Shown in pieces: positions 1 through 64,000 of a stretch of DNA of 64,000 bases; positions within the stretch are counted from its first letter, which is position 1, and the number at the start of each line of letters is the position of its first letter. The notes below the pieces were generated by a model, which was given only the letters and a program-made list of their open reading frames with translations, made no database searches and had not been told where the DNA came from. Source of the stretch: Bacteroidota bacterium (GTDB taxonomy: Bacteria > Bacteroidota > Bacteroidia > AKYH767-A > 2013-40CM-41-45); assembly GCA_016713765.1 (NCBI GenBank), contig JADJON010000001.1, positions 2,662,193 through 2,726,192 on the forward strand. The letters are read 5' to 3'. Made by a program: the position numbers and the translations under genes.

Positions 1-1
1 C

Positions 2-565
2 CAGTGTCCGATGACGACCGACCATGCCGTGCTGAAGAACCTGTTGCTGGGTATTCAAAGCGGAATGCTGGCGGACGGAACCGCCCTGGGTGAAGGACTG
101 GCAACCGCGGTGAACCGCATACGCAACAGCACGGCGAAAAGCAAGGTCATCATCCTGCTGACCGACGGCGTAAACAACATCGGAGCGATCGCGCCGGAGA
201 CCGCCGGCGACATTGCACAGGCTTTTGGTATCCGGGTCTATACGATCGGCGTGGGAACGGAAGGCATGGCGCCCTATCCGGTACAGACCCCGCTGGGTAC
301 CCAGTACCAGTATATGCCGGTACAGATCGACGAAGCCGTCTTACAAAAGATCGCCGGCTCGACCGGAGGAAAATACTTCCGCGCTACTTCTTCCGGCCAG
401 TTGAAGACCATCTACCAGGATATCGACAAACTGGAAAAAACCCGGATCGACGTGACCGAGTTCCGTCATCGCTCGGAAGAGTATTACCCGATCGCGCTGG
501 TCGCGATCGGGTTGCTCTGCCTCGAGTACTTCTTACGTCAGACCTTGTTCCGCACCCTCCCCTGA
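2..565 (+). CDS. batA: BatA, VWA-domain protein (3' part only)
   Basis: This is the C-terminal part of a von Willebrand factor A protein. The reading frame is open to the window edge, so the true start lies upstream and the first internal Met (position 11) is not the start. It contains the second half of a VWA fold (VIILLTDGVNN, then TIGVGTEG) and ends with a hydrophobic membrane segment (about YYPIALVAIGLLCLEYFL) and a short tail. In Bacteroidota, BatA is a membrane-anchored partner of BatB in an operon linked to aerotolerance and envelope stress, usually downstream of moxR and a DUF58 gene, which would lie before this window. The stop codon is one base from batB. The family call is firm; the physiological role is inferred from the family. 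Confidence 0.9.
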   Translation, partial: QCPMTTDHAVLKNLLLGIQSGMLADGTALGEGLATAVNRIRNSTAKSKVIILLTDGVNNIGAIAPETAGDIAQAFGIRVYTIGVGTEGMAPYPVQTPLGTQYQYMPVQIDEAVLQKIAGSTGGKYFRATSSGQLKTIYQDIDKLEKTRIDVTEFRHRSEEYYPIALVAIGLLCLEYFLRQTLFRTLP

Positions 566-566
566 T

Positions 567-1625
567 ATGTTTCGCTGGGCACATCCTGAACATCTCTATG
601 CACTGGCCGTCGTACCGGTCCTGCTGATGTTCTATTTATTCGCACGGGACGCTCGCGGGAAACGCCTCTACCGCTTTGGCGAGCGCAAACTCGTGGAACG
701 TCTCCTACCCTTCGCTTCCGTAAACAAGCCGTGGTTGCGGATGTTCCTCGTACTCTTCGCGCTGTTGTCGCTTGTCCTGGCCTGGGCGAATCCGCAATTC
801 GGTTCCCGACTGGTAGAAGTGAAACGCGAAGGGGTTGACGTGATCGTCGCGCTCGACGTATCCAACTCCATGAAGGCGGAAGACATACGGCCGAACCGTC
901 TGGAACGCTCCAAACAGCTCATCAGCCGTTTGATCGATCGCCTGGAAAACGATCGCATCGGATTGGTGGTCTTTGCAGGACAAGCCTATGTGCAGTTGCC
1001 GATCACGACCGATTATGCGGCGGCTAAGTTGTTCCTCAACTCGATTGACACCGATATCATTCCGACCCAGGGTACGGCCATCGGTTCAGCACTTGATCTT
1101 TGCCAGGAATCATTCGTAGGCAATGACAACAAGCACAAAGTCATCGTCCTGATTACGGATGGCGAGAACCACGAAGACGACCCGATAACCGCTGCGAAAA
1201 AAGCCGGAGAAGCGGGAGTCATCGTCCACGCCATCGGCATGGGTTCTCCGGAGGGCGTACCGGTACCGGTCTATCGAAACGGCAGCCAGGTCGACTACCT
1301 GCGTGACCGTGACGGAAATACCGTCTTGACCAAGCTGGATGAAATGACCCTTCAACAAATCGCCGCAGAGACGAAAGGGGAATACATCCGGGCCACAAAC
1401 AGCGACGACGGCTTGACGACCGTGATCAACGCTATCGGCCGGATGGAAAAGAAACAATTCGGCACCAAGCAATATTCCGATTACGAAGACCGGTTTCAGT
1501 ATCTGCTTGCCTTCTCGCTGCTGCTCCTTGTATTGGAATCGCTCTTCAGCGACCGCAGAAGCGAAGTGCTGCACCGGCTGGATATTTTTGGAGAAAATAA
1601 AAACAAGGAGGAACGATCATCATGA
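567..1625 (+). CDS. batB: BatB, membrane-anchored VWA-domain protein
   Basis: A 352-residue protein with two N-terminal hydrophobic segments (about residues 7-25 and 55-75), a VWA domain and a C-terminal membrane segment (YLLAFSLLLLVLESLF). The metal-ion-dependent adhesion site is visible as DVSNSMKAED (D-x-S-x-S), with the later GTAIGSAL threonine and ITDGEN aspartate. The topology puts the VWA domain on one face of the inner membrane between membrane anchors. The start lies one base after the batA stop, and the end overlaps batC by ATGA, so the genes are probably translationally coupled. BatA and BatB are thought to form a complex with the TPR proteins BatC and BatE. Confidence 0.93.
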   Translation: MFRWAHPEHLYALAVVPVLLMFYLFARDARGKRLYRFGERKLVERLLPFASVNKPWLRMFLVLFALLSLVLAWANPQFGSRLVEVKREGVDVIVALDVSNSMKAEDIRPNRLERSKQLISRLIDRLENDRIGLVVFAGQAYVQLPITTDYAAAKLFLNSIDTDIIPTQGTAIGSALDLCQESFVGNDNKHKVIVLITDGENHEDDPITAAKKAGEAGVIVHAIGMGSPEGVPVPVYRNGSQVDYLRDRDGNTVLTKLDEMTLQQIAAETKGEYIRATNSDDGLTTVINAIGRMEKKQFGTKQYSDYEDRFQYLLAFSLLLLVLESLFSDRRSEVLHRLDIFGENKNKEERSS

Positions 1626-2395
1626 TGATAGCTTCCATCACTCTGAGATATCAACTGCTTGCCATGAGCCTGTTAATGCTCCAGGCTCCTACCCATACCC
1701 TGGCTCAATCAGAACGAAAACTTGTTCGTGAAGGGAACACTGCTTACGAAGCGAAGAAGTTTGACCAGGCGGAAATACAATACCGGAAATCCCTGGAGAA
1801 GAACAAGACTTCCCTCCCGGCACAATACAACCTCGGAAACGCACTGTTCCGGCAGGATAAACTCGACGAAGCGAAGAGCCAGTACGAACAGGCCGCCAAC
1901 CTGAAAAATGCACCGGCGGCGGATCGTGCCAAGGCGTTTCATAACCTGGGCAACAGCCTTTTGAAACAGGAAAAATACCAGGAAAGCATCGACGCGTACA
2001 AACAATCGCTGCGTATAAATCCCGCCGATAACGACACGCGTTACAACCTTGCTTACGCGCAGGCCAAGCTGCAGCAACAACAGAACCAACAGAATCAAAA
2101 CAACAAGCAAGACGACAAGCAAGAAAAGGACCAGCAGAAGAACCAGAACCAGCAGCAACAACAGAATAAAGACCAGCAGGATAAGAACAAGCAGCAGCAG
2201 GACCAGCAGCAACAGGATCAGCAGCAGGATCAGGCGAAAAAAGATCAGCAAAAACCGGATCAGCAAAAACCTGAACGGATCAGCAAGGAAGACGCGGAAA
2301 AAATTCTGCAAGCCCTGAACAACGACGAAAAGAAAACGCAAAAAAAGTTGAACAAAAAGGAGGCGGTTCGGGTTCGGATCGATAAGCAATGGTGA
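1622..2395 (+). CDS. batC: BatC, TPR protein with Gln-rich tail
   Basis: A 257-residue secreted or membrane-tethered TPR protein. A hydrophobic N-terminus resembling a signal peptide (LLAMSLLMLQ, ending around THTLAQ) is followed by about three TPR units (residues 30-145: EGNTAYEAKKFDQAEIQY, AQYNLGNALFRQ, FHNLGNSLLKQEKYQESI). A low-complexity Gln/Asn/Lys/Asp tract follows (about residues 150-220), then a charged C-terminus. The tract is encoded by a CAG/CAA-rich stretch at about 2075-2270 and could vary in length between strains. The start overlaps the batB stop; a second ATG lies one codon in. It probably acts as a scaffold for the BatA/BatB complex. Confidence 0.9.
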   Translation: MMIASITLRYQLLAMSLLMLQAPTHTLAQSERKLVREGNTAYEAKKFDQAEIQYRKSLEKNKTSLPAQYNLGNALFRQDKLDEAKSQYEQAANLKNAPAADRAKAFHNLGNSLLKQEKYQESIDAYKQSLRINPADNDTRYNLAYAQAKLQQQQNQQNQNNKQDDKQEKDQQKNQNQQQQQNKDQQDKNKQQQDQQQQDQQQDQAKKDQQKPDQQKPERISKEDAEKILQALNNDEKKTQKKLNKKEAVRVRIDKQW

Positions 2396-2928
2396 TCAAA
2401 GACAGAACGAACGTATTGTTGACGGAACGTCTGGAGCTTCGTCCGTTAACCGCACAGGATGCCGGCTTTCTGTTCGACCTGTACACGGATCCGGAAGTGA
2501 TCCGGTATACCGGAGAAACCCGGTTGCGGGATGAAGCGCATGCGCGCGAATTTTTGGATCGCTGCACTGCGATGCCGGCTTCCCATCCGCCGGTTTATCT
2601 GATCAGTATTGTCGGCGAAGAAAAGAAAAGCGGGTGGTGCGGCCTTCGCTATGACGACGAGGATCAGGTGTTCGACCTGGGATTTCGCCTGGAGCGAACC
2701 TCCTGGGGAAAAGGGTACGCCACAGAGGCTGCACGAGCCGTCATGGAGGAAGCGTTCGGACAATACGGTTTGATCAGGATACGGGCACGCTGCGCGCGCG
2801 AGAACATCGGCGCTTCCCATGTACTGCTGAAACTCGGTTTCAAGGCCGTGCGGTCGTTTACGGCGCACGGTTACCTTTGCGATGAATACGCCTTAGAACG
2901 TCATGAACTCCCGATCGGTCGGAATTGA
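2389..2928 (+). CDS. GNAT family N-acetyltransferase (RimJ/RimL-like)
   Basis: A 179-residue GNAT-fold acetyltransferase. The N-terminus has the RimJ/RimL-type pattern LLTERLELRPLTAQDA. The acetyl-CoA pyrophosphate loop is visible as RTSWGKGYATEAA (R-x-x-G-x-G/A), followed by the typical region IRARCARENIGASHVLLKLGF. The acceptor substrate is not predictable and could be a protein N-terminus, an amino acid or a small amine. Its start overlaps the end of batC and its end overlaps the start of batD by 26 bases, so it is wired into the bat operon. This gene is not a normal member of the bat operon as I know it. Confidence 0.88.
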   Translation: MVIKDRTNVLLTERLELRPLTAQDAGFLFDLYTDPEVIRYTGETRLRDEAHAREFLDRCTAMPASHPPVYLISIVGEEKKSGWCGLRYDDEDQVFDLGFRLERTSWGKGYATEAARAVMEEAFGQYGLIRIRARCARENIGASHVLLKLGFKAVRSFTAHGYLCDEYALERHELPIGRN

Positions 2929-4753
2929 TCTAACGCGGGTCCTTGGACTCCGGAGCTGGCTGGCGATGTTGCTGGCCACCTTGCTCCTGCCCGTGCATTC
3001 CCGGGCTACGGCGGATGTATTCACGGCCAGTCTCAGTTCCAATTCGGTTGCCGTGGGCGATCAGGTGCAGATCACCTTTACGCTCAACGGTAGTGGACGG
3101 AACTTCAAAGCCCCCTCCTTTGAAGGCTTCAACGTGCTGATGGGGCCCAGCCAGTCGAGCAATATCCAAATGATCAACGGCAGCTTTTCGCAAACCCTCA
3201 GTTTTACTTATGTATTACAGGCGGTGAAAGAAGGCACCTTCAAGATTGGTTCTGCCGAGATCGTATTGAATAACCAAAAAGTACTGAGCAATCCCGTCAC
3301 GCTTACCGTGACCAAAGGAACGTCGCGTTCTTCCGGCGGCAGTTCGGGCGGCGGCGAGCCCATGACCAGGAATGTCTTCATCCGCGCCTCGGTGGATAAG
3401 AGCAATGTGTTTCGCGGAGAAGGTCTTGTGGTGACGTACCGTCTTTACACCCGCGTAACCCTCGTTAACTACACCATCAGCAAGTTGCCTGCTCCGAACG
3501 GTTTCTGGAGCCAGGAAATCCAGTTGCCCCAACAATTGCAATTCCATAACGAGAATGTGGACGGGGTCAACTATCAGGTGGCCGATCTGAAAAAAATGGT
3601 CTTGTTTCCACAACGAAGCGGCAACCTGGAACTGGATCCGATGGAAGGCGAAGTCATTGCCCGTGTACAGGTGAAACGCCAGCGCAGCAACGACCCGTTC
3701 GATCAGTTTTTCGGGAACGATCCGTTCGGCTCATTCTTCGGCGGAGGACTGCAGGACGTCAAAGTGCCGCTCAAGAGCCAACCCGTCCGGGTGAACGTAC
3801 GAGAATTACCGGACGGCGCGCCTGCCGGCTTTACCGGGGCCGTGGGTAAGTTCACCTTTGAAACTTCTATTGATAAGGACAAGACCAAAACGAATGAAGC
3901 CGTAACGCTTCGGATAAAAGTCACCGGCAAAGGGAACATCAAACTGGTGGATGCACCGAAGGTCAACTTCCCGCCTGATTTTGAATTATATGATCCGAAA
4001 GAATCGGTGAATATCACCGCCGGTGGCAGTGGCGCAAGCGGTAGTAAGACCTTCGAGTACCTGATCATCCCGCGCAATGCCGGTAATTTTAAGATCACCG
4101 TAGATCCGTTCAGCTACTTTGACCTGGATAAGAAGTCCTACCTCGAACTATCCGGTACGACCCTGGACCTCGCGGTGGAAAAAGGCAACGAAACAGTCAC
4201 TACTACCGTTAGCGGCGTGAACAAATCGGATGTACAATTACTCGGGGAGGACATTCGTTTTCTCAAGACTGCCGACCCGCAACTGGCCCTGAACCCACGG
4301 CCGTTGCGCGGCTCATGGCTGTTCTATGTACTGTTGTTCATGCCCTTCGCGCTATTGCTCATCGCCTTGCAATGGCGGAAAAAACTCGCTGAACGAATGA
4401 CCAATGTGGCCTTGATCCGCAGTCAACGTGCCAGCAAGGTCGCTCTCCGTCGTCTCGCCAAATCGAAGGAGTTGTTGGGCAAACAGGATCACGCGGCCTT
4501 TCTCGAAGAGCTTTCCCGCGCCTTGTGGGGTTATATTTCCGACAAACTGCAACTGCCGGTGTCGGAACTCAACCGTGATAATGCGAAAACACATCTGCAA
4601 CAGCGCGGAACATCAGAAGCCATGATCAACGAATTGCTTTCCGTTCTGGATGCCTGTGAATTCGCCAGGTTTGCAGGCGGAACGGCTTCCCTACCCGACG
4701 ACTTATACCGGAGGGGAATTGCAAGTATCACCCAGATGGAGGAACAAGCATGA
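2903..4753 (+). CDS. batD: BatD, oxygen-tolerance membrane protein
   Basis: A 616-residue protein with an N-terminal signal sequence (SWLAMLLATLLLPVHSRA), tandem beta-sandwich regions (residues about 40-450) and one membrane segment near residue 475 (WLFYVLLFMPFALLLIAL). A cytoplasmic helical tail of about 120 residues follows. The opening (FTASLSSNSVAVGDQVQITFTLNG) is characteristic of the BatD family. A Gly/Ser-rich linker is seen near residue 150 and a Phe/Gly/Asn-rich patch near residue 260 (FDQFFGNDPFGSFFGGG). The start lies inside the upstream acetyltransferase gene and the end overlaps batE by ATGA. The molecular function is unknown. The family is tied to the Bat complex and aerotolerance by early genetics in Bacteroides and Leptospira. 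Confidence 0.92.
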   Translation: MNSRSVGIDLTRVLGLRSWLAMLLATLLLPVHSRATADVFTASLSSNSVAVGDQVQITFTLNGSGRNFKAPSFEGFNVLMGPSQSSNIQMINGSFSQTLSFTYVLQAVKEGTFKIGSAEIVLNNQKVLSNPVTLTVTKGTSRSSGGSSGGGEPMTRNVFIRASVDKSNVFRGEGLVVTYRLYTRVTLVNYTISKLPAPNGFWSQEIQLPQQLQFHNENVDGVNYQVADLKKMVLFPQRSGNLELDPMEGEVIARVQVKRQRSNDPFDQFFGNDPFGSFFGGGLQDVKVPLKSQPVRVNVRELPDGAPAGFTGAVGKFTFETSIDKDKTKTNEAVTLRIKVTGKGNIKLVDAPKVNFPPDFELYDPKESVNITAGGSGASGSKTFEYLIIPRNAGNFKITVDPFSYFDLDKKSYLELSGTTLDLAVEKGNETVTTTVSGVNKSDVQLLGEDIRFLKTADPQLALNPRPLRGSWLFYVLLFMPFALLLIALQWRKKLAERMTNVALIRSQRASKVALRRLAKSKELLGKQDHAAFLEELSRALWGYISDKLQLPVSELNRDNAKTHLQQRGTSEAMINELLSVLDACEFARFAGGTASLPDDLYRRGIASITQMEEQA

Positions 4754-5535
4754 ACCGGATCACACGTCCTTCTTCCTTTCTGATCCAACTTTTCTGCCTG
4801 CTGGGGCTCCTGGCCATTGACGGTACGGTCCTGGCATCCGGCACGGATGAACGGTATTCTACAGCCGGGAAAGCTTATGAAAAAAAGGAGTACGCTACGG
4901 CCATTGCCACCTACGAAGAATTATTGCGCGAAGGTTATCGCGCGCCCGACCTCTACTATAATCTCGGTAACGCGCATTTCAAAGCGGGGCACATCGCAGC
5001 GGCGATCCTCAACTACGAGCGGGCGCTGAAACTTGCGCCGGATGATGAGGATACACGGTACAACCTGCGCATTGCCAACCTCCAGGTCGTCGACAAGATT
5101 GAAACGATGCCGGCTGTATTTTACCGCCGATGGATCAACAGTATTAGCGGTTGGTGCGGTCCGGACACCTGGAGCGCATGGCTGATCGGCTTGTCCTGGC
5201 TGCTGGCTTCGATCATTTTCGGATTTATCATCACCCGTTCTCCGGGCTGGAAAAAGGTATTGTTCCTTTCCGGGGTCATGGTGCTCTTCATCACCCTTGT
5301 CGTAACCCTGGCGGGTCGCGAAAGTAATCGGCAGGTGAGCCGACACGATGAGGCGATCATCCTGTCTCCCAGCGTATATGTTAAAAGCTCTCCCGATGAA
5401 AAAGGTAACGACCTGTTCATCCTGCACGAAGGAACAAAGGTTTCCCTGCAGGATCAGGTCGGCAACTGGCAGGAGATCCGCCTGGCGAATGGAACCGTCG
5501 GTTGGGTGACCTTGAACGTCCTGGAAGCGATCTGA
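4750..5535 (+). CDS. batE: BatE, TPR and SH3-like domain membrane protein
   Basis: A 261-residue protein with a signal-like N-terminus and two to three TPR units (residues about 35-110; YYNLGNAHFKAGHIAAAILNY). Two membrane helices follow (about residues 140-160 and 170-190), then a C-terminal SH3-like domain (residues about 195-258: SVYVKSSPDEKGNDLFILHEGTKV, then GTVGWVTLNVLEAI). This order matches BatE. It overlaps batD by ATGA and closes the bat operon. The phosphodiesterase gene that follows starts four bases after the stop and may be co-transcribed. Confidence 0.92.
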   Translation: MNRITRPSSFLIQLFCLLGLLAIDGTVLASGTDERYSTAGKAYEKKEYATAIATYEELLREGYRAPDLYYNLGNAHFKAGHIAAAILNYERALKLAPDDEDTRYNLRIANLQVVDKIETMPAVFYRRWINSISGWCGPDTWSAWLIGLSWLLASIIFGFIITRSPGWKKVLFLSGVMVLFITLVVTLAGRESNRQVSRHDEAIILSPSVYVKSSPDEKGNDLFILHEGTKVSLQDQVGNWQEIRLANGTVGWVTLNVLEAI

Positions 5536-5539
5536 ACGG

Positions 5540-6049
5540 ATGCGCAGGGTCTTGCTACTGAGTGATACGCACGGTACGATCGACGATCGGATCATGCGCC
5601 GGGTCGAACTCGCTGATGAGATCTGGCATGCCGGTGATATCGGATCCATGGAGGTGGCCGATCAATTAGAACATCAACGACCGGTCCGGGCTGTGTACGG
5701 TAACATTGATGATCACCGGATGCGGCTACGTTTCCCGGAACATGCGATCTTTCAATGCGAAGAGCTGAAGGTGCTGATCACGCACATTGCCGGGACACCC
5801 GGTCATTACCCGGCCAGCGTCCGAACATTATTGGAAAAGCATCGCCCCGACCTGTTCGTCTGCGGTCATTCCCACATCCTGAAAGTACAACGGGATGAAA
5901 AATTCGGTCACCTGCATTTAAATCCGGGAGCAGCCGGCAAGCACGGCTTTCACAAAGTCCGCACCCTGCTGGAGTTCGTTGTCGATGGAAAATCGATCCG
6001 GGAACTCCAGGCTGTCGAAATCGGTTTACGCGGGTCGCTGGAGCCCTAA
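5540..6049 (+). CDS. YfcE/MJ0936-type metallophosphoesterase
   Basis: A 169-residue single-domain calcineurin-like phosphodiesterase. All metal-binding motifs are present: SDTHG at the N-terminus (D-x-H), HAGDIGS (G-D), YGNIDDH (G-N-x-D/H in the variant form), ITHIAG and CGHSHI. This set is typical of the small YfcE/MJ0936 group, which cleaves phosphodiesters in vitro; the natural substrate is not established. It starts four bases after batE and is probably read through from it. It converges with DUF4293 with a gap of only four bases. Confidence 0.9.
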   Translation: MRRVLLLSDTHGTIDDRIMRRVELADEIWHAGDIGSMEVADQLEHQRPVRAVYGNIDDHRMRLRFPEHAIFQCEELKVLITHIAGTPGHYPASVRTLLEKHRPDLFVCGHSHILKVQRDEKFGHLHLNPGAAGKHGFHKVRTLLEFVVDGKSIRELQAVEIGLRGSLEP

Positions 6050-6053
6050 CCGT

Positions 6054-6500
6054 TCACCGCAACCGGTCAGCAGAGCGTACCAGGGCCTCATCGCGCTTGA
6101 CAAAGCGAACCGCCAGAAAGGTAAAGAGCAGCGACACCAGCGGGAGATAACTACCATAACGGTAATGGAGCCGTTGATCCAGGTTGGTTGCCATCGTATC
6201 GGCCACGAAAAACAGCAAGCCAACTTCGATACAAAGCAAGAGCAGCATGAGATTACCGATGCGCGCCTGGAGGTTCCTGTTGCGGTAAAGAAAAATAGCC
6301 ACGAGTGCGAAGACCCCGACCGCGCCGTTGAGCAACATCAGTAGCGCGTTGTTGGCAATGGAAATCGCCTTTATTGCCGGAGTGCCATCCGGATTCGGCG
6401 GTACCTGGATATCCGGTAATTCGTATACCGGGACAAAGATCAGTAAGACGGATATCAGGACGACGCCAAGGAAGAACAGGGTTTGGATGCGTTGTATCAT
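6054..6500 (-). CDS. DUF4293 four-helix membrane protein
   Basis: A small hydrophobic protein (148 residues from the chosen start) with four predicted membrane helices (TLFFLGVVLISVLLIFVPV, ALLMLLNGAVGVFALVAIF, IGNLMLLLLCIEVGLLFFV, LPLVSLLFTFLAVRFV). It matches DUF4293, a family of unknown function restricted, as far as I know, to Bacteroidota and commonly found divergent from or beside rho. The start was chosen at MIQRIQTLFF (6500), because the 12 residues before it are polar and atypical for the family. Confidence 0.85.
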   Translation of the reverse strand: MIQRIQTLFFLGVVLISVLLIFVPVYELPDIQVPPNPDGTPAIKAISIANNALLMLLNGAVGVFALVAIFLYRNRNLQARIGNLMLLLLCIEVGLLFFVADTMATNLDQRLHYRYGSYLPLVSLLFTFLAVRFVKRDEALVRSADRLR

Positions 6501-6595
6501 AGACGGATGGATCGGGGACAAAGATGATAAACCCATTTAAAAGGGCAAATCGGTTACCTCAGCCTCAAAATCTGCAAAATTTGTTCATAAATTGT

Positions 6596-6626
6596 TTGCA
6601 CCAATTGAAAAAAGCACCTATACTTG
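6596..6626 (+). promoter_or_regulatory. Putative promoter of rho
   Basis: A TTG at 6596-6598, a 20-bp spacer and TATACTTG at 6619-6626. This is one mismatch from the Bacteroidota -7 box TAnnTTTG, at nearly the usual 19-bp spacing. It would start rho mRNA near 6633, giving a leader of about 190 bases. Confidence 0.4.
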
Positions 6627-6633
6627 TGATGAA

Positions 6634-6820
6634 TTTAGCGCCCGGGAAGCGATTTCGATTACATCCTCTTCCCTTTCCTATAGTTCAGCTGATTCATCCC
6701 CGTTATTTCTGAGTACTTCTCTCCTATCGGAGAAAATTCCACCCGGTTTTCCGGTCTCCCCCGATTATATCCTGAACGTATACGCGAATCTGCGCTTCGT
6801 ATTTCACCAATAGTATTTTC
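6634..6820 (+). other. Long 5' leader of rho
   Basis: This is the non-coding region between the predicted transcription start and rho. It contains a short perfect hairpin (TCTCC-TATC-GGAGA at about 6721-6734) and a C-rich, G-poor stretch. rho is autoregulated by premature termination in well-studied bacteria, so a long unstructured leader fits autoregulation. No named RNA element is recognisable. Confidence 0.3.
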
Positions 6821-8524
6821 ATGTACGATATCCTTGAATTGAATGACAAGCTCGTTAACGAGCTGAAAGAGATTGCCCGGTTGATGAACATTCCGAACTA
6901 CGATGAACTTCGGAAGCAGGAGTTGATCTACAAGATCCTCGACCAACAGGCGCTCAATCCGACTGCGAGTAACTCCATCCGGGAATCCCTGGTGGGTAAG
7001 TTCAGCAACGCCAAAGCGGAATCCGTCAAAGTTGCAGCTCCGGCTGCTGCCCCGGCCGCCAAGGAAAGCGACAGTGCCGGTTCCCGGCCCAAGCGGCGTC
7101 GCGTACCTCCCGGTGCCGCCGCTGCAGACGCTCCGGCGCCGGTAGCGCTGGAACCATCCGTTAAAGTCGCACCGGCTCGAAACCCGAACCCCACTCCGCC
7201 ACCGCCGCCCCCGACTCCTGTCCCAGCCGAAGCTGCACCGACACCACAACCGTCGCAACCGCGTCATCCGAACCAGGATCAGCGGCCACAGCCTTACGGA
7301 CAACAAGGGCAACAGAACCGGGATAACTTCGATCGCAATAGTAACTTCCGTCAGCAACGTCGCGATTTCCGCGCTCCGGAAACCCAGGTGGACGCCCAGG
7401 TGGAAAATGAAAGCCTGGTCAAATGTGAAGGCGTCCTGGAAATCATGCCAGACGGTTTCGGATTCTTACGATCCAGCGATTTCAACTACCTCACCTCACC
7501 GGACGATATTTACGTTTCCCAGGCTCAGATCAAAAACTTCGGTTTGAAAACCGGCGACACCGTCCAAGGCCTTGTTCGTCCGCCCCGTGAAGGTGAAAAG
7601 TACTTCCCCCTGATCCGGGCAGAACTCATCAACGGTCTGGATCCCGCTGTGGTTCGCGATCGGGTTCACTTCGATTATCTGACACCGCTCTTCCCGAACG
7701 AAAAACTCAACCTGGCCGAAGGCAAGCAAGTAACCTATTCCACGCGTATCATGGATATGTTCACGCCGATCGGTAAGGGTCAGCGCGGACTCATCGTCGC
7801 TCAGCCGAAGACCGGTAAGACGATGCTGTTGAAGGAAGTCGCCAACGCCATTGCGTCGAATCACCCGGAAGTGTACATGATCATCCTGCTGATCGACGAA
7901 CGTCCGGAAGAAGTAACCGACATGGCCCGCAGTGTAAAAGCCGAAGTCGTCGCCTCCACTTTTGACGAACCGGCAGAGCGTCACGTCAAGATCGCCAACA
8001 TCGTGCTGGAGAAAGCCAAGCGCCTGGTGGAATGTGGCCATGACGTCGTCATCCTTCTGGACTCCATCACCCGACTTGCCCGTGCATACAATACGGTAGC
8101 CCCTGCATCCGGAAAAGTGCTCTCCGGCGGCGTCGAAGCGAATGCGCTCCACAAACCGAAGCGCTTCTTCGGTTCCGCGCGAAAGATCGAAAACGGCGGA
8201 AGCCTCACGATCATCGCGACGGCCCTGATCGATACCGGATCCCGTATGGACGAAGTCATCTTCGAGGAATTCAAAGGTACCGGTAACATGGAACTGCAGC
8301 TCGACCGTAAATTGGCCAACAAGCGCATCTTCCCGGCAATCGACCTGGTCGCATCCTCCACCCGACGCGAGGATATGCTCCTCGACAAGGAAATGCTTCA
8401 GCGCATGTGGATCCTGCGGAATCACCTTGCCGACATGAATCCGCTGGAAGCGATGGAATTCCTCCTGCAACAGCTCCGGGGAACAAAAACAAACGAAGAA
8501 TTCATGATCTCCATGAGAGGTTGA
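6821..8524 (+). CDS. rho: Transcription termination factor Rho with disordered insertion
   Basis: A 567-residue hexameric RNA helicase that terminates transcription. Rho_N helical domain at residues 1-50 ([16 protein letters not shown]). Residues about 65-195 form a long Ala/Pro/Gln/Asn/Arg-rich insertion with runs of Pro and a KRRR-type basic cluster. The S1-like RNA-binding domain follows ([20 protein letters not shown]). The ATPase core has Walker [14 protein letters not shown], Walker [11 protein letters not shown], the Q-loop region around [11 protein letters not shown], and an R-loop/arginine finger region near [10 protein letters not shown]. coli Rho is 419 residues and the extra length is in the insertion. 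Bacteroides thetaiotaomicron Rho has a comparable disordered region reported to drive phase separation. The gene is followed by a strong intrinsic terminator. Confidence 0.97.
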
Positions 8525-8530
8525 TCTTCT

Positions 8531-8559
8531 GCCCCGCCCTCGAGCGGGGCTTTTTTTTT
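8531..8559 (+). terminator. Rho-independent terminator after rho
   Basis: A perfect 7-bp GC stem (GCCCCGC / GCGGGGC) around a CCTCGA loop, followed by nine T residues, seven bases after the rho stop codon. Confidence 0.9.
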
Positions 8560-8594
8560 ATTCATCAAGACAGCGGTCTTACTACACTTGTCCA

Positions 8595-10157
8595 ATGCGT
8601 GATCTGGCCCGACAACGAAGGCAGCGCTATCAACGCAAGCTCTTTCTCCGGCACGACCTTCCCGCCGGATTGTATGTATTCCTGGTCGCGCTGCCACTCT
8701 GCCTTGGCATTGCCCTTGCCTCCGGAGCGCCCTTGTATGCCGGAATCATCTCCGGCATCGTTGGCGGTCTCTTTGTTTCACTCGTGAGCGGATCCGCCCT
8801 CGGCGTTTCGGGGCCGGCAGCGGGTTTGACCACCATCGTTGCAGCCTCCATTGCCATTCATGGCGACTTCCGATCTTTCCTCTTCGCGGTCATGATCGCC
8901 GGGCTGTTCCAGGTGGGTCTTGGCGTGCTGCGCCTGGGTACGATCGCCCGTTTCTTTCCATCCGCGGTCATCAAAGGGATGCTCGCCGCCATCGGGATCC
9001 TCCTGATCAGCAAACAGATCCCGGTTTCCATCGGTTACAATCAGCCCGATTTCTGGTCGAGTGGGTTTCTCGAGCTCTTCCAGTCGAAACACGTGTTGTC
9101 GAACTTGCTTGATTTGAACGAACACATCAGCCGCAGCGCGATCATCATCACCCTTTGCAGCCTGGGAACGCTTGCCTTGTTCCGCAGGTTGCAACAACCC
9201 TGGGCGAAGAGCATTCCGGCTCCACTGCTGGCCGTGCTGATCGGGGTCCTGTGCAACGAACTTTTCTCCCTTCTGGATAGTGGGGCACTAAAACCTACGC
9301 AGTTGGTGAATATTCCATCCAACCTTTTTCAGGAATTTCAGTGGCCGGATTATCATCGTATCAGTTCCTGGGAACAGACGATCCGGGACGGCCTGCTGAT
9401 CGGTCTGGTTGCTTCGTTGGAAACACTGCTGTGTGTGGAAGCGATCGACAAGTTAGACATCCATAACCGCATCACGCCGCCGAACCGTGAACTCATCGCG
9501 CAGGGAACCGGCAATATCCTTTGCGGGGTGCTGGGCGGGCTGCCGATGACCGCTGTGATCGTACGCGGTGCCGCGAATGTTCAGGCCGGGGCACGGAGCC
9601 GCTGGTCGTCGTTCATGCATGGCGTCTTTTTGCTGCTCGCCGTGCTCCTGATCCCGTCGCTGCTCAACCGGATCCCCTACGCGGCTTTAGCAGCCATCCT
9701 GCTCTTCACCGGTTACAACCTGACGCCTCCCCGCCTCTATCGGAACATCTGGAGGCAGGGAATGACCCAGTTTCTTCCGTTCATCCTTACGATTGTCGTC
9801 ATCCTACTGACCGACCTCATAATCGGTGTCAGCATCGGCTTGTTATTGTCCGTTTATTTTATCGTGCAGAATAATTTCCAGGCGGAATTTCGTCTTGAAC
9901 GCACCAAGCGGCATGAAACCGACCATGTGTACATCACGCTGAATACGAATGTCACATTCTTGAACAAGGTCAAGATCGCGCAGTTGTTGGATAAGATCGA
10001 ACCCTACACCGTATTGACGATTGATGGTGCGAACAGCAACTTCATCGACTACGATGTGCGGGAAGTCATCAGCGATTTCGCGTTGAAAGCGAAAGAACGA
10101 CACATCGAATTGCACCTGATCGGTATCGAAACCGTGCAGGTGGATTTCATGCATTGA
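8595..10157 (+). CDS. SulP family anion transporter (SLC26-like)
   Basis: A 520-residue inner-membrane protein with 10 or more hydrophobic helices and the SulP hallmark near the N-terminus (DLPAGLYVFLVALPLCLGIALASGAPLYAG, then GSALGVSGPAAGLT). A soluble C-terminal region (residues about 430-520, TLNTNVTFLNKVKIAQLLDKI, VLTIDGANSNFIDYDV) has the form of a STAS domain. The family moves sulfate, bicarbonate, chloride or dicarboxylates; the substrate cannot be read from sequence. No carbonic anhydrase gene is adjacent. The gene ends at a bidirectional terminator shared with lon. Confidence 0.9.
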   Translation: MRDLARQRRQRYQRKLFLRHDLPAGLYVFLVALPLCLGIALASGAPLYAGIISGIVGGLFVSLVSGSALGVSGPAAGLTTIVAASIAIHGDFRSFLFAVMIAGLFQVGLGVLRLGTIARFFPSAVIKGMLAAIGILLISKQIPVSIGYNQPDFWSSGFLELFQSKHVLSNLLDLNEHISRSAIIITLCSLGTLALFRRLQQPWAKSIPAPLLAVLIGVLCNELFSLLDSGALKPTQLVNIPSNLFQEFQWPDYHRISSWEQTIRDGLLIGLVASLETLLCVEAIDKLDIHNRITPPNRELIAQGTGNILCGVLGGLPMTAVIVRGAANVQAGARSRWSSFMHGVFLLLAVLLIPSLLNRIPYAALAAILLFTGYNLTPPRLYRNIWRQGMTQFLPFILTIVVILLTDLIIGVSIGLLLSVYFIVQNNFQAEFRLERTKRHETDHVYITLNTNVTFLNKVKIAQLLDKIEPYTVLTIDGANSNFIDYDVREVISDFALKAKERHIELHLIGIETVQVDFMH

Positions 10158-10165
10158 TGGAAATA

Positions 10166-10200
10166 AAAAGCCCCGGAATCGTACGATACTCCGGGGCTTT
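10166..10200. terminator. Bidirectional terminator between the SulP gene and lon
   Basis: An inverted repeat AAAGCCCCGGA / TCCGGGGCTTT with A- and T-rich flanks on both sides. It lies between two convergent genes, just after the transporter stop (10157) and just before the lon stop (10219), so it can serve both. Confidence 0.88.
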
Positions 10201-10218
10201 CAACGGATTGGCTCTCGG

Positions 10219-12717
10219 TCAGGAAGCGTTCACCTTCTTTTTCTTTTCCTGCCCGTTGTCTTCGAATCGGATGTCCAGCGCGTCGCGCACTTTCTCTTTC
10301 AGCAGTGCATAGCGCACTACATCCATCATATCGGAAACATAATGGAAGCGCAGGTCCTTGATGTAATCCTTTCGGATATCCTCCACATCCTTCCGGTTCT
10401 CTTCGCTCAGGATGATATCCTTGATGCCCGCACGCTTGGCCGCCAGCATCTTCTCCTTGATTCCGCCCACGGGCAATACCTTTCCACGCAACGTGATTTC
10501 ACCGGTCATGGCCAGGTTGCTGCGGACTTTCCGCTGCGTGAAGGCTGATGTAAGCGCAGTCAGAATGGTAATGCCGGCCGATGGGCCATCCTTGGGTGTT
10601 GCTCCCTCCGGAACATGGATGTGGATGTCCCATTGTTCGAACACGCGATAATCGATCCCGAGTTCCTGAGCATGGGCCTTGAGGAATGCCATGGCGATCA
10701 CGGCGGATTCCTTCATCACTTCCCCGAGATTGCCGGTGATGGACAGTTTTCCCTGTCCGCGATTCAGACTGGTCTCCACGAAGAGGATATCCCCGCCCGC
10801 TGCAGTCCAGGCAAGTCCGGTAACGACACCCGCGTTCTCGTTGCCCTGGTATTTGTCCTGCTGAAAGATCGGAGGGCCTAGTATCTTGCCGACCGCTTCC
10901 ACCGAGACGGCGAGTTCATATTCTTCCTCCATCGCGACCGACTTGGCGATTGCCCGCACCACGGAAGCGATCTTCTTCTCCAGACCGCGTACGCCCGACT
11001 CACGGGTGTAGCGCTCGATGATGTGCTCGATGACTTTCGGCGACAACTTTAGCTGGTCCTTCTTCAGGCCGTGCGCCTCCAGTTGCTTCGGCAGCAGGTG
11101 GCGGATGGCGATCTGCACTTTCTCTTCCAGCGTGTACCCGTTGATTTCGATGATCTCCATCCGGTCAAGCAAGGCCGGCTGTACCCGACTCAGGGAATTC
11201 GCAGTAGCGATGAAAAGGACATTGGAAAGGTCGTAATCGACCTCCAGGTAGTTATCGTAGAACGAATTGTTCTGCTCCGGATCGAGCACTTCGAGTAAGG
11301 CGGATGATGGATCGCCGTGAAAGTCGTTTCCCAGTTTGTCCACCTCGTCAAGTACGAAGACCGGATTGGAGGATTTGGTCTTCCGAAGATTCTGAATGAT
11401 TCGCCCAGGCATGGCACCGATGTAGGTTTTCCGGTGGCCGCGGATCTCCGCCTCGTCACGCAGGCCGCCAAGCGACATGCGAACATACTTCCGGCCCAAG
11501 GCTTTGGCAATCGATTTTCCGAGCGATGTTTTCCCGACACCCGGAGGGCCGTACAGGCACATGATCGGCGACTTCATGTCGCGTTTCAACTTCAGGACGG
11601 CCAGGTACTCCAGAATGCGCTGCTTTACCTTCTCCAGTCCGTAGTGGTCCTTGTCGAGTACTTTTTGAGCGAACTTCAGATCAAAATTATCCTGCGTGAA
11701 TTCGTTCCACGGAAGGTCGAGCATCAACTCGAGATAATTCAGCAGAACCGAGTATTCCGCAGCAGCCGGATTCATGCGCGACATCCTGTCGCATTCGCGC
11801 TGGAATACATCGTTCACTTCTTTGCTCCATTTCTTCTGCTTGGCCCGTTCGCGAAGCTCCATCACTTCACGGTCGGGTGTGGAGCCTCCCAGTTCTTCCT
11901 GGATGGTCCGTAACTGCTGGTTCAGGAAATATTCCCGCTGTTGCCGGTCCAGCTCGGTCTTTACCTTGCTCTGGATCTGATTTTTCATTTCCAGCATTTG
12001 CAGCTCTTTGCCCAAATGTTCCAATACGCGCATGGCGCGTTGCTTCGGGTCGGCGATCTCCAGCAATTCCTGTTTCCGGACCACATCGAGGTTCATGTTC
12101 GACGAGATGAAATTGATCAGGAAGCTCGGACTTTCGATGTTCCGGATGGCGAAGGCCGCATCGGACGGAATGTTCGGCGATTGCTGGATGATCTGGAGCG
12201 CCATGTCTTTCAAAGAAGAAACGGAAGCACCGAATTCCTTGTCATCCCCTTGAACCGCCGGTTCGGGGAAGGAACGGACTTTGCAACGGATGTAGGGTTC
12301 AGTCTGAACGGGTTGCTCCAATTGGAAACGTCGCTTACCCTGAATGATAATGGTGGTATTTCCATCCGGCATACGCAGCATCTTCATCACATTGGCAACC
12401 GTTCCAATGCTGTGCAGATCGGTGACCTTCGGATCCTCGATACTCACGTCACGTTGCGCCACCACGCCGATCACCTTATCGCCCTTGTAAGCGTCTTTGA
12501 TTAGGTTGATCGACTTATCACGGCCCACGGTGATCGGAATGACCACGCCGGGAAACAACACCGTATTCCGGAGCGGCAGAATGGATAGCACATCCGGCAT
12601 CTCCTGCTGGTTCATGTTGTCCTCGTCCTCCTGGGACATGAGCGGTATGAACTCAGAGTCGTCGTCGAGTATATTCATGAGTTGCAGCGGCAGTTGCTTG
12701 TTGTCATTTTGGATCAT
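10219..12717 (-). CDS. lon: ATP-dependent protease La (Lon)
   Basis: An 832-residue (chosen start) cytosolic AAA+ protease. The N-terminal substrate-recognition domain begins at LSILPLRNTVLFPGVV. A long coiled-coil follows (QSKVKTELDRQQREYFLNQQLRTIQEELG). The ATPase has Walker A GPPGVGKTSLGKS and Walker B VFVLDEVDK. The proteolytic domain has the catalytic Ser in PKDGPSAGITIL and the catalytic Lys in GGIKEKMLAAKRAG. The start was placed at MIQNDNKQLP (12717) because the 86 upstream residues do not resemble Lon; MNILDDDSEF (12678) is an alternative. The 264 bases to the divergent aminotransferase gene hold no gene and no clear promoter that I could find. Confidence 0.96.
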   Translation of the reverse strand: MIQNDNKQLPLQLMNILDDDSEFIPLMSQEDEDNMNQQEMPDVLSILPLRNTVLFPGVVIPITVGRDKSINLIKDAYKGDKVIGVVAQRDVSIEDPKVTDLHSIGTVANVMKMLRMPDGNTTIIIQGKRRFQLEQPVQTEPYIRCKVRSFPEPAVQGDDKEFGASVSSLKDMALQIIQQSPNIPSDAAFAIRNIESPSFLINFISSNMNLDVVRKQELLEIADPKQRAMRVLEHLGKELQMLEMKNQIQSKVKTELDRQQREYFLNQQLRTIQEELGGSTPDREVMELRERAKQKKWSKEVNDVFQRECDRMSRMNPAAAEYSVLLNYLELMLDLPWNEFTQDNFDLKFAQKVLDKDHYGLEKVKQRILEYLAVLKLKRDMKSPIMCLYGPPGVGKTSLGKSIAKALGRKYVRMSLGGLRDEAEIRGHRKTYIGAMPGRIIQNLRKTKSSNPVFVLDEVDKLGNDFHGDPSSALLEVLDPEQNNSFYDNYLEVDYDLSNVLFIATANSLSRVQPALLDRMEIIEINGYTLEEKVQIAIRHLLPKQLEAHGLKKDQLKLSPKVIEHIIERYTRESGVRGLEKKIASVVRAIAKSVAMEEEYELAVSVEAVGKILGPPIFQQDKYQGNENAGVVTGLAWTAAGGDILFVETSLNRGQGKLSITGNLGEVMKESAVIAMAFLKAHAQELGIDYRVFEQWDIHIHVPEGATPKDGPSAGITILTALTSAFTQRKVRSNLAMTGEITLRGKVLPVGGIKEKMLAAKRAGIKDIILSEENRKDVEDIRKDYIKDLRFHYVSDMMDVVRYALLKEKVRDALDIRFEDNGQEKKKKVNAS

Positions 12718-12981
12718 AATGGAGAATAATGCGTCACAGTGGCAGTGCATTCCACCACAAAGGCACGCCATGGGACGGGTCGAATTCCGTGCCAGCAAGA
12801 ATACGCTGACAAAATGAGATTTTCGTCCAAAAAATGCGAATTTAATGACCTCCAGAAACGTTGTAACTGACTGTATTACAGTACACAAACCATTCTGACG
12901 TATTATTTGAGCAAAGTGTGAAACAAAAGGCCTTCGCCGGGGGTAATGATTCCTATTATCTGCGTAGGTTTGCAAGCTTCT

Positions 12982-14181
12982 ATGAGTACCTCTTCTTTAT
13001 CCCAGAGGGTTCAGCAACTGGCTGAAAGTCAGACGATCGGAATGGCCAAGTTGAGCCGGGAACTCGCTTCCAAGGGTATCGACGTCATCAACCTCAGCTT
13101 AGGTGAACCGGACTTCGTGACCCCTTCACATATCCGGGAAGCGGCCAAGAAAGCCATCGACGATGGCTTCACATTCTATCCTCCTATCGCTGGCTACGCG
13201 GAATTGAGGAAAGCCATCTCGGCGAAATTCCAACGGGAAAACCAGCTTGACTACAAACCCGACCAGGTCGTGGTTTCCACCGGCGCAAAGCAGGCCATTG
13301 CCAATGTGGTGCTCTGCCTGGTTAATCCCGGCGACGAAGTCATTATCCCATTACCGTATTGGGTGAGTTATATCGAGATCGTCAAATTAGCCGAAGGAAA
13401 AACGGTGGCGGTGAACACGACGGTTGAGGCAGACTTCAAGATGACGGCGGAGCAACTGGAAGCCGCTATCACACCGCGTACCAAGTTGCTCATCTTCTCC
13501 TCTCCGTGCAATCCGACCGGATCGGTCTATACCCGGGAAGAGTTGGAAGCCATTGCCAAGGTACTCGCGCGTCATCCGCAGGTGTACATTCTGTCTGACG
13601 AGATCTACGAACATATTAATTTTCTCGATGCCCATCAGAGCATCGCCCAATTCGAGTCTGTCCGTGACCGGGTGATTATCGTGAATGGCGTTTCCAAAGG
13701 ATACGCCATGACCGGCTGGAGGATCGGTTATATCGGTGCACCGAAGTTCATCGCCGATGCCTGCGACAAGATGCAGGGACAATTCACGTCAGCCGCATCT
13801 TCCATCGCGCAAAAAGCCGCGGAAGCTGCATTGAATCTCGACAACCGACCGACACTCGACATGCGTGACGCGTTTCTACGCCGTCGCGACCTTGTCATAG
13901 AAGGGCTGAAAAAAATACCGGGGCTGCGGCTGAATCAGCCGAAAGGCGCGTTCTACGTATTTCCCGACATCAGCAGTTATTTCGGCAAATCGGATGGCAC
14001 CACCACCATTCACAACGCGACCGACCTCTGCATGTACCTGCTGAACACGGGACATGTCAGCGTCGTGACCGGCGAAGCGTTCGGCGCTCCGAATTGTTTC
14101 CGCCTTTCGTATGCCGCATCCGACGACAAGCTGAAGGAAGCAGTGCGCCGCATCGGCGACGCGCTTGCGAAACTTCGCTAA
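12982..14181 (+). CDS. Class I/II PLP-dependent aminotransferase (aspartate-type)
   Basis: A 399-residue fold-type I aminotransferase. The N-terminus (SQTIGMAKLSRELASKGIDVINLSLGEPDF) is characteristic of the Ib aspartate/aromatic aminotransferase subgroup. PLP contacts: SSPCNPTGSVYTREEL, LSDEIYEH (Asp of the pyridine pocket and Tyr), and the Schiff-base lysine in VSKGYAMTGWRIGY. The carboxylate-binding Arg is in NCFRLSYAAS. Likely aspartate transaminase or a broad-specificity relative. The start at 12982 (MSTSSLSQRV) was preferred over 12946, which adds an atypical 12-residue extension. It begins a run of five closely spaced forward genes. Confidence 0.9.
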   Translation: MSTSSLSQRVQQLAESQTIGMAKLSRELASKGIDVINLSLGEPDFVTPSHIREAAKKAIDDGFTFYPPIAGYAELRKAISAKFQRENQLDYKPDQVVVSTGAKQAIANVVLCLVNPGDEVIIPLPYWVSYIEIVKLAEGKTVAVNTTVEADFKMTAEQLEAAITPRTKLLIFSSPCNPTGSVYTREELEAIAKVLARHPQVYILSDEIYEHINFLDAHQSIAQFESVRDRVIIVNGVSKGYAMTGWRIGYIGAPKFIADACDKMQGQFTSAASSIAQKAAEAALNLDNRPTLDMRDAFLRRRDLVIEGLKKIPGLRLNQPKGAFYVFPDISSYFGKSDGTTTIHNATDLCMYLLNTGHVSVVTGEAFGAPNCFRLSYAASDDKLKEAVRRIGDALAKLR

Positions 14182-14227
14182 TTTCCGGGAGACAGTCCAT
14201 CCTGTCACCGGTAACGAATCATTTGTC

Positions 14228-15238
14228 ATGGCTACCCGAAAAACCTCCGCCATCGATACGCTTTTCCGGTCCATGGAAAAGCTCAACGTGCTCGTGATCG
14301 GCGACGTGATGTTGGACGCGTACCTCTGGGGCAACGTGGACCGGATCTCGCCGGAAGCACCTGTTCCGATCGTATCCATCCGCAAGAAGGAAAACCGGCT
14401 TGGCGGCGCCGCCAACGTGGCGATCAACGTACGCGCTCTTGGTGCTACGCCCCTGCTCTGCTCGGTCATCGGCAGCGATACGAACGGCCGGGACTTCATC
14501 GAGCTGATGCAACAACTCGGTCTCAGCACCGAAGGGATCGTGCAGTCGCCGGATCGTCCGACCACCGTTAAAACGCGCGTGATCGGCAACAACCATCAGA
14601 TGCTGCGGGTCGACGAAGAATCGGATTCGGATATCCCCGTCGCGGAACGCAAGCAATTACTCGGACGTATCGAGAGTTTTCTCGATGTCCGTAAAGTCGA
14701 TGTCATCGTATTTGAGGATTACGACAAAGGGATCATCAACAAAGCGCTGATCGAGGCCGTGGTCCGCATGGCACGATCCCGCCACATCCCCGTCGCAGTG
14801 GATCCCAAAAAACGAAACTTCAACCACTACCGGAATGTTACCCTCTTGAAACCCAATCTGAAGGAACTCCGGGAAGGCATGAAGCTGGATCTTGATAAAA
14901 ATGACCTGAACGCCATTAGTTCAGCGGTTCGCAAATTGTGCAAGGATCTCCAGCTCGGCTCGGTCTTGCTTACCCTCTCCGAAAAAGGCATCCTGCATTC
15001 CGACGGAACGGAGGAACTCCTCGTGCCTGCACATATCCGGAATATCGCGGATGTTTCCGGCGCAGGTGACACGGTCATCAGTGTGGCGGCTTGTTGCCTG
15101 GCACTGGGCGTTTCGCCCACGCTGTTGTCCAGCCTTTCGAATCTCGCCGGTGGACTGGTTTGCGAATCCGTGGGCGTTGTTCCGGTCGATAAGGAACAAT
15201 TATTCCGCGAAGCGAAGCGACTCAAACTCGGTGCCTGA
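14228..15238 (+). CDS. RfaE1-like PfkB-family sugar kinase
   Basis: A 336-residue ribokinase-fold kinase most like the kinase half of HldE (D-glycero-beta-D-manno-heptose-7-phosphate kinase, RfaE1) of lipopolysaccharide heptose synthesis. The N-terminal motif VLVIGDVMLDAYLWGNVDRISPEAPVP and GGAANVAIN fit this group, and the PfkB C-terminal signature DVSGAGDTVISV carries the catalytic Asp. The nucleotidylyltransferase half is absent, as in organisms with separate hldA and hldC. The substrate is inferred. The start at 14228 (MATRKTSAID) is preferred over 14165, which overlaps the upstream gene and adds non-family sequence. The stop overlaps the menG start. Confidence 0.82.
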   Translation: MATRKTSAIDTLFRSMEKLNVLVIGDVMLDAYLWGNVDRISPEAPVPIVSIRKKENRLGGAANVAINVRALGATPLLCSVIGSDTNGRDFIELMQQLGLSTEGIVQSPDRPTTVKTRVIGNNHQMLRVDEESDSDIPVAERKQLLGRIESFLDVRKVDVIVFEDYDKGIINKALIEAVVRMARSRHIPVAVDPKKRNFNHYRNVTLLKPNLKELREGMKLDLDKNDLNAISSAVRKLCKDLQLGSVLLTLSEKGILHSDGTEELLVPAHIRNIADVSGAGDTVISVAACCLALGVSPTLLSSLSNLAGGLVCESVGVVPVDKEQLFREAKRLKLGA

Positions 15239-15969
15239 TGGGAACGACGGTCAGACCGTATAAGGAATCGAATGCAGCGAAGAAAGATCAGGTCGCACGC
15301 ATGTTCAACAACATCGCGTGGCGGTACGACTTTCTCAATCGCTTTCTATCGCTCGGGATCGATCGGGTATGGCGTAAAAAAGCCATTCGCACCCTCCGCC
15401 CCCATCAACCGCGTCAGGTACTCGACATCGCCACCGGTACGGGGGATCTCGCGATCGAAGCCTTGAAACTCAATCCCGACCAGGTTACCGGAGTTGACAT
15501 TTCGGTCGACATGCTACGCATCGGTCGTGAGAAGCTGAAGCGAAAAGGACTCAGCGACAAGATTCACCTGCTGGAAGGAGATTCGGAAAAGCTTATTTTC
15601 AACGACAATAAGTTCGATGCGGTGACCGTTGCTTTCGGGGTCCGGAATTTCGAGCACCTGCAGGACGGCCTCCGGGAAATACTCCGGGTCTTACGCCCCG
15701 GCGGAGTTGTCATGATCCTCGAATTTTCCCAGCCGCGAAACGCCCTGATGAATCGCCTCTACCAATTCTACTCAACCCGGATCACTCCCTGGTTCGGACG
15801 CAAGATTTCCAAAGATCCGCAGGCGTACACCTACCTTCACGAATCCATTGCCGCATTCCCTTCCGGTCAGGATTTTCTACGCATCATGGAATCCTGCGGA
15901 TTTCAAAAGACCGTTGTGAAGCCTATGACCTTCGGCGTCGTTTCCATCTATACCGGTTTCAAGCCCTGA
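15238..15969 (+). CDS. menG: Demethylmenaquinone methyltransferase (UbiE/MenG)
   Basis: A 243-residue class I SAM methyltransferase. Motif I is LDIATGTGDLAIEAL, the acidic post-I loop is VTGVDIS, and family signatures include YDFLNRFLSLGIDRVWRKK near the N-terminus and FGVRNFEHLQDGLREILRVLRPGG. It performs the last C-methylation of menaquinone, the main quinone of Bacteroidota. The start codon overlaps the previous stop (TGATG), and porT begins five bases after its stop. menG beside porT is a common Bacteroidota arrangement. Confidence 0.94.
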   Translation: MGTTVRPYKESNAAKKDQVARMFNNIAWRYDFLNRFLSLGIDRVWRKKAIRTLRPHQPRQVLDIATGTGDLAIEALKLNPDQVTGVDISVDMLRIGREKLKRKGLSDKIHLLEGDSEKLIFNDNKFDAVTVAFGVRNFEHLQDGLREILRVLRPGGVVMILEFSQPRNALMNRLYQFYSTRITPWFGRKISKDPQAYTYLHESIAAFPSGQDFLRIMESCGFQKTVVKPMTFGVVSIYTGFKP

Positions 15970-15974
15970 TCGTT

Positions 15975-16694
15975 TTGCGCGGATTCAAAAACATAACAGT
16001 GTTGGCCGGCTTGCTGCTCGTATTGCAGTGGACCGACTCCCGTGCGCAGTTACACACACAGCCGTTGAACCTGGGCCGTTACGACAAGCAAAAGATCCAC
16101 TTCGGTTTCAGCCTGGGCATCAACTCGGCGAACTTCCGGGTGAACCTGGCCGACGATCTGATGAATCGGGACAGCATTTATCGCGTCGATCCGGATCCGG
16201 TGACGGGTTTGAATCTCGGGATCATCTCGAACTTGAGGATCGGCGATCACTTTGACCTGCGTTTCATCCCCGCACTGTCTTTTTGCCAGCGTGGACTGGT
16301 GTATGACTTCGTGTACCCGGCCGGCGGAACCGCCACGGTCGTGAAGCAGGTGGAGTCCACCTACCTGGAGTTCCCCGTCATGCTGAAATTCAAAAGTCGA
16401 CGGGTGAACAATTACCGCGTATACGTGCTCGGCGGCGGGCGCTACTCGATCGACATGGTCTCCCAAGCCAAAGTGAAGCAGAAGGATAAGGACATTATCA
16501 AGCTCAGCCGAAACGACTATGGCTACGAGATCGGGATCGGGTTCGACTTTTATCTCGAATATTTCAAGTTCTCTCCGGAGATCAAAATGTTCCAGGGTCT
16601 TCCGAATTTGCTTGTCCGGGAGAATACTCCCTACAGTTCGCCTATCGACGCCTTGAACTCCAAGATCTTTTTCCTGACCTTCAACTTCGAATAA
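15975..16694 (+). CDS. porT: PorT family outer-membrane protein (T9SS-associated)
   Basis: A 239-residue beta-barrel-type protein with a signal peptide (ITVLAGLLLVLQWTDSRAQ). Alternating amphipathic strands run throughout (IHFGFSLGINSANFRV, YLEFPVMLKFKSRRVNNYRVYVLGGGRYSID) and it ends in a terminal aromatic strand (NSKIFFLTFNFE). PorT is a component of, or is needed for, the type IX secretion system in Porphyromonas and Flavobacterium (SprT). The start is a TTG codon at 15975; no ATG fits before the signal peptide. The T9SS cargo genes elsewhere in this window agree with a functional system. Confidence 0.87.
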   Translation: MRGFKNITVLAGLLLVLQWTDSRAQLHTQPLNLGRYDKQKIHFGFSLGINSANFRVNLADDLMNRDSIYRVDPDPVTGLNLGIISNLRIGDHFDLRFIPALSFCQRGLVYDFVYPAGGTATVVKQVESTYLEFPVMLKFKSRRVNNYRVYVLGGGRYSIDMVSQAKVKQKDKDIIKLSRNDYGYEIGIGFDFYLEYFKFSPEIKMFQGLPNLLVRENTPYSSPIDALNSKIFFLTFNFE

Positions 16695-16721
16695 GCTTCA
16701 GGCCTTCCGGGCCATCCCACT

Positions 16722-18299
16722 ATGATTCATTCGCTCGAGCTGGTCCTTCTTCCCGAAGAGGCGGCAGACCAATCGGCACAAATGCGGCAGGCGGCTTCGC
16801 TGCTCAGGGTACCGCCCTCCCGCATTCGGCTGGTACTGCGCAAGCGTTCCATCGATGCCCGTGGCCGACAGGTTCGCATACGGTTATTCGTGGATGCCTA
16901 TGTCGACGAACTGCCGGCGCCTCCCGTCGATCTTTCCACCCTCTATCAATTCAGGAAAGACGTATCCAACGCACCAACCGTCGTTGTCATTGGCCTGGGC
17001 CCGGCAGGAATGTTCGCAGCGTTGAGGCTGATCGAACTGGGCTATCGCCCGCTCGTGATAGAACGCGGCAAGGATGTTCGTAGCCGCCGACGCGACCTTG
17101 CCTTACTCAACCGCGCGGGTGAAGTCGACCCGGATTCCAACTATTGCTTCGGCGAGGGCGGCGCGGGTACTTATTCCGATGGAAAGCTATACACACGTTC
17201 CGGAAAGCGAGGCGACATTCAGCGCATCTTGTCGATCCTGGTACTCCACGGCGCCGATCCTTCCATCCTCATCGATGCGCATCCGCACATCGGCACCAAC
17301 CGATTGCCGCAGGTGGTGCAGGCAATTCGTCAAACCATCCTCGATGCGGGAGGAGAAATTCGCTTCTCTTCACGATTGACCGATCTCCAAATAACTGAGC
17401 AGCGACTTCGGACTGTAACGGTGACCAGTGTGGAAACCGGCACGGAGACTGAACTGCCGGCACAGGACCTGATCCTGGCAACGGGGCATTCAGCACGTGA
17501 TGTGTATGAATTGCTTTTTCGGAAAGGCGTACTCCTGGAAGCAAAGCCGTTCGCCCTTGGTGTCCGGGTGGAACATCCGCAAGGCATCATCGATGCGGCC
17601 CAGTATCATAGTCCCGTACGCAGCAATTGGCTGCCGCCCGCCAGTTATTCGCTGACTTGTCAGGTGGATGACCGCGGTGTCTACTCCTTTTGCATGTGCC
17701 CGGGTGGGATCATCGCACCGGCCGCCACCGCGCAGGGTGAAGTGGTGGTCAACGGCTGGTCACCTTCCAAACGCAATAACCCCTACGCGAATTCCGGCAT
17801 GGTGGTAAGCGTTGGGTTAGCGGATTTTCTTCCCTATGATGCTGCTGGCGCATTGTCGGGCTTGCGATTTCAAGCCGAAGTTGAACAGCAAGCCTTCCGG
17901 GCCGGAGGAGGAAAATTGGTGGCGCCTGCCCAGCGCCTGATCGATTTCTGTGAACGCAAGGCAAGTCGCGATCTGCCCGATTGCTCTTACTTACCGGGAA
18001 TTCGTCCGGTAAAGCTCGACGAAGTATTACCCACCACGGTGTCCAGTGCGTTACGCGAAGGACTGAAGCAATTCGGAAAGAAGATGAAAGGCTACTTTAC
18101 GAACGAAGCCGTGCTGGTCGCAACCGAATCCCGGACCTCTTCGCCTGTGCGGATTCCGAGAGACCGGGAAACGCTCATGCATCCGCAAATCGCGGGACTC
18201 TTCCCTTGTGCCGAAGGAGCGGGATATGCCGGTGGAATCGTGTCAGCGGCCATGGACGGTGAGCGCTGTGCCGAGCAATTGGTCAAAAGAAGAGGCTGA
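16722..18299 (+). CDS. FAD-dependent dehydrogenase, COG2509 family
   Basis: A 525-residue flavoprotein. The N-terminal 80 residues form a small ferredoxin-like region, followed by the dinucleotide-binding motif VVIGLGPAGMFAALRL, then ERGKDVRSRRRDL and the conserved FGEGGAGTYSDGKLYTRSG. Near the end are EGAGYAGGIVSAAMDG and a second FAD contact. These mark the COG2509 uncharacterised FAD-dependent dehydrogenases. The substrate is unknown. The stop codon touches the stop codon of the convergent RNA methyltransferase gene, with TGATCA shared as TGA|TCA and no intergenic base. Confidence 0.88.
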   Translation: MIHSLELVLLPEEAADQSAQMRQAASLLRVPPSRIRLVLRKRSIDARGRQVRIRLFVDAYVDELPAPPVDLSTLYQFRKDVSNAPTVVVIGLGPAGMFAALRLIELGYRPLVIERGKDVRSRRRDLALLNRAGEVDPDSNYCFGEGGAGTYSDGKLYTRSGKRGDIQRILSILVLHGADPSILIDAHPHIGTNRLPQVVQAIRQTILDAGGEIRFSSRLTDLQITEQRLRTVTVTSVETGTETELPAQDLILATGHSARDVYELLFRKGVLLEAKPFALGVRVEHPQGIIDAAQYHSPVRSNWLPPASYSLTCQVDDRGVYSFCMCPGGIIAPAATAQGEVVVNGWSPSKRNNPYANSGMVVSVGLADFLPYDAAGALSGLRFQAEVEQQAFRAGGGKLVAPAQRLIDFCERKASRDLPDCSYLPGIRPVKLDEVLPTTVSSALREGLKQFGKKMKGYFTNEAVLVATESRTSSPVRIPRDRETLMHPQIAGLFPCAEGAGYAGGIVSAAMDGERCAEQLVKRRG

Positions 18300-19088
18300 T
18301 CACTGATCCGGATGCACGCGCCGGTATTCGGCCAGCAGCACAGCGGAACTTACTGCTACATTGAGCGATTCGGGGCCCTGTCCGCTCTTGAAGTATCCCG
18401 GTATGGAGATTCGTTCCGTACAACAACTTAAGACCTCCGGACGAATTCCCTCCGATTCATTTCCCAATACCAGGCAGGCACTTTTCGGAAACCGGCTTTT
18501 GAATAAGTCCGGTCCATCCATCGTTGCCGCGAGTACCGGATGAGCGGTTGCGGCGATGTATGCCGCAAGAAAGGTATCCAGCTTTGTGCGACGGATCTTG
18601 GTTCTGAAGAGCGATCCCATCGCCGCTTGCACGACCTTGGGATTGAACTCTTCCACCGTATCCTCTGATACGACAAGCGAGGGTAAACCGAACCAATCTG
18701 CAATACGCAAGATGGTTCCCAGGTTCCCGGGATCTCGTATTCCATCCAAAACCAACACAAGATGATCTGACGGAACAACCTCGTCATGAGAAGTTGCAGG
18801 CTTCCGGATAACCGCCAAGCCGTCCGGTGCTGTACTCAGGCTCGACATGCGGTCCAATTGCTGGCGGGTACATTCCACAAATTCGATTCCGGCCGAAGCA
18901 GCAGGATGCGACTTCATCCGGTGCAGGAATTCAGGTGTACCGGCAATCAGGCTGACCGTCATTCCGGTCTGCAAAGCTTCTTCCACCACCTTATTACCCT
19001 CGGCCAGGAAGCATCCCTCCTCCTCCCGGAATTTCTTCTGGTGCAGGGACCGGACCCACTTCAACTGATTGTTGGAGAGCATGCTCAT
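18300..19088 (-). CDS. SpoU/TrmH-type RNA 2'-O-methyltransferase
   Basis: A 262-residue SPOUT methyltransferase. The N-terminal substrate-binding domain (VRSLHQKKFREEEGCFLAEGNKVVEEAL) is of the eL30-like type. The SPOUT knot motifs are visible: LDGIRDPGNLGTILRIADWFG (motif 1 with N and R), CLVLGNESEGI (motif 2) and ISIPGYFKSGQGPESLNVAVSSAV (motif 3). The target nucleotide in rRNA or tRNA is not predictable. The start overlaps the stop of the upstream phosphoesterase gene (ATGA). MLSNNQLKWV at 19082 is an equally possible start. Confidence 0.9.
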   Translation of the reverse strand: MSMLSNNQLKWVRSLHQKKFREEEGCFLAEGNKVVEEALQTGMTVSLIAGTPEFLHRMKSHPAASAGIEFVECTRQQLDRMSSLSTAPDGLAVIRKPATSHDEVVPSDHLVLVLDGIRDPGNLGTILRIADWFGLPSLVVSEDTVEEFNPKVVQAAMGSLFRTKIRRTKLDTFLAAYIAATAHPVLAATMDGPDLFKSRFPKSACLVLGNESEGIRPEVLSCCTERISIPGYFKSGQGPESLNVAVSSAVLLAEYRRVHPDQ

Positions 19089-20323
19089 GCGCGGCTGAAC
19101 TCAAATACGGTAATCTCCGGCAAGATACCGACACGTCCCGGATAACCGAGAAATCCGAGTCCGCGGTTCACATACAAATGCTGGCGTCCGGCATCATACA
19201 AATCGGCCCACTCCTTATACACATATTGAACCGGGCTCCACCGGAAACCGGGGATCTCAACACCGAATTGGAAGCCATGGGTATGTCCGGAAAGGGTCAG
19301 GTCAATGAACGGATGATTCACCACCTCGGCTTTCCAATGGGAAGGATCGTGCGATAACAAGATGTTGACCGGCGCGGGCGTAAAGCCGTTCAACGCTTTA
19401 CCAAGGTCGCCGTAGCGGGAGAAGTTCGCGCGCGCGCTCCAATTCTCAACGCCCAGCAGTCCGATGCGATCGCCATTTCGTTCGATGAACGTATGCTCGT
19501 TGAGCAACAGGTTCCAGCCGAAGTCGGCGTGGAGACGCTTGAGTTTTTCAAGGTTATCCGCCTTCTCCGCCTGGGTTTTCCACCGGAAATAATCACCATA
19601 GTCATGATTACCCAGTATCGAATGTACGCCCAGAGGAGCTTTCAATCGGGAGAGAGCATCCCGGTGTTCAACCGCTTCTTCGTGCCGGTCGTTCACCAGG
19701 TCCCCGGTGAAGAAGATGATATCCGGTGATTCGTTTTGGATCAGTTCAACGGCGCGCTCCAGTGGTTTGCGGTCCAGGAAGCTTCCGGTGTGTATGTCGG
19801 AAATCTGTACAGCCCGCAGTCCTTCAAAACCCGGTGGGAGGTTCGGCAACTTCAGTCGCACGCGCTTCACCTGATAACGATAGGCGCCTCCGGTCATGCC
19901 GTACAGCATCGACAGCAACGGAATACTCCCGACGACAAAGCCCAGGCGTACCAGAAACTGATAACGGCTGATCCCGCCCGCGACGGTAACATCCCCGGAG
20001 CTGAAGAGCTTGGATGCTCCCCAACGGAAGACCCGAAGAATGTCGTCAGTGGCCAGGAACAGACTGAAGATGATCTTGGATAGGTAGAAGATGACGACAA
20101 TCGCGAATGCATAAGTGCGAAACACCCGCGGCCAGGTGTGCCAGTCGATCCATTGGCCGGTCAGCATGACGCCGTAGCCGAATAGGGCGATTGCCCAGTA
20201 GATCAGGACGGTGATCCGTTGCGTGGAGGGCGCACGCTGGGCTACCAGAAAACGAACACCCTGGAAGACATACAGGTCGACCAACAAGAGGATGAAGAGG
20301 AGAATGAAGAAGCGGGTCAGCAT
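19085..20323 (-). CDS. Membrane-anchored metallophosphoesterase (YaeI-like)
   Basis: A 412-residue protein with about four N-terminal membrane helices (residues 1-160, including FFILLFILLLVDLYVFQ and YAFAIVVIFYLSKIIFSLFL), followed by a calcineurin-like phosphoesterase domain. Metal-binding motifs: DIHTGSF, FFTGDLVNDR, LGNHDYGD, LSHDPSHW and SGHTHGFQFG. This domain order is common in Bacteroidota. Relatives include YaeI and YkuE, some of which act on lipid A precursors or phospholipids; the substrate here is unknown. It shares a four-base overlap with the methyltransferase gene. Confidence 0.9.
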   Translation of the reverse strand: MLTRFFILLFILLLVDLYVFQGVRFLVAQRAPSTQRITVLIYWAIALFGYGVMLTGQWIDWHTWPRVFRTYAFAIVVIFYLSKIIFSLFLATDDILRVFRWGASKLFSSGDVTVAGGISRYQFLVRLGFVVGSIPLLSMLYGMTGGAYRYQVKRVRLKLPNLPPGFEGLRAVQISDIHTGSFLDRKPLERAVELIQNESPDIIFFTGDLVNDRHEEAVEHRDALSRLKAPLGVHSILGNHDYGDYFRWKTQAEKADNLEKLKRLHADFGWNLLLNEHTFIERNGDRIGLLGVENWSARANFSRYGDLGKALNGFTPAPVNILLSHDPSHWKAEVVNHPFIDLTLSGHTHGFQFGVEIPGFRWSPVQYVYKEWADLYDAGRQHLYVNRGLGFLGYPGRVGILPEITVFEFSRA

Positions 20324-20389
20324 GGGAGGATCAACTCGCAGTGGTTGCGAAGGGGTATCTCGTCAGACGTTTGCGGCGTAGATTTATTG

Positions 20390-21046
20390 TCAGGGGAACA
20401 AACGGAAAATGCGCCACTTGCCTGAATTCCGGGAACGCTCATAGATGATCCTGTCGTGTAACCGGCTGGGACGGCCTTGCCAGAATTCGATGTGATGCGG
20501 TTTCAGTCGGTAACCTCCCCAGTGCGGGGGTCGAACTACCGCCTTCCCCTCGAATTTCTTTTCCAATAGCTCCAGCCGTTCGACGAGCGCATGCCGGTCA
20601 TTCAATTCACGGCTTTGGTCGGAAGCCCAGGCACCCAACTGGCTTTCGCGGGGGCGGGTCTTGAAGTAGGCATCGGAGGCTTTTGCGCTCAGCTTCTCGA
20701 TGGTCCCCAATATCCGGACCTGTCGTTGTAATTCCGGCCAAAAGAAATTGAGACACGCCTGTTTGTTGTCTGCCATTTGTGTCCCTTTGCGGCTCTGATA
20801 ATTCGTAAAGAACGTGAACCCGGTCTTGTCGACATCGCGAAGCAGGACGATGCGTGCATCCGGCTGTTTCTTCTTGTTGACTGTGGCGAGCGTCATGGCG
20901 TTTGGTTCGTTCACTTCCGCTTCGAGTGCCTGCTCCATCCACTTCGCAAATTGCCGGAGCGGGTTCTTTTCAACATCCGATTCGTTCAACTCGAAGGCCG
21001 AAAAGTCGGTCCGCAAATGCCGGATGATATCGCTGATCTGACGCAT
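20390..21046 (-). CDS. pdxH: Pyridoxamine 5'-phosphate oxidase
   Basis: A 218-residue FMN enzyme that oxidises PNP/PMP to pyridoxal 5'-phosphate. It shows the family landmarks: ANAMTLATV-type opening (here EPNAMTLATVNKKKQPDARIVLLRD), TFFTNYQSRKGTQMADN (FMN-binding Arg/Lys), LNFFWPELQRQVRI, the SQLGAWASDQS segment, and the C-terminal PPHWGGYRLKPHHIEFWQGRPSRLHDR. The length is normal. It lies three bases downstream of bcp and is probably co-transcribed with it. Confidence 0.96.
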   Translation of the reverse strand: MRQISDIIRHLRTDFSAFELNESDVEKNPLRQFAKWMEQALEAEVNEPNAMTLATVNKKKQPDARIVLLRDVDKTGFTFFTNYQSRKGTQMADNKQACLNFFWPELQRQVRILGTIEKLSAKASDAYFKTRPRESQLGAWASDQSRELNDRHALVERLELLEKKFEGKAVVRPPHWGGYRLKPHHIEFWQGRPSRLHDRIIYERSRNSGKWRIFRLFP

Positions 21047-21049
21047 GGG

Positions 21050-21526
21050 TTATGCTTGTTCGGTTAGGATTTGTTCCGCATGCCGGGCGGAATCTACTGA
21101 TTCGATGATCCGTTCAATCCGGCCTTGCTCATCGATTAAAAAAGTGGTCCGGATGATGCCCATGTACTTTCGACCGAAGAGCACCTTCTGACCATACACC
21201 TTGAAGGCATTCACCAGTTCCTGCTGATCGTCCACCAACAGGTCGTATGGAAGGTCATACTTGTCGATAAAGCGACGGTGCGACTTTTCCGAGTCCATAC
21301 TCACTCCTACGACCTCATATCCGCTCTTCTTCAATTTCTTGTAATGATCCCGAAGATTACAGGCTTCCTTCGTACAGGTTTCCGTATTATCCTTGGGATA
21401 AAAGAACAAGACCAGTTTTCGTCCGAGGAAATCGGAATGATTTACTGTTTTTCCATCCTGGTTTTTCAAGCTAAAAGCAGGGATCTTATCACCTATTTGC
21501 AACGCTCCGGATCGCTTTTTAGCCAT
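21050..21526 (-). CDS. bcp: Thioredoxin-dependent peroxiredoxin, Bcp type
   Basis: A 158-residue atypical 2-Cys peroxiredoxin that reduces hydrogen peroxide and organic peroxides. The peroxidatic and resolving cysteines lie five residues apart in KDNTETCTKEACNLRD, the alpha-2 type spacing. The rest of the fold is typical (LVLFFYPKD, GVSMDSEKSHRRFIDKYDLPYDLLVDD). The active-site pattern is TETCTKEAC, where many Bcp have TPGCTxEAC; the Thr and catalytic Cys are kept. Translationally close to pdxH. Confidence 0.94.
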   Translation of the reverse strand: MAKKRSGALQIGDKIPAFSLKNQDGKTVNHSDFLGRKLVLFFYPKDNTETCTKEACNLRDHYKKLKKSGYEVVGVSMDSEKSHRRFIDKYDLPYDLLVDDQQELVNAFKVYGQKVLFGRKYMGIIRTTFLIDEQGRIERIIESVDSARHAEQILTEQA

Positions 21527-21692
21527 TTTTTAAGGAATTTCGCAGCCTGCTCAGGATGTAAGTTTTACCTATGGAATGAATGAACTCCTCCTGAAAACAG
21601 GGGTAAAACTACGAGAAAAACAAATGAGAGCCTTTTGGGTTTCAACTCTTCCGGGAGTCTGGCCCAGGGCTTGACTGACCTGATCAACGATT

Positions 21693-22259
21693 ATGCGTAA
21701 GCTGATACACCTCGAACCGAAAGTCGGCCGTATCCTGGTTTCCGAACCCTTTCTGATGGATTCCTACTTCAAGCGTTCCGTGATTCTTCTGGGAGAGCAT
21801 GGCGAAGAGGGGACCGTAGGATTTATCCTGAACAAACCGACCGATCTGGGTCTCAACGACGCGTTGGAAGACTTTCCGCCGTTCGAAGTTCCCCTGTATT
21901 TCGGCGGCCCGGTTCAGACGGATACGATCCACTTCCTCCACACCATCGGAGCCAAGCTGGAAGGAAGCAAAGAGATCCTTCCGGGTATCTGGTGGGGCGG
22001 TAGTTTGGAGATGCTTAAACTGATGATCGATACGCATCAGGTTGGCAAGGACGACATCCGATTTTTCGCCGGCTATTCCGGTTGGGAACCCAACCAGTTA
22101 AACGATGAACTGCGCAGTAAGACCTGGCTGGTATCCAATTGCCAAAAGGTATTTGCCTTCTCCGATCATCCGGAAGACCTCTGGGGAGAAGTCCTGCGTT
22201 CCATGGGAAGTTCCTATGCCGTACTGGCGAATTTTCCGGAAGACCCTTCGCTGAATTGA
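21693..22259 (+). CDS. YqgE/AlgH family protein
   Basis: A 188-residue protein of the UPF0301 (YqgE/AlgH) family. Landmarks: GRILVSEPFLMDSYFKRSVILL, EEGTVGFILNKP, the conserved LYFGGPVQTDTIHFLH, IWWGGS, and FFAGYSGWEPNQL. The function is unclear; AlgH in Pseudomonas was named from alginate regulation and structures show no obvious active site. The stop codon is 23 bases before the first heptanucleotide repeat array. Confidence 0.93.
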   Translation: MRKLIHLEPKVGRILVSEPFLMDSYFKRSVILLGEHGEEGTVGFILNKPTDLGLNDALEDFPPFEVPLYFGGPVQTDTIHFLHTIGAKLEGSKEILPGIWWGGSLEMLKLMIDTHQVGKDDIRFFAGYSGWEPNQLNDELRSKTWLVSNCQKVFAFSDHPEDLWGEVLRSMGSSYAVLANFPEDPSLN

Positions 22260-22282
22260 TGTAGTGAAGTCGAACCGAGACT

Positions 22283-22387
22283 GAGGGACGTGAGACGAGG
22301 GACGTGGGACGAGGGACGAGGGACGAGGGACGTGAGACGAGGGACGAGGGACGTGAGACGAGGGACGAGGGTCGAGGGAGCAGGGAC
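22283..22387 (+). repeat. Heptanucleotide tandem array 1 (GAGGGAC type)
   Basis: Fifteen consecutive 7-bp units with no insertion or deletion: GAGGGAC and GTGAGAC/GTGGGAC variants, the last three degenerate (GAGGGTC, GAGGGAG, CAGGGAC). The purine-rich unit is on the sense strand of yqgE, which ends just before the array. It covers much of the 320-base gap between yqgE and the tRNA-Pro gene; apart from the tRNA promoter nothing else is visible there. Confidence 0.9.
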
Positions 22388-22524
22388 GTTGATCAAAGAC
22401 TATTCGTGCCGTTTTAGGTTTTAGCTTCTTGTCACCCAGCAATTTCGATAGCTTACATCGTTGATTATCAACTGACTATTCAGCGTTTCAAAAAGCATCT
22501 GATCACATTCCTGGCTTGTCATTC

Positions 22525-22554
22525 TTGCTATTTTATTCGATTTTCCTACCTTTG
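22525..22554 (+). promoter_or_regulatory. Promoter of the tRNA-Pro gene
   Basis: TTG at 22525-22527, exactly 19 bases, then TACCTTTG at 22547-22554. This is a full match to the Bacteroidota primary-sigma consensus TTG-N19-TAnnTTTG, 24 bases before the mature tRNA 5' end. Confidence 0.75.
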
Positions 22555-22578
22555 CCGTCCCCAAAACAGCGGGGAATT

Positions 22579-22653
22579 CGGGGTGTAGCGTAGCCCGGTT
22601 AGCGCGCCACGTTCGGGACGTGGAGGTCGGAGGTTCGAATCCTCTCACCCCGA
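22579..22653 (+). tRNA. tRNA-Pro (anticodon CGG)
   Basis: A cloverleaf can be drawn. Acceptor CGGGGTG pairs with CACCCCG and the discriminator is A. The D arm contains AGCCCGGTTAG. The anticodon stem is CCACG/CGTGG with loop TTCGGGA, giving anticodon CGG for codon CCG. The T arm is GGTTCGAATCC. CCA is not encoded. Length 75 nt. Confidence 0.95.
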
Positions 22654-22663
22654 CAGCATAGTT

Positions 22664-22694
22664 AAAAGCCTTCCAGTGATGGGGGGCTTTTTTT
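22664..22694 (+). terminator. Terminator after tRNA-Pro
   Basis: AAAAGCC (with TTCC extending the stem by G-C and G-T pairs) pairs with GGGGGGCTTTT and is followed by further T residues, about ten bases after the tRNA end. Confidence 0.65.
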
Positions 22695-22696
22695 GT

Positions 22697-22821
22697 TAGG
22701 GACGTGGGGCGAGGGACTAGGTGCGAGGAACAAGGTGCGGGTGCGAAAGACGAGGGACGTGGGATGAGCGACGAGGGACGTGGTGCGAGGTGCGAGGTGC
22801 GAGGTGCGGAAAACGAGGTAC
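22697..22821 (+). repeat. Heptanucleotide tandem array 2 (GAGGGAC/GAGGTGC type)
   Basis: Seventeen 7-bp units and one 6-bp unit, more degenerate than array 1. GAGGGAC, GTGGGGC, GAGGTGC (three in a row near the end) and intermediate forms occur. It is on the same strand as array 1 and separated from it by the tRNA-Pro gene and its terminator. Confidence 0.82.
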
Positions 22822-22937
22822 CGGAGGTTCTTTCAGTAAAGAATAATGTGCCTTCGTATCACGGCTTAGCGAACCGTTCGAACGATAGGGTTTTGCATTT
22901 TCCTACAAGACACAACCAGTAACCATTCCAACCAACG

Positions 22938-23013
22938 CTGCCAACTGCCTACCGCATACTGCTTACTGCCTACTGCCTACTGCCTACCGCCTACCGCCTA
23001 CCCCTACCGCCTT
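22938..23013 (-). repeat. Heptanucleotide tandem array 3 (AGTAGGC type on the minus strand)
   Basis: About eleven units read on the plus strand as CTGCCTA, CCGCCTA and variants, with one 6-bp unit and a decayed tail to about 23034. The purine-rich strand is the minus strand, so it faces array 2. It ends about 35 bases before the ssrA -7 box. The 116 bases between arrays 2 and 3 show no gene. Confidence 0.82.
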
Positions 23014-23047
23014 CTGCTCCGCCGCCAACCGCCTCATCCACTTTTCG

Positions 23048-23055
23048 TATCTTTG
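23048..23055 (+). promoter_or_regulatory. -7 box of ssrA
   Basis: TATCTTTG matches TAnnTTTG and is placed to start transcription a few bases before the tmRNA 5' end at 23067. No TTG is seen at the -33 position, where the decayed end of array 3 lies. Confidence 0.5.
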
Positions 23056-23066
23056 CATCTACCTAT

Positions 23067-23431
23067 GGGGCTGACCGGTTTTGACAGCTGGATGAATCGT
23101 TCCGTAAGCATGCCGAGCGTCGTTAGTCAGGCTCGTTAATCCCGGCTTTCAAAGATTAGTTGGCAACACCAACTACGCGTTGGCTGCTTAATCAGACCGA
23201 TTAACCAGATCCGACTGTTTCCTGGAGACCTGCTCACCCGTCTCCTGTACGGAAGCATCGCATGGTGAGTGGGCAGACGCAAGGTTCCGTAGCGGCTGCC
23301 GAGATCAACGGGACTAAGCCTGCAGGTCGCCATCGTCCGGCAGCCGGCGGGTCGAAAATCAAAGGCCGATAAGCATGTAGAAAGCGGGGTTATTCCCGGT
23401 TTGGACGCGGGTTCGACTCCCGCCAGCTCCA
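23067..23431 (+). ncRNA. ssrA: tmRNA (ssrA)
   Basis: Transfer-messenger RNA for trans-translation. The 5' end GGGGCTGACCGGTTTTGACA and the 3' end, with T arm GGTTCGACTCC and acceptor strand CAGCTCC plus A, form the alanine-tRNA-like domain; GGGGCTG pairs with CAGCTCC including one G-U pair. The tag reading frame is at 23162-23191 and encodes GNTNYALAA followed by TAA; charged Ala is added before it. CCA is only partly matched after the discriminator. About 365 nt, a normal single-piece length. A strong terminator follows. Confidence 0.96.
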
Positions 23432-23439
23432 CCTCCATC

Positions 23440-23477
23440 AAAAAACGGAAGCAGCCATCAGCTGCTTCCGTTTTTTT
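23440..23477 (+). terminator. Terminator after ssrA
   Basis: A perfect inverted repeat of about 15 bp, AAAAACGGAAGCAGC / GCTGCTTCCGTTTTT, with a CATCA loop and a run of seven T residues. The A-rich 5' arm makes it potentially bidirectional, serving the reverse-strand operon that ends at 23597. Confidence 0.92.
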
Positions 23478-23596
23478 ATGACTCTATTCGTTGACCTTCC
23501 GGCATCGGCGCTCTGCCATGAACGCGAATGGTGACCAGCCCGGAACCGCACTGTGGTTGATTCGAACCAGGCAACGCTACAATATCCCGAACAGGT

Positions 23597-23995
23597 TCAC
23601 CAGGGTCGTGCTCCCTGTAACATCCATACTTTGATTGTATCGATCATGCCTTCCGAGACACGTCCTCCATCCGGCGGCATTAGCGGAAATTCCACTCCGC
23701 GTAAGCGGCCGATCAAAATACTGTTTTCAGGATCCAAAGAATCGACATAAGGCGCCAGATGCCCGGAGGTCAAGAGTTGTTCAAACGAACAACACGTCCT
23801 CAGATCCAGGAAGGGATGCCATTCATTATGACACCGTATGCACATTGCATCAAACAAAGGTTGAATATCCCGGGTAAACGAGATCATCGTATCACCAGGG
23901 ATCGGCGCAGGTTGTATGATCAGAGGTCCCTGGTCCTTGGTGCAAGAACCGAACATGACCGTTATCAGGAAAAAAACCACCAGGAATCTACGCAT
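23597..23995 (-). CDS. Small lipoprotein with a single c-type heme motif
   Basis: A 132-residue predicted lipoprotein. A short hydrophobic signal ends at a lipobox (TVMFGSC), so it is probably lipid-anchored facing the periplasm. One heme-attachment motif CIRCH lies near residue 54, within FTRDIQPLFDAMCIRCHNEWHPFLDLR, the pattern of the small cytochrome-like domains often found in planctomycete and Bacteroidota proteins. A possible axial Met is in EFPLMPPDGGRV. The start was set at MRRFLVVFFL (23995) to begin at the signal sequence. It is last in a run of reverse-strand genes for c-type cytochromes and an Fe-S membrane protein. Confidence 0.75.
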   Translation of the reverse strand: MRRFLVVFFLITVMFGSCTKDQGPLIIQPAPIPGDTMISFTRDIQPLFDAMCIRCHNEWHPFLDLRTCCSFEQLLTSGHLAPYVDSLDPENSILIGRLRGVEFPLMPPDGGRVSEGMIDTIKVWMLQGARPW

Positions 23996-24071
23996 GGATC
24001 CGCTTGGCATTTGCATGACGTAATGCTGAGGTATGACCCTGCAGCGATTTTGACGCTTGTTTTTCATTCCA

Positions 24072-25016
24072 CTAGCCCTTCTCATTTTTCGCCTTCTTCC
24101 AAAATGTTCTACGCAGATTGAAACCGATCAGAAATTCCCCATTGGTATAATCATAAGGTGTACTCCATTCCAGTTGCTGTGTGTTCAGCGCCTGCGAAGA
24201 CGACACGAAGACGCTAAATGAATGACCGACGGTGCCGAATTCAATTCCCAGCGTCGCAGGGAACAAACCATTCTCCGGCTTTCGGCCGAAACGGTAATGA
24301 TATTCCGCTACAACAGAGGCTTTAGTAGATAGTGCAACCGAACCACCGGCTGCAAGTCCGAGCCGATGGTTCTGATAGCCCGGTGTGACCAGGTTGTAAT
24401 ATTGAAAGGACGGAATCAACAAAGCCCGAAAGCGCTCCTTGAACTTTCTTGCAAGGATCAGTTGGGAAGAATAGGAAAATCGGTGCGCCAATTCATAGGT
24501 GAATCGCTGTCGACCATCACCGAAATACGCGAATTGGGAAACAGGCGGAAAGTCGTCGCTCATGCAGGCTACATTGACGTAGACAGCCAGCGCGAAGGGT
24601 CTTCGGTTGTCGGTCGATTGATCCAGAAACCGGTACTTCCCTTCCATCTCATAGGTTTTTCCGGATTTTGTTCTTGCTATACCCAGCATACCCCGACTGC
24701 CAAGCGGAAATTGGAAACTGAAACGGATATTCGCCACACCGTCGGTTCCCAGAAAATTCCGGATCAAGGACTGGTCTGCCTTTACATACCCGAAACGGTG
24801 TCGAATATGAAATTCCCAGGATCCAGGGACTCCCGTTTGCACAGTTTGCATATTGACCAATGTGGAAGACCTGAACATATCTTTATCTCCCGGGCTTTCG
24901 TCAAATACTTCGAGTTGAGCCCGGGCGGGGATATCCGGTAACCAGACGATCAGCAACAGCATGCATCGGGCAAGCCATCTCAGGATGAGCGAATCATTAA
25001 ACGGTTGTCTTTTCAT
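24072..25016 (-). CDS. DUF5777-like outer-membrane beta-barrel protein
   Basis: A 314-residue protein with a signal peptide (CMLLLIVWLPDIPARAQ) and long alternating beta strands (WEFHIRHRFGYVKAD, YRFGRKPENGLFPATLGIEFGTVGHSFSVFV). It ends in a strand with aromatic and charged residues (FLIGFNLRRTFWKK). It resembles DUF5777, a Bacteroidota beta-barrel family often beside cytochromes. The role is unknown. The start was set at MKRQPFNDSL, which overlaps the stop of the upstream cytochrome gene by ATGA, so translation is probably coupled. Confidence 0.65.
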   Translation of the reverse strand: MKRQPFNDSLILRWLARCMLLLIVWLPDIPARAQLEVFDESPGDKDMFRSSTLVNMQTVQTGVPGSWEFHIRHRFGYVKADQSLIRNFLGTDGVANIRFSFQFPLGSRGMLGIARTKSGKTYEMEGKYRFLDQSTDNRRPFALAVYVNVACMSDDFPPVSQFAYFGDGRQRFTYELAHRFSYSSQLILARKFKERFRALLIPSFQYYNLVTPGYQNHRLGLAAGGSVALSTKASVVAEYHYRFGRKPENGLFPATLGIEFGTVGHSFSVFVSSSQALNTQQLEWSTPYDYTNGEFLIGFNLRRTFWKKAKNEKG

Positions 25017-25426
25017 CTTTTTGAAGATAACGAGCGGATATAGTGTACCAATGCCCATCGCTCCCGGACCGTGAACAACTTATTATATGCCTGCATATCG
25101 CCTCGCCCAGTCGATATCTTCCAAAAAATTGCACCATCACTTTCCGATTGAATCTTCAAGCTGGTATGGTCAGCCGGCTTGACCCGTAGCGTTGCCGCAG
25201 CAGGTCCGTCACCTTTGCCATCAAGTCCATGACATGTCCAACAGGTACTTTCATATAACTTCTTTCCAAGACTGACCACTTCGGCACTGTGCGGCAGGGC
25301 GTTCTCCACTTTATTCACTGCTTCCGGCGCTACCCAGGGAATCTGCGGATCGGTGAACGCGCTTGAAGCCAGCATACAACTCAGCGCAAGTACAATTGGA
25401 TATTGCAACTTCGATTGCTTCTTCAT
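25013..25426 (-). CDS. Periplasmic mono-heme cytochrome c
   Basis: A 137-residue secreted class I cytochrome c. A signal peptide (YPIVLALSCMLASSAFT) is followed by one heme motif CWTCHG in LGKKLYESTCWTCHGLDGKGDGPAA and a C-terminal helix (LVHYIRSLSS). The distal Met is probably that in GRGDMQAYNKLF. It would pass electrons in the periplasm. It lies four bases after the Fe-S/TPR gene and overlaps the beta-barrel gene, implying a single transcript. Confidence 0.85.
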   Translation of the reverse strand: MKKQSKLQYPIVLALSCMLASSAFTDPQIPWVAPEAVNKVENALPHSAEVVSLGKKLYESTCWTCHGLDGKGDGPAAATLRVKPADHTSLKIQSESDGAIFWKISTGRGDMQAYNKLFTVRERWALVHYIRSLSSKR

Positions 25427-25430
25427 TCGT

Positions 25431-27392
25431 TTATTTTTCTGATGCCAGGGATACTCCCCCTTTTAGGATGCGGTCACGTGCCGCAAGGGCATTTTGGTTA
25501 ACAGGATCTCTGGAAAGGATATCGTTCAAAATCTGCAAGGCCTGTGCCCGTTCTCCTTGCCGGTATCTTACAATAGCCAGGTTGTACAACGCTTGCACAT
25601 TTCCCGGATCCTGACGCAGGAATCTCTCCAGAAAGGTTTCAGCCTCTGCGAAACGACCATCGCGCAGGCAAATCAGAGCCAGATTATTATCGGTTACAGG
25701 ACTTGGTGGTAACGAACGGAAAATCGCTTCCGCTTCTCTCCACCTTCCCTCCTGCATCTTGATAACGCCCAATACAGCTTTTGCTTCCCTATTCCCGTCG
25801 TGGTAGGCCAATGACTTTTCAAACAGCCTGCGTGCGTCATCAAATCGATTAGTACTGGAATAACATTTGCCCAATTCGAATGCGATTTCAGAAGCTAATA
25901 TTCGATCACGGTCGGTTTCGATTACACCTGATGGGACTTTTTCTAAAATCCGTATCGCATTATCAATCTCTCCCTTCGCTTTGAGTAACCGAGCGAACCG
26001 AAGTCCGGCTTCCAGATCTTCCGGAATTTCCTGCAGCAGGCTGGTGAAATATCCGATAGCTGCTGCGGTGTCCTTCCGAAGTAGCGCCAGCGAAGCCAAC
26101 TCCCGCGACAAACTTGCAGGACGATAGAGCCCCCACTGCTCAGCCTTCGATAAGTGTTCGACCGACGTCTGGTATGTTCCCGCATACTTTCCAGCCTCCC
26201 AACCGTTCTTTCTACTTTCTCCCGCCAAGTGATTGTAGGCCTGCTCACCCCTCCAGGTATGCCAATGCACGATGGCGCTATGGATTGAAAAAAGAATTAA
26301 CCCTCCATAGAGGACCAGGAACCATCGTCCGCGTGCGGTCCGATGATTGGGACGCGACAACAAGATCGGGCCCAACCGTACGTACTGTCGCTTCAAGACC
26401 CGTAACGAAATTACCAGTCCGAATGCCAGTAATATTCCAAGAGTAATGGCCAATAGAAAAGGAACCGCGTCGTATAAACCCCTGTAAATGACTATAAATA
26501 CGATTGCAGCGATCAATAGCACAGCATCCTCCTGCCAGGAAAAATCAAATTTTCTTTTGCCCGACTTCGATGCAACGCGGGTAAAAAACCCGGAAGGCTG
26601 ACCAAAACCGAATTCCAACGCTCCTTCAGGACATACCTGAACACAATCCAGATCTTTCAGGCAGTTTGTATCCATGACACGTCCATATGCATTCACCTCA
26701 CGATGAACCTGGATGTGTGAATCGCAGACCGAAGTGCAAATGCCGCAGCTCGTACAATTACCTTTTAACAGGATCTTTCCGGGTGCTACACGATCCGCCA
26801 CTGAAAACAGCATTCCATACGGACAGGCATATTGACAAAACGTCCGGCTCCCCAGAACATAAACCACAAATCCTCCACAAACCAGGAACGTAAGAAGCGT
26901 AATGCCAATGGACGGAAGATTTCTCCAGAAATCTGTCGTAACAAATGATGCCCAATTGCTTGAGGCACCCGCAATATGAATTGAAACAGCGGGTTGCCCC
27001 ATGAACATCCGTTCCAGCTGCGGCAACAAGAATAAGTAAATCACAGCCCCAACCGGAATCCAATAAAATGTCCGTGAACGAATATGCCGAGGCTTGATCT
27101 TAAGCTTTCTCAGTATCCAGGCGCTTGCATCCTGAAGAGCAAGCATATGGCACATCCAGGAGCAAAAAAATCGCCCGAAGAGCAAGGTGGAAACCATGGC
27201 AAGGCCCATAAAAATGAAGCCTGCCGTCAGAATTCCAAGATGAAGCGTGTATAACACTTCATTGAATTCAAGCGGCGCTAAAGTCTTACCTGCGATCTTC
27301 CAATGCGCAATGTGCAAGCCCATCAGCAGATATACGGAAGCCAGACTGATCACCCGCCATCTGGCATAATCCGTACCCTGCTTTAGCGGCAT
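25431..27392 (-). CDS. NapH-like 4Fe-4S membrane protein fused to TPR repeats
   Basis: A 653-residue fusion. Residues 1-330: membrane helices with Fe-S cysteine motifs of the NapH/NosR/CcoG polyferredoxin type. CSWMC and CQYACP are the paired CxxxC(P) motifs after helices, and two 4Fe-4S clusters are seen in CTSCGICTSVC and CLKDLDCVQVCP. Two or three more helices follow, near residues 275-370. Residues about 390-640: five or more TPR units (LEAGLRFARLLKAKGEIDNAIRIL, VQALYNLAIVRYRQGERAQALQIL). Such proteins pass quinol electrons toward the periplasm. The TPR half would be a docking surface for partner proteins. I do not know a named family with this full architecture. Confidence 0.82.
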   Translation of the reverse strand: MPLKQGTDYARWRVISLASVYLLMGLHIAHWKIAGKTLAPLEFNEVLYTLHLGILTAGFIFMGLAMVSTLLFGRFFCSWMCHMLALQDASAWILRKLKIKPRHIRSRTFYWIPVGAVIYLFLLPQLERMFMGQPAVSIHIAGASSNWASFVTTDFWRNLPSIGITLLTFLVCGGFVVYVLGSRTFCQYACPYGMLFSVADRVAPGKILLKGNCTSCGICTSVCDSHIQVHREVNAYGRVMDTNCLKDLDCVQVCPEGALEFGFGQPSGFFTRVASKSGKRKFDFSWQEDAVLLIAAIVFIVIYRGLYDAVPFLLAITLGILLAFGLVISLRVLKRQYVRLGPILLSRPNHRTARGRWFLVLYGGLILFSIHSAIVHWHTWRGEQAYNHLAGESRKNGWEAGKYAGTYQTSVEHLSKAEQWGLYRPASLSRELASLALLRKDTAAAIGYFTSLLQEIPEDLEAGLRFARLLKAKGEIDNAIRILEKVPSGVIETDRDRILASEIAFELGKCYSSTNRFDDARRLFEKSLAYHDGNREAKAVLGVIKMQEGRWREAEAIFRSLPPSPVTDNNLALICLRDGRFAEAETFLERFLRQDPGNVQALYNLAIVRYRQGERAQALQILNDILSRDPVNQNALAARDRILKGGVSLASEK

Positions 27393-27415
27393 CTGAATTC
27401 AGGATTTACGGCTGA

Positions 27416-29482
27416 TCATCGAAGGATCACCCGTCTGTGCAACCTGCCCTCGTTCGTTTCCAGTGTAAACAGGTATGTTCCAGCAGGCAACCCAACGAGA
27501 TCGAGTGTATGAGTCCATTCATTGCTACCAGACTGAACCACACGGGAAAAGAGCAACCTTCCGGCCAAATCGAATACGTTCATACCCATTTCGCCTAAAG
27601 TCGAACGTCCATTCACCCTGATTTGAAATACCCCATCGGAAGGATTGGGGGAGATCGTCAGCTTGAATTTCTCTTCCAACCCACCTCCAATACCGGTACA
27701 GGTTTCAACAAATACTTGTGATAAGGCTGGTTGACTTTCACACGTAATTCCTCCAACCTCTATTTCCCAATCATAAAGGAAGTAGTAATAGGAGGCCCCG
27801 GCACTGGAACCGGTGATAGATAAGGTATCCTGCAGGACATACGGATAAGTAACGCCCGCGTTGTTACGATAGAGGTTCGGTGTGCCGGAAACACCCAGCC
27901 GCAGATTGGTGCCGACCGGCACCTCTATTCCCAGGTCCTCTCTCGACATGCCATCCTGTATGTTAACAGTGACCGACTGGATGGTATTTCCGGTTGCATC
28001 TGATAGAAAGATCGTACGGGGTCCGTCCCCGTTCGCATAGAAAAGCGCGGATTTCAACAGGAAGGGTTTCAACGCGTCAAAAATCAAGTACTGCGTTCCG
28101 GTAAAGTAACTACCGCCACCGGTATTGTCCGGTTTTGCTCCATGGGAAATTACTCCCGGATGGTGCAAATGTTGAATTGCCTGGTAATAGGTAGATGCGG
28201 TCAGGGATGGCGTGGTCAACAAGTTTCCTGTTCCAGCTATCTGTCCTGCCGCATCCAGCCAAAGAATGTCGTTGCCGACCGCGCTTAAGATCGCACTGGT
28301 TCCGGAACATACGGTATCATCCATCACAACAGGTGGCAAGGGTGCCGCCATGGACGTGATCGTGACAGGATCAGAAGTGGCGGTCCCGCAATAGGTAGTA
28401 ACGGCTACCGAATAACTGCCGGCACTCACCCGAATCGATTGTGTCGTAGCACCAGTGGACCATACATAGGAAAGACCTGCATTCGCGGTCAGGGTTATGG
28501 AATCGGTTCCGCAAATCAACGTACTACGATCAGCACTGATCCTTGCAACCGGGTTGCCGGGAGCATCCTGTTGGGTCAGCGTAAAGGGCATGATCGTAAA
28601 ATTGTTCGATTCATTCATCTCGACGAAGAAATCGTGAGGATCCAATTCATAGACAATCCAATAGTCACCGTTGCAGGTTCCTGGAGGAATTTCAATGAAC
28701 ATGCCATTCAGGCTCTCGCTGTAGATATCGGTATAGCCAACGCTGCAGCCCTGTTCCACATCGGAACATCCGTATGAATTACCCAATCCGTAGTTCGGGA
28801 AATCGGCATTAAGCAAAACTGTTCCTTGTCCGAATACGGACTGGTCATCGCGACAATGCCCCTGATAGGTGCTACAGGAGCCATAATCCATCAGGCAAAA
28901 AGACTGCTTATGACCCCATCCAATCACACTCCACTTAAGCGGATCCGGCTCCAGGGGATCCTGAATCCTTAACGACATCCGTCCCCAATCATCCACATGC
29001 ATACTGCCCTGCTGATAGGTCATCGCACCAGCCACCCGGTCCCTGAAAGTCATTTGGTTGCCTGACTTGTGATAGACCCGCTGCCAAAGCAGTTGCTTCG
29101 CAACCTCTCCATTGGGGCACGTAAATGTCTGACTAGCGGGAGCTGTAAACGTATCCGTACCGCATACGAACCAATGTTCAGCATTCTGCTCTGCTTGTAC
29201 TGAAAATGGTCCATAACCGATATTGGGCGTACTACCAGTAACTCTTAAATGTCCATTGTCTGCGCCAGCGCCGGTTTGTGGATATTCTGTCGGGCCTCCG
29301 GCATAGTTTTCCAATCCATACCAGCTAATCGTCAAATCCGGCAACAAATCACAATCCGAGGAACCGGACCCCGGCGGACAAACACAACTTGTCGCATTTG
29401 TGATCGTACATTGGGCGGACGCCCTACCGGATGTTAACGCCGTAATGAACAACAAACAGAGTACCCGCTTTCCTATTCTCAT
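27416..29482 (-). CDS. Lysyl-oxidase-like T9SS cargo protein
   Basis: A 688-residue secreted protein. A signal peptide (VLCLLFITALTSGRASAQ) is followed by a lysyl-oxidase-like domain (about residues 30-310): FRDRVAGAMT, GSMHVDDWGRMSLR, WGHKQSFCLMDYGSC, SVGYTDIYSESLNGMFIEI and ELDPHDFFVEMNESNN. Two Ig-like repeats follow (ICGTDSITLTA, VCSGTSAILSA), then a lectin-like stretch and a T9SS type A sorting domain (LTISPNPSDGVFQIRV, FDLAGRLLFSR, LPAGTYLFTLET). The Lys and Tyr of the LTQ cofactor appear conserved, but of the three copper His of the family only one is clear. Activity is therefore uncertain. The start was set at MRIGKRVLCL (29482). It lies 23 bases upstream of the Fe-S/TPR gene. Confidence 0.8.
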   Translation of the reverse strand: MRIGKRVLCLLFITALTSGRASAQCTITNATSCVCPPGSGSSDCDLLPDLTISWYGLENYAGGPTEYPQTGAGADNGHLRVTGSTPNIGYGPFSVQAEQNAEHWFVCGTDTFTAPASQTFTCPNGEVAKQLLWQRVYHKSGNQMTFRDRVAGAMTYQQGSMHVDDWGRMSLRIQDPLEPDPLKWSVIGWGHKQSFCLMDYGSCSTYQGHCRDDQSVFGQGTVLLNADFPNYGLGNSYGCSDVEQGCSVGYTDIYSESLNGMFIEIPPGTCNGDYWIVYELDPHDFFVEMNESNNFTIMPFTLTQQDAPGNPVARISADRSTLICGTDSITLTANAGLSYVWSTGATTQSIRVSAGSYSVAVTTYCGTATSDPVTITSMAAPLPPVVMDDTVCSGTSAILSAVGNDILWLDAAGQIAGTGNLLTTPSLTASTYYQAIQHLHHPGVISHGAKPDNTGGGSYFTGTQYLIFDALKPFLLKSALFYANGDGPRTIFLSDATGNTIQSVTVNIQDGMSREDLGIEVPVGTNLRLGVSGTPNLYRNNAGVTYPYVLQDTLSITGSSAGASYYYFLYDWEIEVGGITCESQPALSQVFVETCTGIGGGLEEKFKLTISPNPSDGVFQIRVNGRSTLGEMGMNVFDLAGRLLFSRVVQSGSNEWTHTLDLVGLPAGTYLFTLETNEGRLHRRVILR

Positions 29483-29580
29483 GATTGGATTGATTTTAGA
29501 CGCTATTAAAATTATTGTCAATTCCCCCAATTCGTAATGAGTGGAATCAAACAGCGGAATACGAAAAGAAATACGAAAAC

Positions 29581-30021
29581 TCAGTTCCGGGAGCCCCAAT
29601 GGACTTTTTCACCAAACTTCCTGGTATTGTCCGTGAATTTGAGATACTGAAGTTGAACAAAAAAGAACCTACCCGTTAACTGATCGGAATATGGAAACCT
29701 ATCCTGATAAATCCGCTCAGGCGCTTCCGCATAGGAATCAGGAGAAACAATGACACCCGAAAACTGAACACCTTGAATATTGGCCGGCTGGAGTGGGTTG
29801 GAATGAATGGTTCCGGCGATTAAGACTCCCGCACACAACTGCGAACCGTGAATTGAATCTTCACCCGACTTGAAAACAAGCAGCTGCCTTTCCGGGTCAA
29901 ACGAATAGAAACAGTTGAAGCACCAGGGAATTCTTCTGCTTTCCAGAAAACACAGGGAAGCAATCTGACTGCTCTTGATGAATTCAGCGATTCGATCAGG
30001 TATCTGTTGCCTGACATCCAC
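29581..30021 (-). CDS. YhbP-like (UPF0306) FMN-binding split-barrel protein
   Basis: A 146-residue protein of the pyridoxamine-phosphate-oxidase-like split-barrel fold, most similar to the UPF0306/YhbP group. Landmarks: FIKSSQIASLCFLE, PWCFNCFYSFDPERQLLVF, AGTIHSNPLQPANIQGVQFSGVI, and the diagnostic C-terminus LKFTDNTRKFGEKVHW. The family function is unknown; FMN or a related cofactor is likely. It sits between two T9SS cargo genes on the same strand, with a 98-base gap to the downstream one. Confidence 0.8.
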   Translation of the reverse strand: MDVRQQIPDRIAEFIKSSQIASLCFLESRRIPWCFNCFYSFDPERQLLVFKSGEDSIHGSQLCAGVLIAGTIHSNPLQPANIQGVQFSGVIVSPDSYAEAPERIYQDRFPYSDQLTGRFFFVQLQYLKFTDNTRKFGEKVHWGSRN

Positions 30022-30065
30022 GGAGTGTCGAATAATAGAAATCGCCTTCCGATTTGCCCCCTTCC

Positions 30066-33000
30066 TTATTCGAACACTACCAATCTGGCAATTTCTCCGT
30101 ACTGATTCTTAAGTAAGTAACTACCGGCTTCAAGGTTACTGGTGGAAATAAAGGATGATGACCCATCATGCTTCAATACCAATTTCCCTTCCATGGAAAA
30201 TACGTCAACCGGTTCTGCCTTTGACATGTAGGCATTTTGACCGCGCACCACGGGATTGGGAATCAAACTGAAGTCCGTCAGCAACTGCGCGTAGTCGCGT
30301 TCGAAGATGGCGGTACGTGTAACGTCCACGTCGGCATGAATCACGATGGTGGGGGTAACCTCGTCCGTTTCCTGCCAACGCACGAATTTGTAGCCGGGTA
30401 AGGCATGAGCAGTGATCGTAAGCGGAAGTTCCTGGTAATAAATGCCGGTCCACGGATAAACCGAATTACTTACACCCGGCAGCTGGTCATTGATCTGCAG
30501 ACTGTTCACCTCAAGCTGGCCATGTTGCGGGGAGGATACATCAACAGTCAGGACATGACGGTCGGTGAAGCCCAGTCGCGTGGCAAGATCATCCATCAGA
30601 TAGTCGCGGCGCTGGTTCACGAAATCGCGCATCTTATCGAATCCGCTTTGCCAGGATGCTACATCGCGCGGAGTATTCCAGCGGTCAATGTGCCGTTGGA
30701 TAACCGGGGATAGAAGATTTTCCGCCTTATCCATCTCTTCCAGGATATGGCTTTCCCGGAAATTGGAATTGAGCACATCGCAGAAGCGGTTACCGAAACG
30801 GATCTTATACTTGTCGTTCTCCCAGAAGCGCCGGATGAATCCGTCGTGTACATGCGTTGGCAGATAGGTCACGATATCAAAGTTGGCATTGAAAAACGCG
30901 TTGTCGAAGTCTTCCGCGATCCAGCGCCACCGTCCGTCGTGCCCCATGTTCGGACTGTTCTCCCCTTCTCCGCTTCGCACCCGCCAGTAAAATTGGTTAT
31001 GGTCCGCGGTGGTCTTGTTCATGAATAGCGTCGAGATCCAATAGTCGGTGAAGTTGTCCACGTCTATCATGGTCTCGAGCTTGGCATAAATCGAATCGGT
31101 CCGGATATCCTGGCCGTGCACCGTACTCATGAGTGATTGGAATAAAGTCACATCGCCGTCGTGACCTTCAATCAACTGGAACGGTCCGTCGAGGTTATCC
31201 TCCATCATGACCAGGGAATCTTCGGGTATGTTGTAGATCCGGGATAGATGTTTGACATCGTTCAACTCGCGCAGGTCATGAACACCCCAGTATTCACCAT
31301 TCAAGAATAGCTCTGTCAATTCATACGCCTGATATTTCAGGTTGAGTTTGTTGAACAACGACTGCGCCAGCGCGTCCCGGCACATGACATTTTCGGGACC
31401 ACCCCATTCGTTTCCATTCTGGCGCAGGATGAAACGCTTGAATTCATCGATCGGTATGGAAGTACCCGGCACGCGCAAACCCGGGAAGAACGCATACTCG
31501 AACTCATTTTCGGTATCGTACTCCGTACGTCCATAGACCGTCAGGGGCTTCTGGCCCAAACTTCTGATCCACTGACCACGAACGCGGAGACCCGCATCCT
31601 GACTGAACGCGCGCTCTCCGCCCCCTGCCTCGAAATATTCGATATGGATGGGTCGTTCGGAAATTCGCCCGGTCATTTCATAATTTCCTGTAAAGGAGTA
31701 TCCGGTGAAAGCTGCGCCGGGAATATAGATGCCGTTGTAGAAATCAAACAGGCCGGACGGATTGGTCGCAATCGAAATGACCGGTAATGGAAATGTTCCG
31801 CGGGTAGCGGCCGAATCAATGAAGTAGCTGCGCGTCTTGACCGGACCAAGTCCTCCACCGGGCGTATAAACCCGTGCGCGAACGATCTGTTGCCGCATGA
31901 CACTACCATTCGGCTTTGCCCAAAACACCGGGTTGGGGCCGATCTGACTTGTCGGCGCGGTTCTGACATAACAATAGGGCGCCTGAGCCTCCGTCGTGGA
32001 CGTCACATTCTGCTCTTGCAAACCGGGCGGAATACTGTCGCCGGCCAGGGACAAGGGTCCCGAATACAGAAAGGATCGGTCGGTCGGTTCGCTGCCGTCG
32101 AGGGTATAGTAAATGAGAGAACCCGCGGGCGCGGAGAGCGATAACGTAACGGGCTGAAGATAAAATCCGGCTTCAGCGGAAAAGTCAGCTTTGATCGTGG
32201 TGTCGCCTACCGGCAGGATGGTAAAGGGCAGTTCATTTTTCGCCATCCTGGTTGGAACATCATGATCGAGTACCTGGAATACACAACGGGTGGAGTACGT
32301 ATTCGGCACTTGCCATAACCACTTTTCCTCTTGTGCAGGTATGTCTTGTGCCAGTACTTGCCACGTCAAACCACCATCCGGGGAGAATTTCAGGTCCACC
32401 GACCGGATCGAATCACCCGCCGCCCAATAGGTCATCAACAGGGAGTCGCCATTAAGACTGGTGACGGAATTCGGCAACCCGAGACGAAGCGTAAATGGAT
32501 CCTCCTGTAAGCCGCCCAGCGGGAACAAGGCTCCGAGCGGCTGACCGTGACTTCCGGCAGTTTGACAGGACGAACCGAAACGTAAGCGATAATCATCCGA
32601 TGCGGCATCCAGGAAGGAAGGATCACGGGAAAAGATGTGCCGGGAATTGTCGGTCATGCCTTCAATATCGCTGTAGCGCATTTCAAGGCTACCAGTGGAA
32701 TTGAGATAATAGGGACCCTCTAACGGCGACCAGATGATGTTATCATAGGCCTCCGCCTTACCACCACCCAGTCCTGCATTTTTCTCCACGCACTCGATCG
32801 CGTATTCACAATCGTAAAAGGTATTCTGATGGATCAGCGCATGAGAATTGTCTTTTACAGCGACACCAGCGCCCGTTCGATAGATCAAGGTACCTGTGAT
32901 CTCCACGAATTGCGCGCCTTCCCCTACTGACACACCTTTATCGCTGATGTCGTGAATCAGGCATTGCTCCACCTTCCCGATGGAACCCGGTGGTTGAAAA

Positions 33001-33665
33001 TCGACCTTCCCAAAATCAATGGCGTCGATGTTGGTACCTCGTCCATAACGAATGGTGGTACGACGAATGACCGTACCTGCCGGGGAATTGTCGAAGTCGA
33101 TCGCGTCGGCCGTGGTAAACTCAAAGAGACAATCTTCTACGGTGGAAAGGCTTCGAACAAGGTTGATCTCGTAGTAATTCGAAACATGACAGCGACCCAT
33201 ATAGACAAACTGCGCATCGAGTGAAAAGACAATCGGCGCATCTCCCTGGTGATAATCGTGGAAATAACTGTCTTGCAAATCAGCCGTTGCTCCGTTCCAG
33301 ATCTTGGTCTGGCCTCCGTATAATTCTGCAAAATGATATTCGACTGCACTGCCGGTATCGCGTACTTCAATCTTTCCCCATTGCTCACCGGCAATTACCG
33401 GAAGCACTTGCACCGGCGAGACGTTCGTTCCCATGAGCCGCACTCCACCACCACCGGAAGCATGGATGGAGGCGCCTTTCGACATCTTCAGGACAGAACC
33501 CGCGGCTACCGTCAGTACTTTACCCGGATTGATGGTGACCTCCCGGTCGACCAGAATCGTACCTGACCAGGTTGTATCGCTCAAGATCATCCATTGAGCA
33601 AAGGTGAGGTTTGGAAAAAGAACCGGTAAAAGCGGCAATAGCAGCCGCAATAAAATTCGCTTCAT
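30066..33665 (-). CDS. CotH-kinase T9SS cargo with beta-helix and chitobiase-type domains
   Basis: A 1199-residue secreted protein. Order: signal peptide (residues 1-23); right-handed parallel beta-helix (about 25-390; repeated short strands such as VEDCLFEFTTADAIDFDNS and SHALIHQNTFYDCEYAIEC); an Ig-like region; a chitobiase C-terminal-like segment (IYYTLDGSEPTDRSFLYSG); a CotH protein-kinase-like domain (about 620-1010; LRVRGQWIRSLGQKPLTVYGR, LFLNGEYWGVHDLRELND, WRWIAEDFDNAF, matching CotH nucleotide-binding positions); a repeat-type beta domain (GYKFVRWQE); and a T9SS sorting domain (FSLIPNPVVRGQNAYM, LEAGSYLLKNQYGEIARLVVFE). CotH kinases phosphorylate coat proteins in Bacillus; the target here is unknown. 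Confidence 0.87.
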   Translation of the reverse strand: MKRILLRLLLPLLPVLFPNLTFAQWMILSDTTWSGTILVDREVTINPGKVLTVAAGSVLKMSKGASIHASGGGGVRLMGTNVSPVQVLPVIAGEQWGKIEVRDTGSAVEYHFAELYGGQTKIWNGATADLQDSYFHDYHQGDAPIVFSLDAQFVYMGRCHVSNYYEINLVRSLSTVEDCLFEFTTADAIDFDNSPAGTVIRRTTIRYGRGTNIDAIDFGKVDFQPPGSIGKVEQCLIHDISDKGVSVGEGAQFVEITGTLIYRTGAGVAVKDNSHALIHQNTFYDCEYAIECVEKNAGLGGGKAEAYDNIIWSPLEGPYYLNSTGSLEMRYSDIEGMTDNSRHIFSRDPSFLDAASDDYRLRFGSSCQTAGSHGQPLGALFPLGGLQEDPFTLRLGLPNSVTSLNGDSLLMTYWAAGDSIRSVDLKFSPDGGLTWQVLAQDIPAQEEKWLWQVPNTYSTRCVFQVLDHDVPTRMAKNELPFTILPVGDTTIKADFSAEAGFYLQPVTLSLSAPAGSLIYYTLDGSEPTDRSFLYSGPLSLAGDSIPPGLQEQNVTSTTEAQAPYCYVRTAPTSQIGPNPVFWAKPNGSVMRQQIVRARVYTPGGGLGPVKTRSYFIDSAATRGTFPLPVISIATNPSGLFDFYNGIYIPGAAFTGYSFTGNYEMTGRISERPIHIEYFEAGGGERAFSQDAGLRVRGQWIRSLGQKPLTVYGRTEYDTENEFEYAFFPGLRVPGTSIPIDEFKRFILRQNGNEWGGPENVMCRDALAQSLFNKLNLKYQAYELTELFLNGEYWGVHDLRELNDVKHLSRIYNIPEDSLVMMEDNLDGPFQLIEGHDGDVTLFQSLMSTVHGQDIRTDSIYAKLETMIDVDNFTDYWISTLFMNKTTADHNQFYWRVRSGEGENSPNMGHDGRWRWIAEDFDNAFFNANFDIVTYLPTHVHDGFIRRFWENDKYKIRFGNRFCDVLNSNFRESHILEEMDKAENLLSPVIQRHIDRWNTPRDVASWQSGFDKMRDFVNQRRDYLMDDLATRLGFTDRHVLTVDVSSPQHGQLEVNSLQINDQLPGVSNSVYPWTGIYYQELPLTITAHALPGYKFVRWQETDEVTPTIVIHADVDVTRTAIFERDYAQLLTDFSLIPNPVVRGQNAYMSKAEPVDVFSMEGKLVLKHDGSSSFISTSNLEAGSYLLKNQYGEIARLVVFE

Positions 33666-33741
33666 TTCACAGTGTTCAGAGCGGAATCAATTCCTTACAC
33701 TGCGAAAGTTAAGTCAGAATAAAATACGAGTAAAGTGTTGG

Positions 33742-35052
33742 TTAAATTTTTGACTTTTCAAGTAAAAATCGCCGTAATTCGGAAAATTCCGCCTTCATCC
33801 GGACAGCTTGTTTCTCTTTTCGGATTACTTCAGCCAAAGCACCCGGAACCTCCGGAGAACGACCGGATATCGCCTCTACCGCTTCGATAAATTTCGAAGG
33901 GTGCGCAGTGCCCAGCACGATGCCGGGATGCAGAGAACCATTTTGCTTAACGTACTGCTCCCAACCATACAAGCCGACAGCGGCATGCGGCTCTGTGAGG
34001 TAATGACATTCATCCCAACACAGGCGCATAAGGCGCGCGGTCGTGGCCTCGTCGGCAGTAGCGGCAAAGATCATTTTCCGCATCGCCTCAAGGTCGTTAC
34101 CGAACAAGGCTGTCATCCGCCAAAAGTTGCTTGGGTTGCCGACGTCCATCGCGTTGGACATGGTCGAAACGGAAGCTCGTGGCTTGAACTCCCCGGTGTG
34201 GAGGTACTCCGGGACGACATCGTTGCTGTTCGTCGCTGCAACAAAACGATGCACGCCCAAGCCCATCATCCAGGCAAGGATTCCTGCGGTCAGGTTGCCG
34301 AAATTCCCGGATGGCACGACAAATACAGGATCAGCCGACCCGGTCGGCAGCTGCGCCACTGCCCGGAAATAATAAAAAATCTGGGGAACCAGGCGAGCAA
34401 TGCTGATGCTGTTCGCCGAAGAGAGTCGCAAGGAACCACGCAATTCAGGATCGAGGAAGGCCTCTTTCACCAATCGTTGGCAATCATCAAAAGCCCCGTC
34501 CACTTCAAGGGCCGTAATGTTATTACCCCAGGTCGTCAACTGCTTCTCCTGCCATTCACTCACTTTTCCCGAGGGATAAAGAATCACGACATCAATTCCC
34601 GGAACATTCCAGAAGCCGCTGGCTACCGCGCTTCCGGTATCACCGGATGTGGCGACGAGAATCGTTAGTTTCCTGGATTCACCTTTGTTGAGATAAGCCA
34701 TCAAGCGGGCCATGAAGCGCGCGCCGACATCCTTGAAGGCCAGCGTTGGGCCATGAAAGAGCTCCAACATATAAGTTTGGTCGCGCAACCGTACCAGCGG
34801 AGTATCGAACGGATATGCGTCCTGGCACATGGTCTCGAGATCCGACGCAGGAATTTCGTCACCGAACCAGGCTTTGGATACTATCGAAGCGATCTCCGGC
34901 AACGACATGGAACGCATCGCTTCGATCATCGGCTGAGGCAAGACAGGGATCCGTTCGGGCATGAAGAGGCCATTGTCAGGGGGCAATCCCAACAATACCG
35001 CATCCCGGAGACTGAAAGGATGATTTGGATCCTTCGTAGAAAAATAGCGCAT
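33742..35052 (-). CDS. thrC: Threonine synthase
   Basis: A 436-residue PLP-dependent enzyme converting O-phosphohomoserine to threonine. The N-terminus MRYFSTKDPNHPFSLRDAVLLGLPPDNGLFMPE is of the long ThrC type. The Schiff-base lysine is in LAFKDVGARFMAR, and the phosphate-binding loop is ILVATSGDTGSAVASGF. The glycine-rich VPSGNFGNLTAGILA is also present. It is last in the thrA-thrB-thrC order and starts six bases after thrB. Confidence 0.96.
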   Translation of the reverse strand: MRYFSTKDPNHPFSLRDAVLLGLPPDNGLFMPERIPVLPQPMIEAMRSMSLPEIASIVSKAWFGDEIPASDLETMCQDAYPFDTPLVRLRDQTYMLELFHGPTLAFKDVGARFMARLMAYLNKGESRKLTILVATSGDTGSAVASGFWNVPGIDVVILYPSGKVSEWQEKQLTTWGNNITALEVDGAFDDCQRLVKEAFLDPELRGSLRLSSANSISIARLVPQIFYYFRAVAQLPTGSADPVFVVPSGNFGNLTAGILAWMMGLGVHRFVAATNSNDVVPEYLHTGEFKPRASVSTMSNAMDVGNPSNFWRMTALFGNDLEAMRKMIFAATADEATTARLMRLCWDECHYLTEPHAAVGLYGWEQYVKQNGSLHPGIVLGTAHPSKFIEAVEAISGRSPEVPGALAEVIRKEKQAVRMKAEFSELRRFLLEKSKI

Positions 35053-35058
35053 ACTCGT

Positions 35059-35997
35059 TCAACGCTTGGTTATGACCGTTCCCTTGCGGTTAACGGCCGA
35101 GACATACAGACTGCAGGATAAGTTCTTTTCCAGATAGACCTCACGCATTGCGGCGCCGACACGATCGGCTTGTGGCCGACTGCTGCACAGTGCAACAATG
35201 GAAGGGCCCGCCCCACTGATGGTGCAGGCAAGCGCGCCGGCATCCAACGCGGCCGACTTGACCTTGGCGAAATCGGGAATGAGTGGACCGCGAGCAGGTT
35301 CCGCCACACGATCCTCCATCGCCCGCCCGATGAGCGACAAGTCTTTCGCATACAAGCCGGCTACCAGGGAAGCCGTATTCGCCCATTGACGAACGGCATC
35401 CGACAGGGGTATCTGCCTGGGTAACGCTTTCCTGGATTCGGATGTGGGCAACTCCAGATGAGGATGAAGGATGGCAACGTGCAGGCGGGACGGCACAGGC
35501 AAGCGAAGCACTTCCAACGGATCCGTAGTGCGAACGAGTGTTATTCCTCCCAGAATGGAAGGCGCAACATTGTCGGCATGCGCAGCACCGCTGGCGATCC
35601 GTTCTCCCTGCATGGCCCAGTATACCAGTTCTTCCTTGCTACAAGGAGAGCCCAGCAAGTGATTTGCAGCCACCACGGCAGCCGCAGCGCTCGCCGCACT
35701 CGATCCCATCCCACTGCCCATCGGCATTTTCTTTGTCAACCACAGGTCAAAGCCCCGGTTTACGCCAAGATGTTCGAGCAATGCCATCAAGGCTACGCCC
35801 GCCGTATTTTGTTCCGGGTCGGTGCTGAGTTTTCCGTCATCGCCCTTTATGCTTCGGATCCGGATCCCCCCATAGGTGTTGGGTTCCATGCGCAGCGAAT
35901 CGCCCAAACCCGAGATCGCAAGTCCGAACACGTCAAATCCCGAACCCAGGTTGGCAACAGTAGCAGGAGCGAAAACGGTAACGGAAGTTTTGGGCAT
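35059..35997 (-). CDS. thrB: Homoserine kinase
   Basis: A 312-residue GHMP kinase. The N-terminus VTVFAPATVANLGSGFDVFGLAI and the phosphate-binding loop PMGSGMGSSAASAAAAV are diagnostic, and the C-terminal motif SGAGPSIVALC completes the set. It phosphorylates homoserine for thrC. The start is separated from the thrA stop by 157 bases filled with heptanucleotide repeats, unlike the tight thrB-thrC junction. Confidence 0.96.
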   Translation of the reverse strand: MPKTSVTVFAPATVANLGSGFDVFGLAISGLGDSLRMEPNTYGGIRIRSIKGDDGKLSTDPEQNTAGVALMALLEHLGVNRGFDLWLTKKMPMGSGMGSSAASAAAAVVAANHLLGSPCSKEELVYWAMQGERIASGAAHADNVAPSILGGITLVRTTDPLEVLRLPVPSRLHVAILHPHLELPTSESRKALPRQIPLSDAVRQWANTASLVAGLYAKDLSLIGRAMEDRVAEPARGPLIPDFAKVKSAALDAGALACTISGAGPSIVALCSSRPQADRVGAAMREVYLEKNLSCSLYVSAVNRKGTVITKR

Positions 35998-36027
35998 AGG
36001 CGGAGTGGCTGGGCGATGGAAAGCGGG

Positions 36028-36065
36028 AATTAGTAATTAGTAATTAGTAATTAGTAATTAAAAAT
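36028..36065 (+). repeat. Heptanucleotide tandem array 4 (AATTAGT type)
   Basis: Four perfect AATTAGT units (36028-36055), then decaying units. It lies between thrB and thrA, about 30 bases upstream of the thrB start. Written as AGTAATT, the unit is on the plus strand, facing array 5. Confidence 0.88.
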
Positions 36066-36100
36066 TGAGGTTCCAGAATAAACATACGATTCGCTAAACT

Positions 36101-36160
36101 ATTTACTGTTTACTATTCACTATTCACTATTCACTATTCGCTATTCGCTATTCGCTATTC
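36101..36160 (-). repeat. Heptanucleotide tandem array 5 (AGTGAAT type on the minus strand)
   Basis: Eight full units and a partial one, read on the plus strand as ATTTACT, GTTTACT, three ATTCACT, three ATTCGCT and ATTC. On the thrA sense strand the units are AGCGAAT, AGTGAAT and AGTAAAC. The thrA stop codon (minus strand, 36157-36155) lies within the first unit, so the array begins exactly at the gene end. Confidence 0.9.
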
Positions 36161-38620
36161 AACGCCAAAATAGTTCCCAATACTGATAATCTCAGCAAAC
36201 ACACCGGCTGCGGTGACTTCGGCGCCGGCGCCTGGGCCTTTTACGACCAAGGGTCGTTGATTGTAGCGATCGGTCCGGAAAGAGATGATGTTATCGCTTC
36301 CCGATAAATTGTAGAAAGGGTGTTTGGTATCCACCTCGGTCAATTGTATGCTGGCTCTTCCGTTTTCGAGTCGGGCGATGAAACGAAGTACACAACCTTT
36401 CTTTGCCGCTCGTGCGCGAAGTGATTCCATTTCGGCATCGATATCCGGCAAGGCAGACAGGAACGCTCCAACGGTTTTGGCCTTCATCAGGCGAGCGGGT
36501 AAGAGGGGTTTGATTTGAATGTCACCGGATTCGAGCGGTAACCCGGTTTCGCGCGCCAGGATAAGGAGTTTTCGGGCTACATCGGTACCGGACAAATCGA
36601 TTCGCGGGTCCGGTTCGGTATACCCCAGTTCCTTGGCTTGCTTGACAACTTCGCTGAAGGGGATGCCTTCCCGGAAGGTATTGAAGATATAGGAAAGGGT
36701 ACCCGACAATACTGCCTCGATCGAACGGATACGATCACCACTCGTGAGCAGGTTTTGCAGGGTGTTGATGACCGGCAGGCCGGCTCCTACGTTGGTTTCG
36801 TACAAGAACTTCGCGTGATGCTTCCGTACCAGTTCGTGCAGTTTCCGGTATTGACGGTACGGACCGGCATTCGCCAGTTTATTCGGCGTAACCACCGAGA
36901 TGTTTGACGCGATCAAGTCTCCGTAAACCGAGGCCACCGATTCGTTCGACGTACAATCGACGAAGACCGTTTGCGGGAGGTTCATGGATTTCATCCGGTC
37001 GACAAACAACCGGATATCCATCGGTTCGCCCGAACGGTCAAGCGTTTCACTCAAGCGTTTAAGTGAAATGCCATCCGGAGCGAAGTACATTTTCCGGCTG
37101 TTGGCGACGCCCGCGATCACGATCTCCAGGGAACGGGCCTGCTTCAGGTGGTCGCGGTGTTCGGCTACCTGCTTCAGGAGTGTTTTACCGATGAGTCCGG
37201 TGCCGACCAGGAAGACGGAGAGCGTCTTGACTTCCGACAGGAAGAATGCCTGGTGCAAGGCGTTCATCGCCTTACCCAGATCCTGTTTCCGGATGACCGT
37301 TGAAATGTTCAGTTCCGAAGAACCCTGGGCGGTAGCTACAACGCTGATACCGTTTTTCCCGAGCGCGCCGAAAAGCCGGGCGGAGACGCCGGGTGTGTTT
37401 TTCATGTTCTCACCGATCACGGCTATCACGCTCAGGCCCTCCTCCACTTTCACCTGCTCAATGAGGTGGTCGCGGATCTCAAATCGAAATGCTTCCTCGA
37501 TAGCGGCCTTTGCCTGCGCGGCATCACCGGGACGGACCGCGAAGGTGATCGTATGCTCGGAACTCCCCTGGGTGATCAGAATGACATTCACCTTCGACTG
37601 ACTCAAGGCGCTGAATAAGCGTGCCGATATGCCGGCCACCCCGACCATGCCACTGCCTTCGAGCGTGAGCAGGCTGATATCGTCGATGGAAGAGATTCCT
37701 TTGATCAGAAAATCCGCACCGTTCGATTTACGGGAAACGAATGTGCCGTCCGACTGCGGACGAAAGGTATTCTTGATCCGCAACGGTATCCCCTTCTCCA
37801 GCGCCGGCTGAATGGTCGGCGGATGGATGACCTTGGCACCGAAGTGCGACATCTCCATGGCTTCGCGATACGACATGGTCGGTACCGTAAACGCCTTGCG
37901 TACTTTTCGCGGATCGGCCGTCAGGACACCATCCACATCGGTCCAGATCTGGATCTCCCGTGCCTTGGTGGCTGCGCCGGCAATCGCGGCCGTATAATCG
38001 GAGCCGCCTCGGCCGAGCGTGGTAGTTTCATTACGCGCCGTCGATGCAATAAAGCCGGTCATGACGACCACCTGCTCACGGTGCTTCTTCAACCATTGAC
38101 CGATCTGTCGGTTCGTCGTAGTAAAGTTCACACGTGCATTACCGAACTGTTCGTCCGTTCGGATAACTTCCCGTGCGTCGAGAAAACCAGCGGATCGCCC
38201 TTTCGAACGCAGGTACGCTGCGATGATACGGGCAGACAAGAGTTCTCCGTGAGCGCTGACGAAATCGAGCGTGCGATCCGACAGTTCTCCAACCAGGAAG
38301 ACCCCGTGCAGTGTATCGTACAATCCGGAAAAGTCAGCCTTCAACTGATCAGCCAGATTTCTATCCTTTCCCAGACGAAGTAACTTGACCGTTTCTTCGT
38401 GCCGGTGACGCACGCGCTCCAATACTTCCACATATCCCCGGTCGCGGCGTGCAGCCATCCTGCTCATCCGGATCAGATCGTCGGTAACACCTGACTGCGC
38501 AGAAACAACAACGATGGTCCGCTCGGATGCCGGTTTCCGGGCATCGCGAATGATCGAATCCAAAGCTTTAATACGGTCAGCACCTGCGACAGAAGTGCCG
38601 CCAAATTTCATTACTAACAT
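36155..38620 (-). CDS. thrA: Bifunctional aspartokinase / homoserine dehydrogenase
   Basis: An 821-residue fused enzyme for the first and third steps of the aspartate pathway. Aspartokinase: MLVMKFGGTSVAGADRI, the TTLGRGGSDYTAA loop and VDGVLTADPRKV. Two ACT domains lie in the middle (about residues 310-460; LTLEGSGMVGVAGISARLF, VAVIGENMKN-like), where threonine would inhibit. Homoserine dehydrogenase: LVGTGLIGKTLLKQ (NAD(P) binding), the FVDCTSNESVA segment, VLSGTLSYIFNTF and ELGYTEPDPRIDLSGTDVARKLLILARE. No leader peptide with Thr/Ile codons is visible upstream, so attenuation is not supported. The stop codon sits inside a repeat array. Confidence 0.97.
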   Translation of the reverse strand: MLVMKFGGTSVAGADRIKALDSIIRDARKPASERTIVVVSAQSGVTDDLIRMSRMAARRDRGYVEVLERVRHRHEETVKLLRLGKDRNLADQLKADFSGLYDTLHGVFLVGELSDRTLDFVSAHGELLSARIIAAYLRSKGRSAGFLDAREVIRTDEQFGNARVNFTTTNRQIGQWLKKHREQVVVMTGFIASTARNETTTLGRGGSDYTAAIAGAATKAREIQIWTDVDGVLTADPRKVRKAFTVPTMSYREAMEMSHFGAKVIHPPTIQPALEKGIPLRIKNTFRPQSDGTFVSRKSNGADFLIKGISSIDDISLLTLEGSGMVGVAGISARLFSALSQSKVNVILITQGSSEHTITFAVRPGDAAQAKAAIEEAFRFEIRDHLIEQVKVEEGLSVIAVIGENMKNTPGVSARLFGALGKNGISVVATAQGSSELNISTVIRKQDLGKAMNALHQAFFLSEVKTLSVFLVGTGLIGKTLLKQVAEHRDHLKQARSLEIVIAGVANSRKMYFAPDGISLKRLSETLDRSGEPMDIRLFVDRMKSMNLPQTVFVDCTSNESVASVYGDLIASNISVVTPNKLANAGPYRQYRKLHELVRKHHAKFLYETNVGAGLPVINTLQNLLTSGDRIRSIEAVLSGTLSYIFNTFREGIPFSEVVKQAKELGYTEPDPRIDLSGTDVARKLLILARETGLPLESGDIQIKPLLPARLMKAKTVGAFLSALPDIDAEMESLRARAAKKGCVLRFIARLENGRASIQLTEVDTKHPFYNLSGSDNIISFRTDRYNQRPLVVKGPGAGAEVTAAGVFAEIISIGNYFGVE

Positions 38621-38668
38621 ATTGATTCTTAAAGAGTTCTAATTAATACGGCATTCCCCGAAAAATGT

Positions 38669-39244
38669 TCAGGAAAGATGCCGGACCCAATTACACAAAA
38701 TCGCGTAACCGTCGGGGGTCAACACCGACTCCGGATGGAACTGTAAACCACGCACATTCAATTCGTTGTGAGCGAATGCCTGGATCACCTGTGCCCCATC
38801 CTGCGCTGTGATTCGCAGACAACCTGGCCAAGTTGCTTCGTCGGCAACCCAGGAGTGATAATGACCGGTTTGAACGCGATCCGGTAACCCTGAAAAAAGT
38901 TGATCCGGCGGTTGGAGGATCGAACAGGTGTTGGCAACACCGTGCATGACCTGTTGCAACTGACGCAAGCGTCCGCCAAAGTGTTCCACGATCGCCTGAT
39001 GACCCAGGCAGATTCCCAACAAGGGTAATCGTCCGATCACCTTTTCGATGAATGGCATCAATTGACCTGACTCCGTCGGTAAACCGGGGCCCGGCGACAA
39101 GACAACAGCATCGTAACGTGACAGGTCGATGGCATCCAGCGCGTCGTTTCGTACAACATCCGGCAGACTGCCGCTGGCCATTTCGAGGAAATGAACCAGG
39201 TTGAAGGTGAACGAATCGTAGTTGTCGATCAGCAGGATACGCAT
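38669..39244 (-). CDS. Class I glutamine amidotransferase, TrpG/PabA type
   Basis: A 191-residue glutaminase subunit of anthranilate or aminodeoxychorismate synthase. The N-terminus ILLIDNYDSFTFNLVHFLE and the oxyanion loop SPGPGLP are typical. The nucleophile is the Cys in GICLGHQAIVEHFGG, and the catalytic His and Glu are in GLQFHPESVLT. No trpE or pabB lies beside it, so it could serve either folate or tryptophan synthesis; a stand-alone gene more often suggests PabA. It is 48 bases upstream of thrA on the same strand. Confidence 0.9.
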   Translation of the reverse strand: MRILLIDNYDSFTFNLVHFLEMASGSLPDVVRNDALDAIDLSRYDAVVLSPGPGLPTESGQLMPFIEKVIGRLPLLGICLGHQAIVEHFGGRLRQLQQVMHGVANTCSILQPPDQLFSGLPDRVQTGHYHSWVADEATWPGCLRITAQDGAQVIQAFAHNELNVRGLQFHPESVLTPDGYAILCNWVRHLS

Positions 39245-39306
39245 GAGACGTTGTCGGAATGGAGCGGAATGCGTTGCTTTGAAGTGGCAAAGTAAAGCGA
39301 CGCGCG

Positions 39307-39687
39307 ATGAAAACCATCATTCAAAGTGAAAAGGCTCCCGCCCCTATCGGGCCCTATAGTCAGGCTGTCAAGGCTGGTCCTTTCCTCTATGTATCCGGGC
39401 AGATCGCCCTTGATCCCGCTACGGGGCAATTGGTGACGATCAACATCATCCGGGAAGCCAACCAGGTCATGGAGAACATCGGAGCGATCCTGCGTGCTGC
39501 CGGACTCGGTTACGAGCACATCGTCAAGACCTGCATCTTCCTGAAGGATATGAACGATTTCGGTACGGTCAATGAGGTATACGGAGAGTACTTTAAGGGA
39601 GATTTTCCGGCCCGTGAAACCGTTCAGGTCTCAAAGTTGCCGAAGGAAGTCAACGTGGAGATCTCGGTTATCGCCTATCAATCCTGA
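39307..39687 (+). CDS. ridA: RidA family enamine/imine deaminase
   Basis: A 126-residue YjgF/YER057c/UK114 protein that hydrolyses reactive enamines from PLP enzymes such as threonine dehydratase. Landmarks: EKAPAPIGPYSQAVKAGPFLYVSGQIALDP, the catalytic-site Arg/Cys region GLGYEHIVKTCIFLKDMNDF and FPARETVQVSKLPKEVNVEISVIA. It sits close to the threonine operon, which may be functional or chance. The stop directly abuts the stop of the convergent peptidase gene. Confidence 0.96.
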   Translation: MKTIIQSEKAPAPIGPYSQAVKAGPFLYVSGQIALDPATGQLVTINIIREANQVMENIGAILRAAGLGYEHIVKTCIFLKDMNDFGTVNEVYGEYFKGDFPARETVQVSKLPKEVNVEISVIAYQS

Positions 39688-41421
39688 TCAGGCATCCCGA
39701 AAACTGCGCTGCGTCCAAGCCCGGAACAACAACTCGGAATCGAGTGACGTGTCTTCCTTCCGGCGAATATTGTAGCGGTGATAGTACTGCTCATTTCCCT
39801 TCTGGAGCGTGATTTCCCGCTGGCGACGCATCGGGCTGAAGAGTGTAAGCTCCGTCTTGTTTCCCGCTTCCGCCAGGAGACTTTCCAGATTACCTTCGAT
39901 CTTTTGACCGTTTACGGAAATGAGTTCATCTTCTTTGGCGATACCGGAGCGGTCCGCGATCGACAAGGGCGCAACAGCACTCACCCGGGTAACCGTCGTG
40001 TCCGCGTAAATCCTGAAACCAAAGTCACGCTCTGCGACCGTCAACGCCGGCGAACGATGCAGTTCACAACCATGCGCATCCAGCAGTTCGCGTAGCAGCG
40101 GCTCGTAATTCTCGGTGCCGTAAACATAGTCCATGAAGAAGTCGGTCATGGGAGCATCGGCCGTCAGCTCGAGCAACGACATATAATCACGTTCGGAGTA
40201 ACCGATCCCGCGCTTTCCGAAATCCACATACAAGGCACGCATCACATCGTCGAGTGACCGCTTCCCGCCCGTACTCCGGCGAATGAACAAGTCCGCCATC
40301 AACGCCAGGATGGAACCTTCGTCATATATGGATGTCTTTCGATGCGGAATCCCGGGGCCGTAGCCGTCCAGCCAGGTATCGAAGGAGGCGTCAGCGACCG
40401 GTGTATGAAAGCGGCCATAGTTATCGAAGTGCCGCTGCAGGCGCAGATCGATCTCTTTGAAATACTGCCCTACATCATAACTCCCACATCGCACCAGGAA
40501 GAGGTCGCCATAATAGGTGGTCACCCCTTCGTAGACAAAACCGAGACGCGAATAATTTTCCGTGGTATAATCATAAGGCATCAGTTCAACCGGACGGATC
40601 GTCTTGACGTTCCAGGCATGAAATAATTCGTGCGATGCCACCCCTATGAAGTCCGTATAGACCGAAGGTTGCATCAACTCGGAGCCCGGTCCGATGGCCA
40701 GAACGGTTGAACGGAGGTGCTCGACTCCGTGATAGAACTTATAAGGCAAGGCCAGGACGAGGAAATGATACTCCGTAAACGGGAAATCAACCATGGTCTT
40801 TACCTGTACCTCCGTGAACTTTCGAAAATCAGCAAGCAGGCGTTTCCAATCCGGCTGACATTCTCCCTGTATCCACACATGGAAACGACAACCGTTCACA
40901 TCGTAATGCTGGTGCTGCAAACTGGCGGAAGCCAGAACCGGAGAATCAACCAATTCATCAAAATCATCGGCAACAAAGCCGGCCTTCCCCGTACTCTTGA
41001 GGCTGGTGGCATACCGGTAATTATCCGGAAGCCGGAATTCCAACGAACAGGACTCGTGCAAACGTCCGGGTACATAAAGACAACAATGAACCGGATTGAT
41101 GTAAAAGAACTCTTCGTCCACCCAACAAGCGCCTGCATCGGGCTGAGCCGCGTAATAGTTATAACGCACCGTCAGGGATTCCGCGCCGTTGGCGTGTACC
41201 AGCCACGAATCTTTCGTTAGTTTTTTGAAAGGAAGCGATTCTCCAACCGCATCGAAGACATGAAATCGCTGAATATTACGGGCAAAATTACCCAGCTCAT
41301 AGCGACCGGGCCGCCAGGAAGGGAGTTGCAGCAACACCTCTCCTCCATCCGGATTACTGGTCGTGAACTCAATATCAATGTACCGGGAATTCGGGCGCTC
41401 TGCGGAAAAGGTATAGTGCAT
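39688..41421 (-). CDS. M61 family metallopeptidase with PDZ domain
   Basis: A 577-residue peptidase related to glycyl aminopeptidase. Beta-sandwich N-domain (residues 1-170), then a thermolysin-like domain with the zinc motif HELFH in VASHELFHAWNVKTIRP and a downstream Glu in FVYEGVTTYYGDLF. A C-terminal PDZ domain covers about residues 480-550 (SVNGQKIEGNLESLL). No clear signal peptide, so cytoplasmic or non-classically exported. It converges with ridA with no intergenic base. Confidence 0.92.
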   Translation of the reverse strand: MHYTFSAERPNSRYIDIEFTTSNPDGGEVLLQLPSWRPGRYELGNFARNIQRFHVFDAVGESLPFKKLTKDSWLVHANGAESLTVRYNYYAAQPDAGACWVDEEFFYINPVHCCLYVPGRLHESCSLEFRLPDNYRYATSLKSTGKAGFVADDFDELVDSPVLASASLQHQHYDVNGCRFHVWIQGECQPDWKRLLADFRKFTEVQVKTMVDFPFTEYHFLVLALPYKFYHGVEHLRSTVLAIGPGSELMQPSVYTDFIGVASHELFHAWNVKTIRPVELMPYDYTTENYSRLGFVYEGVTTYYGDLFLVRCGSYDVGQYFKEIDLRLQRHFDNYGRFHTPVADASFDTWLDGYGPGIPHRKTSIYDEGSILALMADLFIRRSTGGKRSLDDVMRALYVDFGKRGIGYSERDYMSLLELTADAPMTDFFMDYVYGTENYEPLLRELLDAHGCELHRSPALTVAERDFGFRIYADTTVTRVSAVAPLSIADRSGIAKEDELISVNGQKIEGNLESLLAEAGNKTELTLFSPMRRQREITLQKGNEQYYHRYNIRRKEDTSLDSELLFRAWTQRSFRDA

Positions 41422-41582
41422 TGATGGATGTTTCGGCTTGGGATTGGACCGGCTAAGATCGCAGGAAAACCTCCAAACCGGACGAGGGTGTTCTTGCTTT
41501 TTTTCAACCCTCTGGATGACAAGCGCTTCCCATCAAATGCCGGACAATTGGTATCTTCGGCCCGCTTTGAAAATCAACTGAA

Positions 41583-42971
41583 ATGAACTACGACCTGATC
41601 GTCATCGGCAGCGGACCCGGAGGCTATGTTGCCGCTATCCGCGCCGCACAACTGGGAATGAAAACAGCCGTCATTGAACGTTCCGAACTCGGCGGCATCT
41701 GCTTGAACTGGGGGTGCATACCAACCAAAGCCCTGTTGAAGAGCGCACAGGTATATGAGTACCTGCTTCATGCACAAGACTATGGAGTAAAAGCCTCGGG
41801 CATCGAAGCGGATTTTGGCGCCATGGTCAAGCGTAGTCGTGGCGTTGCCGATGCGATGAGTAAAGGTGTCCAGTTCCTGATGAAGAAGAATAAGATCGAG
41901 GTGATCGCCGGGACTGCAAAGATCAAAGCGGGGCGCAAAGTCGAAGTCTTGGCTGCCGACGGCAAGTCCACTTCCTACGAAGCGAAACACATCATCATAG
42001 CCACCGGCGCCCGCTCACGCGAGTTGCCCGGCCTCAAGCAGGATGGCAAAAAGGTGATCGGCTACCGGGAGGCCATGTCCCTGCCGCAACAACCGAAATC
42101 CATGGTTGTCGTCGGTTCCGGAGCAATTGGCGTCGAGTTCGCCTATTTCTATAATTCGATCGGCACAAAGGTCACCATCGTGGAATATCTCCCGAACATC
42201 GTTCCGCTCGAAGACGAAGACGTTTCAAAACAACTGGCCCGCAGCTTCAAGAAATCCGGCATCGAGATCATGACGGAGGCAAGTGTCGAATCGGTCGACA
42301 CCTCGGGCAAAGGCTGTAAGGTGAACGTCAAAGGAAAATCCGGCAATTCGGTCATCGAGTGCGATGTCGTTTTGTCGGCCGTAGGCATTACAGCGAACAT
42401 CGAAAACCTCGGACTTGAAGAAGTAGGGATCGCCACCGACAAAGGCCGGATCATGGTGAACGACTGGTATCAGACGAATATGCCCGGCTATTATGCGATC
42501 GGGGACGTCATCAACACCCCTGCCCTTGCCCACGTCGCTTCGCATGAAGCCATCACCTGCGTGGAGAAGATCGCCGGCCTGCACGCTGAGCCGATGGATT
42601 ACAAGAACATTCCCGGTTGTACTTACTGTCAGCCCGAAATCGCTTCAGTCGGTTACACCGAAAAAGCAGCTAAAGATGCCGGCTATGAGATCAAGGTCGG
42701 CAAGTTTCCATTCACTGCTTCGGGAAAAGCGAAAGCCGGTGGCACGCCGGACGGATTTGTCAAGGTCATCTTCGACGCGAAGTATGGAGAATGGCTGGGC
42801 GCCCACCTCATCGGCGCCAACGTCACTGAAATGATCGCCGAAGTAGTGACGGCCCGCAAACTCGAAACCACCGGACACGAGATCATCAAAGCCGTTCACC
42901 CCCACCCGACCATGAGCGAAGCCATCATGGAAGCAGTTGCTGAAGCTTATGGGGAGTGCATTCATCTTTGA
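41583..42971 (+). CDS. lpd: Dihydrolipoyl dehydrogenase
   Basis: A 462-residue E3 flavoprotein of the 2-oxoacid dehydrogenase complexes. FAD site IVIGSGPGGYVAAIRAAQLG, redox-active disulfide GGICLNWGCIPTKALL, NAD site MVVVGSGAIGVEFAYFY, second FAD motif GYYAIGDVI, and the catalytic His-Glu in AVHPHPTMSEAIMEAVAEA. It may serve several complexes. Four bases after its stop begins a perfect heptanucleotide array on the same strand. Confidence 0.96.
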   Translation: MNYDLIVIGSGPGGYVAAIRAAQLGMKTAVIERSELGGICLNWGCIPTKALLKSAQVYEYLLHAQDYGVKASGIEADFGAMVKRSRGVADAMSKGVQFLMKKNKIEVIAGTAKIKAGRKVEVLAADGKSTSYEAKHIIIATGARSRELPGLKQDGKKVIGYREAMSLPQQPKSMVVVGSGAIGVEFAYFYNSIGTKVTIVEYLPNIVPLEDEDVSKQLARSFKKSGIEIMTEASVESVDTSGKGCKVNVKGKSGNSVIECDVVLSAVGITANIENLGLEEVGIATDKGRIMVNDWYQTNMPGYYAIGDVINTPALAHVASHEAITCVEKIAGLHAEPMDYKNIPGCTYCQPEIASVGYTEKAAKDAGYEIKVGKFPFTASGKAKAGGTPDGFVKVIFDAKYGEWLGAHLIGANVTEMIAEVVTARKLETTGHEIIKAVHPHPTMSEAIMEAVAEAYGECIHL

Positions 42972-42975
42972 TTTT

Positions 42976-43059
42976 AGTGAACAGTAAACAGTAAACAGTA
43001 AACAGTAAACAGTAAACAGTAAACAGTAAACAGTAAACAGTAGATGGTGAATAGCGAAT
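42976..43059 (+). repeat. Heptanucleotide tandem array 6 (AGTAAAC type)
   Basis: Twelve units in strict 7-bp phase directly after lpd: AGTGAAC, eight AGTAAAC, AGTAGAT, GGTGAAT and AGCGAAT. The AGT strand is the lpd sense strand. Confidence 0.95.
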
Positions 43060-43089
43060 CCTGCCTGCCGTAGCTTTAGCGAAGGCAGG
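43060..43089. repeat. 30-bp imperfect palindrome inserted in a repeat array
   Basis: Outer arms CCTGCC and GGCAGG can pair; alternatively TGCCGTAGC pairs with GCGAAGGCA at seven of nine positions around TTTA. It is flanked on both sides by the heptamer AGCGAAT (43053-43059 and 43090-43096), so it looks like an element inserted into, or captured by, the array. It breaks the 7-bp phase. Confidence 0.7.
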
Positions 43090-43107
43090 AGCGAATAAAA
43101 TATTTCT

Positions 43108-43163
43108 AATCACTAATTACCAATTACTAATTACCAATTACTAATTACAAATTACTAATTTCT
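43108..43163 (-). repeat. Heptanucleotide tandem array 7 (AGTAATT type on the minus strand)
   Basis: Eight units on the plus strand: AATCACT, AATTACC, AATTACT alternating, AATTACA and AATTTCT. The AGT/GGT strand is the minus strand, facing array 6. Confidence 0.9.
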
Positions 43164-43182
43164 AGTCCCTTCTCCTGGCACC

Positions 43183-43229
43183 AAATAAAAGGGAACAGCA
43201 GCCTTCGCTACTGTTCCCTTTTATTTTTT
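43183..43229. terminator. Bidirectional terminator between lpd and mscL
   Basis: A long inverted repeat AAATAAAAGGGAACAG / CTGTTCCCTTTTATTT around a 12-base loop, with a T run on the plus side and A/T-rich flanks. It lies 14 bases downstream of the stop codon of a small reverse-strand gene relic (43243), which suggests it was that gene's terminator. Confidence 0.85.
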
Positions 43230-43242
43230 CATTAGTCGGAGA

Positions 43243-43281
43243 CTAAAATTCCAGACCCAGATTGAAGTGGGTGGATTGCTC
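43243..43281 (-). pseudogene. 3' relic of an outer-membrane beta-barrel gene (tentative)
   Basis: On the minus strand the last codons before a TAG stop read EQSTHFNLGLEF. This is the amphipathic, Phe-terminated last strand typical of Bacteroidota outer-membrane barrels. A strong terminator follows 14 bases later. Upstream the frame runs into a heptanucleotide array (43301-43419) and a stop, so no intact gene exists. I infer that the rest of the gene was lost and the array now occupies its place. The fragment is too short to exclude chance. Confidence 0.4.
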
Positions 43282-43300
43282 TAAACAGGCAACAGCCATA

Positions 43301-43419
43301 CTGCATACCGCCTACTGCCTATTGCTAACCGATCTCTGCCTACCGCCTACTGCCAATTGCTAACCGATCTCTGCCTTCCGCCTGCCGCCAACCGCCTACT
43401 GATCTCTGCCAACTGCAGG
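43301..43419 (-). repeat. Heptanucleotide tandem array 8 (AGTAGGC type on the minus strand)
   Basis: Seventeen 7-bp units with no indel, ending one base before the mscL stop codon. Units on the plus strand include CTGCCTA, CCGCCTA, CTGCCAA, TTGCTAA and CCGATCT. A higher-order order CTGCCTA-type, TTGCTAA, CCGATCT recurs at 35-bp spacing (TTGCTAA at 43322 and 43357). The purine-rich strand is the mscL sense strand. Confidence 0.93.
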
Positions 43420-43420
43420 C

Positions 43421-43834
43421 TTACTTCTTCAACAAATCCCTGATCTCCGTCAGCAAGACTTCCTGTTTAGGTGGAGCCGGAGGTGCGGCTGGTGCTGCTT
43501 CCTGCTTCCGACGCATATTATTGACAGCTTTGATCACCATGAAGATGGCGAAAGCCACGATTACGAAGTCAACGATCGACTCGAAAAAACTTCCGATGTT
43601 CAGGGTGACCGGGGAAATCTCCTTCCCGGCGGCATTCATACCGGCTTCTTTGAGGGTCAGTTTCCAGGCCGCGAAATCGGTCTCTCCGATTACCAGCCCG
43701 ATCATCGGTGAGATGATATCGGTAACCAGCGAATCGACGATTTTCCCGAAGGCACCGCCGATGACTACACCGACAGCCAGGTCCATGACGTTGCCGCGGT
43801 TGACGAACTCTTTGAATTCTTTTAATAGGCCCAT
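43421..43834 (-). CDS. mscL: Large-conductance mechanosensitive channel
   Basis: A 137-residue homopentameric inner-membrane channel that opens under hypo-osmotic shock. The N-terminal amphipathic helix and TM1 are typical ([41 protein letters not shown]), with a periplasmic loop, TM2 ([22 protein letters not shown]) and a C-terminal helix bundle after an Ala/Pro-rich linker. The start at [10 protein letters not shown] (43834) fits the family; the 15 residues upstream in frame do not. Confidence 0.95.
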
Positions 43835-43896
43835 ATTCTTTATGTTTTGGTGGCCGAAATTTACAAAAGTGATGGTCACGTCCCCGCGATAATTAT

Positions 43897-43928
43897 TTGA
43901 AAAGGGTCATGGCAATCGGGTATATTTG
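43897..43928 (+). promoter_or_regulatory. Promoter of asnB
   Basis: TATATTTG at 43921-43928 is a full match to TAnnTTTG; a TTG lies 21 bases upstream (43897-43899). Transcription would start at about 43935, only a few bases before the asnB ATG at 43940, so the mRNA may be nearly leaderless. Confidence 0.55.
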
Positions 43929-43939
43929 TAACACAACGC

Positions 43940-45859
43940 ATGTGTGGCATCGCGGGCATTGTCGCCCTCACTTCTCAAGGCACCCATACGCTTTCTACCA
44001 TTCAGGAAGCCGTGCACTGCCTACGACAACGCGGACCTGACGCGAGCGGCATCGCGACCTTTGATCGTTTGTCGTTAGGGCACGCCCGGCTCTCCATCAT
44101 CGATACGAGTGACGCGGGCCGGCAACCGATGTCGGACCCTTCGGGCCGCTACACCATCATTTTCAATGGTGAATTCTTCAATTACCGGGAACACCGGGAA
44201 GAACTGGTTCGTCGTGGCGTCAGTTTGCATTCGAATAGTGATACCGAAGTCTTATTGCATTGGTACATCCTGGAAGGTGCAGCGTGTCTGCAACGCGTCA
44301 ACGGTTTCTTCGCGCTCGCCATTTACGATCGAACGGAACGTAAGCTGTTTGTCGCACGCGACCGCATGGGTGTGAAACCCTTGCTGACGTATACCGACAG
44401 CGATCGTTTCTGCTTCGCCAGCGAAATGAAGGCACTGGTACGCATGGGAATTCCCGTGCGGCTGGATCGTGTCTCACTCTTCCAATACCTTCAGTTGAAT
44501 TACGTACCCGGGCCGGAATCCATGCTGCAAGGGGTTCGAAAACTGGAACCCGGACATTACCAAGTCATCCGAAACATCGGGGAAAACGCTTCCGTGGATG
44601 AACCGGTAGCATACTATCAGATTCCGGATTCGACCTTTGAAACAACGCCAAGCTACCACGAAGCACAGGACCGCCTGCTGCACCTACTGGAACGCTCGGT
44701 GGAACGACGCATGGTCGCCGACGTTCCGCTCGGCGCATTTCTCAGTGGAGGCATCGACTCTTCTGTTATTGTCGCGCTGGCCAGCGGGATGACGAAGAAG
44801 CTGAAAACCTTTTCCATCGGCTTCCGCGACGAACCGCAATTCGACGAAACCCACTTTGCGGAGCTCGTTGCCCAGCGGTATAAAACCGATCATACCGTAT
44901 TCAAGCTCACAACCGACGACCTTTACTCCGTTCTGCAACCGGCGCTTGATTACATCGATGAACCCTTCGCCGACTCCAGCGCGCTCAATGTATTCCTGTT
45001 GAGCCGTGAAACCCGTAAGCACGTAACAGTCGCGCTGAGCGGCGACGGTGCCGATGAACTTTTCGGCGGCTACAACAAGCACGCCGCTGAATGGCGGTTG
45101 CGGAACAACAGCACTGCTACCACGGCCATCCGGCTCCTGGGACCACTGTGGAAGCAACTGCCACGCTCGCGCAACGGCAAATGGACCAACAGATTCCGTC
45201 AACTCGATCGCTTTAGCTCCGGGGCCGGCATGTCGGCGACGGACCGGTATTGGCGATGGGCAGGCTTCGAGGATGAGTCCAGTGTTCGACAGTTGTTCAT
45301 GCATGACAGTTTCAGCACGGATGAACGGGTTTATCAGGCCCGCAAAACACGGTTGACGAGGTTTATCAAAGGCGGAACATCCCTGAACGATGTGTTGCGC
45401 AACGATATGGAGCTGGTGCTCGTCAACGATATGCTTACGAAAGTCGACCTGATGTCGATGGCCAATTCACTCGAAGTCAGGACCCCCTTCCTGGATTATG
45501 AAGTGGTCAATTTCGCGAGCCGCCTGCCGGGAGAATATAAGATCGACGGCAACGGCAGAAAGAAAGTATTACGGGATGCGTTTCGCAAGCTCCTACCCGA
45601 CGAGCTCTACCGACGCGGCAAGCAGGGATTCGAAGTTCCACTGTTGAACTGGTTCCGCGGCGAATTGAGAACGCATATCACCGAAGACCTGCTTTCACGT
45701 GAGCGTCTCGCAGATCAGGGAATTTTCGACCCCGAAGCGGTAGCATTGATCCTGAAGCGCCTGTTCAGTCGCGATCCGGGAGAATCGGTCGCGCAGGTCT
45801 GGGCGCTGTTGGTATTCCAGCATTGGTACGATCGTTATCGACCGTTACATGACGCGTAA
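43940..45859 (+). CDS. asnB: Asparagine synthetase (glutamine-hydrolysing)
   Basis: A 639-residue two-domain enzyme. N-terminal Ntn glutaminase: the MCGIAGIVA start gives the Cys nucleophile after Met removal, then RQRGPDASG, LSIIDTSDAGRQPM, IFNGEFFNYRE and DTEVLLHWY. C-terminal ATP-pyrophosphatase: PLGAFLSGGIDSSVIVAL (PP loop), then LSGDGADELFGGY. It is longer than E. coli AsnB and of the type often found in Bacteroidota polysaccharide regions, so an acceptor other than free aspartate is possible. It overlaps the DUF218 gene by 11 bases. Confidence 0.93.
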   Translation: MCGIAGIVALTSQGTHTLSTIQEAVHCLRQRGPDASGIATFDRLSLGHARLSIIDTSDAGRQPMSDPSGRYTIIFNGEFFNYREHREELVRRGVSLHSNSDTEVLLHWYILEGAACLQRVNGFFALAIYDRTERKLFVARDRMGVKPLLTYTDSDRFCFASEMKALVRMGIPVRLDRVSLFQYLQLNYVPGPESMLQGVRKLEPGHYQVIRNIGENASVDEPVAYYQIPDSTFETTPSYHEAQDRLLHLLERSVERRMVADVPLGAFLSGGIDSSVIVALASGMTKKLKTFSIGFRDEPQFDETHFAELVAQRYKTDHTVFKLTTDDLYSVLQPALDYIDEPFADSSALNVFLLSRETRKHVTVALSGDGADELFGGYNKHAAEWRLRNNSTATTAIRLLGPLWKQLPRSRNGKWTNRFRQLDRFSSGAGMSATDRYWRWAGFEDESSVRQLFMHDSFSTDERVYQARKTRLTRFIKGGTSLNDVLRNDMELVLVNDMLTKVDLMSMANSLEVRTPFLDYEVVNFASRLPGEYKIDGNGRKKVLRDAFRKLLPDELYRRGKQGFEVPLLNWFRGELRTHITEDLLSRERLADQGIFDPEAVALILKRLFSRDPGESVAQVWALLVFQHWYDRYRPLHDA

Positions 45860-46589
45860 TCCGAAGATAGCAGCACTTATTGCCGGCACCTTAACCTGGA
45901 CTCGCCGGATCCTGCTCGGCCTGGGCGGATTATTTGTGGTGATCCTGATCCTGTCGTTCACCACCCTGCCCTTCTGGATGTACTACCGGCTTGGCACAAC
46001 ATCCGCGGATTATCGCTTCGCTCCTAAACGGATCATCCTCCTCGGAGCCGGCGGCATGCCCTCCGAAGCCAACCTGCTGCGCGCCTACACGACCGCCGAA
46101 CTGGCTACCCGCTTTCCCGAAGCCGAAGTAGAAATCGCCTTGACCAAAGGAATCGGTGAATCCCTGTCCGGCAGCGCGATCGGTCAGTTGCGCGATGAAC
46201 TCGTTCAGCGGGGAGTCAAGGAGAACCGGATCCTGTTGGAAGTCCGTGGCCATAACACGCGCGAACAAGCCCAACGCATCTTCGAAGAAATTCGCTTGCC
46301 TGAATATCCGATCGTCCTCATCACCTCACCGGAGCACCTCTACCGATCGTTGTTGTCTTTCCGTAAAGTCGGCTTCTCGAATGTGGGCGGAACCGCCGCT
46401 TTTGAAAAAGCCTTGGAAGAAGAGTTGACGTACCGGTCGGAAAAACTGGGCGGCCGCAAATTGCCCGGGCCCGAAGTCGGCGAAAGCCTGCAACTCCGTT
46501 ACCAGTTCTGGAACCATCTCCACTATCAGGTCAAATGCTATCGGGAATACCTTGCACTTGCCTATTATAAAATAAAAGGGTGGATCTGA
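45849..46589 (+). CDS. DUF218 (YdcF/SanA-like) membrane protein
   Basis: A 246-residue protein with one N-terminal membrane helix (RILLGLGGLFVVILILSFTTLPFWM) and a periplasmic DUF218 domain (RIILLGAGGMPSEANLLRAYTTAELATRFP, KENRILLEVRGHNTREQA, VLITSPEHLYRSLLSFRKVGF). SanA/ElyC relatives affect envelope integrity and precursor handling. The overlap with asnB suggests coupling. The last codons lie inside the 5' arm and loop of a terminator hairpin. Confidence 0.88.
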   Translation: MTRNPKIAALIAGTLTWTRRILLGLGGLFVVILILSFTTLPFWMYYRLGTTSADYRFAPKRIILLGAGGMPSEANLLRAYTTAELATRFPEAEVEIALTKGIGESLSGSAIGQLRDELVQRGVKENRILLEVRGHNTREQAQRIFEEIRLPEYPIVLITSPEHLYRSLLSFRKVGFSNVGGTAAFEKALEEELTYRSEKLGGRKLPGPEVGESLQLRYQFWNHLHYQVKCYREYLALAYYKIKGWI

Positions 46590-46603
46590 GTCCACCCTTT
46601 TTT
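46574..46603. terminator. Terminator overlapping the end of the DUF218 gene
   Basis: AAAAGGGTGGA pairs with TCCACCCTTTT around a six-base loop, then more T residues. The stop codon TGA (46587-46589) sits in the loop. It lies between convergent genes and may act in both directions. Confidence 0.87.
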
Positions 46604-46615
46604 CAATGCTTGTAA

Positions 46616-46999
46616 TTATCGGGAAACGCCCAGGGAATCCAGCTCCGCGACTGAAACGGACGGCGGAAGGATTCCATTGCGGATCTTATAGACCATCAGT
46701 ACGCCGCAGGCTTTCGCATTCGCTTCTGAAGAGAAACCACGAACGCCCTGTACCGCGGGAATCGTAGGTTGGTGCACGTAGATCTTTTCACCGTTCAGGA
46801 TGTCAAAGCCGTAGCCGGAATTTCCGTCTGAATTGGAAAAGGTCCGAACGCTCCAAACACCCGCCTCAGCAGGGGCGGGTCGGGATGTTGCCGGCGGACG
46901 CACGGGATCTTCGGCTTTTCCCTCCCCGGAAACAGACCCTCCGGAATTGCATGCGTAACCTGCAAGCATGACAAGTATGATCAACAGACTTTTCTGCAT
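46616..46999 (-). CDS. DUF4907-like lipoprotein
   Basis: A 127-residue predicted lipoprotein: signal (LLIILVMLAG) with the lipobox Cys in AGYACNSG, a Pro/Ala-rich linker (residues 25-48), then a small domain (WSVRTFSNSDGNSGYGFDILNGEKIYVHQPTIPAVQG, then FSSEANAKACGVLMVYKIRNGILPP). It resembles DUF4907, a Bacteroidota family of unknown function. It starts nine bases after the M2 peptidase gene and is probably co-transcribed with it. Confidence 0.78.
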   Translation of the reverse strand: MQKSLLIILVMLAGYACNSGGSVSGEGKAEDPVRPPATSRPAPAEAGVWSVRTFSNSDGNSGYGFDILNGEKIYVHQPTIPAVQGVRGFSSEANAKACGVLMVYKIRNGILPPSVSVAELDSLGVSR

Positions 47000-47008
47000 C
47001 GCGGCCTG

Positions 47009-48814
47009 TTATTTCATTTCCGGTAACGTATAGGTCCGGCCGGCGTTCTCTTTTTTCAACCAATCCATCAGCGGACTGAAATAGTCCAGCATGGCGCGGG
47101 CGCTCAGATCTTCTCCCGTCTTTTCCTTCAGCAACTTACGCCAGTCGGCACTGCTGCCTGGCCGCATGATGTCCGCGATGAATTTACCGACTTCCTGGTT
47201 GCCGAAATAATTCGTCGCGTGGGGATCCTGTTTGAGGATGTTCCTGGCGATGTGATCGTGCACCTGGAACAGCAGGATAAAACTGAGTGCATAGTCATAA
47301 TACTGTGCAGGGTCGTCGTTGATGTGGATCTTGGTTGCCGCATCGCAATAGTCTTCACCCCGCTCAACCGGCGGCACAATGCCCTGGTACTGTCTGACGA
47401 TCTCCCACCAGCGCTTGTTCCACTGATCCGAAGGAAGACGCTTGGCGTACAGTTCATATTCGAAATGACTCATTGTCCCTGCGCTCCAGGGAATGAATAC
47501 GACATAGTTCAAGGCATCCTTGAGCAGGTGTTTCATCTCATCCATCTTGGTTGTGGAATCAACCAGGCCAAGTCCGGCGGCAAAGGGTTGCTGCATGGCT
47601 GCAAGACCCATCATGCTGCCAAGCGCCTCGTGATATGCCCGGTTTGCCCCCTCCCTCAGGAGGTAAGGTACTTCAGGATTGCTGTAAGAAATGTAATAAT
47701 AGATGTGCCCGTATTCATGATGCACCGTCTCGTACCATTCGGCATTCGGCACGATACTCATGAGCGACCGAACATCGTTTTCCAGGTCCATGTGCCAGGC
47801 GGAAGCGTGGGTGTTCTTTTTATAACCGGCATCTTTCGGAACCGGATACAGGCTGGATTTTTCCCAGAATGATTTCGGAAGTTCCGGAAAGCCGAGTGAA
47901 ACATAGAACTTCTCACCCTGACGGGCGACCCATTCGGCATCTTTCAGCTGTAGCGCGCTGTCGAGGTTGAGTCCTTCCACGGTGACCATCTCACTCCAGT
48001 CCTGTCCCCAACGATTGCTCAGCCAGTGCGCAGGCAGGAATTCCGGCACATTTTTTACCCCATACTTCTTTGAAAGCTCATAGCGCATGTACGTATGGAG
48101 CTCGCGGTACAGCGGATAAAGTTCCTTGTTGAAGCGATCCAACAGGCTCATCATCTCGTCGGTGCTCATTCCGTAATCGGAAACCTGGTAGGTGAAATAA
48201 TCGGGGTAGCCGAGTCCTTCCACCACTTTGTTTCGCAGGTCGCGCAGGTTCATCAGACCGGGCTTCAACTCCGCGCCTACCGCCTTGCTGGCCTCCCAGG
48301 CCTTGCGGCGCATGGTCGTATCCCTGACATCGGCGAGCATGGAGTCGATGTCGTTCGGGGTGACTTCCTTTCCGTCGATTGAAAACTTATAACCGTATAA
48401 GTTCTCCGTTTGAGCCGTTCCGGCCCGGATAAGCTCCTTCACCGTCTCCGAAGCCGACTCCGGATTACCGGCTGCGAGGTACAGGATCTTCTTCAGTTGC
48501 TTGACCTGCAAGGCTGTCAGGTCCTTCTCATGCTCCAGATACTTTCTTGCCTTTTCGATATTCTCCTTACTACCGGTAAAATTGGCCATCGCTTCATCGG
48601 CAATGCGGGATTCATAAGCGTTCACGGTATCACCCGCCACGATGTGGGTATTGACCTTCCACTGGCCTTCACTGGAAGCCGTATATAACTCACGGTACTT
48701 CTTGTTGTAATCGTCCAAATAGGTCTGAACTTCTTGTTGAATACCCTGCTGGGTGTTTCCGCACGAAGCGAGTACGATCAACAAAGCGGGGAGGAACTTC
48801 GATAGGCTTTTCAT
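47009..48814 (-). CDS. M2 family peptidyl-dipeptidase (ACE-like), lipoprotein
   Basis: A 601-residue zinc dipeptidyl carboxypeptidase-like protein. The N-terminus carries a lipobox (LLIVLASC), so it is probably lipid-anchored in the envelope. The active site is HHEYGHIYYYISY (HExxH) with the third ligand in the downstream REGANRAYHEALGSMMGLA segment (E-x-x-x-D/E). This arrangement and the mostly helical remainder match family M2. It probably trims dipeptides from peptide C-termini. Bacterial M2 enzymes are widespread in Bacteroidota. Confidence 0.9.
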   Translation of the reverse strand: MKSLSKFLPALLIVLASCGNTQQGIQQEVQTYLDDYNKKYRELYTASSEGQWKVNTHIVAGDTVNAYESRIADEAMANFTGSKENIEKARKYLEHEKDLTALQVKQLKKILYLAAGNPESASETVKELIRAGTAQTENLYGYKFSIDGKEVTPNDIDSMLADVRDTTMRRKAWEASKAVGAELKPGLMNLRDLRNKVVEGLGYPDYFTYQVSDYGMSTDEMMSLLDRFNKELYPLYRELHTYMRYELSKKYGVKNVPEFLPAHWLSNRWGQDWSEMVTVEGLNLDSALQLKDAEWVARQGEKFYVSLGFPELPKSFWEKSSLYPVPKDAGYKKNTHASAWHMDLENDVRSLMSIVPNAEWYETVHHEYGHIYYYISYSNPEVPYLLREGANRAYHEALGSMMGLAAMQQPFAAGLGLVDSTTKMDEMKHLLKDALNYVVFIPWSAGTMSHFEYELYAKRLPSDQWNKRWWEIVRQYQGIVPPVERGEDYCDAATKIHINDDPAQYYDYALSFILLFQVHDHIARNILKQDPHATNYFGNQEVGKFIADIMRPGSSADWRKLLKEKTGEDLSARAMLDYFSPLMDWLKKENAGRTYTLPEMK

Positions 48815-49031
48815 CCGATGGGTTTATCCTGCAAAACTACGCATTCGCCAAGTTTTGAAGCGCCTTAGCTTTCCCTTCAATGCTGCGGTTCCCGACAAGC
48901 CCGAAAAGCGCGTCTAGCAAGGGATTTCAGGCTTTCTAGTTTAAAATGACGTTAAAATGCCTTACATTAGTCGCTCTTCCTTCTTTTACATCTTATACAA
49001 CACAAACGTGAAACTCACCTCTAAACCTGGA

Positions 49032-52000
49032 ATGCTGCAGTCATTCCTTTTTCCGCGCCTCAACAGCAACTTTGGTTCACTTTCCCGGAAAAGTACTTTC
49101 TCCCTACTGGCGCTGCTTGGATGCCTCTTGATTTCGGCCAGGTTGAAAGCAGGAGATGCTTGTATGCAGTTGCCCATTTCACTTGCCGACCGCGTCAACC
49201 AGTCCGAGCTGATCATTGAAGGTGAAATCATCAGCAGCCAGTCGAAGTGGAATGTTGAACGAAACATGATCTTCACGGTAAGCCAGATTCGTGTCTTCAA
49301 ACTGTTTAAAGGCAGCTTATCAGGCTCGGTAGTTACACTGCTTACGGAAGGAGGCCAGGATGGACTTGATCTCATTGAAGTAGGCAATGAATTCATGCCG
49401 GTCGTCGGCGAGCAAGGCGTGTTCATGCTCAAAACGAACTCGAAGATTCCGAACCTGGCCATTCGGTTTCAGGGCCCACTCTATACCTGCTTCATGGCAC
49501 ATCAAAGTACGGTCATGTACAACCTCTTTGATAAAACAGCCAACAGTCCGTTTCAACAATTCAACAGTATTCCATACGGACTATATCCGGCCATTCATCA
49601 GATCACCGGGCAGTACCACACGGAATTGATTACAAATACCCGGCTCAACCAGGCCTTGCAGCAAACACAGTCAGGAAATCAGGTGTACGCGGTCCCGACT
49701 ATCACCTCGTTCACTCCGACGACGATCACCGCCGGCACCCGCAGCCTGCTTACCATCAACGGTACCAATTTCGGTGCATCGCGAGGAGCAGGTTTCGTCG
49801 AGTTTCGCAATGCCAACGATGGAGGTGCCAGCTGGGTCCAGGCCAAAGCAAGTGACTACCGAACCTGGACCAACACACAGATCACGGTCTGGGTTCCCTC
49901 CAGTTCACTTTCCAACGGCCCTTCCGCCGGAACCGGCCAGATCCGGGTCACGAACAACGATCCGAATATCGCCACCAGTACAGGAACACTGACGGTCACC
50001 TATTCTGTCATCAACGTGGAATTCGACGGCAAGGGTCAGTACACGGAACACCAGAACGACAATACCACAGGTGGCTACACCTTCCAATGCGAAGCCGCCA
50101 CCTTTGCCGCGAATGCCCCTGCTGTCGCCGCCTTTACCCGTGCCATGAACACCTGGACCTGCAGTACCAACATGAATTGGATCCTGGGAGCAAACACAGC
50201 CGTGGACACTGCACTTGCCGATGGCATCAATATCGTTCGCTTTGACAAAGGCCCCAGCCTGCCTGCCGGTGTATTGGGCAGAGCTACTAGCCGGTTTTCC
50301 GGTTGTATCAATGCAGCGGCTCCCAGCGATACCGTCTGGACAGTCACCGAAGTCGATGTCGTGTACGATGATGGTGCTGCCGGCCTTTCCTGGAATTTCT
50401 CGACAGCCAACGCCACCTTCTCGCAAATCGACTTTGAAACGGTCACTGTACACGAATTGGGGCACGCGCATCAGTTGCAGCACATCATCAATTCGGGCGC
50501 GATCATGCACTACTCCATCTCGAATGGTCAAACCTCCCGGGTGCTCTCGCCTACGATCGATGTCCCGGCCGGAAATTTCGTCATGACCCGGAGTACCGCA
50601 GCCCACGGAGCCTGCAAACCTTCTCCCATGACGAGCCTCTCTCTGGCGGCCTCCGTTTCCATTGCCGCCAGTCCGGGAACCAGCGTTTGTTCGAACACCA
50701 GTGTGACATTTACGGCTACCCCCGTCCTACCCGCCGGAACCGCCACTTATACCTGGAAAAAGAACGGCGTTACGGTTGGCACGAACAGCACCACCTACAC
50801 GAATGCATCCTGGGTCAACGGCGATCAGGTACAAGTAGTGATGAGCGTCTCGGGCGGTTGCAATCAAACCGTCAATTCGAATACGCTCACCATGACGGTC
50901 AGCACGGCTGTTACCGCATCCGTCAGTATCGCCGCTTCACCTGGCACAACCGTCTGCAACGGGACGAATGTGACCTTCACCGCTACCCCCACCAACGGAG
51001 GCACGACACCTGCTTACCAATGGAAATTAAACGGAAGTAACGTCGGTACCAACAGCCCCACCTACTCGAACGCCGCTCTGGCGAACGGAAACACCGTCTC
51101 TTGCGTGATGACCAGCAATGCCAATTGCGTAACCGGTAGTCCCGCAACATCCAACGCCCTGACCATGACGGTGAACACAACACCATCGGTCTCGATCTCT
51201 CCTGCAACGGTTACAATCTGTTCCGGACAAAGCACGACCCTCACCGCTTCCGGTGCCTCGACCTACGCATGGTCGCCGGGCGGTGCGACAACCGCGGCCA
51301 TCACGGTAACTCCCGGAGCAACCACCACTTATACCGTCATTGGCACGACCGGCTCCTGCACGGCTTCCGCTACGAGGTTGGTAACGGTGAACACGACTCC
51401 TTCGGTTTCTATATCACCTGCATCCGCAACGATCTGTTCCGGACAAAGCACGACCCTGACGGCATCGGGCGCGACTTCCTACAGTTGGGCTCCCGGTGGA
51501 GCGATAACCGCCGCTGTTACGGTGAACCCCGGCGCTACAACCACCTACACCGTCATCGGCACTACCGGTTCGTGTACCGCCTCCGCAACCCGACTGGTAA
51601 CGGTCAATACAACGCCTACTGTTTCGATTTCTCCCGCAACAGCAACTATTTGTTCCGGACAAAGCACGACGCTGACGGCCTCAGGAGCAACCAGCTACAG
51701 TTGGACTCCCGGCGGAGCAATCACCGCCGCCGTTACGGTGTCACCCGGAGCCACTACCACCTACACCGTCATCGGTACTACCGGCTCGTGTACCGCTTCT
51801 GCTACGCGATTGGTAACCGTCAATACGACCCCGACCATCACGATTTCTCCTGCTTCGACAACGATCTGTAACGGTAGCAGCACCACACTCACCGCTTCCG
51901 GCGGAACCACTTACTCCTGGACTCCGGGAGGAGCGACGACGGCTGCCATTACGGTATCGCCCACCACCACAACCGCTTACACAGTGGTCGGCACTTCGGG

Positions 52001-54200
52001 TAGTTGCAGCGCCAATGCCATCGCAACCGTCACCGTAACGCAGGTTCCGATCGCGGTGAGTCCCACCAGTACAACCATCTGCTCCGGACAGAACACCACG
52101 CTCACCGCTTCCGGCGCCACCACGTATTCCTGGTCGCCGGGTGGAGCCACTACCGCTGCCGTTACGGTCGCGCCGACCAGTACAACCACTTATACCGTGA
52201 CCGGAACAGTCAGCGGCTGTACGAAGACCGCGACAGCCACCGTCAATGTCACCACCGTCAGCGTTTCCATCTCGCCGGCATCGACGACCATTTGCGCCGG
52301 CCAAAGCACGACCCTGACCGCTTCCGGTGCGACTACCTATGCCTGGACGCCTGGAGGAGCTACTACGGCCGCCATTACGGTATCGCCCACCACCACAACA
52401 GCGTATACCGTTGTCGGAACTACCGCAGGTTGCAGCGTTAATGCCATTGCAACCGTCACCGTTACTTCCCTCCCAACCATCACCATCTCCCCTGCTTCGA
52501 CAACGATCTGTAACGGCAGCAGCACAACGCTGACGGCTTCCGGAGGAACCAGCTATTCGTGGACACCTGGTGGAGCGACAACAGCGGCCATTACGGTATC
52601 GCCCACCGCGACTACTGCTTATACGGTAGTCGGCACTTCCGCCGGCTGCAGCGCCAATGCCATCGCAACCGTCACCGTGACGCAGGTTCCGATCGCGGTG
52701 AGTCCCACCAGCACGACCATCTGCTCCGGACAGAACACCACGCTCACCGCTTCCGGTGCTACCACGTATTCCTGGTCGCCGGGTGGAGCCACTACCGCTG
52801 CAATTACAGTCGCACCGAACAGCGCGACTACCTATACTGTGACCGGCACTGTCAGCGGTTGTACGAAGACCGCCACAGCCACCGTCAATGTCACCACCGT
52901 CAACATCGCCATCTCTCCGCCTACTGCCAGTATTTGTCCGGGAGGCAACATCACCCTGACCGCTTCCGGCGGAACCACTTATGTCTGGGCGCCTGGTGGC
53001 GCTACGACCGCGGCCGTAACCGTATCTCCGACTAGTACGACAACCTATACCGTCACCAGCGCAAGCGGCGGCTGTCCGGGAAGCGCCACGCGTGTGGTGA
53101 CGGTCAATCCCTCCGTTACTGCAAGCATCAACATCGCGCCGACACCCGGCAATTCCATTTGCAGCGGAACCTCCGTGCTGTTTACCGCAACGATTTCGAA
53201 TGGAGGCGCCAGTCCGGTTTATCAATGGACACGAAACGGCACTACTGTTGGACCGAATGCTAACGCTTACCCGACTTCCACCCTTTCCAATGGCGATATC
53301 ATTTCCTGCACACTGACCAGCAATGCCGCTTGTGTCACCAATCCTACGGTGGTGTCCAATCCGGTAACCATGACGGTCAGCGGCGGCCTGCCGACGATCA
53401 GCTCCTTCACACCTACCAGCGGCACATCCGGCACCATTGTTACGATCAACGGCACGAACTTCGTCGGGGTCAGTGCGGTGAAGTTCAACGGAACCAATGC
53501 CTCGTTCACGGTGGTGAACGCTACCCAGATCACCGCTACGGTTCCGGCCGGCGCCACCACAGGACTGATCAGTGTCACCAACAACTGTGGAACCGGAAAC
53601 AGTGCAACCAACTTCACCGTAGGTGCAGCCACTGCTAACCTGAGTCTTCAGGTCTTGTTACAGGGCATGTATATCGGCAGCGGACAAATGATCGCGGCCA
53701 TCAACCCATCCGGAAATCCGAATGCCTGCGATACGATCACCGTATCCCTGGCTGCCGCCACATCACCCTATGCCATCCTGTATTCGAACAAGGATACCAT
53801 CAACCTCTCCGGACTCGGCGTCTTTACGTTCCCTGGCGCAGTCATCGGCAACAGTTATTACATCGTCGTTCGCCACCGCAATAGTCTCGAAACCTGGAGT
53901 GCAGCACCGGTATCCTTCAGCAGTTCGAACATTTCGTACAATTTCCAAAACTCCGCCGCGCAAGCCTATGGCAGCAACCAGGCCAGCCTGGGAGGTGGCA
54001 AGTTCGGACTCCATTCAGGTGATACGAATCAAGATGACCTCATTGAGGCTTCCGACTATTCCGCGGTAGAGAATGCGGTTCAGTCCTTCCTCTTCGGCTA
54101 TGTAGCCACCGATCTGAACGGGGATCAATTGGTAGAGGCATCCGATTATTCGCTGGTCGAGAACAACAGCTTGCTGTTCCTGTTCACTGCTGCACCCTAA
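49032..54200 (+). CDS. Giant secreted metzincin-like protein with Ig-like repeats and dockerin-like end
   Basis: About 1722 residues from the chosen start; an upstream in-frame ATG at 48957 would add 25 atypical residues. Order: signal peptide (STFSLLALLGCLLISARLKA), an N-terminal beta domain, an IPT/TIG domain (ITSFTPTTITAGTRSLLTING), a metalloprotease domain with HELGHAHQLQH (HExxHxxxxxH, Glu catalytic) and a candidate Met-turn in AIMHYSI, and two Ig-like domains. Nine homologous repeats of about 71 residues follow, each with TICSGQSTTLTASGA and a YTV strand. Then another Ig-like and a second IPT/TIG domain, and a C-terminal pair of calcium-loop motifs (GDTNQDDLIEASDYS and TDLNGDQLVEASDYS) like dockerin type I. 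No T9SS type A tail is seen. The protease substrate is unknown. Confidence 0.85.
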   Translation: MLQSFLFPRLNSNFGSLSRKSTFSLLALLGCLLISARLKAGDACMQLPISLADRVNQSELIIEGEIISSQSKWNVERNMIFTVSQIRVFKLFKGSLSGSVVTLLTEGGQDGLDLIEVGNEFMPVVGEQGVFMLKTNSKIPNLAIRFQGPLYTCFMAHQSTVMYNLFDKTANSPFQQFNSIPYGLYPAIHQITGQYHTELITNTRLNQALQQTQSGNQVYAVPTITSFTPTTITAGTRSLLTINGTNFGASRGAGFVEFRNANDGGASWVQAKASDYRTWTNTQITVWVPSSSLSNGPSAGTGQIRVTNNDPNIATSTGTLTVTYSVINVEFDGKGQYTEHQNDNTTGGYTFQCEAATFAANAPAVAAFTRAMNTWTCSTNMNWILGANTAVDTALADGINIVRFDKGPSLPAGVLGRATSRFSGCINAAAPSDTVWTVTEVDVVYDDGAAGLSWNFSTANATFSQIDFETVTVHELGHAHQLQHIINSGAIMHYSISNGQTSRVLSPTIDVPAGNFVMTRSTAAHGACKPSPMTSLSLAASVSIAASPGTSVCSNTSVTFTATPVLPAGTATYTWKKNGVTVGTNSTTYTNASWVNGDQVQVVMSVSGGCNQTVNSNTLTMTVSTAVTASVSIAASPGTTVCNGTNVTFTATPTNGGTTPAYQWKLNGSNVGTNSPTYSNAALANGNTVSCVMTSNANCVTGSPATSNALTMTVNTTPSVSISPATVTICSGQSTTLTASGASTYAWSPGGATTAAITVTPGATTTYTVIGTTGSCTASATRLVTVNTTPSVSISPASATICSGQSTTLTASGATSYSWAPGGAITAAVTVNPGATTTYTVIGTTGSCTASATRLVTVNTTPTVSISPATATICSGQSTTLTASGATSYSWTPGGAITAAVTVSPGATTTYTVIGTTGSCTASATRLVTVNTTPTITISPASTTICNGSSTTLTASGGTTYSWTPGGATTAAITVSPTTTTAYTVVGTSGSCSANAIATVTVTQVPIAVSPTSTTICSGQNTTLTASGATTYSWSPGGATTAAVTVAPTSTTTYTVTGTVSGCTKTATATVNVTTVSVSISPASTTICAGQSTTLTASGATTYAWTPGGATTAAITVSPTTTTAYTVVGTTAGCSVNAIATVTVTSLPTITISPASTTICNGSSTTLTASGGTSYSWTPGGATTAAITVSPTATTAYTVVGTSAGCSANAIATVTVTQVPIAVSPTSTTICSGQNTTLTASGATTYSWSPGGATTAAITVAPNSATTYTVTGTVSGCTKTATATVNVTTVNIAISPPTASICPGGNITLTASGGTTYVWAPGGATTAAVTVSPTSTTTYTVTSASGGCPGSATRVVTVNPSVTASINIAPTPGNSICSGTSVLFTATISNGGASPVYQWTRNGTTVGPNANAYPTSTLSNGDIISCTLTSNAACVTNPTVVSNPVTMTVSGGLPTISSFTPTSGTSGTIVTINGTNFVGVSAVKFNGTNASFTVVNATQITATVPAGATTGLISVTNNCGTGNSATNFTVGAATANLSLQVLLQGMYIGSGQMIAAINPSGNPNACDTITVSLAAATSPYAILYSNKDTINLSGLGVFTFPGAVIGNSYYIVVRHRNSLETWSAAPVSFSSSNISYNFQNSAAQAYGSNQASLGGGKFGLHSGDTNQDDLIEASDYSAVENAVQSFLFGYVATDLNGDQLVEASDYSLVENNSLLFLFTAAP
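51178..53107 (+). repeat. Nine tandem coding repeats of about 213 bp
   Basis: The Ig-like repeats of the giant protein form a tandem DNA repeat. Units 4-5 (from about 51826) and 7-8 (from about 52474) are near-identical pairs, separated by unit 6, which shows duplication of a block of about three units. Cys pairs recur in each unit (TIC...GSC or SGC). Such repeats can expand or contract by recombination and can collapse in assemblies. Confidence 0.9.
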
Positions 54201-54259
54201 GCGCCAATATCTGAACGTTCTGAAAATCAAGGGGGAAAATCTCTGCAGCAGCCGATAAC

Positions 54260-54288
54260 TTGATTTCAGTTGAAAATTCGTATATTTG
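54260..54288 (+). promoter_or_regulatory. Promoter of the tRNA-Ala gene
   Basis: TTG at 54260-54262, an 18-base spacer and TATATTTG at 54281-54288, a full match to TAnnTTTG. Transcription would begin near 54295, about 34 bases before the tRNA. Confidence 0.7.
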
Positions 54289-54328
54289 CAACCGCCTAAA
54301 CAGCAAATTCTGCTCTTTAGGCGGACAC

Positions 54329-54402
54329 GGGGGATTAGCTCAGCTGGCTAGAGCGTTTGCATGGCATGCAAAAGGTCATCGGTTCGACTCCGATATTCTC
54401 CA
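54329..54402 (+). tRNA. tRNA-Ala (anticodon GGC)
   Basis: Acceptor GGGGGAT pairs with ATTCTCC with two G-T pairs, and the discriminator is A. The D arm is AGCTCAGCTGGCTAGAGC. The anticodon stem is TTTGC/GCAAA with loop ATGGCAT, giving anticodon GGC for codon GCC. The T arm is CGGTTCGACTCCG. CCA is not encoded. Length 74 nt. Confidence 0.95.
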
Positions 54403-54404
54403 CT

Positions 54405-54438
54405 CAAAAGGCTGACCGTTTGGTCGGCCTTTTTTTTT
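54405..54438 (+). terminator. Terminator after tRNA-Ala
   Basis: AAAGGCTGACC pairs with GGTCGGCCTTT (one T-G pair) around a GTTT loop and is followed by a run of T residues. Confidence 0.85.
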
Positions 54439-54478
54439 ACCCTGTCACGTGTACGGCATTGATTAAATTCGGCGGATC

Positions 54479-55618
54479 ATGAGCATCAGTTACTGGGAAC
54501 GTACGTCCTTTTTCGCACCCGCGGATGTCCTCATCATCGGCAGCGGGATTGTCGGGCTGAATGCCGCTTTGTACCTGAAACGGAAATCCCCCGAACTCAC
54601 CGTCACCATCATCGACCGGGGGATCCTGCCCTTCGGAGCGTCCACCCGCAACGCAGGTTTTGCCTGCTTCGGTAGTCCGTCCGAGATACTGGCCGATCTG
54701 AAAAAGCAGAACGAAGATGCGGTCTTCTCGCTGGTCGAACGCCGCTGGAAAGGACTGTTGCGGTTACGGGAAAATCTCGGTGACGCGACGATTGCCTATG
54801 AAGCCTTCGGCAGCCACGAAGTATTCCGCAAGGAAGACGAAGTCCTTTATCAGACTTGCCTTGAGCAACTCCCCTATCTGAATCGTCAACTGAAGACCAT
54901 CACAGGCACCGACGAGAACTACGGCATCAGCAGCGAACGCATCAGCGATTTCGGCTTCCGGAACATCCGGCACATGTTATTCAACAGGAGCGAAGGTCAG
55001 CTCGACACCGGCCGGATGATCGAAGCGCTCTTGCAGAAAGTGCGTGGGCTTGGCGTACGGATCCTGAACGGACTCACCGTGGAGGCCATCGAATCCAACA
55101 ACCAGGGCGCCGTCGTGATATGCAGGGATGACATTCGCTTTTCCGCATGCCAGGTGTTGCTCGCTACCAACGGATTCACCAAAACGCTGTTACCGGAAGT
55201 GGACGTACAGCCTGCGCGTGCCCAGGTGTTCGTGACGGATCCGATTCCCGGTCTACCGTTTCGCGGCTGCTTTCACTACGACGAAGGGTTCTACTATTTC
55301 CGCAACATCGGGGATCGCATCCTGCTCGGCGGCGGCCGCAACCTCAACATCGCGGGCGAAACGACGATGGACATGACCCTGACAGACCAGATCCAAAGCG
55401 CACTGGACCGTTTATTGCACGAAACCATTGCACCCGGGAAAAACGCGAAAGTCGCGATGCGCTGGAGCGGTATCATGGGCATCGGCGAAGTGAAAGCTCC
55501 GATTCTGCAGCAAGTCAGGCCCGCTGTATATACCGCTGTCAGAATGGGTGGAATGGGTGTAGCCCTGGCAAGCCTTGTCGGCGAAGAAGCCGCGGATATG
55601 CTGCTCGGGGACCGCTGA
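54479..55618 (+). CDS. FAD-dependent amino-acid oxidase family protein (DAO)
   Basis: A 379-residue flavoprotein of the D-amino acid oxidase/glycine oxidase superfamily. FAD site: ADVLIIGSGIVGLNAALYLKRK (GxGxxG), then IIDRGILPFGASTRNAGFACFG, the region that carries the conserved small-residue loop of this family. C-terminal FAD contact: RMGGMGVALASLVGEEAADML. The substrate is unknown. A TAAATTCG box at 54464-54471, one mismatch from the -7 consensus, could give a nearly leaderless mRNA. Confidence 0.87.
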   Translation: MSISYWERTSFFAPADVLIIGSGIVGLNAALYLKRKSPELTVTIIDRGILPFGASTRNAGFACFGSPSEILADLKKQNEDAVFSLVERRWKGLLRLRENLGDATIAYEAFGSHEVFRKEDEVLYQTCLEQLPYLNRQLKTITGTDENYGISSERISDFGFRNIRHMLFNRSEGQLDTGRMIEALLQKVRGLGVRILNGLTVEAIESNNQGAVVICRDDIRFSACQVLLATNGFTKTLLPEVDVQPARAQVFVTDPIPGLPFRGCFHYDEGFYYFRNIGDRILLGGGRNLNIAGETTMDMTLTDQIQSALDRLLHETIAPGKNAKVAMRWSGIMGIGEVKAPILQQVRPAVYTAVRMGGMGVALASLVGEEAADMLLGDR

Positions 55619-55681
55619 GCTTATTCACCAGGTCGTGTTCAACGCCCGTTGCCCGAGCAATGCTCAGGGGCCTAATTATGC

Positions 55682-55689
55682 TATTTTTG
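55682..55689 (+). promoter_or_regulatory. -7 box upstream of the TamA/BamA-like gene
   Basis: TATTTTTG matches TAnnTTTG and lies 22 bases before the ATG at 55712. No TTG is seen at the usual -33 distance. Confidence 0.4.
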
Positions 55690-55711
55690 CACCGATACGC
55701 AGGCCTCACCA

Positions 55712-58051
55712 GTGCTCCACTCCTTTCGGCGTCTAGTTTTTCTTTTCATTGCAATCAGTGCGCTGGCGGCGTGTCGACCAACGCTTTACGTGCCTGCCGA
55801 TAAATACCTGCTCTCCCAGAATATCATCAAGTCGGATACGACGATCCTGGAGAAAGATAAGATCCTCTCGCTGGTCAAGCAGCAACCGAACCGGCTGATC
55901 CTTGGATTCCTGCCGTTTCACCTGACGGTTTACAATATCGGCAACACCGGGAAGCCGAACCGTTTCAAGAACTGGCTGAAAAGCATCGGAGAAGAACCTG
56001 CTGTGCTCGATCCGCTGCTGACCAATCGTTCCAGGAACCAGATCAACCTCTTGCTGCTGCAAAACGGTTTCTTCAATTCCAACGTCACCGATTCCACCAG
56101 TTACCACAAGCGCAGGGCCCGGGTCTATTATTCGATCAATTATGGTGACGCCTATCGCCTGCGGAAAGTCGATTTCTCGACACGCGATACGGCCTTGCAG
56201 CAATACATCGAGTTGATCCGAACCACCACCCTGTTGAAGCCCGAGACACGTTACGACGAAGAACTGTTCGAAGAGGAACGGGAACGCATCACCTCCGAGT
56301 TGAAGGACCGCGGTTTCTACCAGTTCAGCAAGAATTACATCTCCTTCAGTGCAGACACGACGGTTGGCGCGCACAGGGTCGATCTGTACGTGTACATCAA
56401 CCGGATCAACGAAAACGTGGATCCGGCGCTGACGAACGAAGGACCGAAACGCTCACACGCGGTCTATTTCCTGCGGAACATTTACATACAAACCGACTAC
56501 GATCCGAAGAATCCAAACGCGGCCGCTCCGGTCGATACGCAATTGGTCAATGGCTATTACCTGTTGGGCAATCATCCGCAGCACTTCATCCGCGACCAGA
56601 CCCTGCTCGATTGCATCTTCGTAAAAAGCGGCGATCGCTACCTGCAACGCGACTTCGATTACTCCTATCGCCGTTTACAATCGTTGAACGTGTTCAAGTT
56701 CGTGAACATGCTATTCCGTGAAGTCCCCGACGACAGTTCCGGTCGTCGTCAACTCGATGTGATCATCCAGCTGACTCCGCTTGACAAGCAGGACTTCACG
56801 CTCGAAACGGAGGCGACGCATACCGGAGGTAACCTGGGAATTGCGGGATCCTTCGGTTACCGGAACAAGAACGTATTCCGCGGAGCCGAAGTGTTTGAAT
56901 TCCGGATAAAGGGCGCGCTCGAAGCCCTTCCCAACTTCTCCGACAGTCTCGAAACCAAGCGACTCCTGTTCTTCAACACCTACGAGATCGGACCGGAAGT
57001 GTCCTTGTCGTTTAAGAAATTCCTGCTCCCGGGATTCATCACCCGTGGAACTTCGCGTTACTTCAATCCCAGGTCCACGCTTACAACCGGCTTCAATTAC
57101 CAGGACCGTCCCGACTTCCGCCGGTCCATTCTTAACCTCTCCTTTGGCTATCAATGGCGCGGATCAACAACACAACGGTTCTCCGTTTTTCCGTTCGAAC
57201 TGAACTCCGTTTATGTAAAACCGAGTCTGGGTTTCCAGGCTCGACTCGACAGCCTGCAGGACCCGCGCTTACGGTACAGCTACGAAAATCACCTCATCAC
57301 CGCCGCGCGCTTTTCCTGGTTGTACACCGACCAGGAGATCCGGCCCAACCAGAGTTTTTGGTTCCTGCGTGCGAACTTTGAAATGTCGGGGCTGGTCATG
57401 CGCGGCATCGCGCCCTTGTTCAACTGGGAACGGAACGAAGAAGGCAGCTATGTATTTTCCGGCATCAAGTTTTCGCAGTACATCAAGCCGGATGTGGATG
57501 TGAGTTACCACCACATCCTCAACAAGAACAACACCCTCGTTTACCGCGTTGCAACCGGCATCGGCTTGCCGTACGGGAATTCCCGGGCGTTGCCGTTTGA
57601 AAAAAGCTTCTTCGCCGGCGGCGCCAGCAGCGTCAGAGCCTGGAGCGCGCGTACACTGGGTCCGGGCTCTTACAATGAATCGCTCAACATCGAACAGAGC
57701 GGTGATTTCAAGTTCGAAGCCAATGTCGAGTACCGCTCCTTCCTCCTCCAACTCTTCGGCTCCACCATATTAGAAGGTGCGGCATTCGTCGATGCCGGCA
57801 ACGTCTGGACCCGAAACGAAGACGCGAGCCGGCCGGGGTCGCAGTTCCGCATCTCCACCTTCGCACGCGAGCTCGGCATCGGCGGCGGATTGGGCATGCG
57901 CTTCAACTTCTCCTTCTTCATCCTCCGCCTCGACATGGCCGTCAAACTGCACGATCCATCCCTCGACCTGTCCGAACGCTGGGTCTATCCCAACCAAAAA
58001 TTCGTCATCGGCGACATTGTTCCGAACCTGGCGATCGGGTACCCCTTTTAA
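55712..58051 (+). CDS. TamA/BamA-family outer-membrane lipoprotein (TamL-like)
   Basis: A 779-residue Omp85-family protein. The signal peptide ends at a lipobox (ISALAAC), so it is an outer-membrane lipoprotein with a barrel, the arrangement described as TamL in Bacteroidota. POTRA-type domains cover about residues 30-370 (RVYYSINYGDAYRLRKVDF, AVYFLRNIYIQTDYDP, RDFDYSYRRLQSLNVFKFVNMLF). The C-terminal barrel contains the Omp85 motif region FFAGGASSVRAWSARTLGPGSY, matching the conserved VRGY/F-type loop, and ends with IVPNLAIGYPF. It probably helps insert outer-membrane or surface proteins. The stop codon directly precedes a 230-bp heptamer-phased region. Confidence 0.9.
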   Translation: MLHSFRRLVFLFIAISALAACRPTLYVPADKYLLSQNIIKSDTTILEKDKILSLVKQQPNRLILGFLPFHLTVYNIGNTGKPNRFKNWLKSIGEEPAVLDPLLTNRSRNQINLLLLQNGFFNSNVTDSTSYHKRRARVYYSINYGDAYRLRKVDFSTRDTALQQYIELIRTTTLLKPETRYDEELFEEERERITSELKDRGFYQFSKNYISFSADTTVGAHRVDLYVYINRINENVDPALTNEGPKRSHAVYFLRNIYIQTDYDPKNPNAAAPVDTQLVNGYYLLGNHPQHFIRDQTLLDCIFVKSGDRYLQRDFDYSYRRLQSLNVFKFVNMLFREVPDDSSGRRQLDVIIQLTPLDKQDFTLETEATHTGGNLGIAGSFGYRNKNVFRGAEVFEFRIKGALEALPNFSDSLETKRLLFFNTYEIGPEVSLSFKKFLLPGFITRGTSRYFNPRSTLTTGFNYQDRPDFRRSILNLSFGYQWRGSTTQRFSVFPFELNSVYVKPSLGFQARLDSLQDPRLRYSYENHLITAARFSWLYTDQEIRPNQSFWFLRANFEMSGLVMRGIAPLFNWERNEEGSYVFSGIKFSQYIKPDVDVSYHHILNKNNTLVYRVATGIGLPYGNSRALPFEKSFFAGGASSVRAWSARTLGPGSYNESLNIEQSGDFKFEANVEYRSFLLQLFGSTILEGAAFVDAGNVWTRNEDASRPGSQFRISTFARELGIGGGLGMRFNFSFFILRLDMAVKLHDPSLDLSERWVYPNQKFVIGDIVPNLAIGYPF

Positions 58052-58052
58052 G

Positions 58053-58164
58053 GGGTTCCGAGTTTCGGGTTCCGAGTTTCGAGTTTCGGGTTTGGATGGT
58101 TAGTTATTAGTGATTAGCTATTGGCGACTAGAGGTTGGTGATTAGATATTTGTGACTGGATTTC
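58053..58164 (+). repeat. Heptanucleotide tandem array 9 (AGTTTCG then AGTNATT type)
   Basis: Sixteen units in one 7-bp phase immediately after the stop of the TamL-like gene: GGGTTCC, GAGTTTC, GGGTTCC, GAGTTTC, GAGTTTC, GGGTTTG, then AGTTATT, AGTGATT, AGCTATT, GGCGACT, AGAGGTT, GGTGATT and weaker units. The AGT strand is the gene's sense strand. Confidence 0.85.
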
Positions 58165-58282
58165 ATCCACCAATGACCAATCACGACTTTCCAATCACAA
58201 GTCCCAAACACTGTTTACTGTTTACTGTTTACTGTTCACTGTTCACTGTTCACTGTTCACTGTTCACTGTTCACTGTTCACT
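58165..58282 (-). repeat. Heptanucleotide tandem array 10 (AGTGAAC type on the minus strand)
   Basis: In the same 7-bp phase as array 9 but with the AGT strand switched to minus. Weak units (AATGACC, AATCACG, AATCACA) lead into three GTTTACT and seven perfect GTTCACT units at 58213-58282. It ends 27 bases before the predicted fbaB -7 box. With array 9 it fills the 281-base gap between the flanking genes. Confidence 0.92.
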
Positions 58283-58309
58283 CCCCCCACCCAATTCCAC
58301 AATAAATCC

Positions 58310-58317
58310 TACCTTTA
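58310..58317 (+). promoter_or_regulatory. Possible -7 box of fbaB
   Basis: TACCTTTA is one mismatch from TAnnTTTG, 28 bases before the chosen start codon. No -33 TTG is visible. Confidence 0.3.
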
Positions 58318-58344
58318 CCGCCATTCAAAAGCATGCACACCACT

Positions 58345-59403
58345 ATGTCATCTGCGAAAATCGCTGAGTTGCTGGGAGCCGGCGCTGAGAGCCTGCTGAA
58401 CCACCAGTCCAAGACCATTTCCAAAGAACACCTTCACCTTCCGGGACCCGATTTCCTGGATCGCATCTTCGCCCCTACCAACCGCAGCAACCAGGTCATC
58501 CGCAGTCTGCAGGCCTTGTATGGACACGGTCGTCTGAAAGACACCGGCTACGTTTCCATTCTGCCGGTGGACCAGGGTATCGAACATTCGGCTGGTGCAT
58601 CCTTCGCGCCGAACCCGATCTACTTCGATCCGGAGAACATCGTGAAGCTTGCCATTGAAGGCGGCTGCAATGCCGTTGCTTCCACCTATGGTGTGCTTGC
58701 CTCCGTTTCGCGCAAGTACGCGCACAAGATCCCGTTCATCGTCAAGATCAACCACAACGAATTCCTTTCGTACCCGAACAAGTTCGACCAGATCATGTTC
58801 GGCACCGTGCAGGAAGCCTGGAACATGGGCGCTGTCGCCGTAGGCGCTACGATCTATTTCGGTTCCGATGAGTCGGCCCGCCAGATCCAGGAAGTGAGCG
58901 AAGCATTCGAATACGCGCACGAACTTGGTATGGCGACCATTCTCTGGTGTTACCTGCGTAACCCCGGCTTCAAGAAGGACGGAAAAGACTATCATACCGC
59001 CGCCGACCTGACCGGTCAGGCCAACCACCTCGGCGTAACGATACAGGCCGATATCATTAAGCAGAAACTGCCGACCAACAACGGCGGTTATACGGCTGTC
59101 GCATTCGGCAAGACGCATCCGAAAGTGTACAGCGAACTCAGCTCCGATCATCCGATCGATCTATGCCGCTACCAGGTAGCCAACTGCTACATGGGCCGCA
59201 TGGGCCTCATCAATTCCGGCGGCGAATCCAAAGGCGCGAGCGACCTTTCCGAAGCCGTAACCACCGCGGTCATCAACAAGCGGGCGGGCGGACAAGGACT
59301 GATCTCCGGTCGGAAGGCCTTCCAGAAGCCGATGACGGAAGGCGTTGCCCTGCTCAACGCCATTCAGGACGTTTACCTGTCCAAGGATATCACCATCGCC
59401 TGA
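58345..59403 (+). CDS. fbaB: Class I fructose-bisphosphate aldolase (FbaB/DhnA type)
   Basis: A 352-residue aldolase that matches E. coli FbaB along its length by eye: [112 protein letters not shown] and [13 protein letters not shown] Schiff-base Lys is expected in this family. It interconverts fructose 1,6-bisphosphate with DHAP and GAP. The start at [10 protein letters not shown] (58345) aligns with FbaB; an ATG at 58333 is the alternative. Confidence 0.95.
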
Positions 59404-59444
59404 TCATTCTCCACGCCGAACAGCCGTTGTAAAGCCCAAACGAC

Positions 59445-60290
59445 ATGTCCTGGTTCAAACGCATCAAAGAAGGCATCACCACTTCCACCAAGGAGAAGAA
59501 GGAAACGCCGGAAGGTCTTTGGCATAAGTGTACTTCGTGCAAGAACATCGTCCCAACCAAGGACCACGCCGCGCGCATGTACGTATGCGACCAGTGCGGT
59601 TACCACGACCGTATCGGTTCCGCCGAATACTTTGAGATCCTGTTCGACGAGAACACCTCTTCCGAGCTCTTCCCCAACCTCAGCTCGGAAGATCCGCTCG
59701 AATTTGTCGACACGAAGAAGTACACCGATCGCATCAAAGAGTCCCAGCGCAAGAGCGGACTCCAGGACGCGATCCGCACCGGTGTCGGCAAAGTGAATGG
59801 ACAAGACCTCGTGATCGCCTGTATGGACTTCAGCTTCATCGGCGGCTCGATGGGCTCGGTGGTCGGTGAGAAGATCGCCCGCGCGATCGACCACAGCCTG
59901 GAGCACCGGATTCCGTTGCTCATCATCAGCAAATCCGGCGGCGCCCGCATGATGGAAGCCGCCTTTTCCTTGATGCAGATGGCCAAGACCTCCGCCAAGC
60001 TGACCCTGCTGTCGGATGCCGGCATTCCCTACATCTCTTTATTGACCGATCCCACCACCGGTGGTGTCACGGCTTCCTACGCCATGCTGGGCGACCTGAA
60101 CATCGCCGAACCGGGCGCTCTGATCGGCTTCGCCGGTCCACGGGTCGTGAAAGAAACCATCGGAAAAGACCTCCCCAAAGGCTTCCAAACCGCCGAATTC
60201 GTGCTGGAACACGGTTTTTTGGACTTTATCGTCGACCGCCGGGAGCTCAAGGCCAAGCTGGCCCAACTCCTTGGCTTCCTGAAAAATTAA
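59445..60290 (+). CDS. accD: Acetyl-CoA carboxylase carboxyltransferase subunit beta
   Basis: A 281-residue subunit that transfers CO2 from carboxybiotin to acetyl-CoA. The N-terminal zinc ribbon CTSCKN...CDQCGYHD is intact. The crotonase-fold oxyanion regions are seen in [47 protein letters not shown], and [33 protein letters not shown]. accA is not in this window. It ends 31 bases before the rpsO -7 box. Confidence 0.97.
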
Positions 60291-60321
60291 TCGGGAAGTC
60301 TAGCTATTCTGGAAATTTTCG

Positions 60322-60329
60322 TACATTTG
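60322..60329 (+). promoter_or_regulatory. -7 box of rpsO
   Basis: TACATTTG matches TAnnTTTG exactly, with the rpsO ATG 40 bases downstream. No TTG is found at the -33 distance. Confidence 0.5.
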
Positions 60330-60368
60330 CACCTCGTTTATTGACCCTTAAGTATTCGAGGAAGTAAC

Positions 60369-60638
60369 ATGAAGCTGACAACTGAAGCGAAAAAGCAGAT
60401 TTTCAAGAAGTTCGGTGGCGCCGAGACCAATACCGGTACGGCAGAAGGACAGATCGCCCTCTTCACCGAGCGCATTACCCATATGACCGAGCACATGCAG
60501 GTTGCGAAGAAAGACTTCTCGACCCAGCGCGCGCTGATCCGCCTCGTCGGTAAGCGCCGGGCTCTGCTCGACTATCTTCACAAGAACGATATCAATCGTT
60601 ACCGGAAGATCATCGCGGAACTAAACATTCGAAAATAA
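60369..60638 (+). CDS. rpsO: 30S ribosomal protein S15
   Basis: An 89-residue ribosomal protein that binds 16S rRNA and S6/S18. Typical S15 features: GGAETNTGTAEGQIALFTERI, LTEHMQ-type helix (here MTEHMQVAKKDFSTQRALIRLVGKRRALLDYLHKND) and RYRKIIAEL. It precedes pnp, the usual bacterial order, with an intervening hairpin. Confidence 0.97.
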   Translation: MKLTTEAKKQIFKKFGGAETNTGTAEGQIALFTERITHMTEHMQVAKKDFSTQRALIRLVGKRRALLDYLHKNDINRYRKIIAELNIRK

Positions 60639-60659
60639 TTCAAAGATCCTCAGATTCGG

Positions 60660-60695
60660 AAAAGGCAGCCAGGGTGGTTTGCCTTTTCTGTTTTT
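60660..60695 (+). terminator. Terminator or attenuator between rpsO and pnp
   Basis: AAAAGGCA pairs with TGCCTTTT around a 12-base loop, with GCC/GGT able to extend the stem, followed by CTGTTTTT. It lies 21 bases after rpsO and 21 before pnp, so it may make pnp expression depend on read-through or processing. Confidence 0.6.
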
Positions 60696-60716
60696 AACGA
60701 GGCACAAAGCGGTACT

Positions 60717-62906
60717 ATGTCACAGAAAGCAATTATCAAAGAATTCGACCTCGGCGATGGCCGTAAGGTCACGATCGAAACGGGACGTCTGGCCAAGCAG
60801 GCCGACGGATCCGTCGTTGTACGCATGGGCGATGCCATGTTGCTCGCCACCGTGGTCTCCAATACGGAACCCAAAGCCGGCGCGGACTTTCTTCCGCTGA
60901 CCGTCGACTACCAGGAAAAATTCTCCGCTGTCGGACGTTTCCCCGGCGGCTTCCTCAAGCGCGAAAGCCGCATGTCGGAATATGAGATCCTCATCTCCCG
61001 ACTGATCGACCGCGCCCTGCGTCCGATGTTCCCGGATGACTACCATGCCGACACCCAGGTGATGGTCACCCTCATCTCGGGCGACAAGAACGTCCAGCCC
61101 GACGCCCTTGCCGGCTTCGCGGCTTCCGCAGCCATTACCATCTCCGATATTCCGTTCAACGGTCCGATCTCCGAAGTGCGCGTCGCGCGCATCGACGGCA
61201 AGTTCGTGATCAATCCTTATACCGATGAGCTCGCGAAGGCCGACATCGACCTAATCGTAGCCGGTTCGAAGGACTCCATCGTGATGGTGGAAGGTGAAAT
61301 GGAACAGGTGAGCGAAGAAGAGATGCTCGAAGCCATCCGCTTCGCGCATCTGGCCATCGTCAAGCAGTGCGAAGTGCAGGAAGAGCTGCGCCAAATGGCC
61401 GGCAGCAAGCCCAAGCGCGTTTACTCGCACGAGACCAACGACGAAGCCCTTCGTGAGCGCATGCGGAAAGAACTCTACGACCAGGTGTACGCCATCGCCC
61501 GTTCGGCCAACCCGAACAAGCACGAGCGCAGCGAAGCCTTCTCGAAGATCAAGGAAGCCTTCATCGCGTCCATCCCCGAAGAGCAACGTGACGAGCTGAA
61601 GCCGCTCGTCGACCGTTACTACTTCGACATCGAGAGCGACGCGATGCGTAACTGCATCATCAACGAAGGCATCCGCCTCGACGGCCGCAAGAGCACCGAC
61701 ATCCGTCCGATCTGGTGCGAAGTGGATTACCTCCCCTCCCCGCACGGTTCCTCGATCTTCACCCGCGGCGAGACGCAGTCGCTCACGACCGTCACCCTCG
61801 GCAGCAAGCTCGACGAGCAGATGATCGACGTGGCCATGTACGAAGGTTCGACCAAGTTCATGCTTCACTACAACTTCCCCGGTTTCTCGACCGGCGAAGT
61901 GAAGCCCAACCGCGCTCCGGCCCGCCGCGAGATCGGCCACGGCAACCTGGCCATGCGCGCCCTCAAGAAAGTACTGCCCGGCGATACCGAGAATCCCTAC
62001 ACGGTCCGTATCGTATCTGATATCCTCGAGTCGAACGGCTCCTCCTCCATGGCCACCGTCTGCGCCGGCACACTCGCGCTGATGGATGCCGGCATCCGGA
62101 TCACGAGTCCCGTCTCGGGCATCGCGATGGGTCTGATCATGAACAAGGAAGGCCGCCACGCGGTACTCAGCGACATCCTGGGCGACGAAGACCACCTCGG
62201 CGACATGGATTTCAAAGTCACGGGTACGTCGAAAGGCATCACTGCCTGTCAGATGGACCTCAAGATCCAGGGTCTTTCCTTCGACATCATGCTGGCCGCC
62301 CTGCACCAGGCACGGGCCGGTCGTCTGCACATCCTCGGCGAAATGCTGAAGGTGATCTCCGCACCGCGTGAGGACTACAAGCCGCACGCCCCGCGCATCG
62401 AGAAGATGATCATCGCCAAGGAATTCATCGGCGCCGTCATCGGACCGGGTGGCAAGGTCATCCAGGAAATGCAGCGCGAGACCAACACGCAGATTTCCAT
62501 CGAAGAGATCAACAACGAAGGCATCATCGAGATCGCGTCGAGCGACAAGGCCGGCATCGAAGCGGCCAAGGCGCGCATCAAGGCCATCGTCCAGGTTCCG
62601 GATATCGGCGAAGTGTACGAAGGCAAAGTGAAGAACATCATGGACTTCGGCGCGTTCGTGGAATTCCTGCCGGGTAAAGACGGCCTGCTCCACATCTCCG
62701 AGATCAGCTGGGAGCGTCTCGATTCCATGAAGGATGTCTTCAAAGAAGGCGAAAAGATCAAGGTCAAACTGATCGACATCGACAAGAAGACCGGCAAGTT
62801 CCGCCTCTCGCGGAAGGTGTTGCTTCCGAAGCCGGAAGGCATGCCCGCACCGGGCGAGCGCCGTCCCCCGCGCCAGAAGCCGACCGAAAGTCAGCCGCGG
62901 GATTGA
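60717..62906 (+). CDS. pnp: Polyribonucleotide nucleotidyltransferase (PNPase)
   Basis: A 729-residue phosphorolytic 3'-5' exoribonuclease of the RNA decay machinery. Two RNase PH-like domains are seen (residues about 10-220 and 320-540); the second contains the catalytic region ([26 protein letters not shown], with the Asp residues). They are followed by KH ([26 protein letters not shown]) and S1 ([35 protein letters not shown]) domains. The C-terminal tail is short and Pro/Arg-rich. It is the most GC-rich gene of the window at third codon positions, which explains a long antisense open frame. Confidence 0.98.
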
Positions 62907-62927
62907 TCTCACAGTACCCGCATACAC

Positions 62928-62958
62928 AAAGCCGCCGGAGTTTTCCGGCGGCTTTTTT
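62928..62958 (+). terminator. Terminator after pnp
   Basis: A perfect inverted repeat AAAGCCGCCGG / CCGGCGGCTTT with an AGTTTT loop and a T run, 21 bases after the stop. Confidence 0.93.
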
Positions 62959-63020
62959 GTTTCTGATCGATAGCGAAGATGTTTAGAAGAAAAAGTTACG
63001 CGTGATGCCTTGTTGTTTTG

Positions 63021-63098
63021 GCACACGGACTACACGGATAAAACGGATGCTCACGGAAAAGTCCGCGCAAATCCGCAACATCCGCGGGATCCGCGTGC
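63021..63098. repeat. Interrupted palindrome of CGGA/TCCG units
   Basis: Four CGGA cores (63026, 63035, 63044, 63054) are mirrored by four TCCG cores (63062, 63072, 63081, 63090) around a centre at 63059.5, with spacings of 9, 9, 10 and then 10, 9, 9. The outer ends GCACACGGA and TCCGCGTGC pair with one mismatch. No gene or protein is associated. Confidence 0.8.
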
Positions 63099-63132
63099 TG
63101 TCACTTTTTGACCACTGTCGGAATGCTCAGGC

Positions 63133-63231
63133 TTTTAACCACGGTGGACACAGAGGAATGCACGGAGGAGCACAGAGATCGAACTCTGCGCGACTCTGCG
63201 TGCCCTCTGCGTGACTCCGTGTAACTTAAAA
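63133..63231. repeat. Interrupted palindrome of CAGAG/CTCTG units
   Basis: CAGAG/CGGAG cores (63151, 63163, 63173) are mirrored by CTCTG cores (63184, 63194, 63205), and outer ACGG pairs with CCGT around a centre at 63180.5. TTTTAA and TTAAAA border the element. With the preceding palindrome it occupies most of the 400-base gap after pnp; a few bases of unassigned sequence remain up to 63357. Confidence 0.78.
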
Positions 63232-63357
63232 CTATGAAGCAGGCAGGTGAATCACACATCTCCGCGGGCTATCAATATTTGACCCTCATCAGATTCCGCG
63301 AATCGCCGAAAGTTCCGGGATTTCGTATCTTGACATACCGCTATCAAGCTTTCCCGC

Positions 63358-64000
63358 ATGCCGCTCCGCCTTTTATTCTTGCTCGTGGTGTGTTCCCTAC
63401 AGGCCGGGGCTCAGTTCACCGACCGCTACTGGGCGTTTGGCGACAGTGCGGTAATTGATTTCAGGAACATTACAAACCCAGTTGCTGGGGAAAGCGTCCT
63501 GAGATCTCGCGGAACATGTGCCAGCATCTGCGACAGTAGTGGAAACTTACTTTTTTATTGTGGAGACCCCTTTGTACCCCATTGGATTTCGGGATCAACA
63601 TACAAACTTGGATATGTCGTTAATAAGAACAACCAGTTAATGGAGAACGGAGATACAATTGTTGGCACTGGTTGGTATCAGGAAATGATTATTACCCCAA
63701 ATCCTGCAAATAACCAGCAGTTTTATTTATTCTCCTCAGGAATAACCTCCACAACCAATCCGGGCTTTTATTATTCAATAATTGATATAAGCTACAACGG
63801 CGGCTTGGGAAAAGTGATTCAGAAGAATGTTCAACTTCAGAATTTTCCTGTGAACGACGGACTTGCGGCGGTTAAACACGGGAATGGACGAGATTGGTGG
63901 GTGGTGCATAGAAGATGGGAGACTGCAACTTTGTTTGATGAATTTTATTTCTATTTAGTTTCACCAGATGGAATAGCTCAAAGGCCAATACAAATGATTG
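63358..64000 (+). CDS. Secreted protein, 5' part (cut by the window end)
   Basis: The reading frame is open from an ATG at 63358 to the window edge (214 codons). A signal peptide (LRLLFLLVVCSLQAGAQ) is followed by a mature start FTDRYWAFGDSAVIDFRN and then CASICDSSGNLLFYCGDPFV and GWYQEMIITPNPANNQQFYLF. This is the pattern of the large Bacteroidota surface proteins with beta-propeller and PKD domains that usually end in a T9SS sorting domain, which would lie beyond the window. From about 63450 the sequence is clearly richer in A and T than the rest of the window (ATA, TTA and AAT codons). Confidence 0.75.
   Translation, partial: MPLRLLFLLVVCSLQAGAQFTDRYWAFGDSAVIDFRNITNPVAGESVLRSRGTCASICDSSGNLLFYCGDPFVPHWISGSTYKLGYVVNKNNQLMENGDTIVGTGWYQEMIITPNPANNQQFYLFSSGITSTTNPGFYYSIIDISYNGGLGKVIQKNVQLQNFPVNDGLAAVKHGNGRDWWVVHRRWETATLFDEFYFYLVSPDGIAQRPIQMI

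Follow-up and report, generated by a model that had tools for sequence, protein, structure and literature searches.

Why do tandem arrays of 7-nt units stand at gene ends in this genome, with the same strand repeatedly sense to the gene and often in pairs that face each other? The question is raised by the gap between lpd and mscL (42972-43420) in the window, the whole 64,000-nucleotide stretch analysed here. An array of AGTAAAC units (family A, 42976..43042, + strand, sense) begins 4 bases past the lpd stop codon (42969-42971). Near it lies a palindromic insert (CCTGCCTGCCGTAGCTTTAGCGAAGGCAGG, 43060..43089, + strand), and beyond the insert an array of AGTAATT type (family B, 43102..43164, - strand) faces the lpd array at 130 bp from lpd. 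Between the lpd-side and mscL-side arrays, an intrinsic-terminator-like inverted repeat with A/T flanks was read by eye (43183..43229, not assigned to a strand). The mscL-side array is degenerate (family F, AGTAGGC/GGTTGGC type, 43299..43420, - strand); it is sense at the mscL stop, has its first AGT 6 bases from that stop, and shows a higher-order period of 35 bp.

Further arrays are found elsewhere in the window. A family A array (36098..36161, -, sense) overlaps the end of thrA, whose stop codon lies inside a unit, and is faced by a family B array of AATTAGT units (36028..36060, +) located before thrB. A family C array (AGTTTCG/GGTTCCG, 58053..58093, +, sense) starts 1 base past the stop of a TamL gene, faced by a family A array that reads CACTGTT on the + strand (58209..58282, -), upstream of a fructose-bisphosphate aldolase gene. 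The sequence-only reading had placed the arrays of these four genes 0-5 bases from the stop, which is accurate for lpd (4) and TamL (1); the thrA array overlaps its gene, and mscL (6) falls slightly outside. It had also fitted yqgE to the same rule through the GAGGGAC strand, and this array (family E, 22283..22388, +) is indeed sense, starting 23 bases past the yqgE stop. The tRNA-Pro and tmRNA genes at 22579-23434 have a facing pair between them: a family E array (22698..22808, +) starting ~45 bases past tRNA-Pro, and a family F array (22938..23017, -) ending ~50 bases before the tmRNA gene. NCBIfam matches lay above curated cut-offs for lpd, mscL, thrA, TamL, homoserine kinase and the class I aldolase; those for YqgE/AlgH were clear, yet under the cut-offs. 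An Rfam search of the window's arrays found no family. The window also holds a gene for transcription terminator Rho at 6821-8524 (profile match 6830-8515) and an ORF of 1747 aa (48957-54200) with internal repeats of 213-216 bp, for which NCBIfam returned nothing at E<=0.001.

The genome, 4,013,867 bases in 6 contigs, was sampled over 1.41 Mb (35%); the window forms the end of contig 1. The discovery sample (864 kb) consisted of the window together with 40 stretches, each of 20 kb, spread along contig 1. Unit families and gene caller were then fixed, and a hold-out sample of 28 more stretches (549 kb) was drawn from contigs 2-6, with contig 3 supplying most of them. Gene calling relied on a dicodon caller of our own making, so starts are less certain than stops. 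With a detector whose minimum array length was ~28 bp and a scan of periods 2-21, we found 128 noncoding period-7 arrays (84 discovery, 44 hold-out) and one coding. There were no noncoding arrays of period 6 in either sample and one of period 8 in each, so that the period of 7 predicted from the window is nearly exclusive; comparable counts at 6 and 8 bp, which the sequence-only reading had named as counter-evidence, were not seen. A few other periods gave one or two noncoding arrays; 14 and 21 are themselves multiples of 7.

The STRR heptamers of filamentous cyanobacteria are dispersed intergenic heptamer arrays, and with a 7-nt unit in tandem, dispersed and noncoding, the present arrays belong to this STRR, or heptameric simple-sequence-repeat, class. 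The STRR differ in units and phylum, and, Rehm's Nostoc repeats (below) set aside, they are not known to show gene-edge polarity.

Merging left 155 arrays in at least six unit families: A (AGYRAAY, 60 arrays), B (RGTRAYT, 27), E (GAGGGAC, 26), C (RGTTYCG, 15), F (RGTWGGC, 12) and D (RGTTGAA, 11), with four arrays in no listed family. GGG-based units occur only in the GAGGGAC-type arrays (26/155), the consensus of families A, B, C, D and F having none. Variation among 424 family A units was almost confined to three positions, with 369 transitions and 21 transversions, and the first base was A in all 424. In one sampled stretch (L044, 5475-6474), family A arrays recur at intervals of ~484 bp, apparently as passengers of a longer tandem duplication.

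Orientation was scored by the AGT-type strand (the GAGGGAC strand for family E), leaving out five arrays outside gaps and the four without a listed family. That strand ran inward, from gene edge into gap, in 84/98 discovery and 38/48 hold-out arrays. Within 25 bp of a stop it was sense in 46/46 (31/31 discovery, 15/15 hold-out), bearing out what the sequence-only reading had proposed for gene 3' ends. Its restriction to 3' ends did not survive: arrays within 25 bp of a start were inward in 16/17 (11/11 discovery, 5/6 hold-out), and divergent gaps and the tRNA-tmRNA pair behave likewise. By strands of the flanking genes, inward counts were 19/22 (+-), 28/35 (++), 25/28 (--) and 12/13 (-+) in the discovery sample and 15/16, 5/6, 15/23 and 3/3 in the hold-out, gaps between two minus-strand hold-out genes being the weakest class. 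Polarity fades with distance, from 91:6 inward to outward within 80 bp of an edge to 31:18 beyond; the array at 43102..43164 scores as outward under this nearest-edge rule.

The claim that paired arrays face each other was also upheld. Adjacent arrays faced each other 37 times (24 discovery, 13 hold-out), pointed in the same direction 20 times (13 and 7) and stood back-to-back in neither sample. The 43 one-array gaps contained 239 facing units ahead of the array and 3 opposite units behind it, with at least two facing units ahead in 27/43; single arrays are mostly pairs whose partner is worn. Adjacent two-unit steps in array-free gaps ran inward 69 times and outward 6 times (longer runs being counted repeatedly). 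Short runs of at least two units outside arrays were weaker: 98 ran inward and 32 outward, with a ratio of 55:5 up to 80 bp from an edge. Among all short runs, 18 adjacent ones were facing, 3 back-to-back and 48 in the same direction.

Among four predictors of the inward strand within 80 bp, an excess of G over C was the best (87:9, one tie), compared with AGT (65:8, 24 ties), purine content (77:20) and A>T (64:31, 2 ties). AGT is thus replaced by G>C as the determinant, and "AGT-type" is the poorer descriptor overall, with G>C winning just 4 to 2 where the two disagree near an edge. Purine loading was rejected, as it loses 12 to 1 to G>C where they disagree near an edge. The G>C strand ran inward within 80 bp in 62/66 discovery and 25/30 hold-out arrays, and beyond 80 bp in 22/34 and 13/19; at 1-40 bp the ratios were 31:2 for stops and 20:2 for starts. 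Arrays near gene edges therefore show a strong polarity, in which the G>C strand leads away from the gene into the gap, so that a gap with two arrays mostly reads G-rich, middle, C-rich from either side. Nine of the ten window arrays tabulated conform when tRNA-Pro and tmRNA are counted as gene edges, the exception being the array at 43102-43164 that faces the lpd array. The tRNA-tmRNA pair, two arrays only, keeps the polarity, which suggests that translated neighbours are not needed.

A symmetry of this kind could be mutational. Wherever a gap contains a break or a stalled end, arrays would be added to, or expanded from, the 3' strand, and they would have no function; each 3' end would gain the G>C strand, leaving two inward arrays of independent families, like head-to-head telomere repeats. 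We regard this origin as possible but doubtful. It accounts for a polarity that is the same on either side of a gap however the genes are oriented, for the unit remnants of one-array gaps (239 against 3) and for the two-unit steps of array-free gaps (69 against 6), and the arms do look independently chosen (6/37 same-family pairs, 8.2 expected). It sits less well with the three back-to-back short runs and with the lack of a Pfam RVT_1 reverse transcriptase in the genome. The available text on DRT10, a telomerase-like reverse transcriptase, describes it as making tandem-repeat DNA (PMC12632851); with no RVT_1 gene here, no such enzyme is at hand. A telomerase-like reverse transcriptase was accordingly rejected as the source: RVT_1 is absent from this genome and from array-rich relatives such as G007, G015, G021 and G027, and was found in array-poor ones such as G010, G018 and G032.

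The sequence-only reading had looked for the reason in stop codons, which many units place in all three frames. This explanation fails, since arrays without a stop codon on either strand, possible from units such as AGTTTCG or GAGGGAC, obey the rule in 9/9 cases within 40 bp of stops, and the rule also applies at starts. Units with stop codons can themselves end ORFs, so arrays may look sense at a stop through gene calling; in the present genome this artefact is ruled out by arrays clear of the stop (20:0 and 12:2 at 1-40 bp, overlapping or abutting ones excluded). A broader filter at the level of translation, in which start codons and Shine-Dalgarno-like words keep leaders free of the G-rich strand and, past stops, stop-bearing units are favoured or supply the stop, seems rather unlikely to us. 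It would fit the thrA stop codon inside a unit, the 18 arrays that overlap or abut a stop, and the antisense skew of array-free gaps over the 10 bp next to a start (G 0.31, C 0.19). The stop-free arrays speak against it, as do the polarity between tRNA and tmRNA genes (two arrays) and the unskewed sequence after stops in array-free gaps (G 0.23, C 0.25), which also eliminates background composition after stops as the cause. Antisense CAAANNTA-type words were among the commonest near starts in the sample, in array-free and array gaps alike; we take them to be the complement of the TAnnTTTG promoter box of Bacteroidota.

A transcribed facing pair had further been expected to form long imperfect RNA duplexes. 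Folding does surpass that of most shuffles in the lpd gap (z -4.2, palindrome included) and in the thrA gap (z -1.8), but not in the TamL gap (z +0.3), and duplex formation is no rule: the inner 42 nt of the 37 facing pairs gave a mean of -16.8 kcal/mol, whereas permuting the partners gave -18.5 (P=0.75) and random 42-mers -16.6. That facing arrays are the arms of a long stem which protects or ends a transcript is thus already disfavoured, and we hold it very improbable. The lpd and thrA folds and the position of the palindromic insert in the loop of several pairs would suit such a hairpin, while the TamL fold, arms no more complementary than permuted ones and the joining of different families in 31/37 pairs do not.

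The insert itself, an imperfect palindrome of 29 bp (CTGCCTGCCGAAGCTTTAGCGAAGGCAGG), occurs in 63 copies in the 1.41 Mb (43060-43089 and 62 others), none of them coding. In alignments read by eye it is flanked by the heptamers of A, C and E arrays, and next to A arrays it shares their strand in 29/29 adjacencies. We presume it to resemble the small dispersed repeats nested in cyanobacterial heptamers. A search of open-licence literature for three palindrome strings found no occurrence. One might then see a REP/REPIN-like mobile element with the arrays as its flanks, in keeping with the number, placement and strand of the noncoding copies and with four Y1_Tnp genes in the genome. We give this little credence: a copy lies within ~1.5 kb of only one of the four Y1_Tnp loci, 37 of the 63 copies are more than 25 bp from any array, and many array pairs lack the palindrome.

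The reading we prefer, with a probability of about one in three and drawn from sequence, is that selection keeps the polarity and that a facing pair would serve as a two-way transcription boundary. Arrays would arise and change length through slippage or copying in 7-bp steps, and selection would act on RNA from transcription running outward, from gap into gene, thereby preserving the polarity. Outward RNA would be C-rich, G-poor and full of YC dinucleotides, like a Rho loading site, and inward RNA the opposite; a facing pair might then let a transcript out of one gene unharmed and obstruct any that approaches the following gene. In support of such insulation stand the polarity itself, hold-out included, G>C as the best of the four predictors, and the tRNA-tmRNA pair. 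In its favour too, the outward strand has C 0.34, G 0.11 and 0.196 YC per nt, as against 0.020 YC on the inward strand and ~0.13 over ten whole loci, and Rho is encoded in the genome. Rehm 2015 (PMC4692102) further reports the majority of such repeats in Xac as transcribed, with transcripts starting or stopping more often at those that form G4.

Intrinsic terminators, called by our own simple finder, were present at 4/55 codirectional stop edges with arrays versus 79/283 without (Fisher P 0.0006). This is suggestive only of arrays standing in for terminators in codirectional gaps, and short operonic gaps could explain the loss. The counts for all gap types (24/103 with arrays, 109/379 without, P 0.32) and for convergent gaps (20/48 and 30/96, no loss) go against insulation. 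A start-side array would, moreover, obstruct the gene's own transcript unless that transcript began downstream of it. In gaps of at least 100 bp, arrays occurred in 23/65 convergent, 54/301 codirectional and 10/125 divergent cases, a ranking that also fits mere tolerance. To our knowledge, cyanobacteria are without Rho. Set beside this, the polarity shared by Nostoc in the available text of Rehm 2015 (PMC4692102) argues against the boundary.

It also counts against the boundary that one array pair lies between thrA and thrB, probably an operon. The gap measures 157 bp here, and it is ~1-100 bp and array-free in seven readable relatives, so there is no conserved need for these arrays. The thrA-thrB adjacency is intact in those seven, the readable ones of ten relatives with thrB, which excludes rearrangement junctions as the array sites. 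Judged from these sequences, the thrA-thrB arrays are new in the present lineage (one locus compared). No array was found in the readable 480 bp past lpd in 13 relatives. Overlapping matches to six AGT units numbered 271 here (65 for the reversed-pattern control) and 11 and 0 in two congeners. Such matches are present in 19/42 genomes of the order, the present one included, with the control about as high as the matches in some (e.g., G019 and G021).

Polarity was also seen in other genomes. In G022, of another family in the same order, 15/16 arrays in gaps follow the G>C rule, with units including AAGGATT, AGTGATC and AGTTATC. The G007 sample gave three usable arrays in gaps, two inward and one outward, three of its eight "arrays" being N runs. 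In Terrimonas ferruginea, from stretches picked for AGT runs and not for orientation, AGT runs were inward in 26/32, with 4 adjacent runs facing, none back-to-back and 2 in the same direction. When GTDB contigs were scanned for runs of seven AGT units, at least 118 loci were returned, 80 of them named. Among the matches listed, which span several phyla, the G>C strand ran inward in 65/87 arrays 1-80 bp from an ORF edge (P 4e-6); these 87 were left from 233 once arrays inside or overlapping ORFs, at contig edges, weakly skewed or more distant had been dropped. By phylum, assigned by hand from titles, in:out counts among the matches listed were 14:2 for Bacteroidota, 16:5 for cyanobacteria, 15:9 for other named and 20:6 for unlisted sources. 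Among the same matches the AGT reference gave merely 49:27 at 1-40 bp, and at stops 32:4 for arrays overlapping or abutting but 27:15 at 1-40 bp, so most of this AGT effect comes from the ORF-overlap artefact. Thirty loci from ten named genomes, reduced by hand, yielded 17 distinct gap arrays, 14 of them inward; four of the 17 repeat places in the Terrimonas ferruginea count, and without these 11/13 are inward. Cross-phylum polarity is weaker than that of the present genome. One might suppose that heptamer arrays of several phyla obey a single polarity law, with the G>C strand inward from the edges of coding and RNA genes alike, because an end-extending activity lays them down at 3' DNA ends in gaps, which would make facing pairs the bacterial counterparts of interstitial telomere repeats; we consider this improbable.

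The sequence-only reading knew of no equivalent in Bacteroidota, a statement that two earlier reports correct in their available text. Rehm 2015 (PMC4692102) describes heptamer repeats, GGGNATC and GGGGA(C/T)T, in Xanthomonas and Nostoc that are intergenic, near the 5'-side ORF in either orientation, sense up to 50 bp past stops and antisense up to 50 bp before starts, with runs of four units preferred; facing pairs number 70 in Xcc and 75 in Xac, and repeats are under-represented between divergent ORFs. Period 7, intergenic position, edge polarity and facing pairs are common to those repeats and the present arrays. In contrast to them, as far as that text describes them, the present arrays form at least six families, of which only GAGGGAC has G-tracts, their facing arms are usually of different families, a palindromic insert is nested among them, and the host is read as a member of the Bacteroidota, in keeping with its TamL gene. 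MacGregor 2015 (PMC4679880) reports TAACTGA heptamers in Beggiatoaceae, cyanobacteria and five Bacteroidetes, with 147/170 sets pointing toward a start codon, and proposes translational regulation. Read by their AGT strand, these sets share the polarity of the present arrays; the TAACTGA unit has equal G and C, and the G>C rule is therefore silent on it. An AGT/ACT-containing heptamer is common to both, and the related units AGTTATC and AGTGATC occur in the relative G022. TAACTGA, on the text available, forms short sets upstream of starts, whereas the present arrays are longer, more often near stops and of several families. TAACTGA was not among the unit families of the sample from the present genome.

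Polarity and facing pairs of G-rich heptamers have thus been known since 2015 (available text of PMC4692102); new here is their occurrence in arrays that are mostly non-G-quadruplex and of mixed families. In the open-licence literature searched, we found no statement of a polarity rule for non-G-rich units. The rule is now separated from G-quadruplex formation, stop codons and translation regulation, and the reports from Xanthomonas, Nostoc, Beggiatoa and Bacteroidota unite under one testable description. If mutation makes the polarity, the arrays are the trace of repair or replication acting directionally in gaps; if selection maintains it, they may be a widespread type of transcription boundary.
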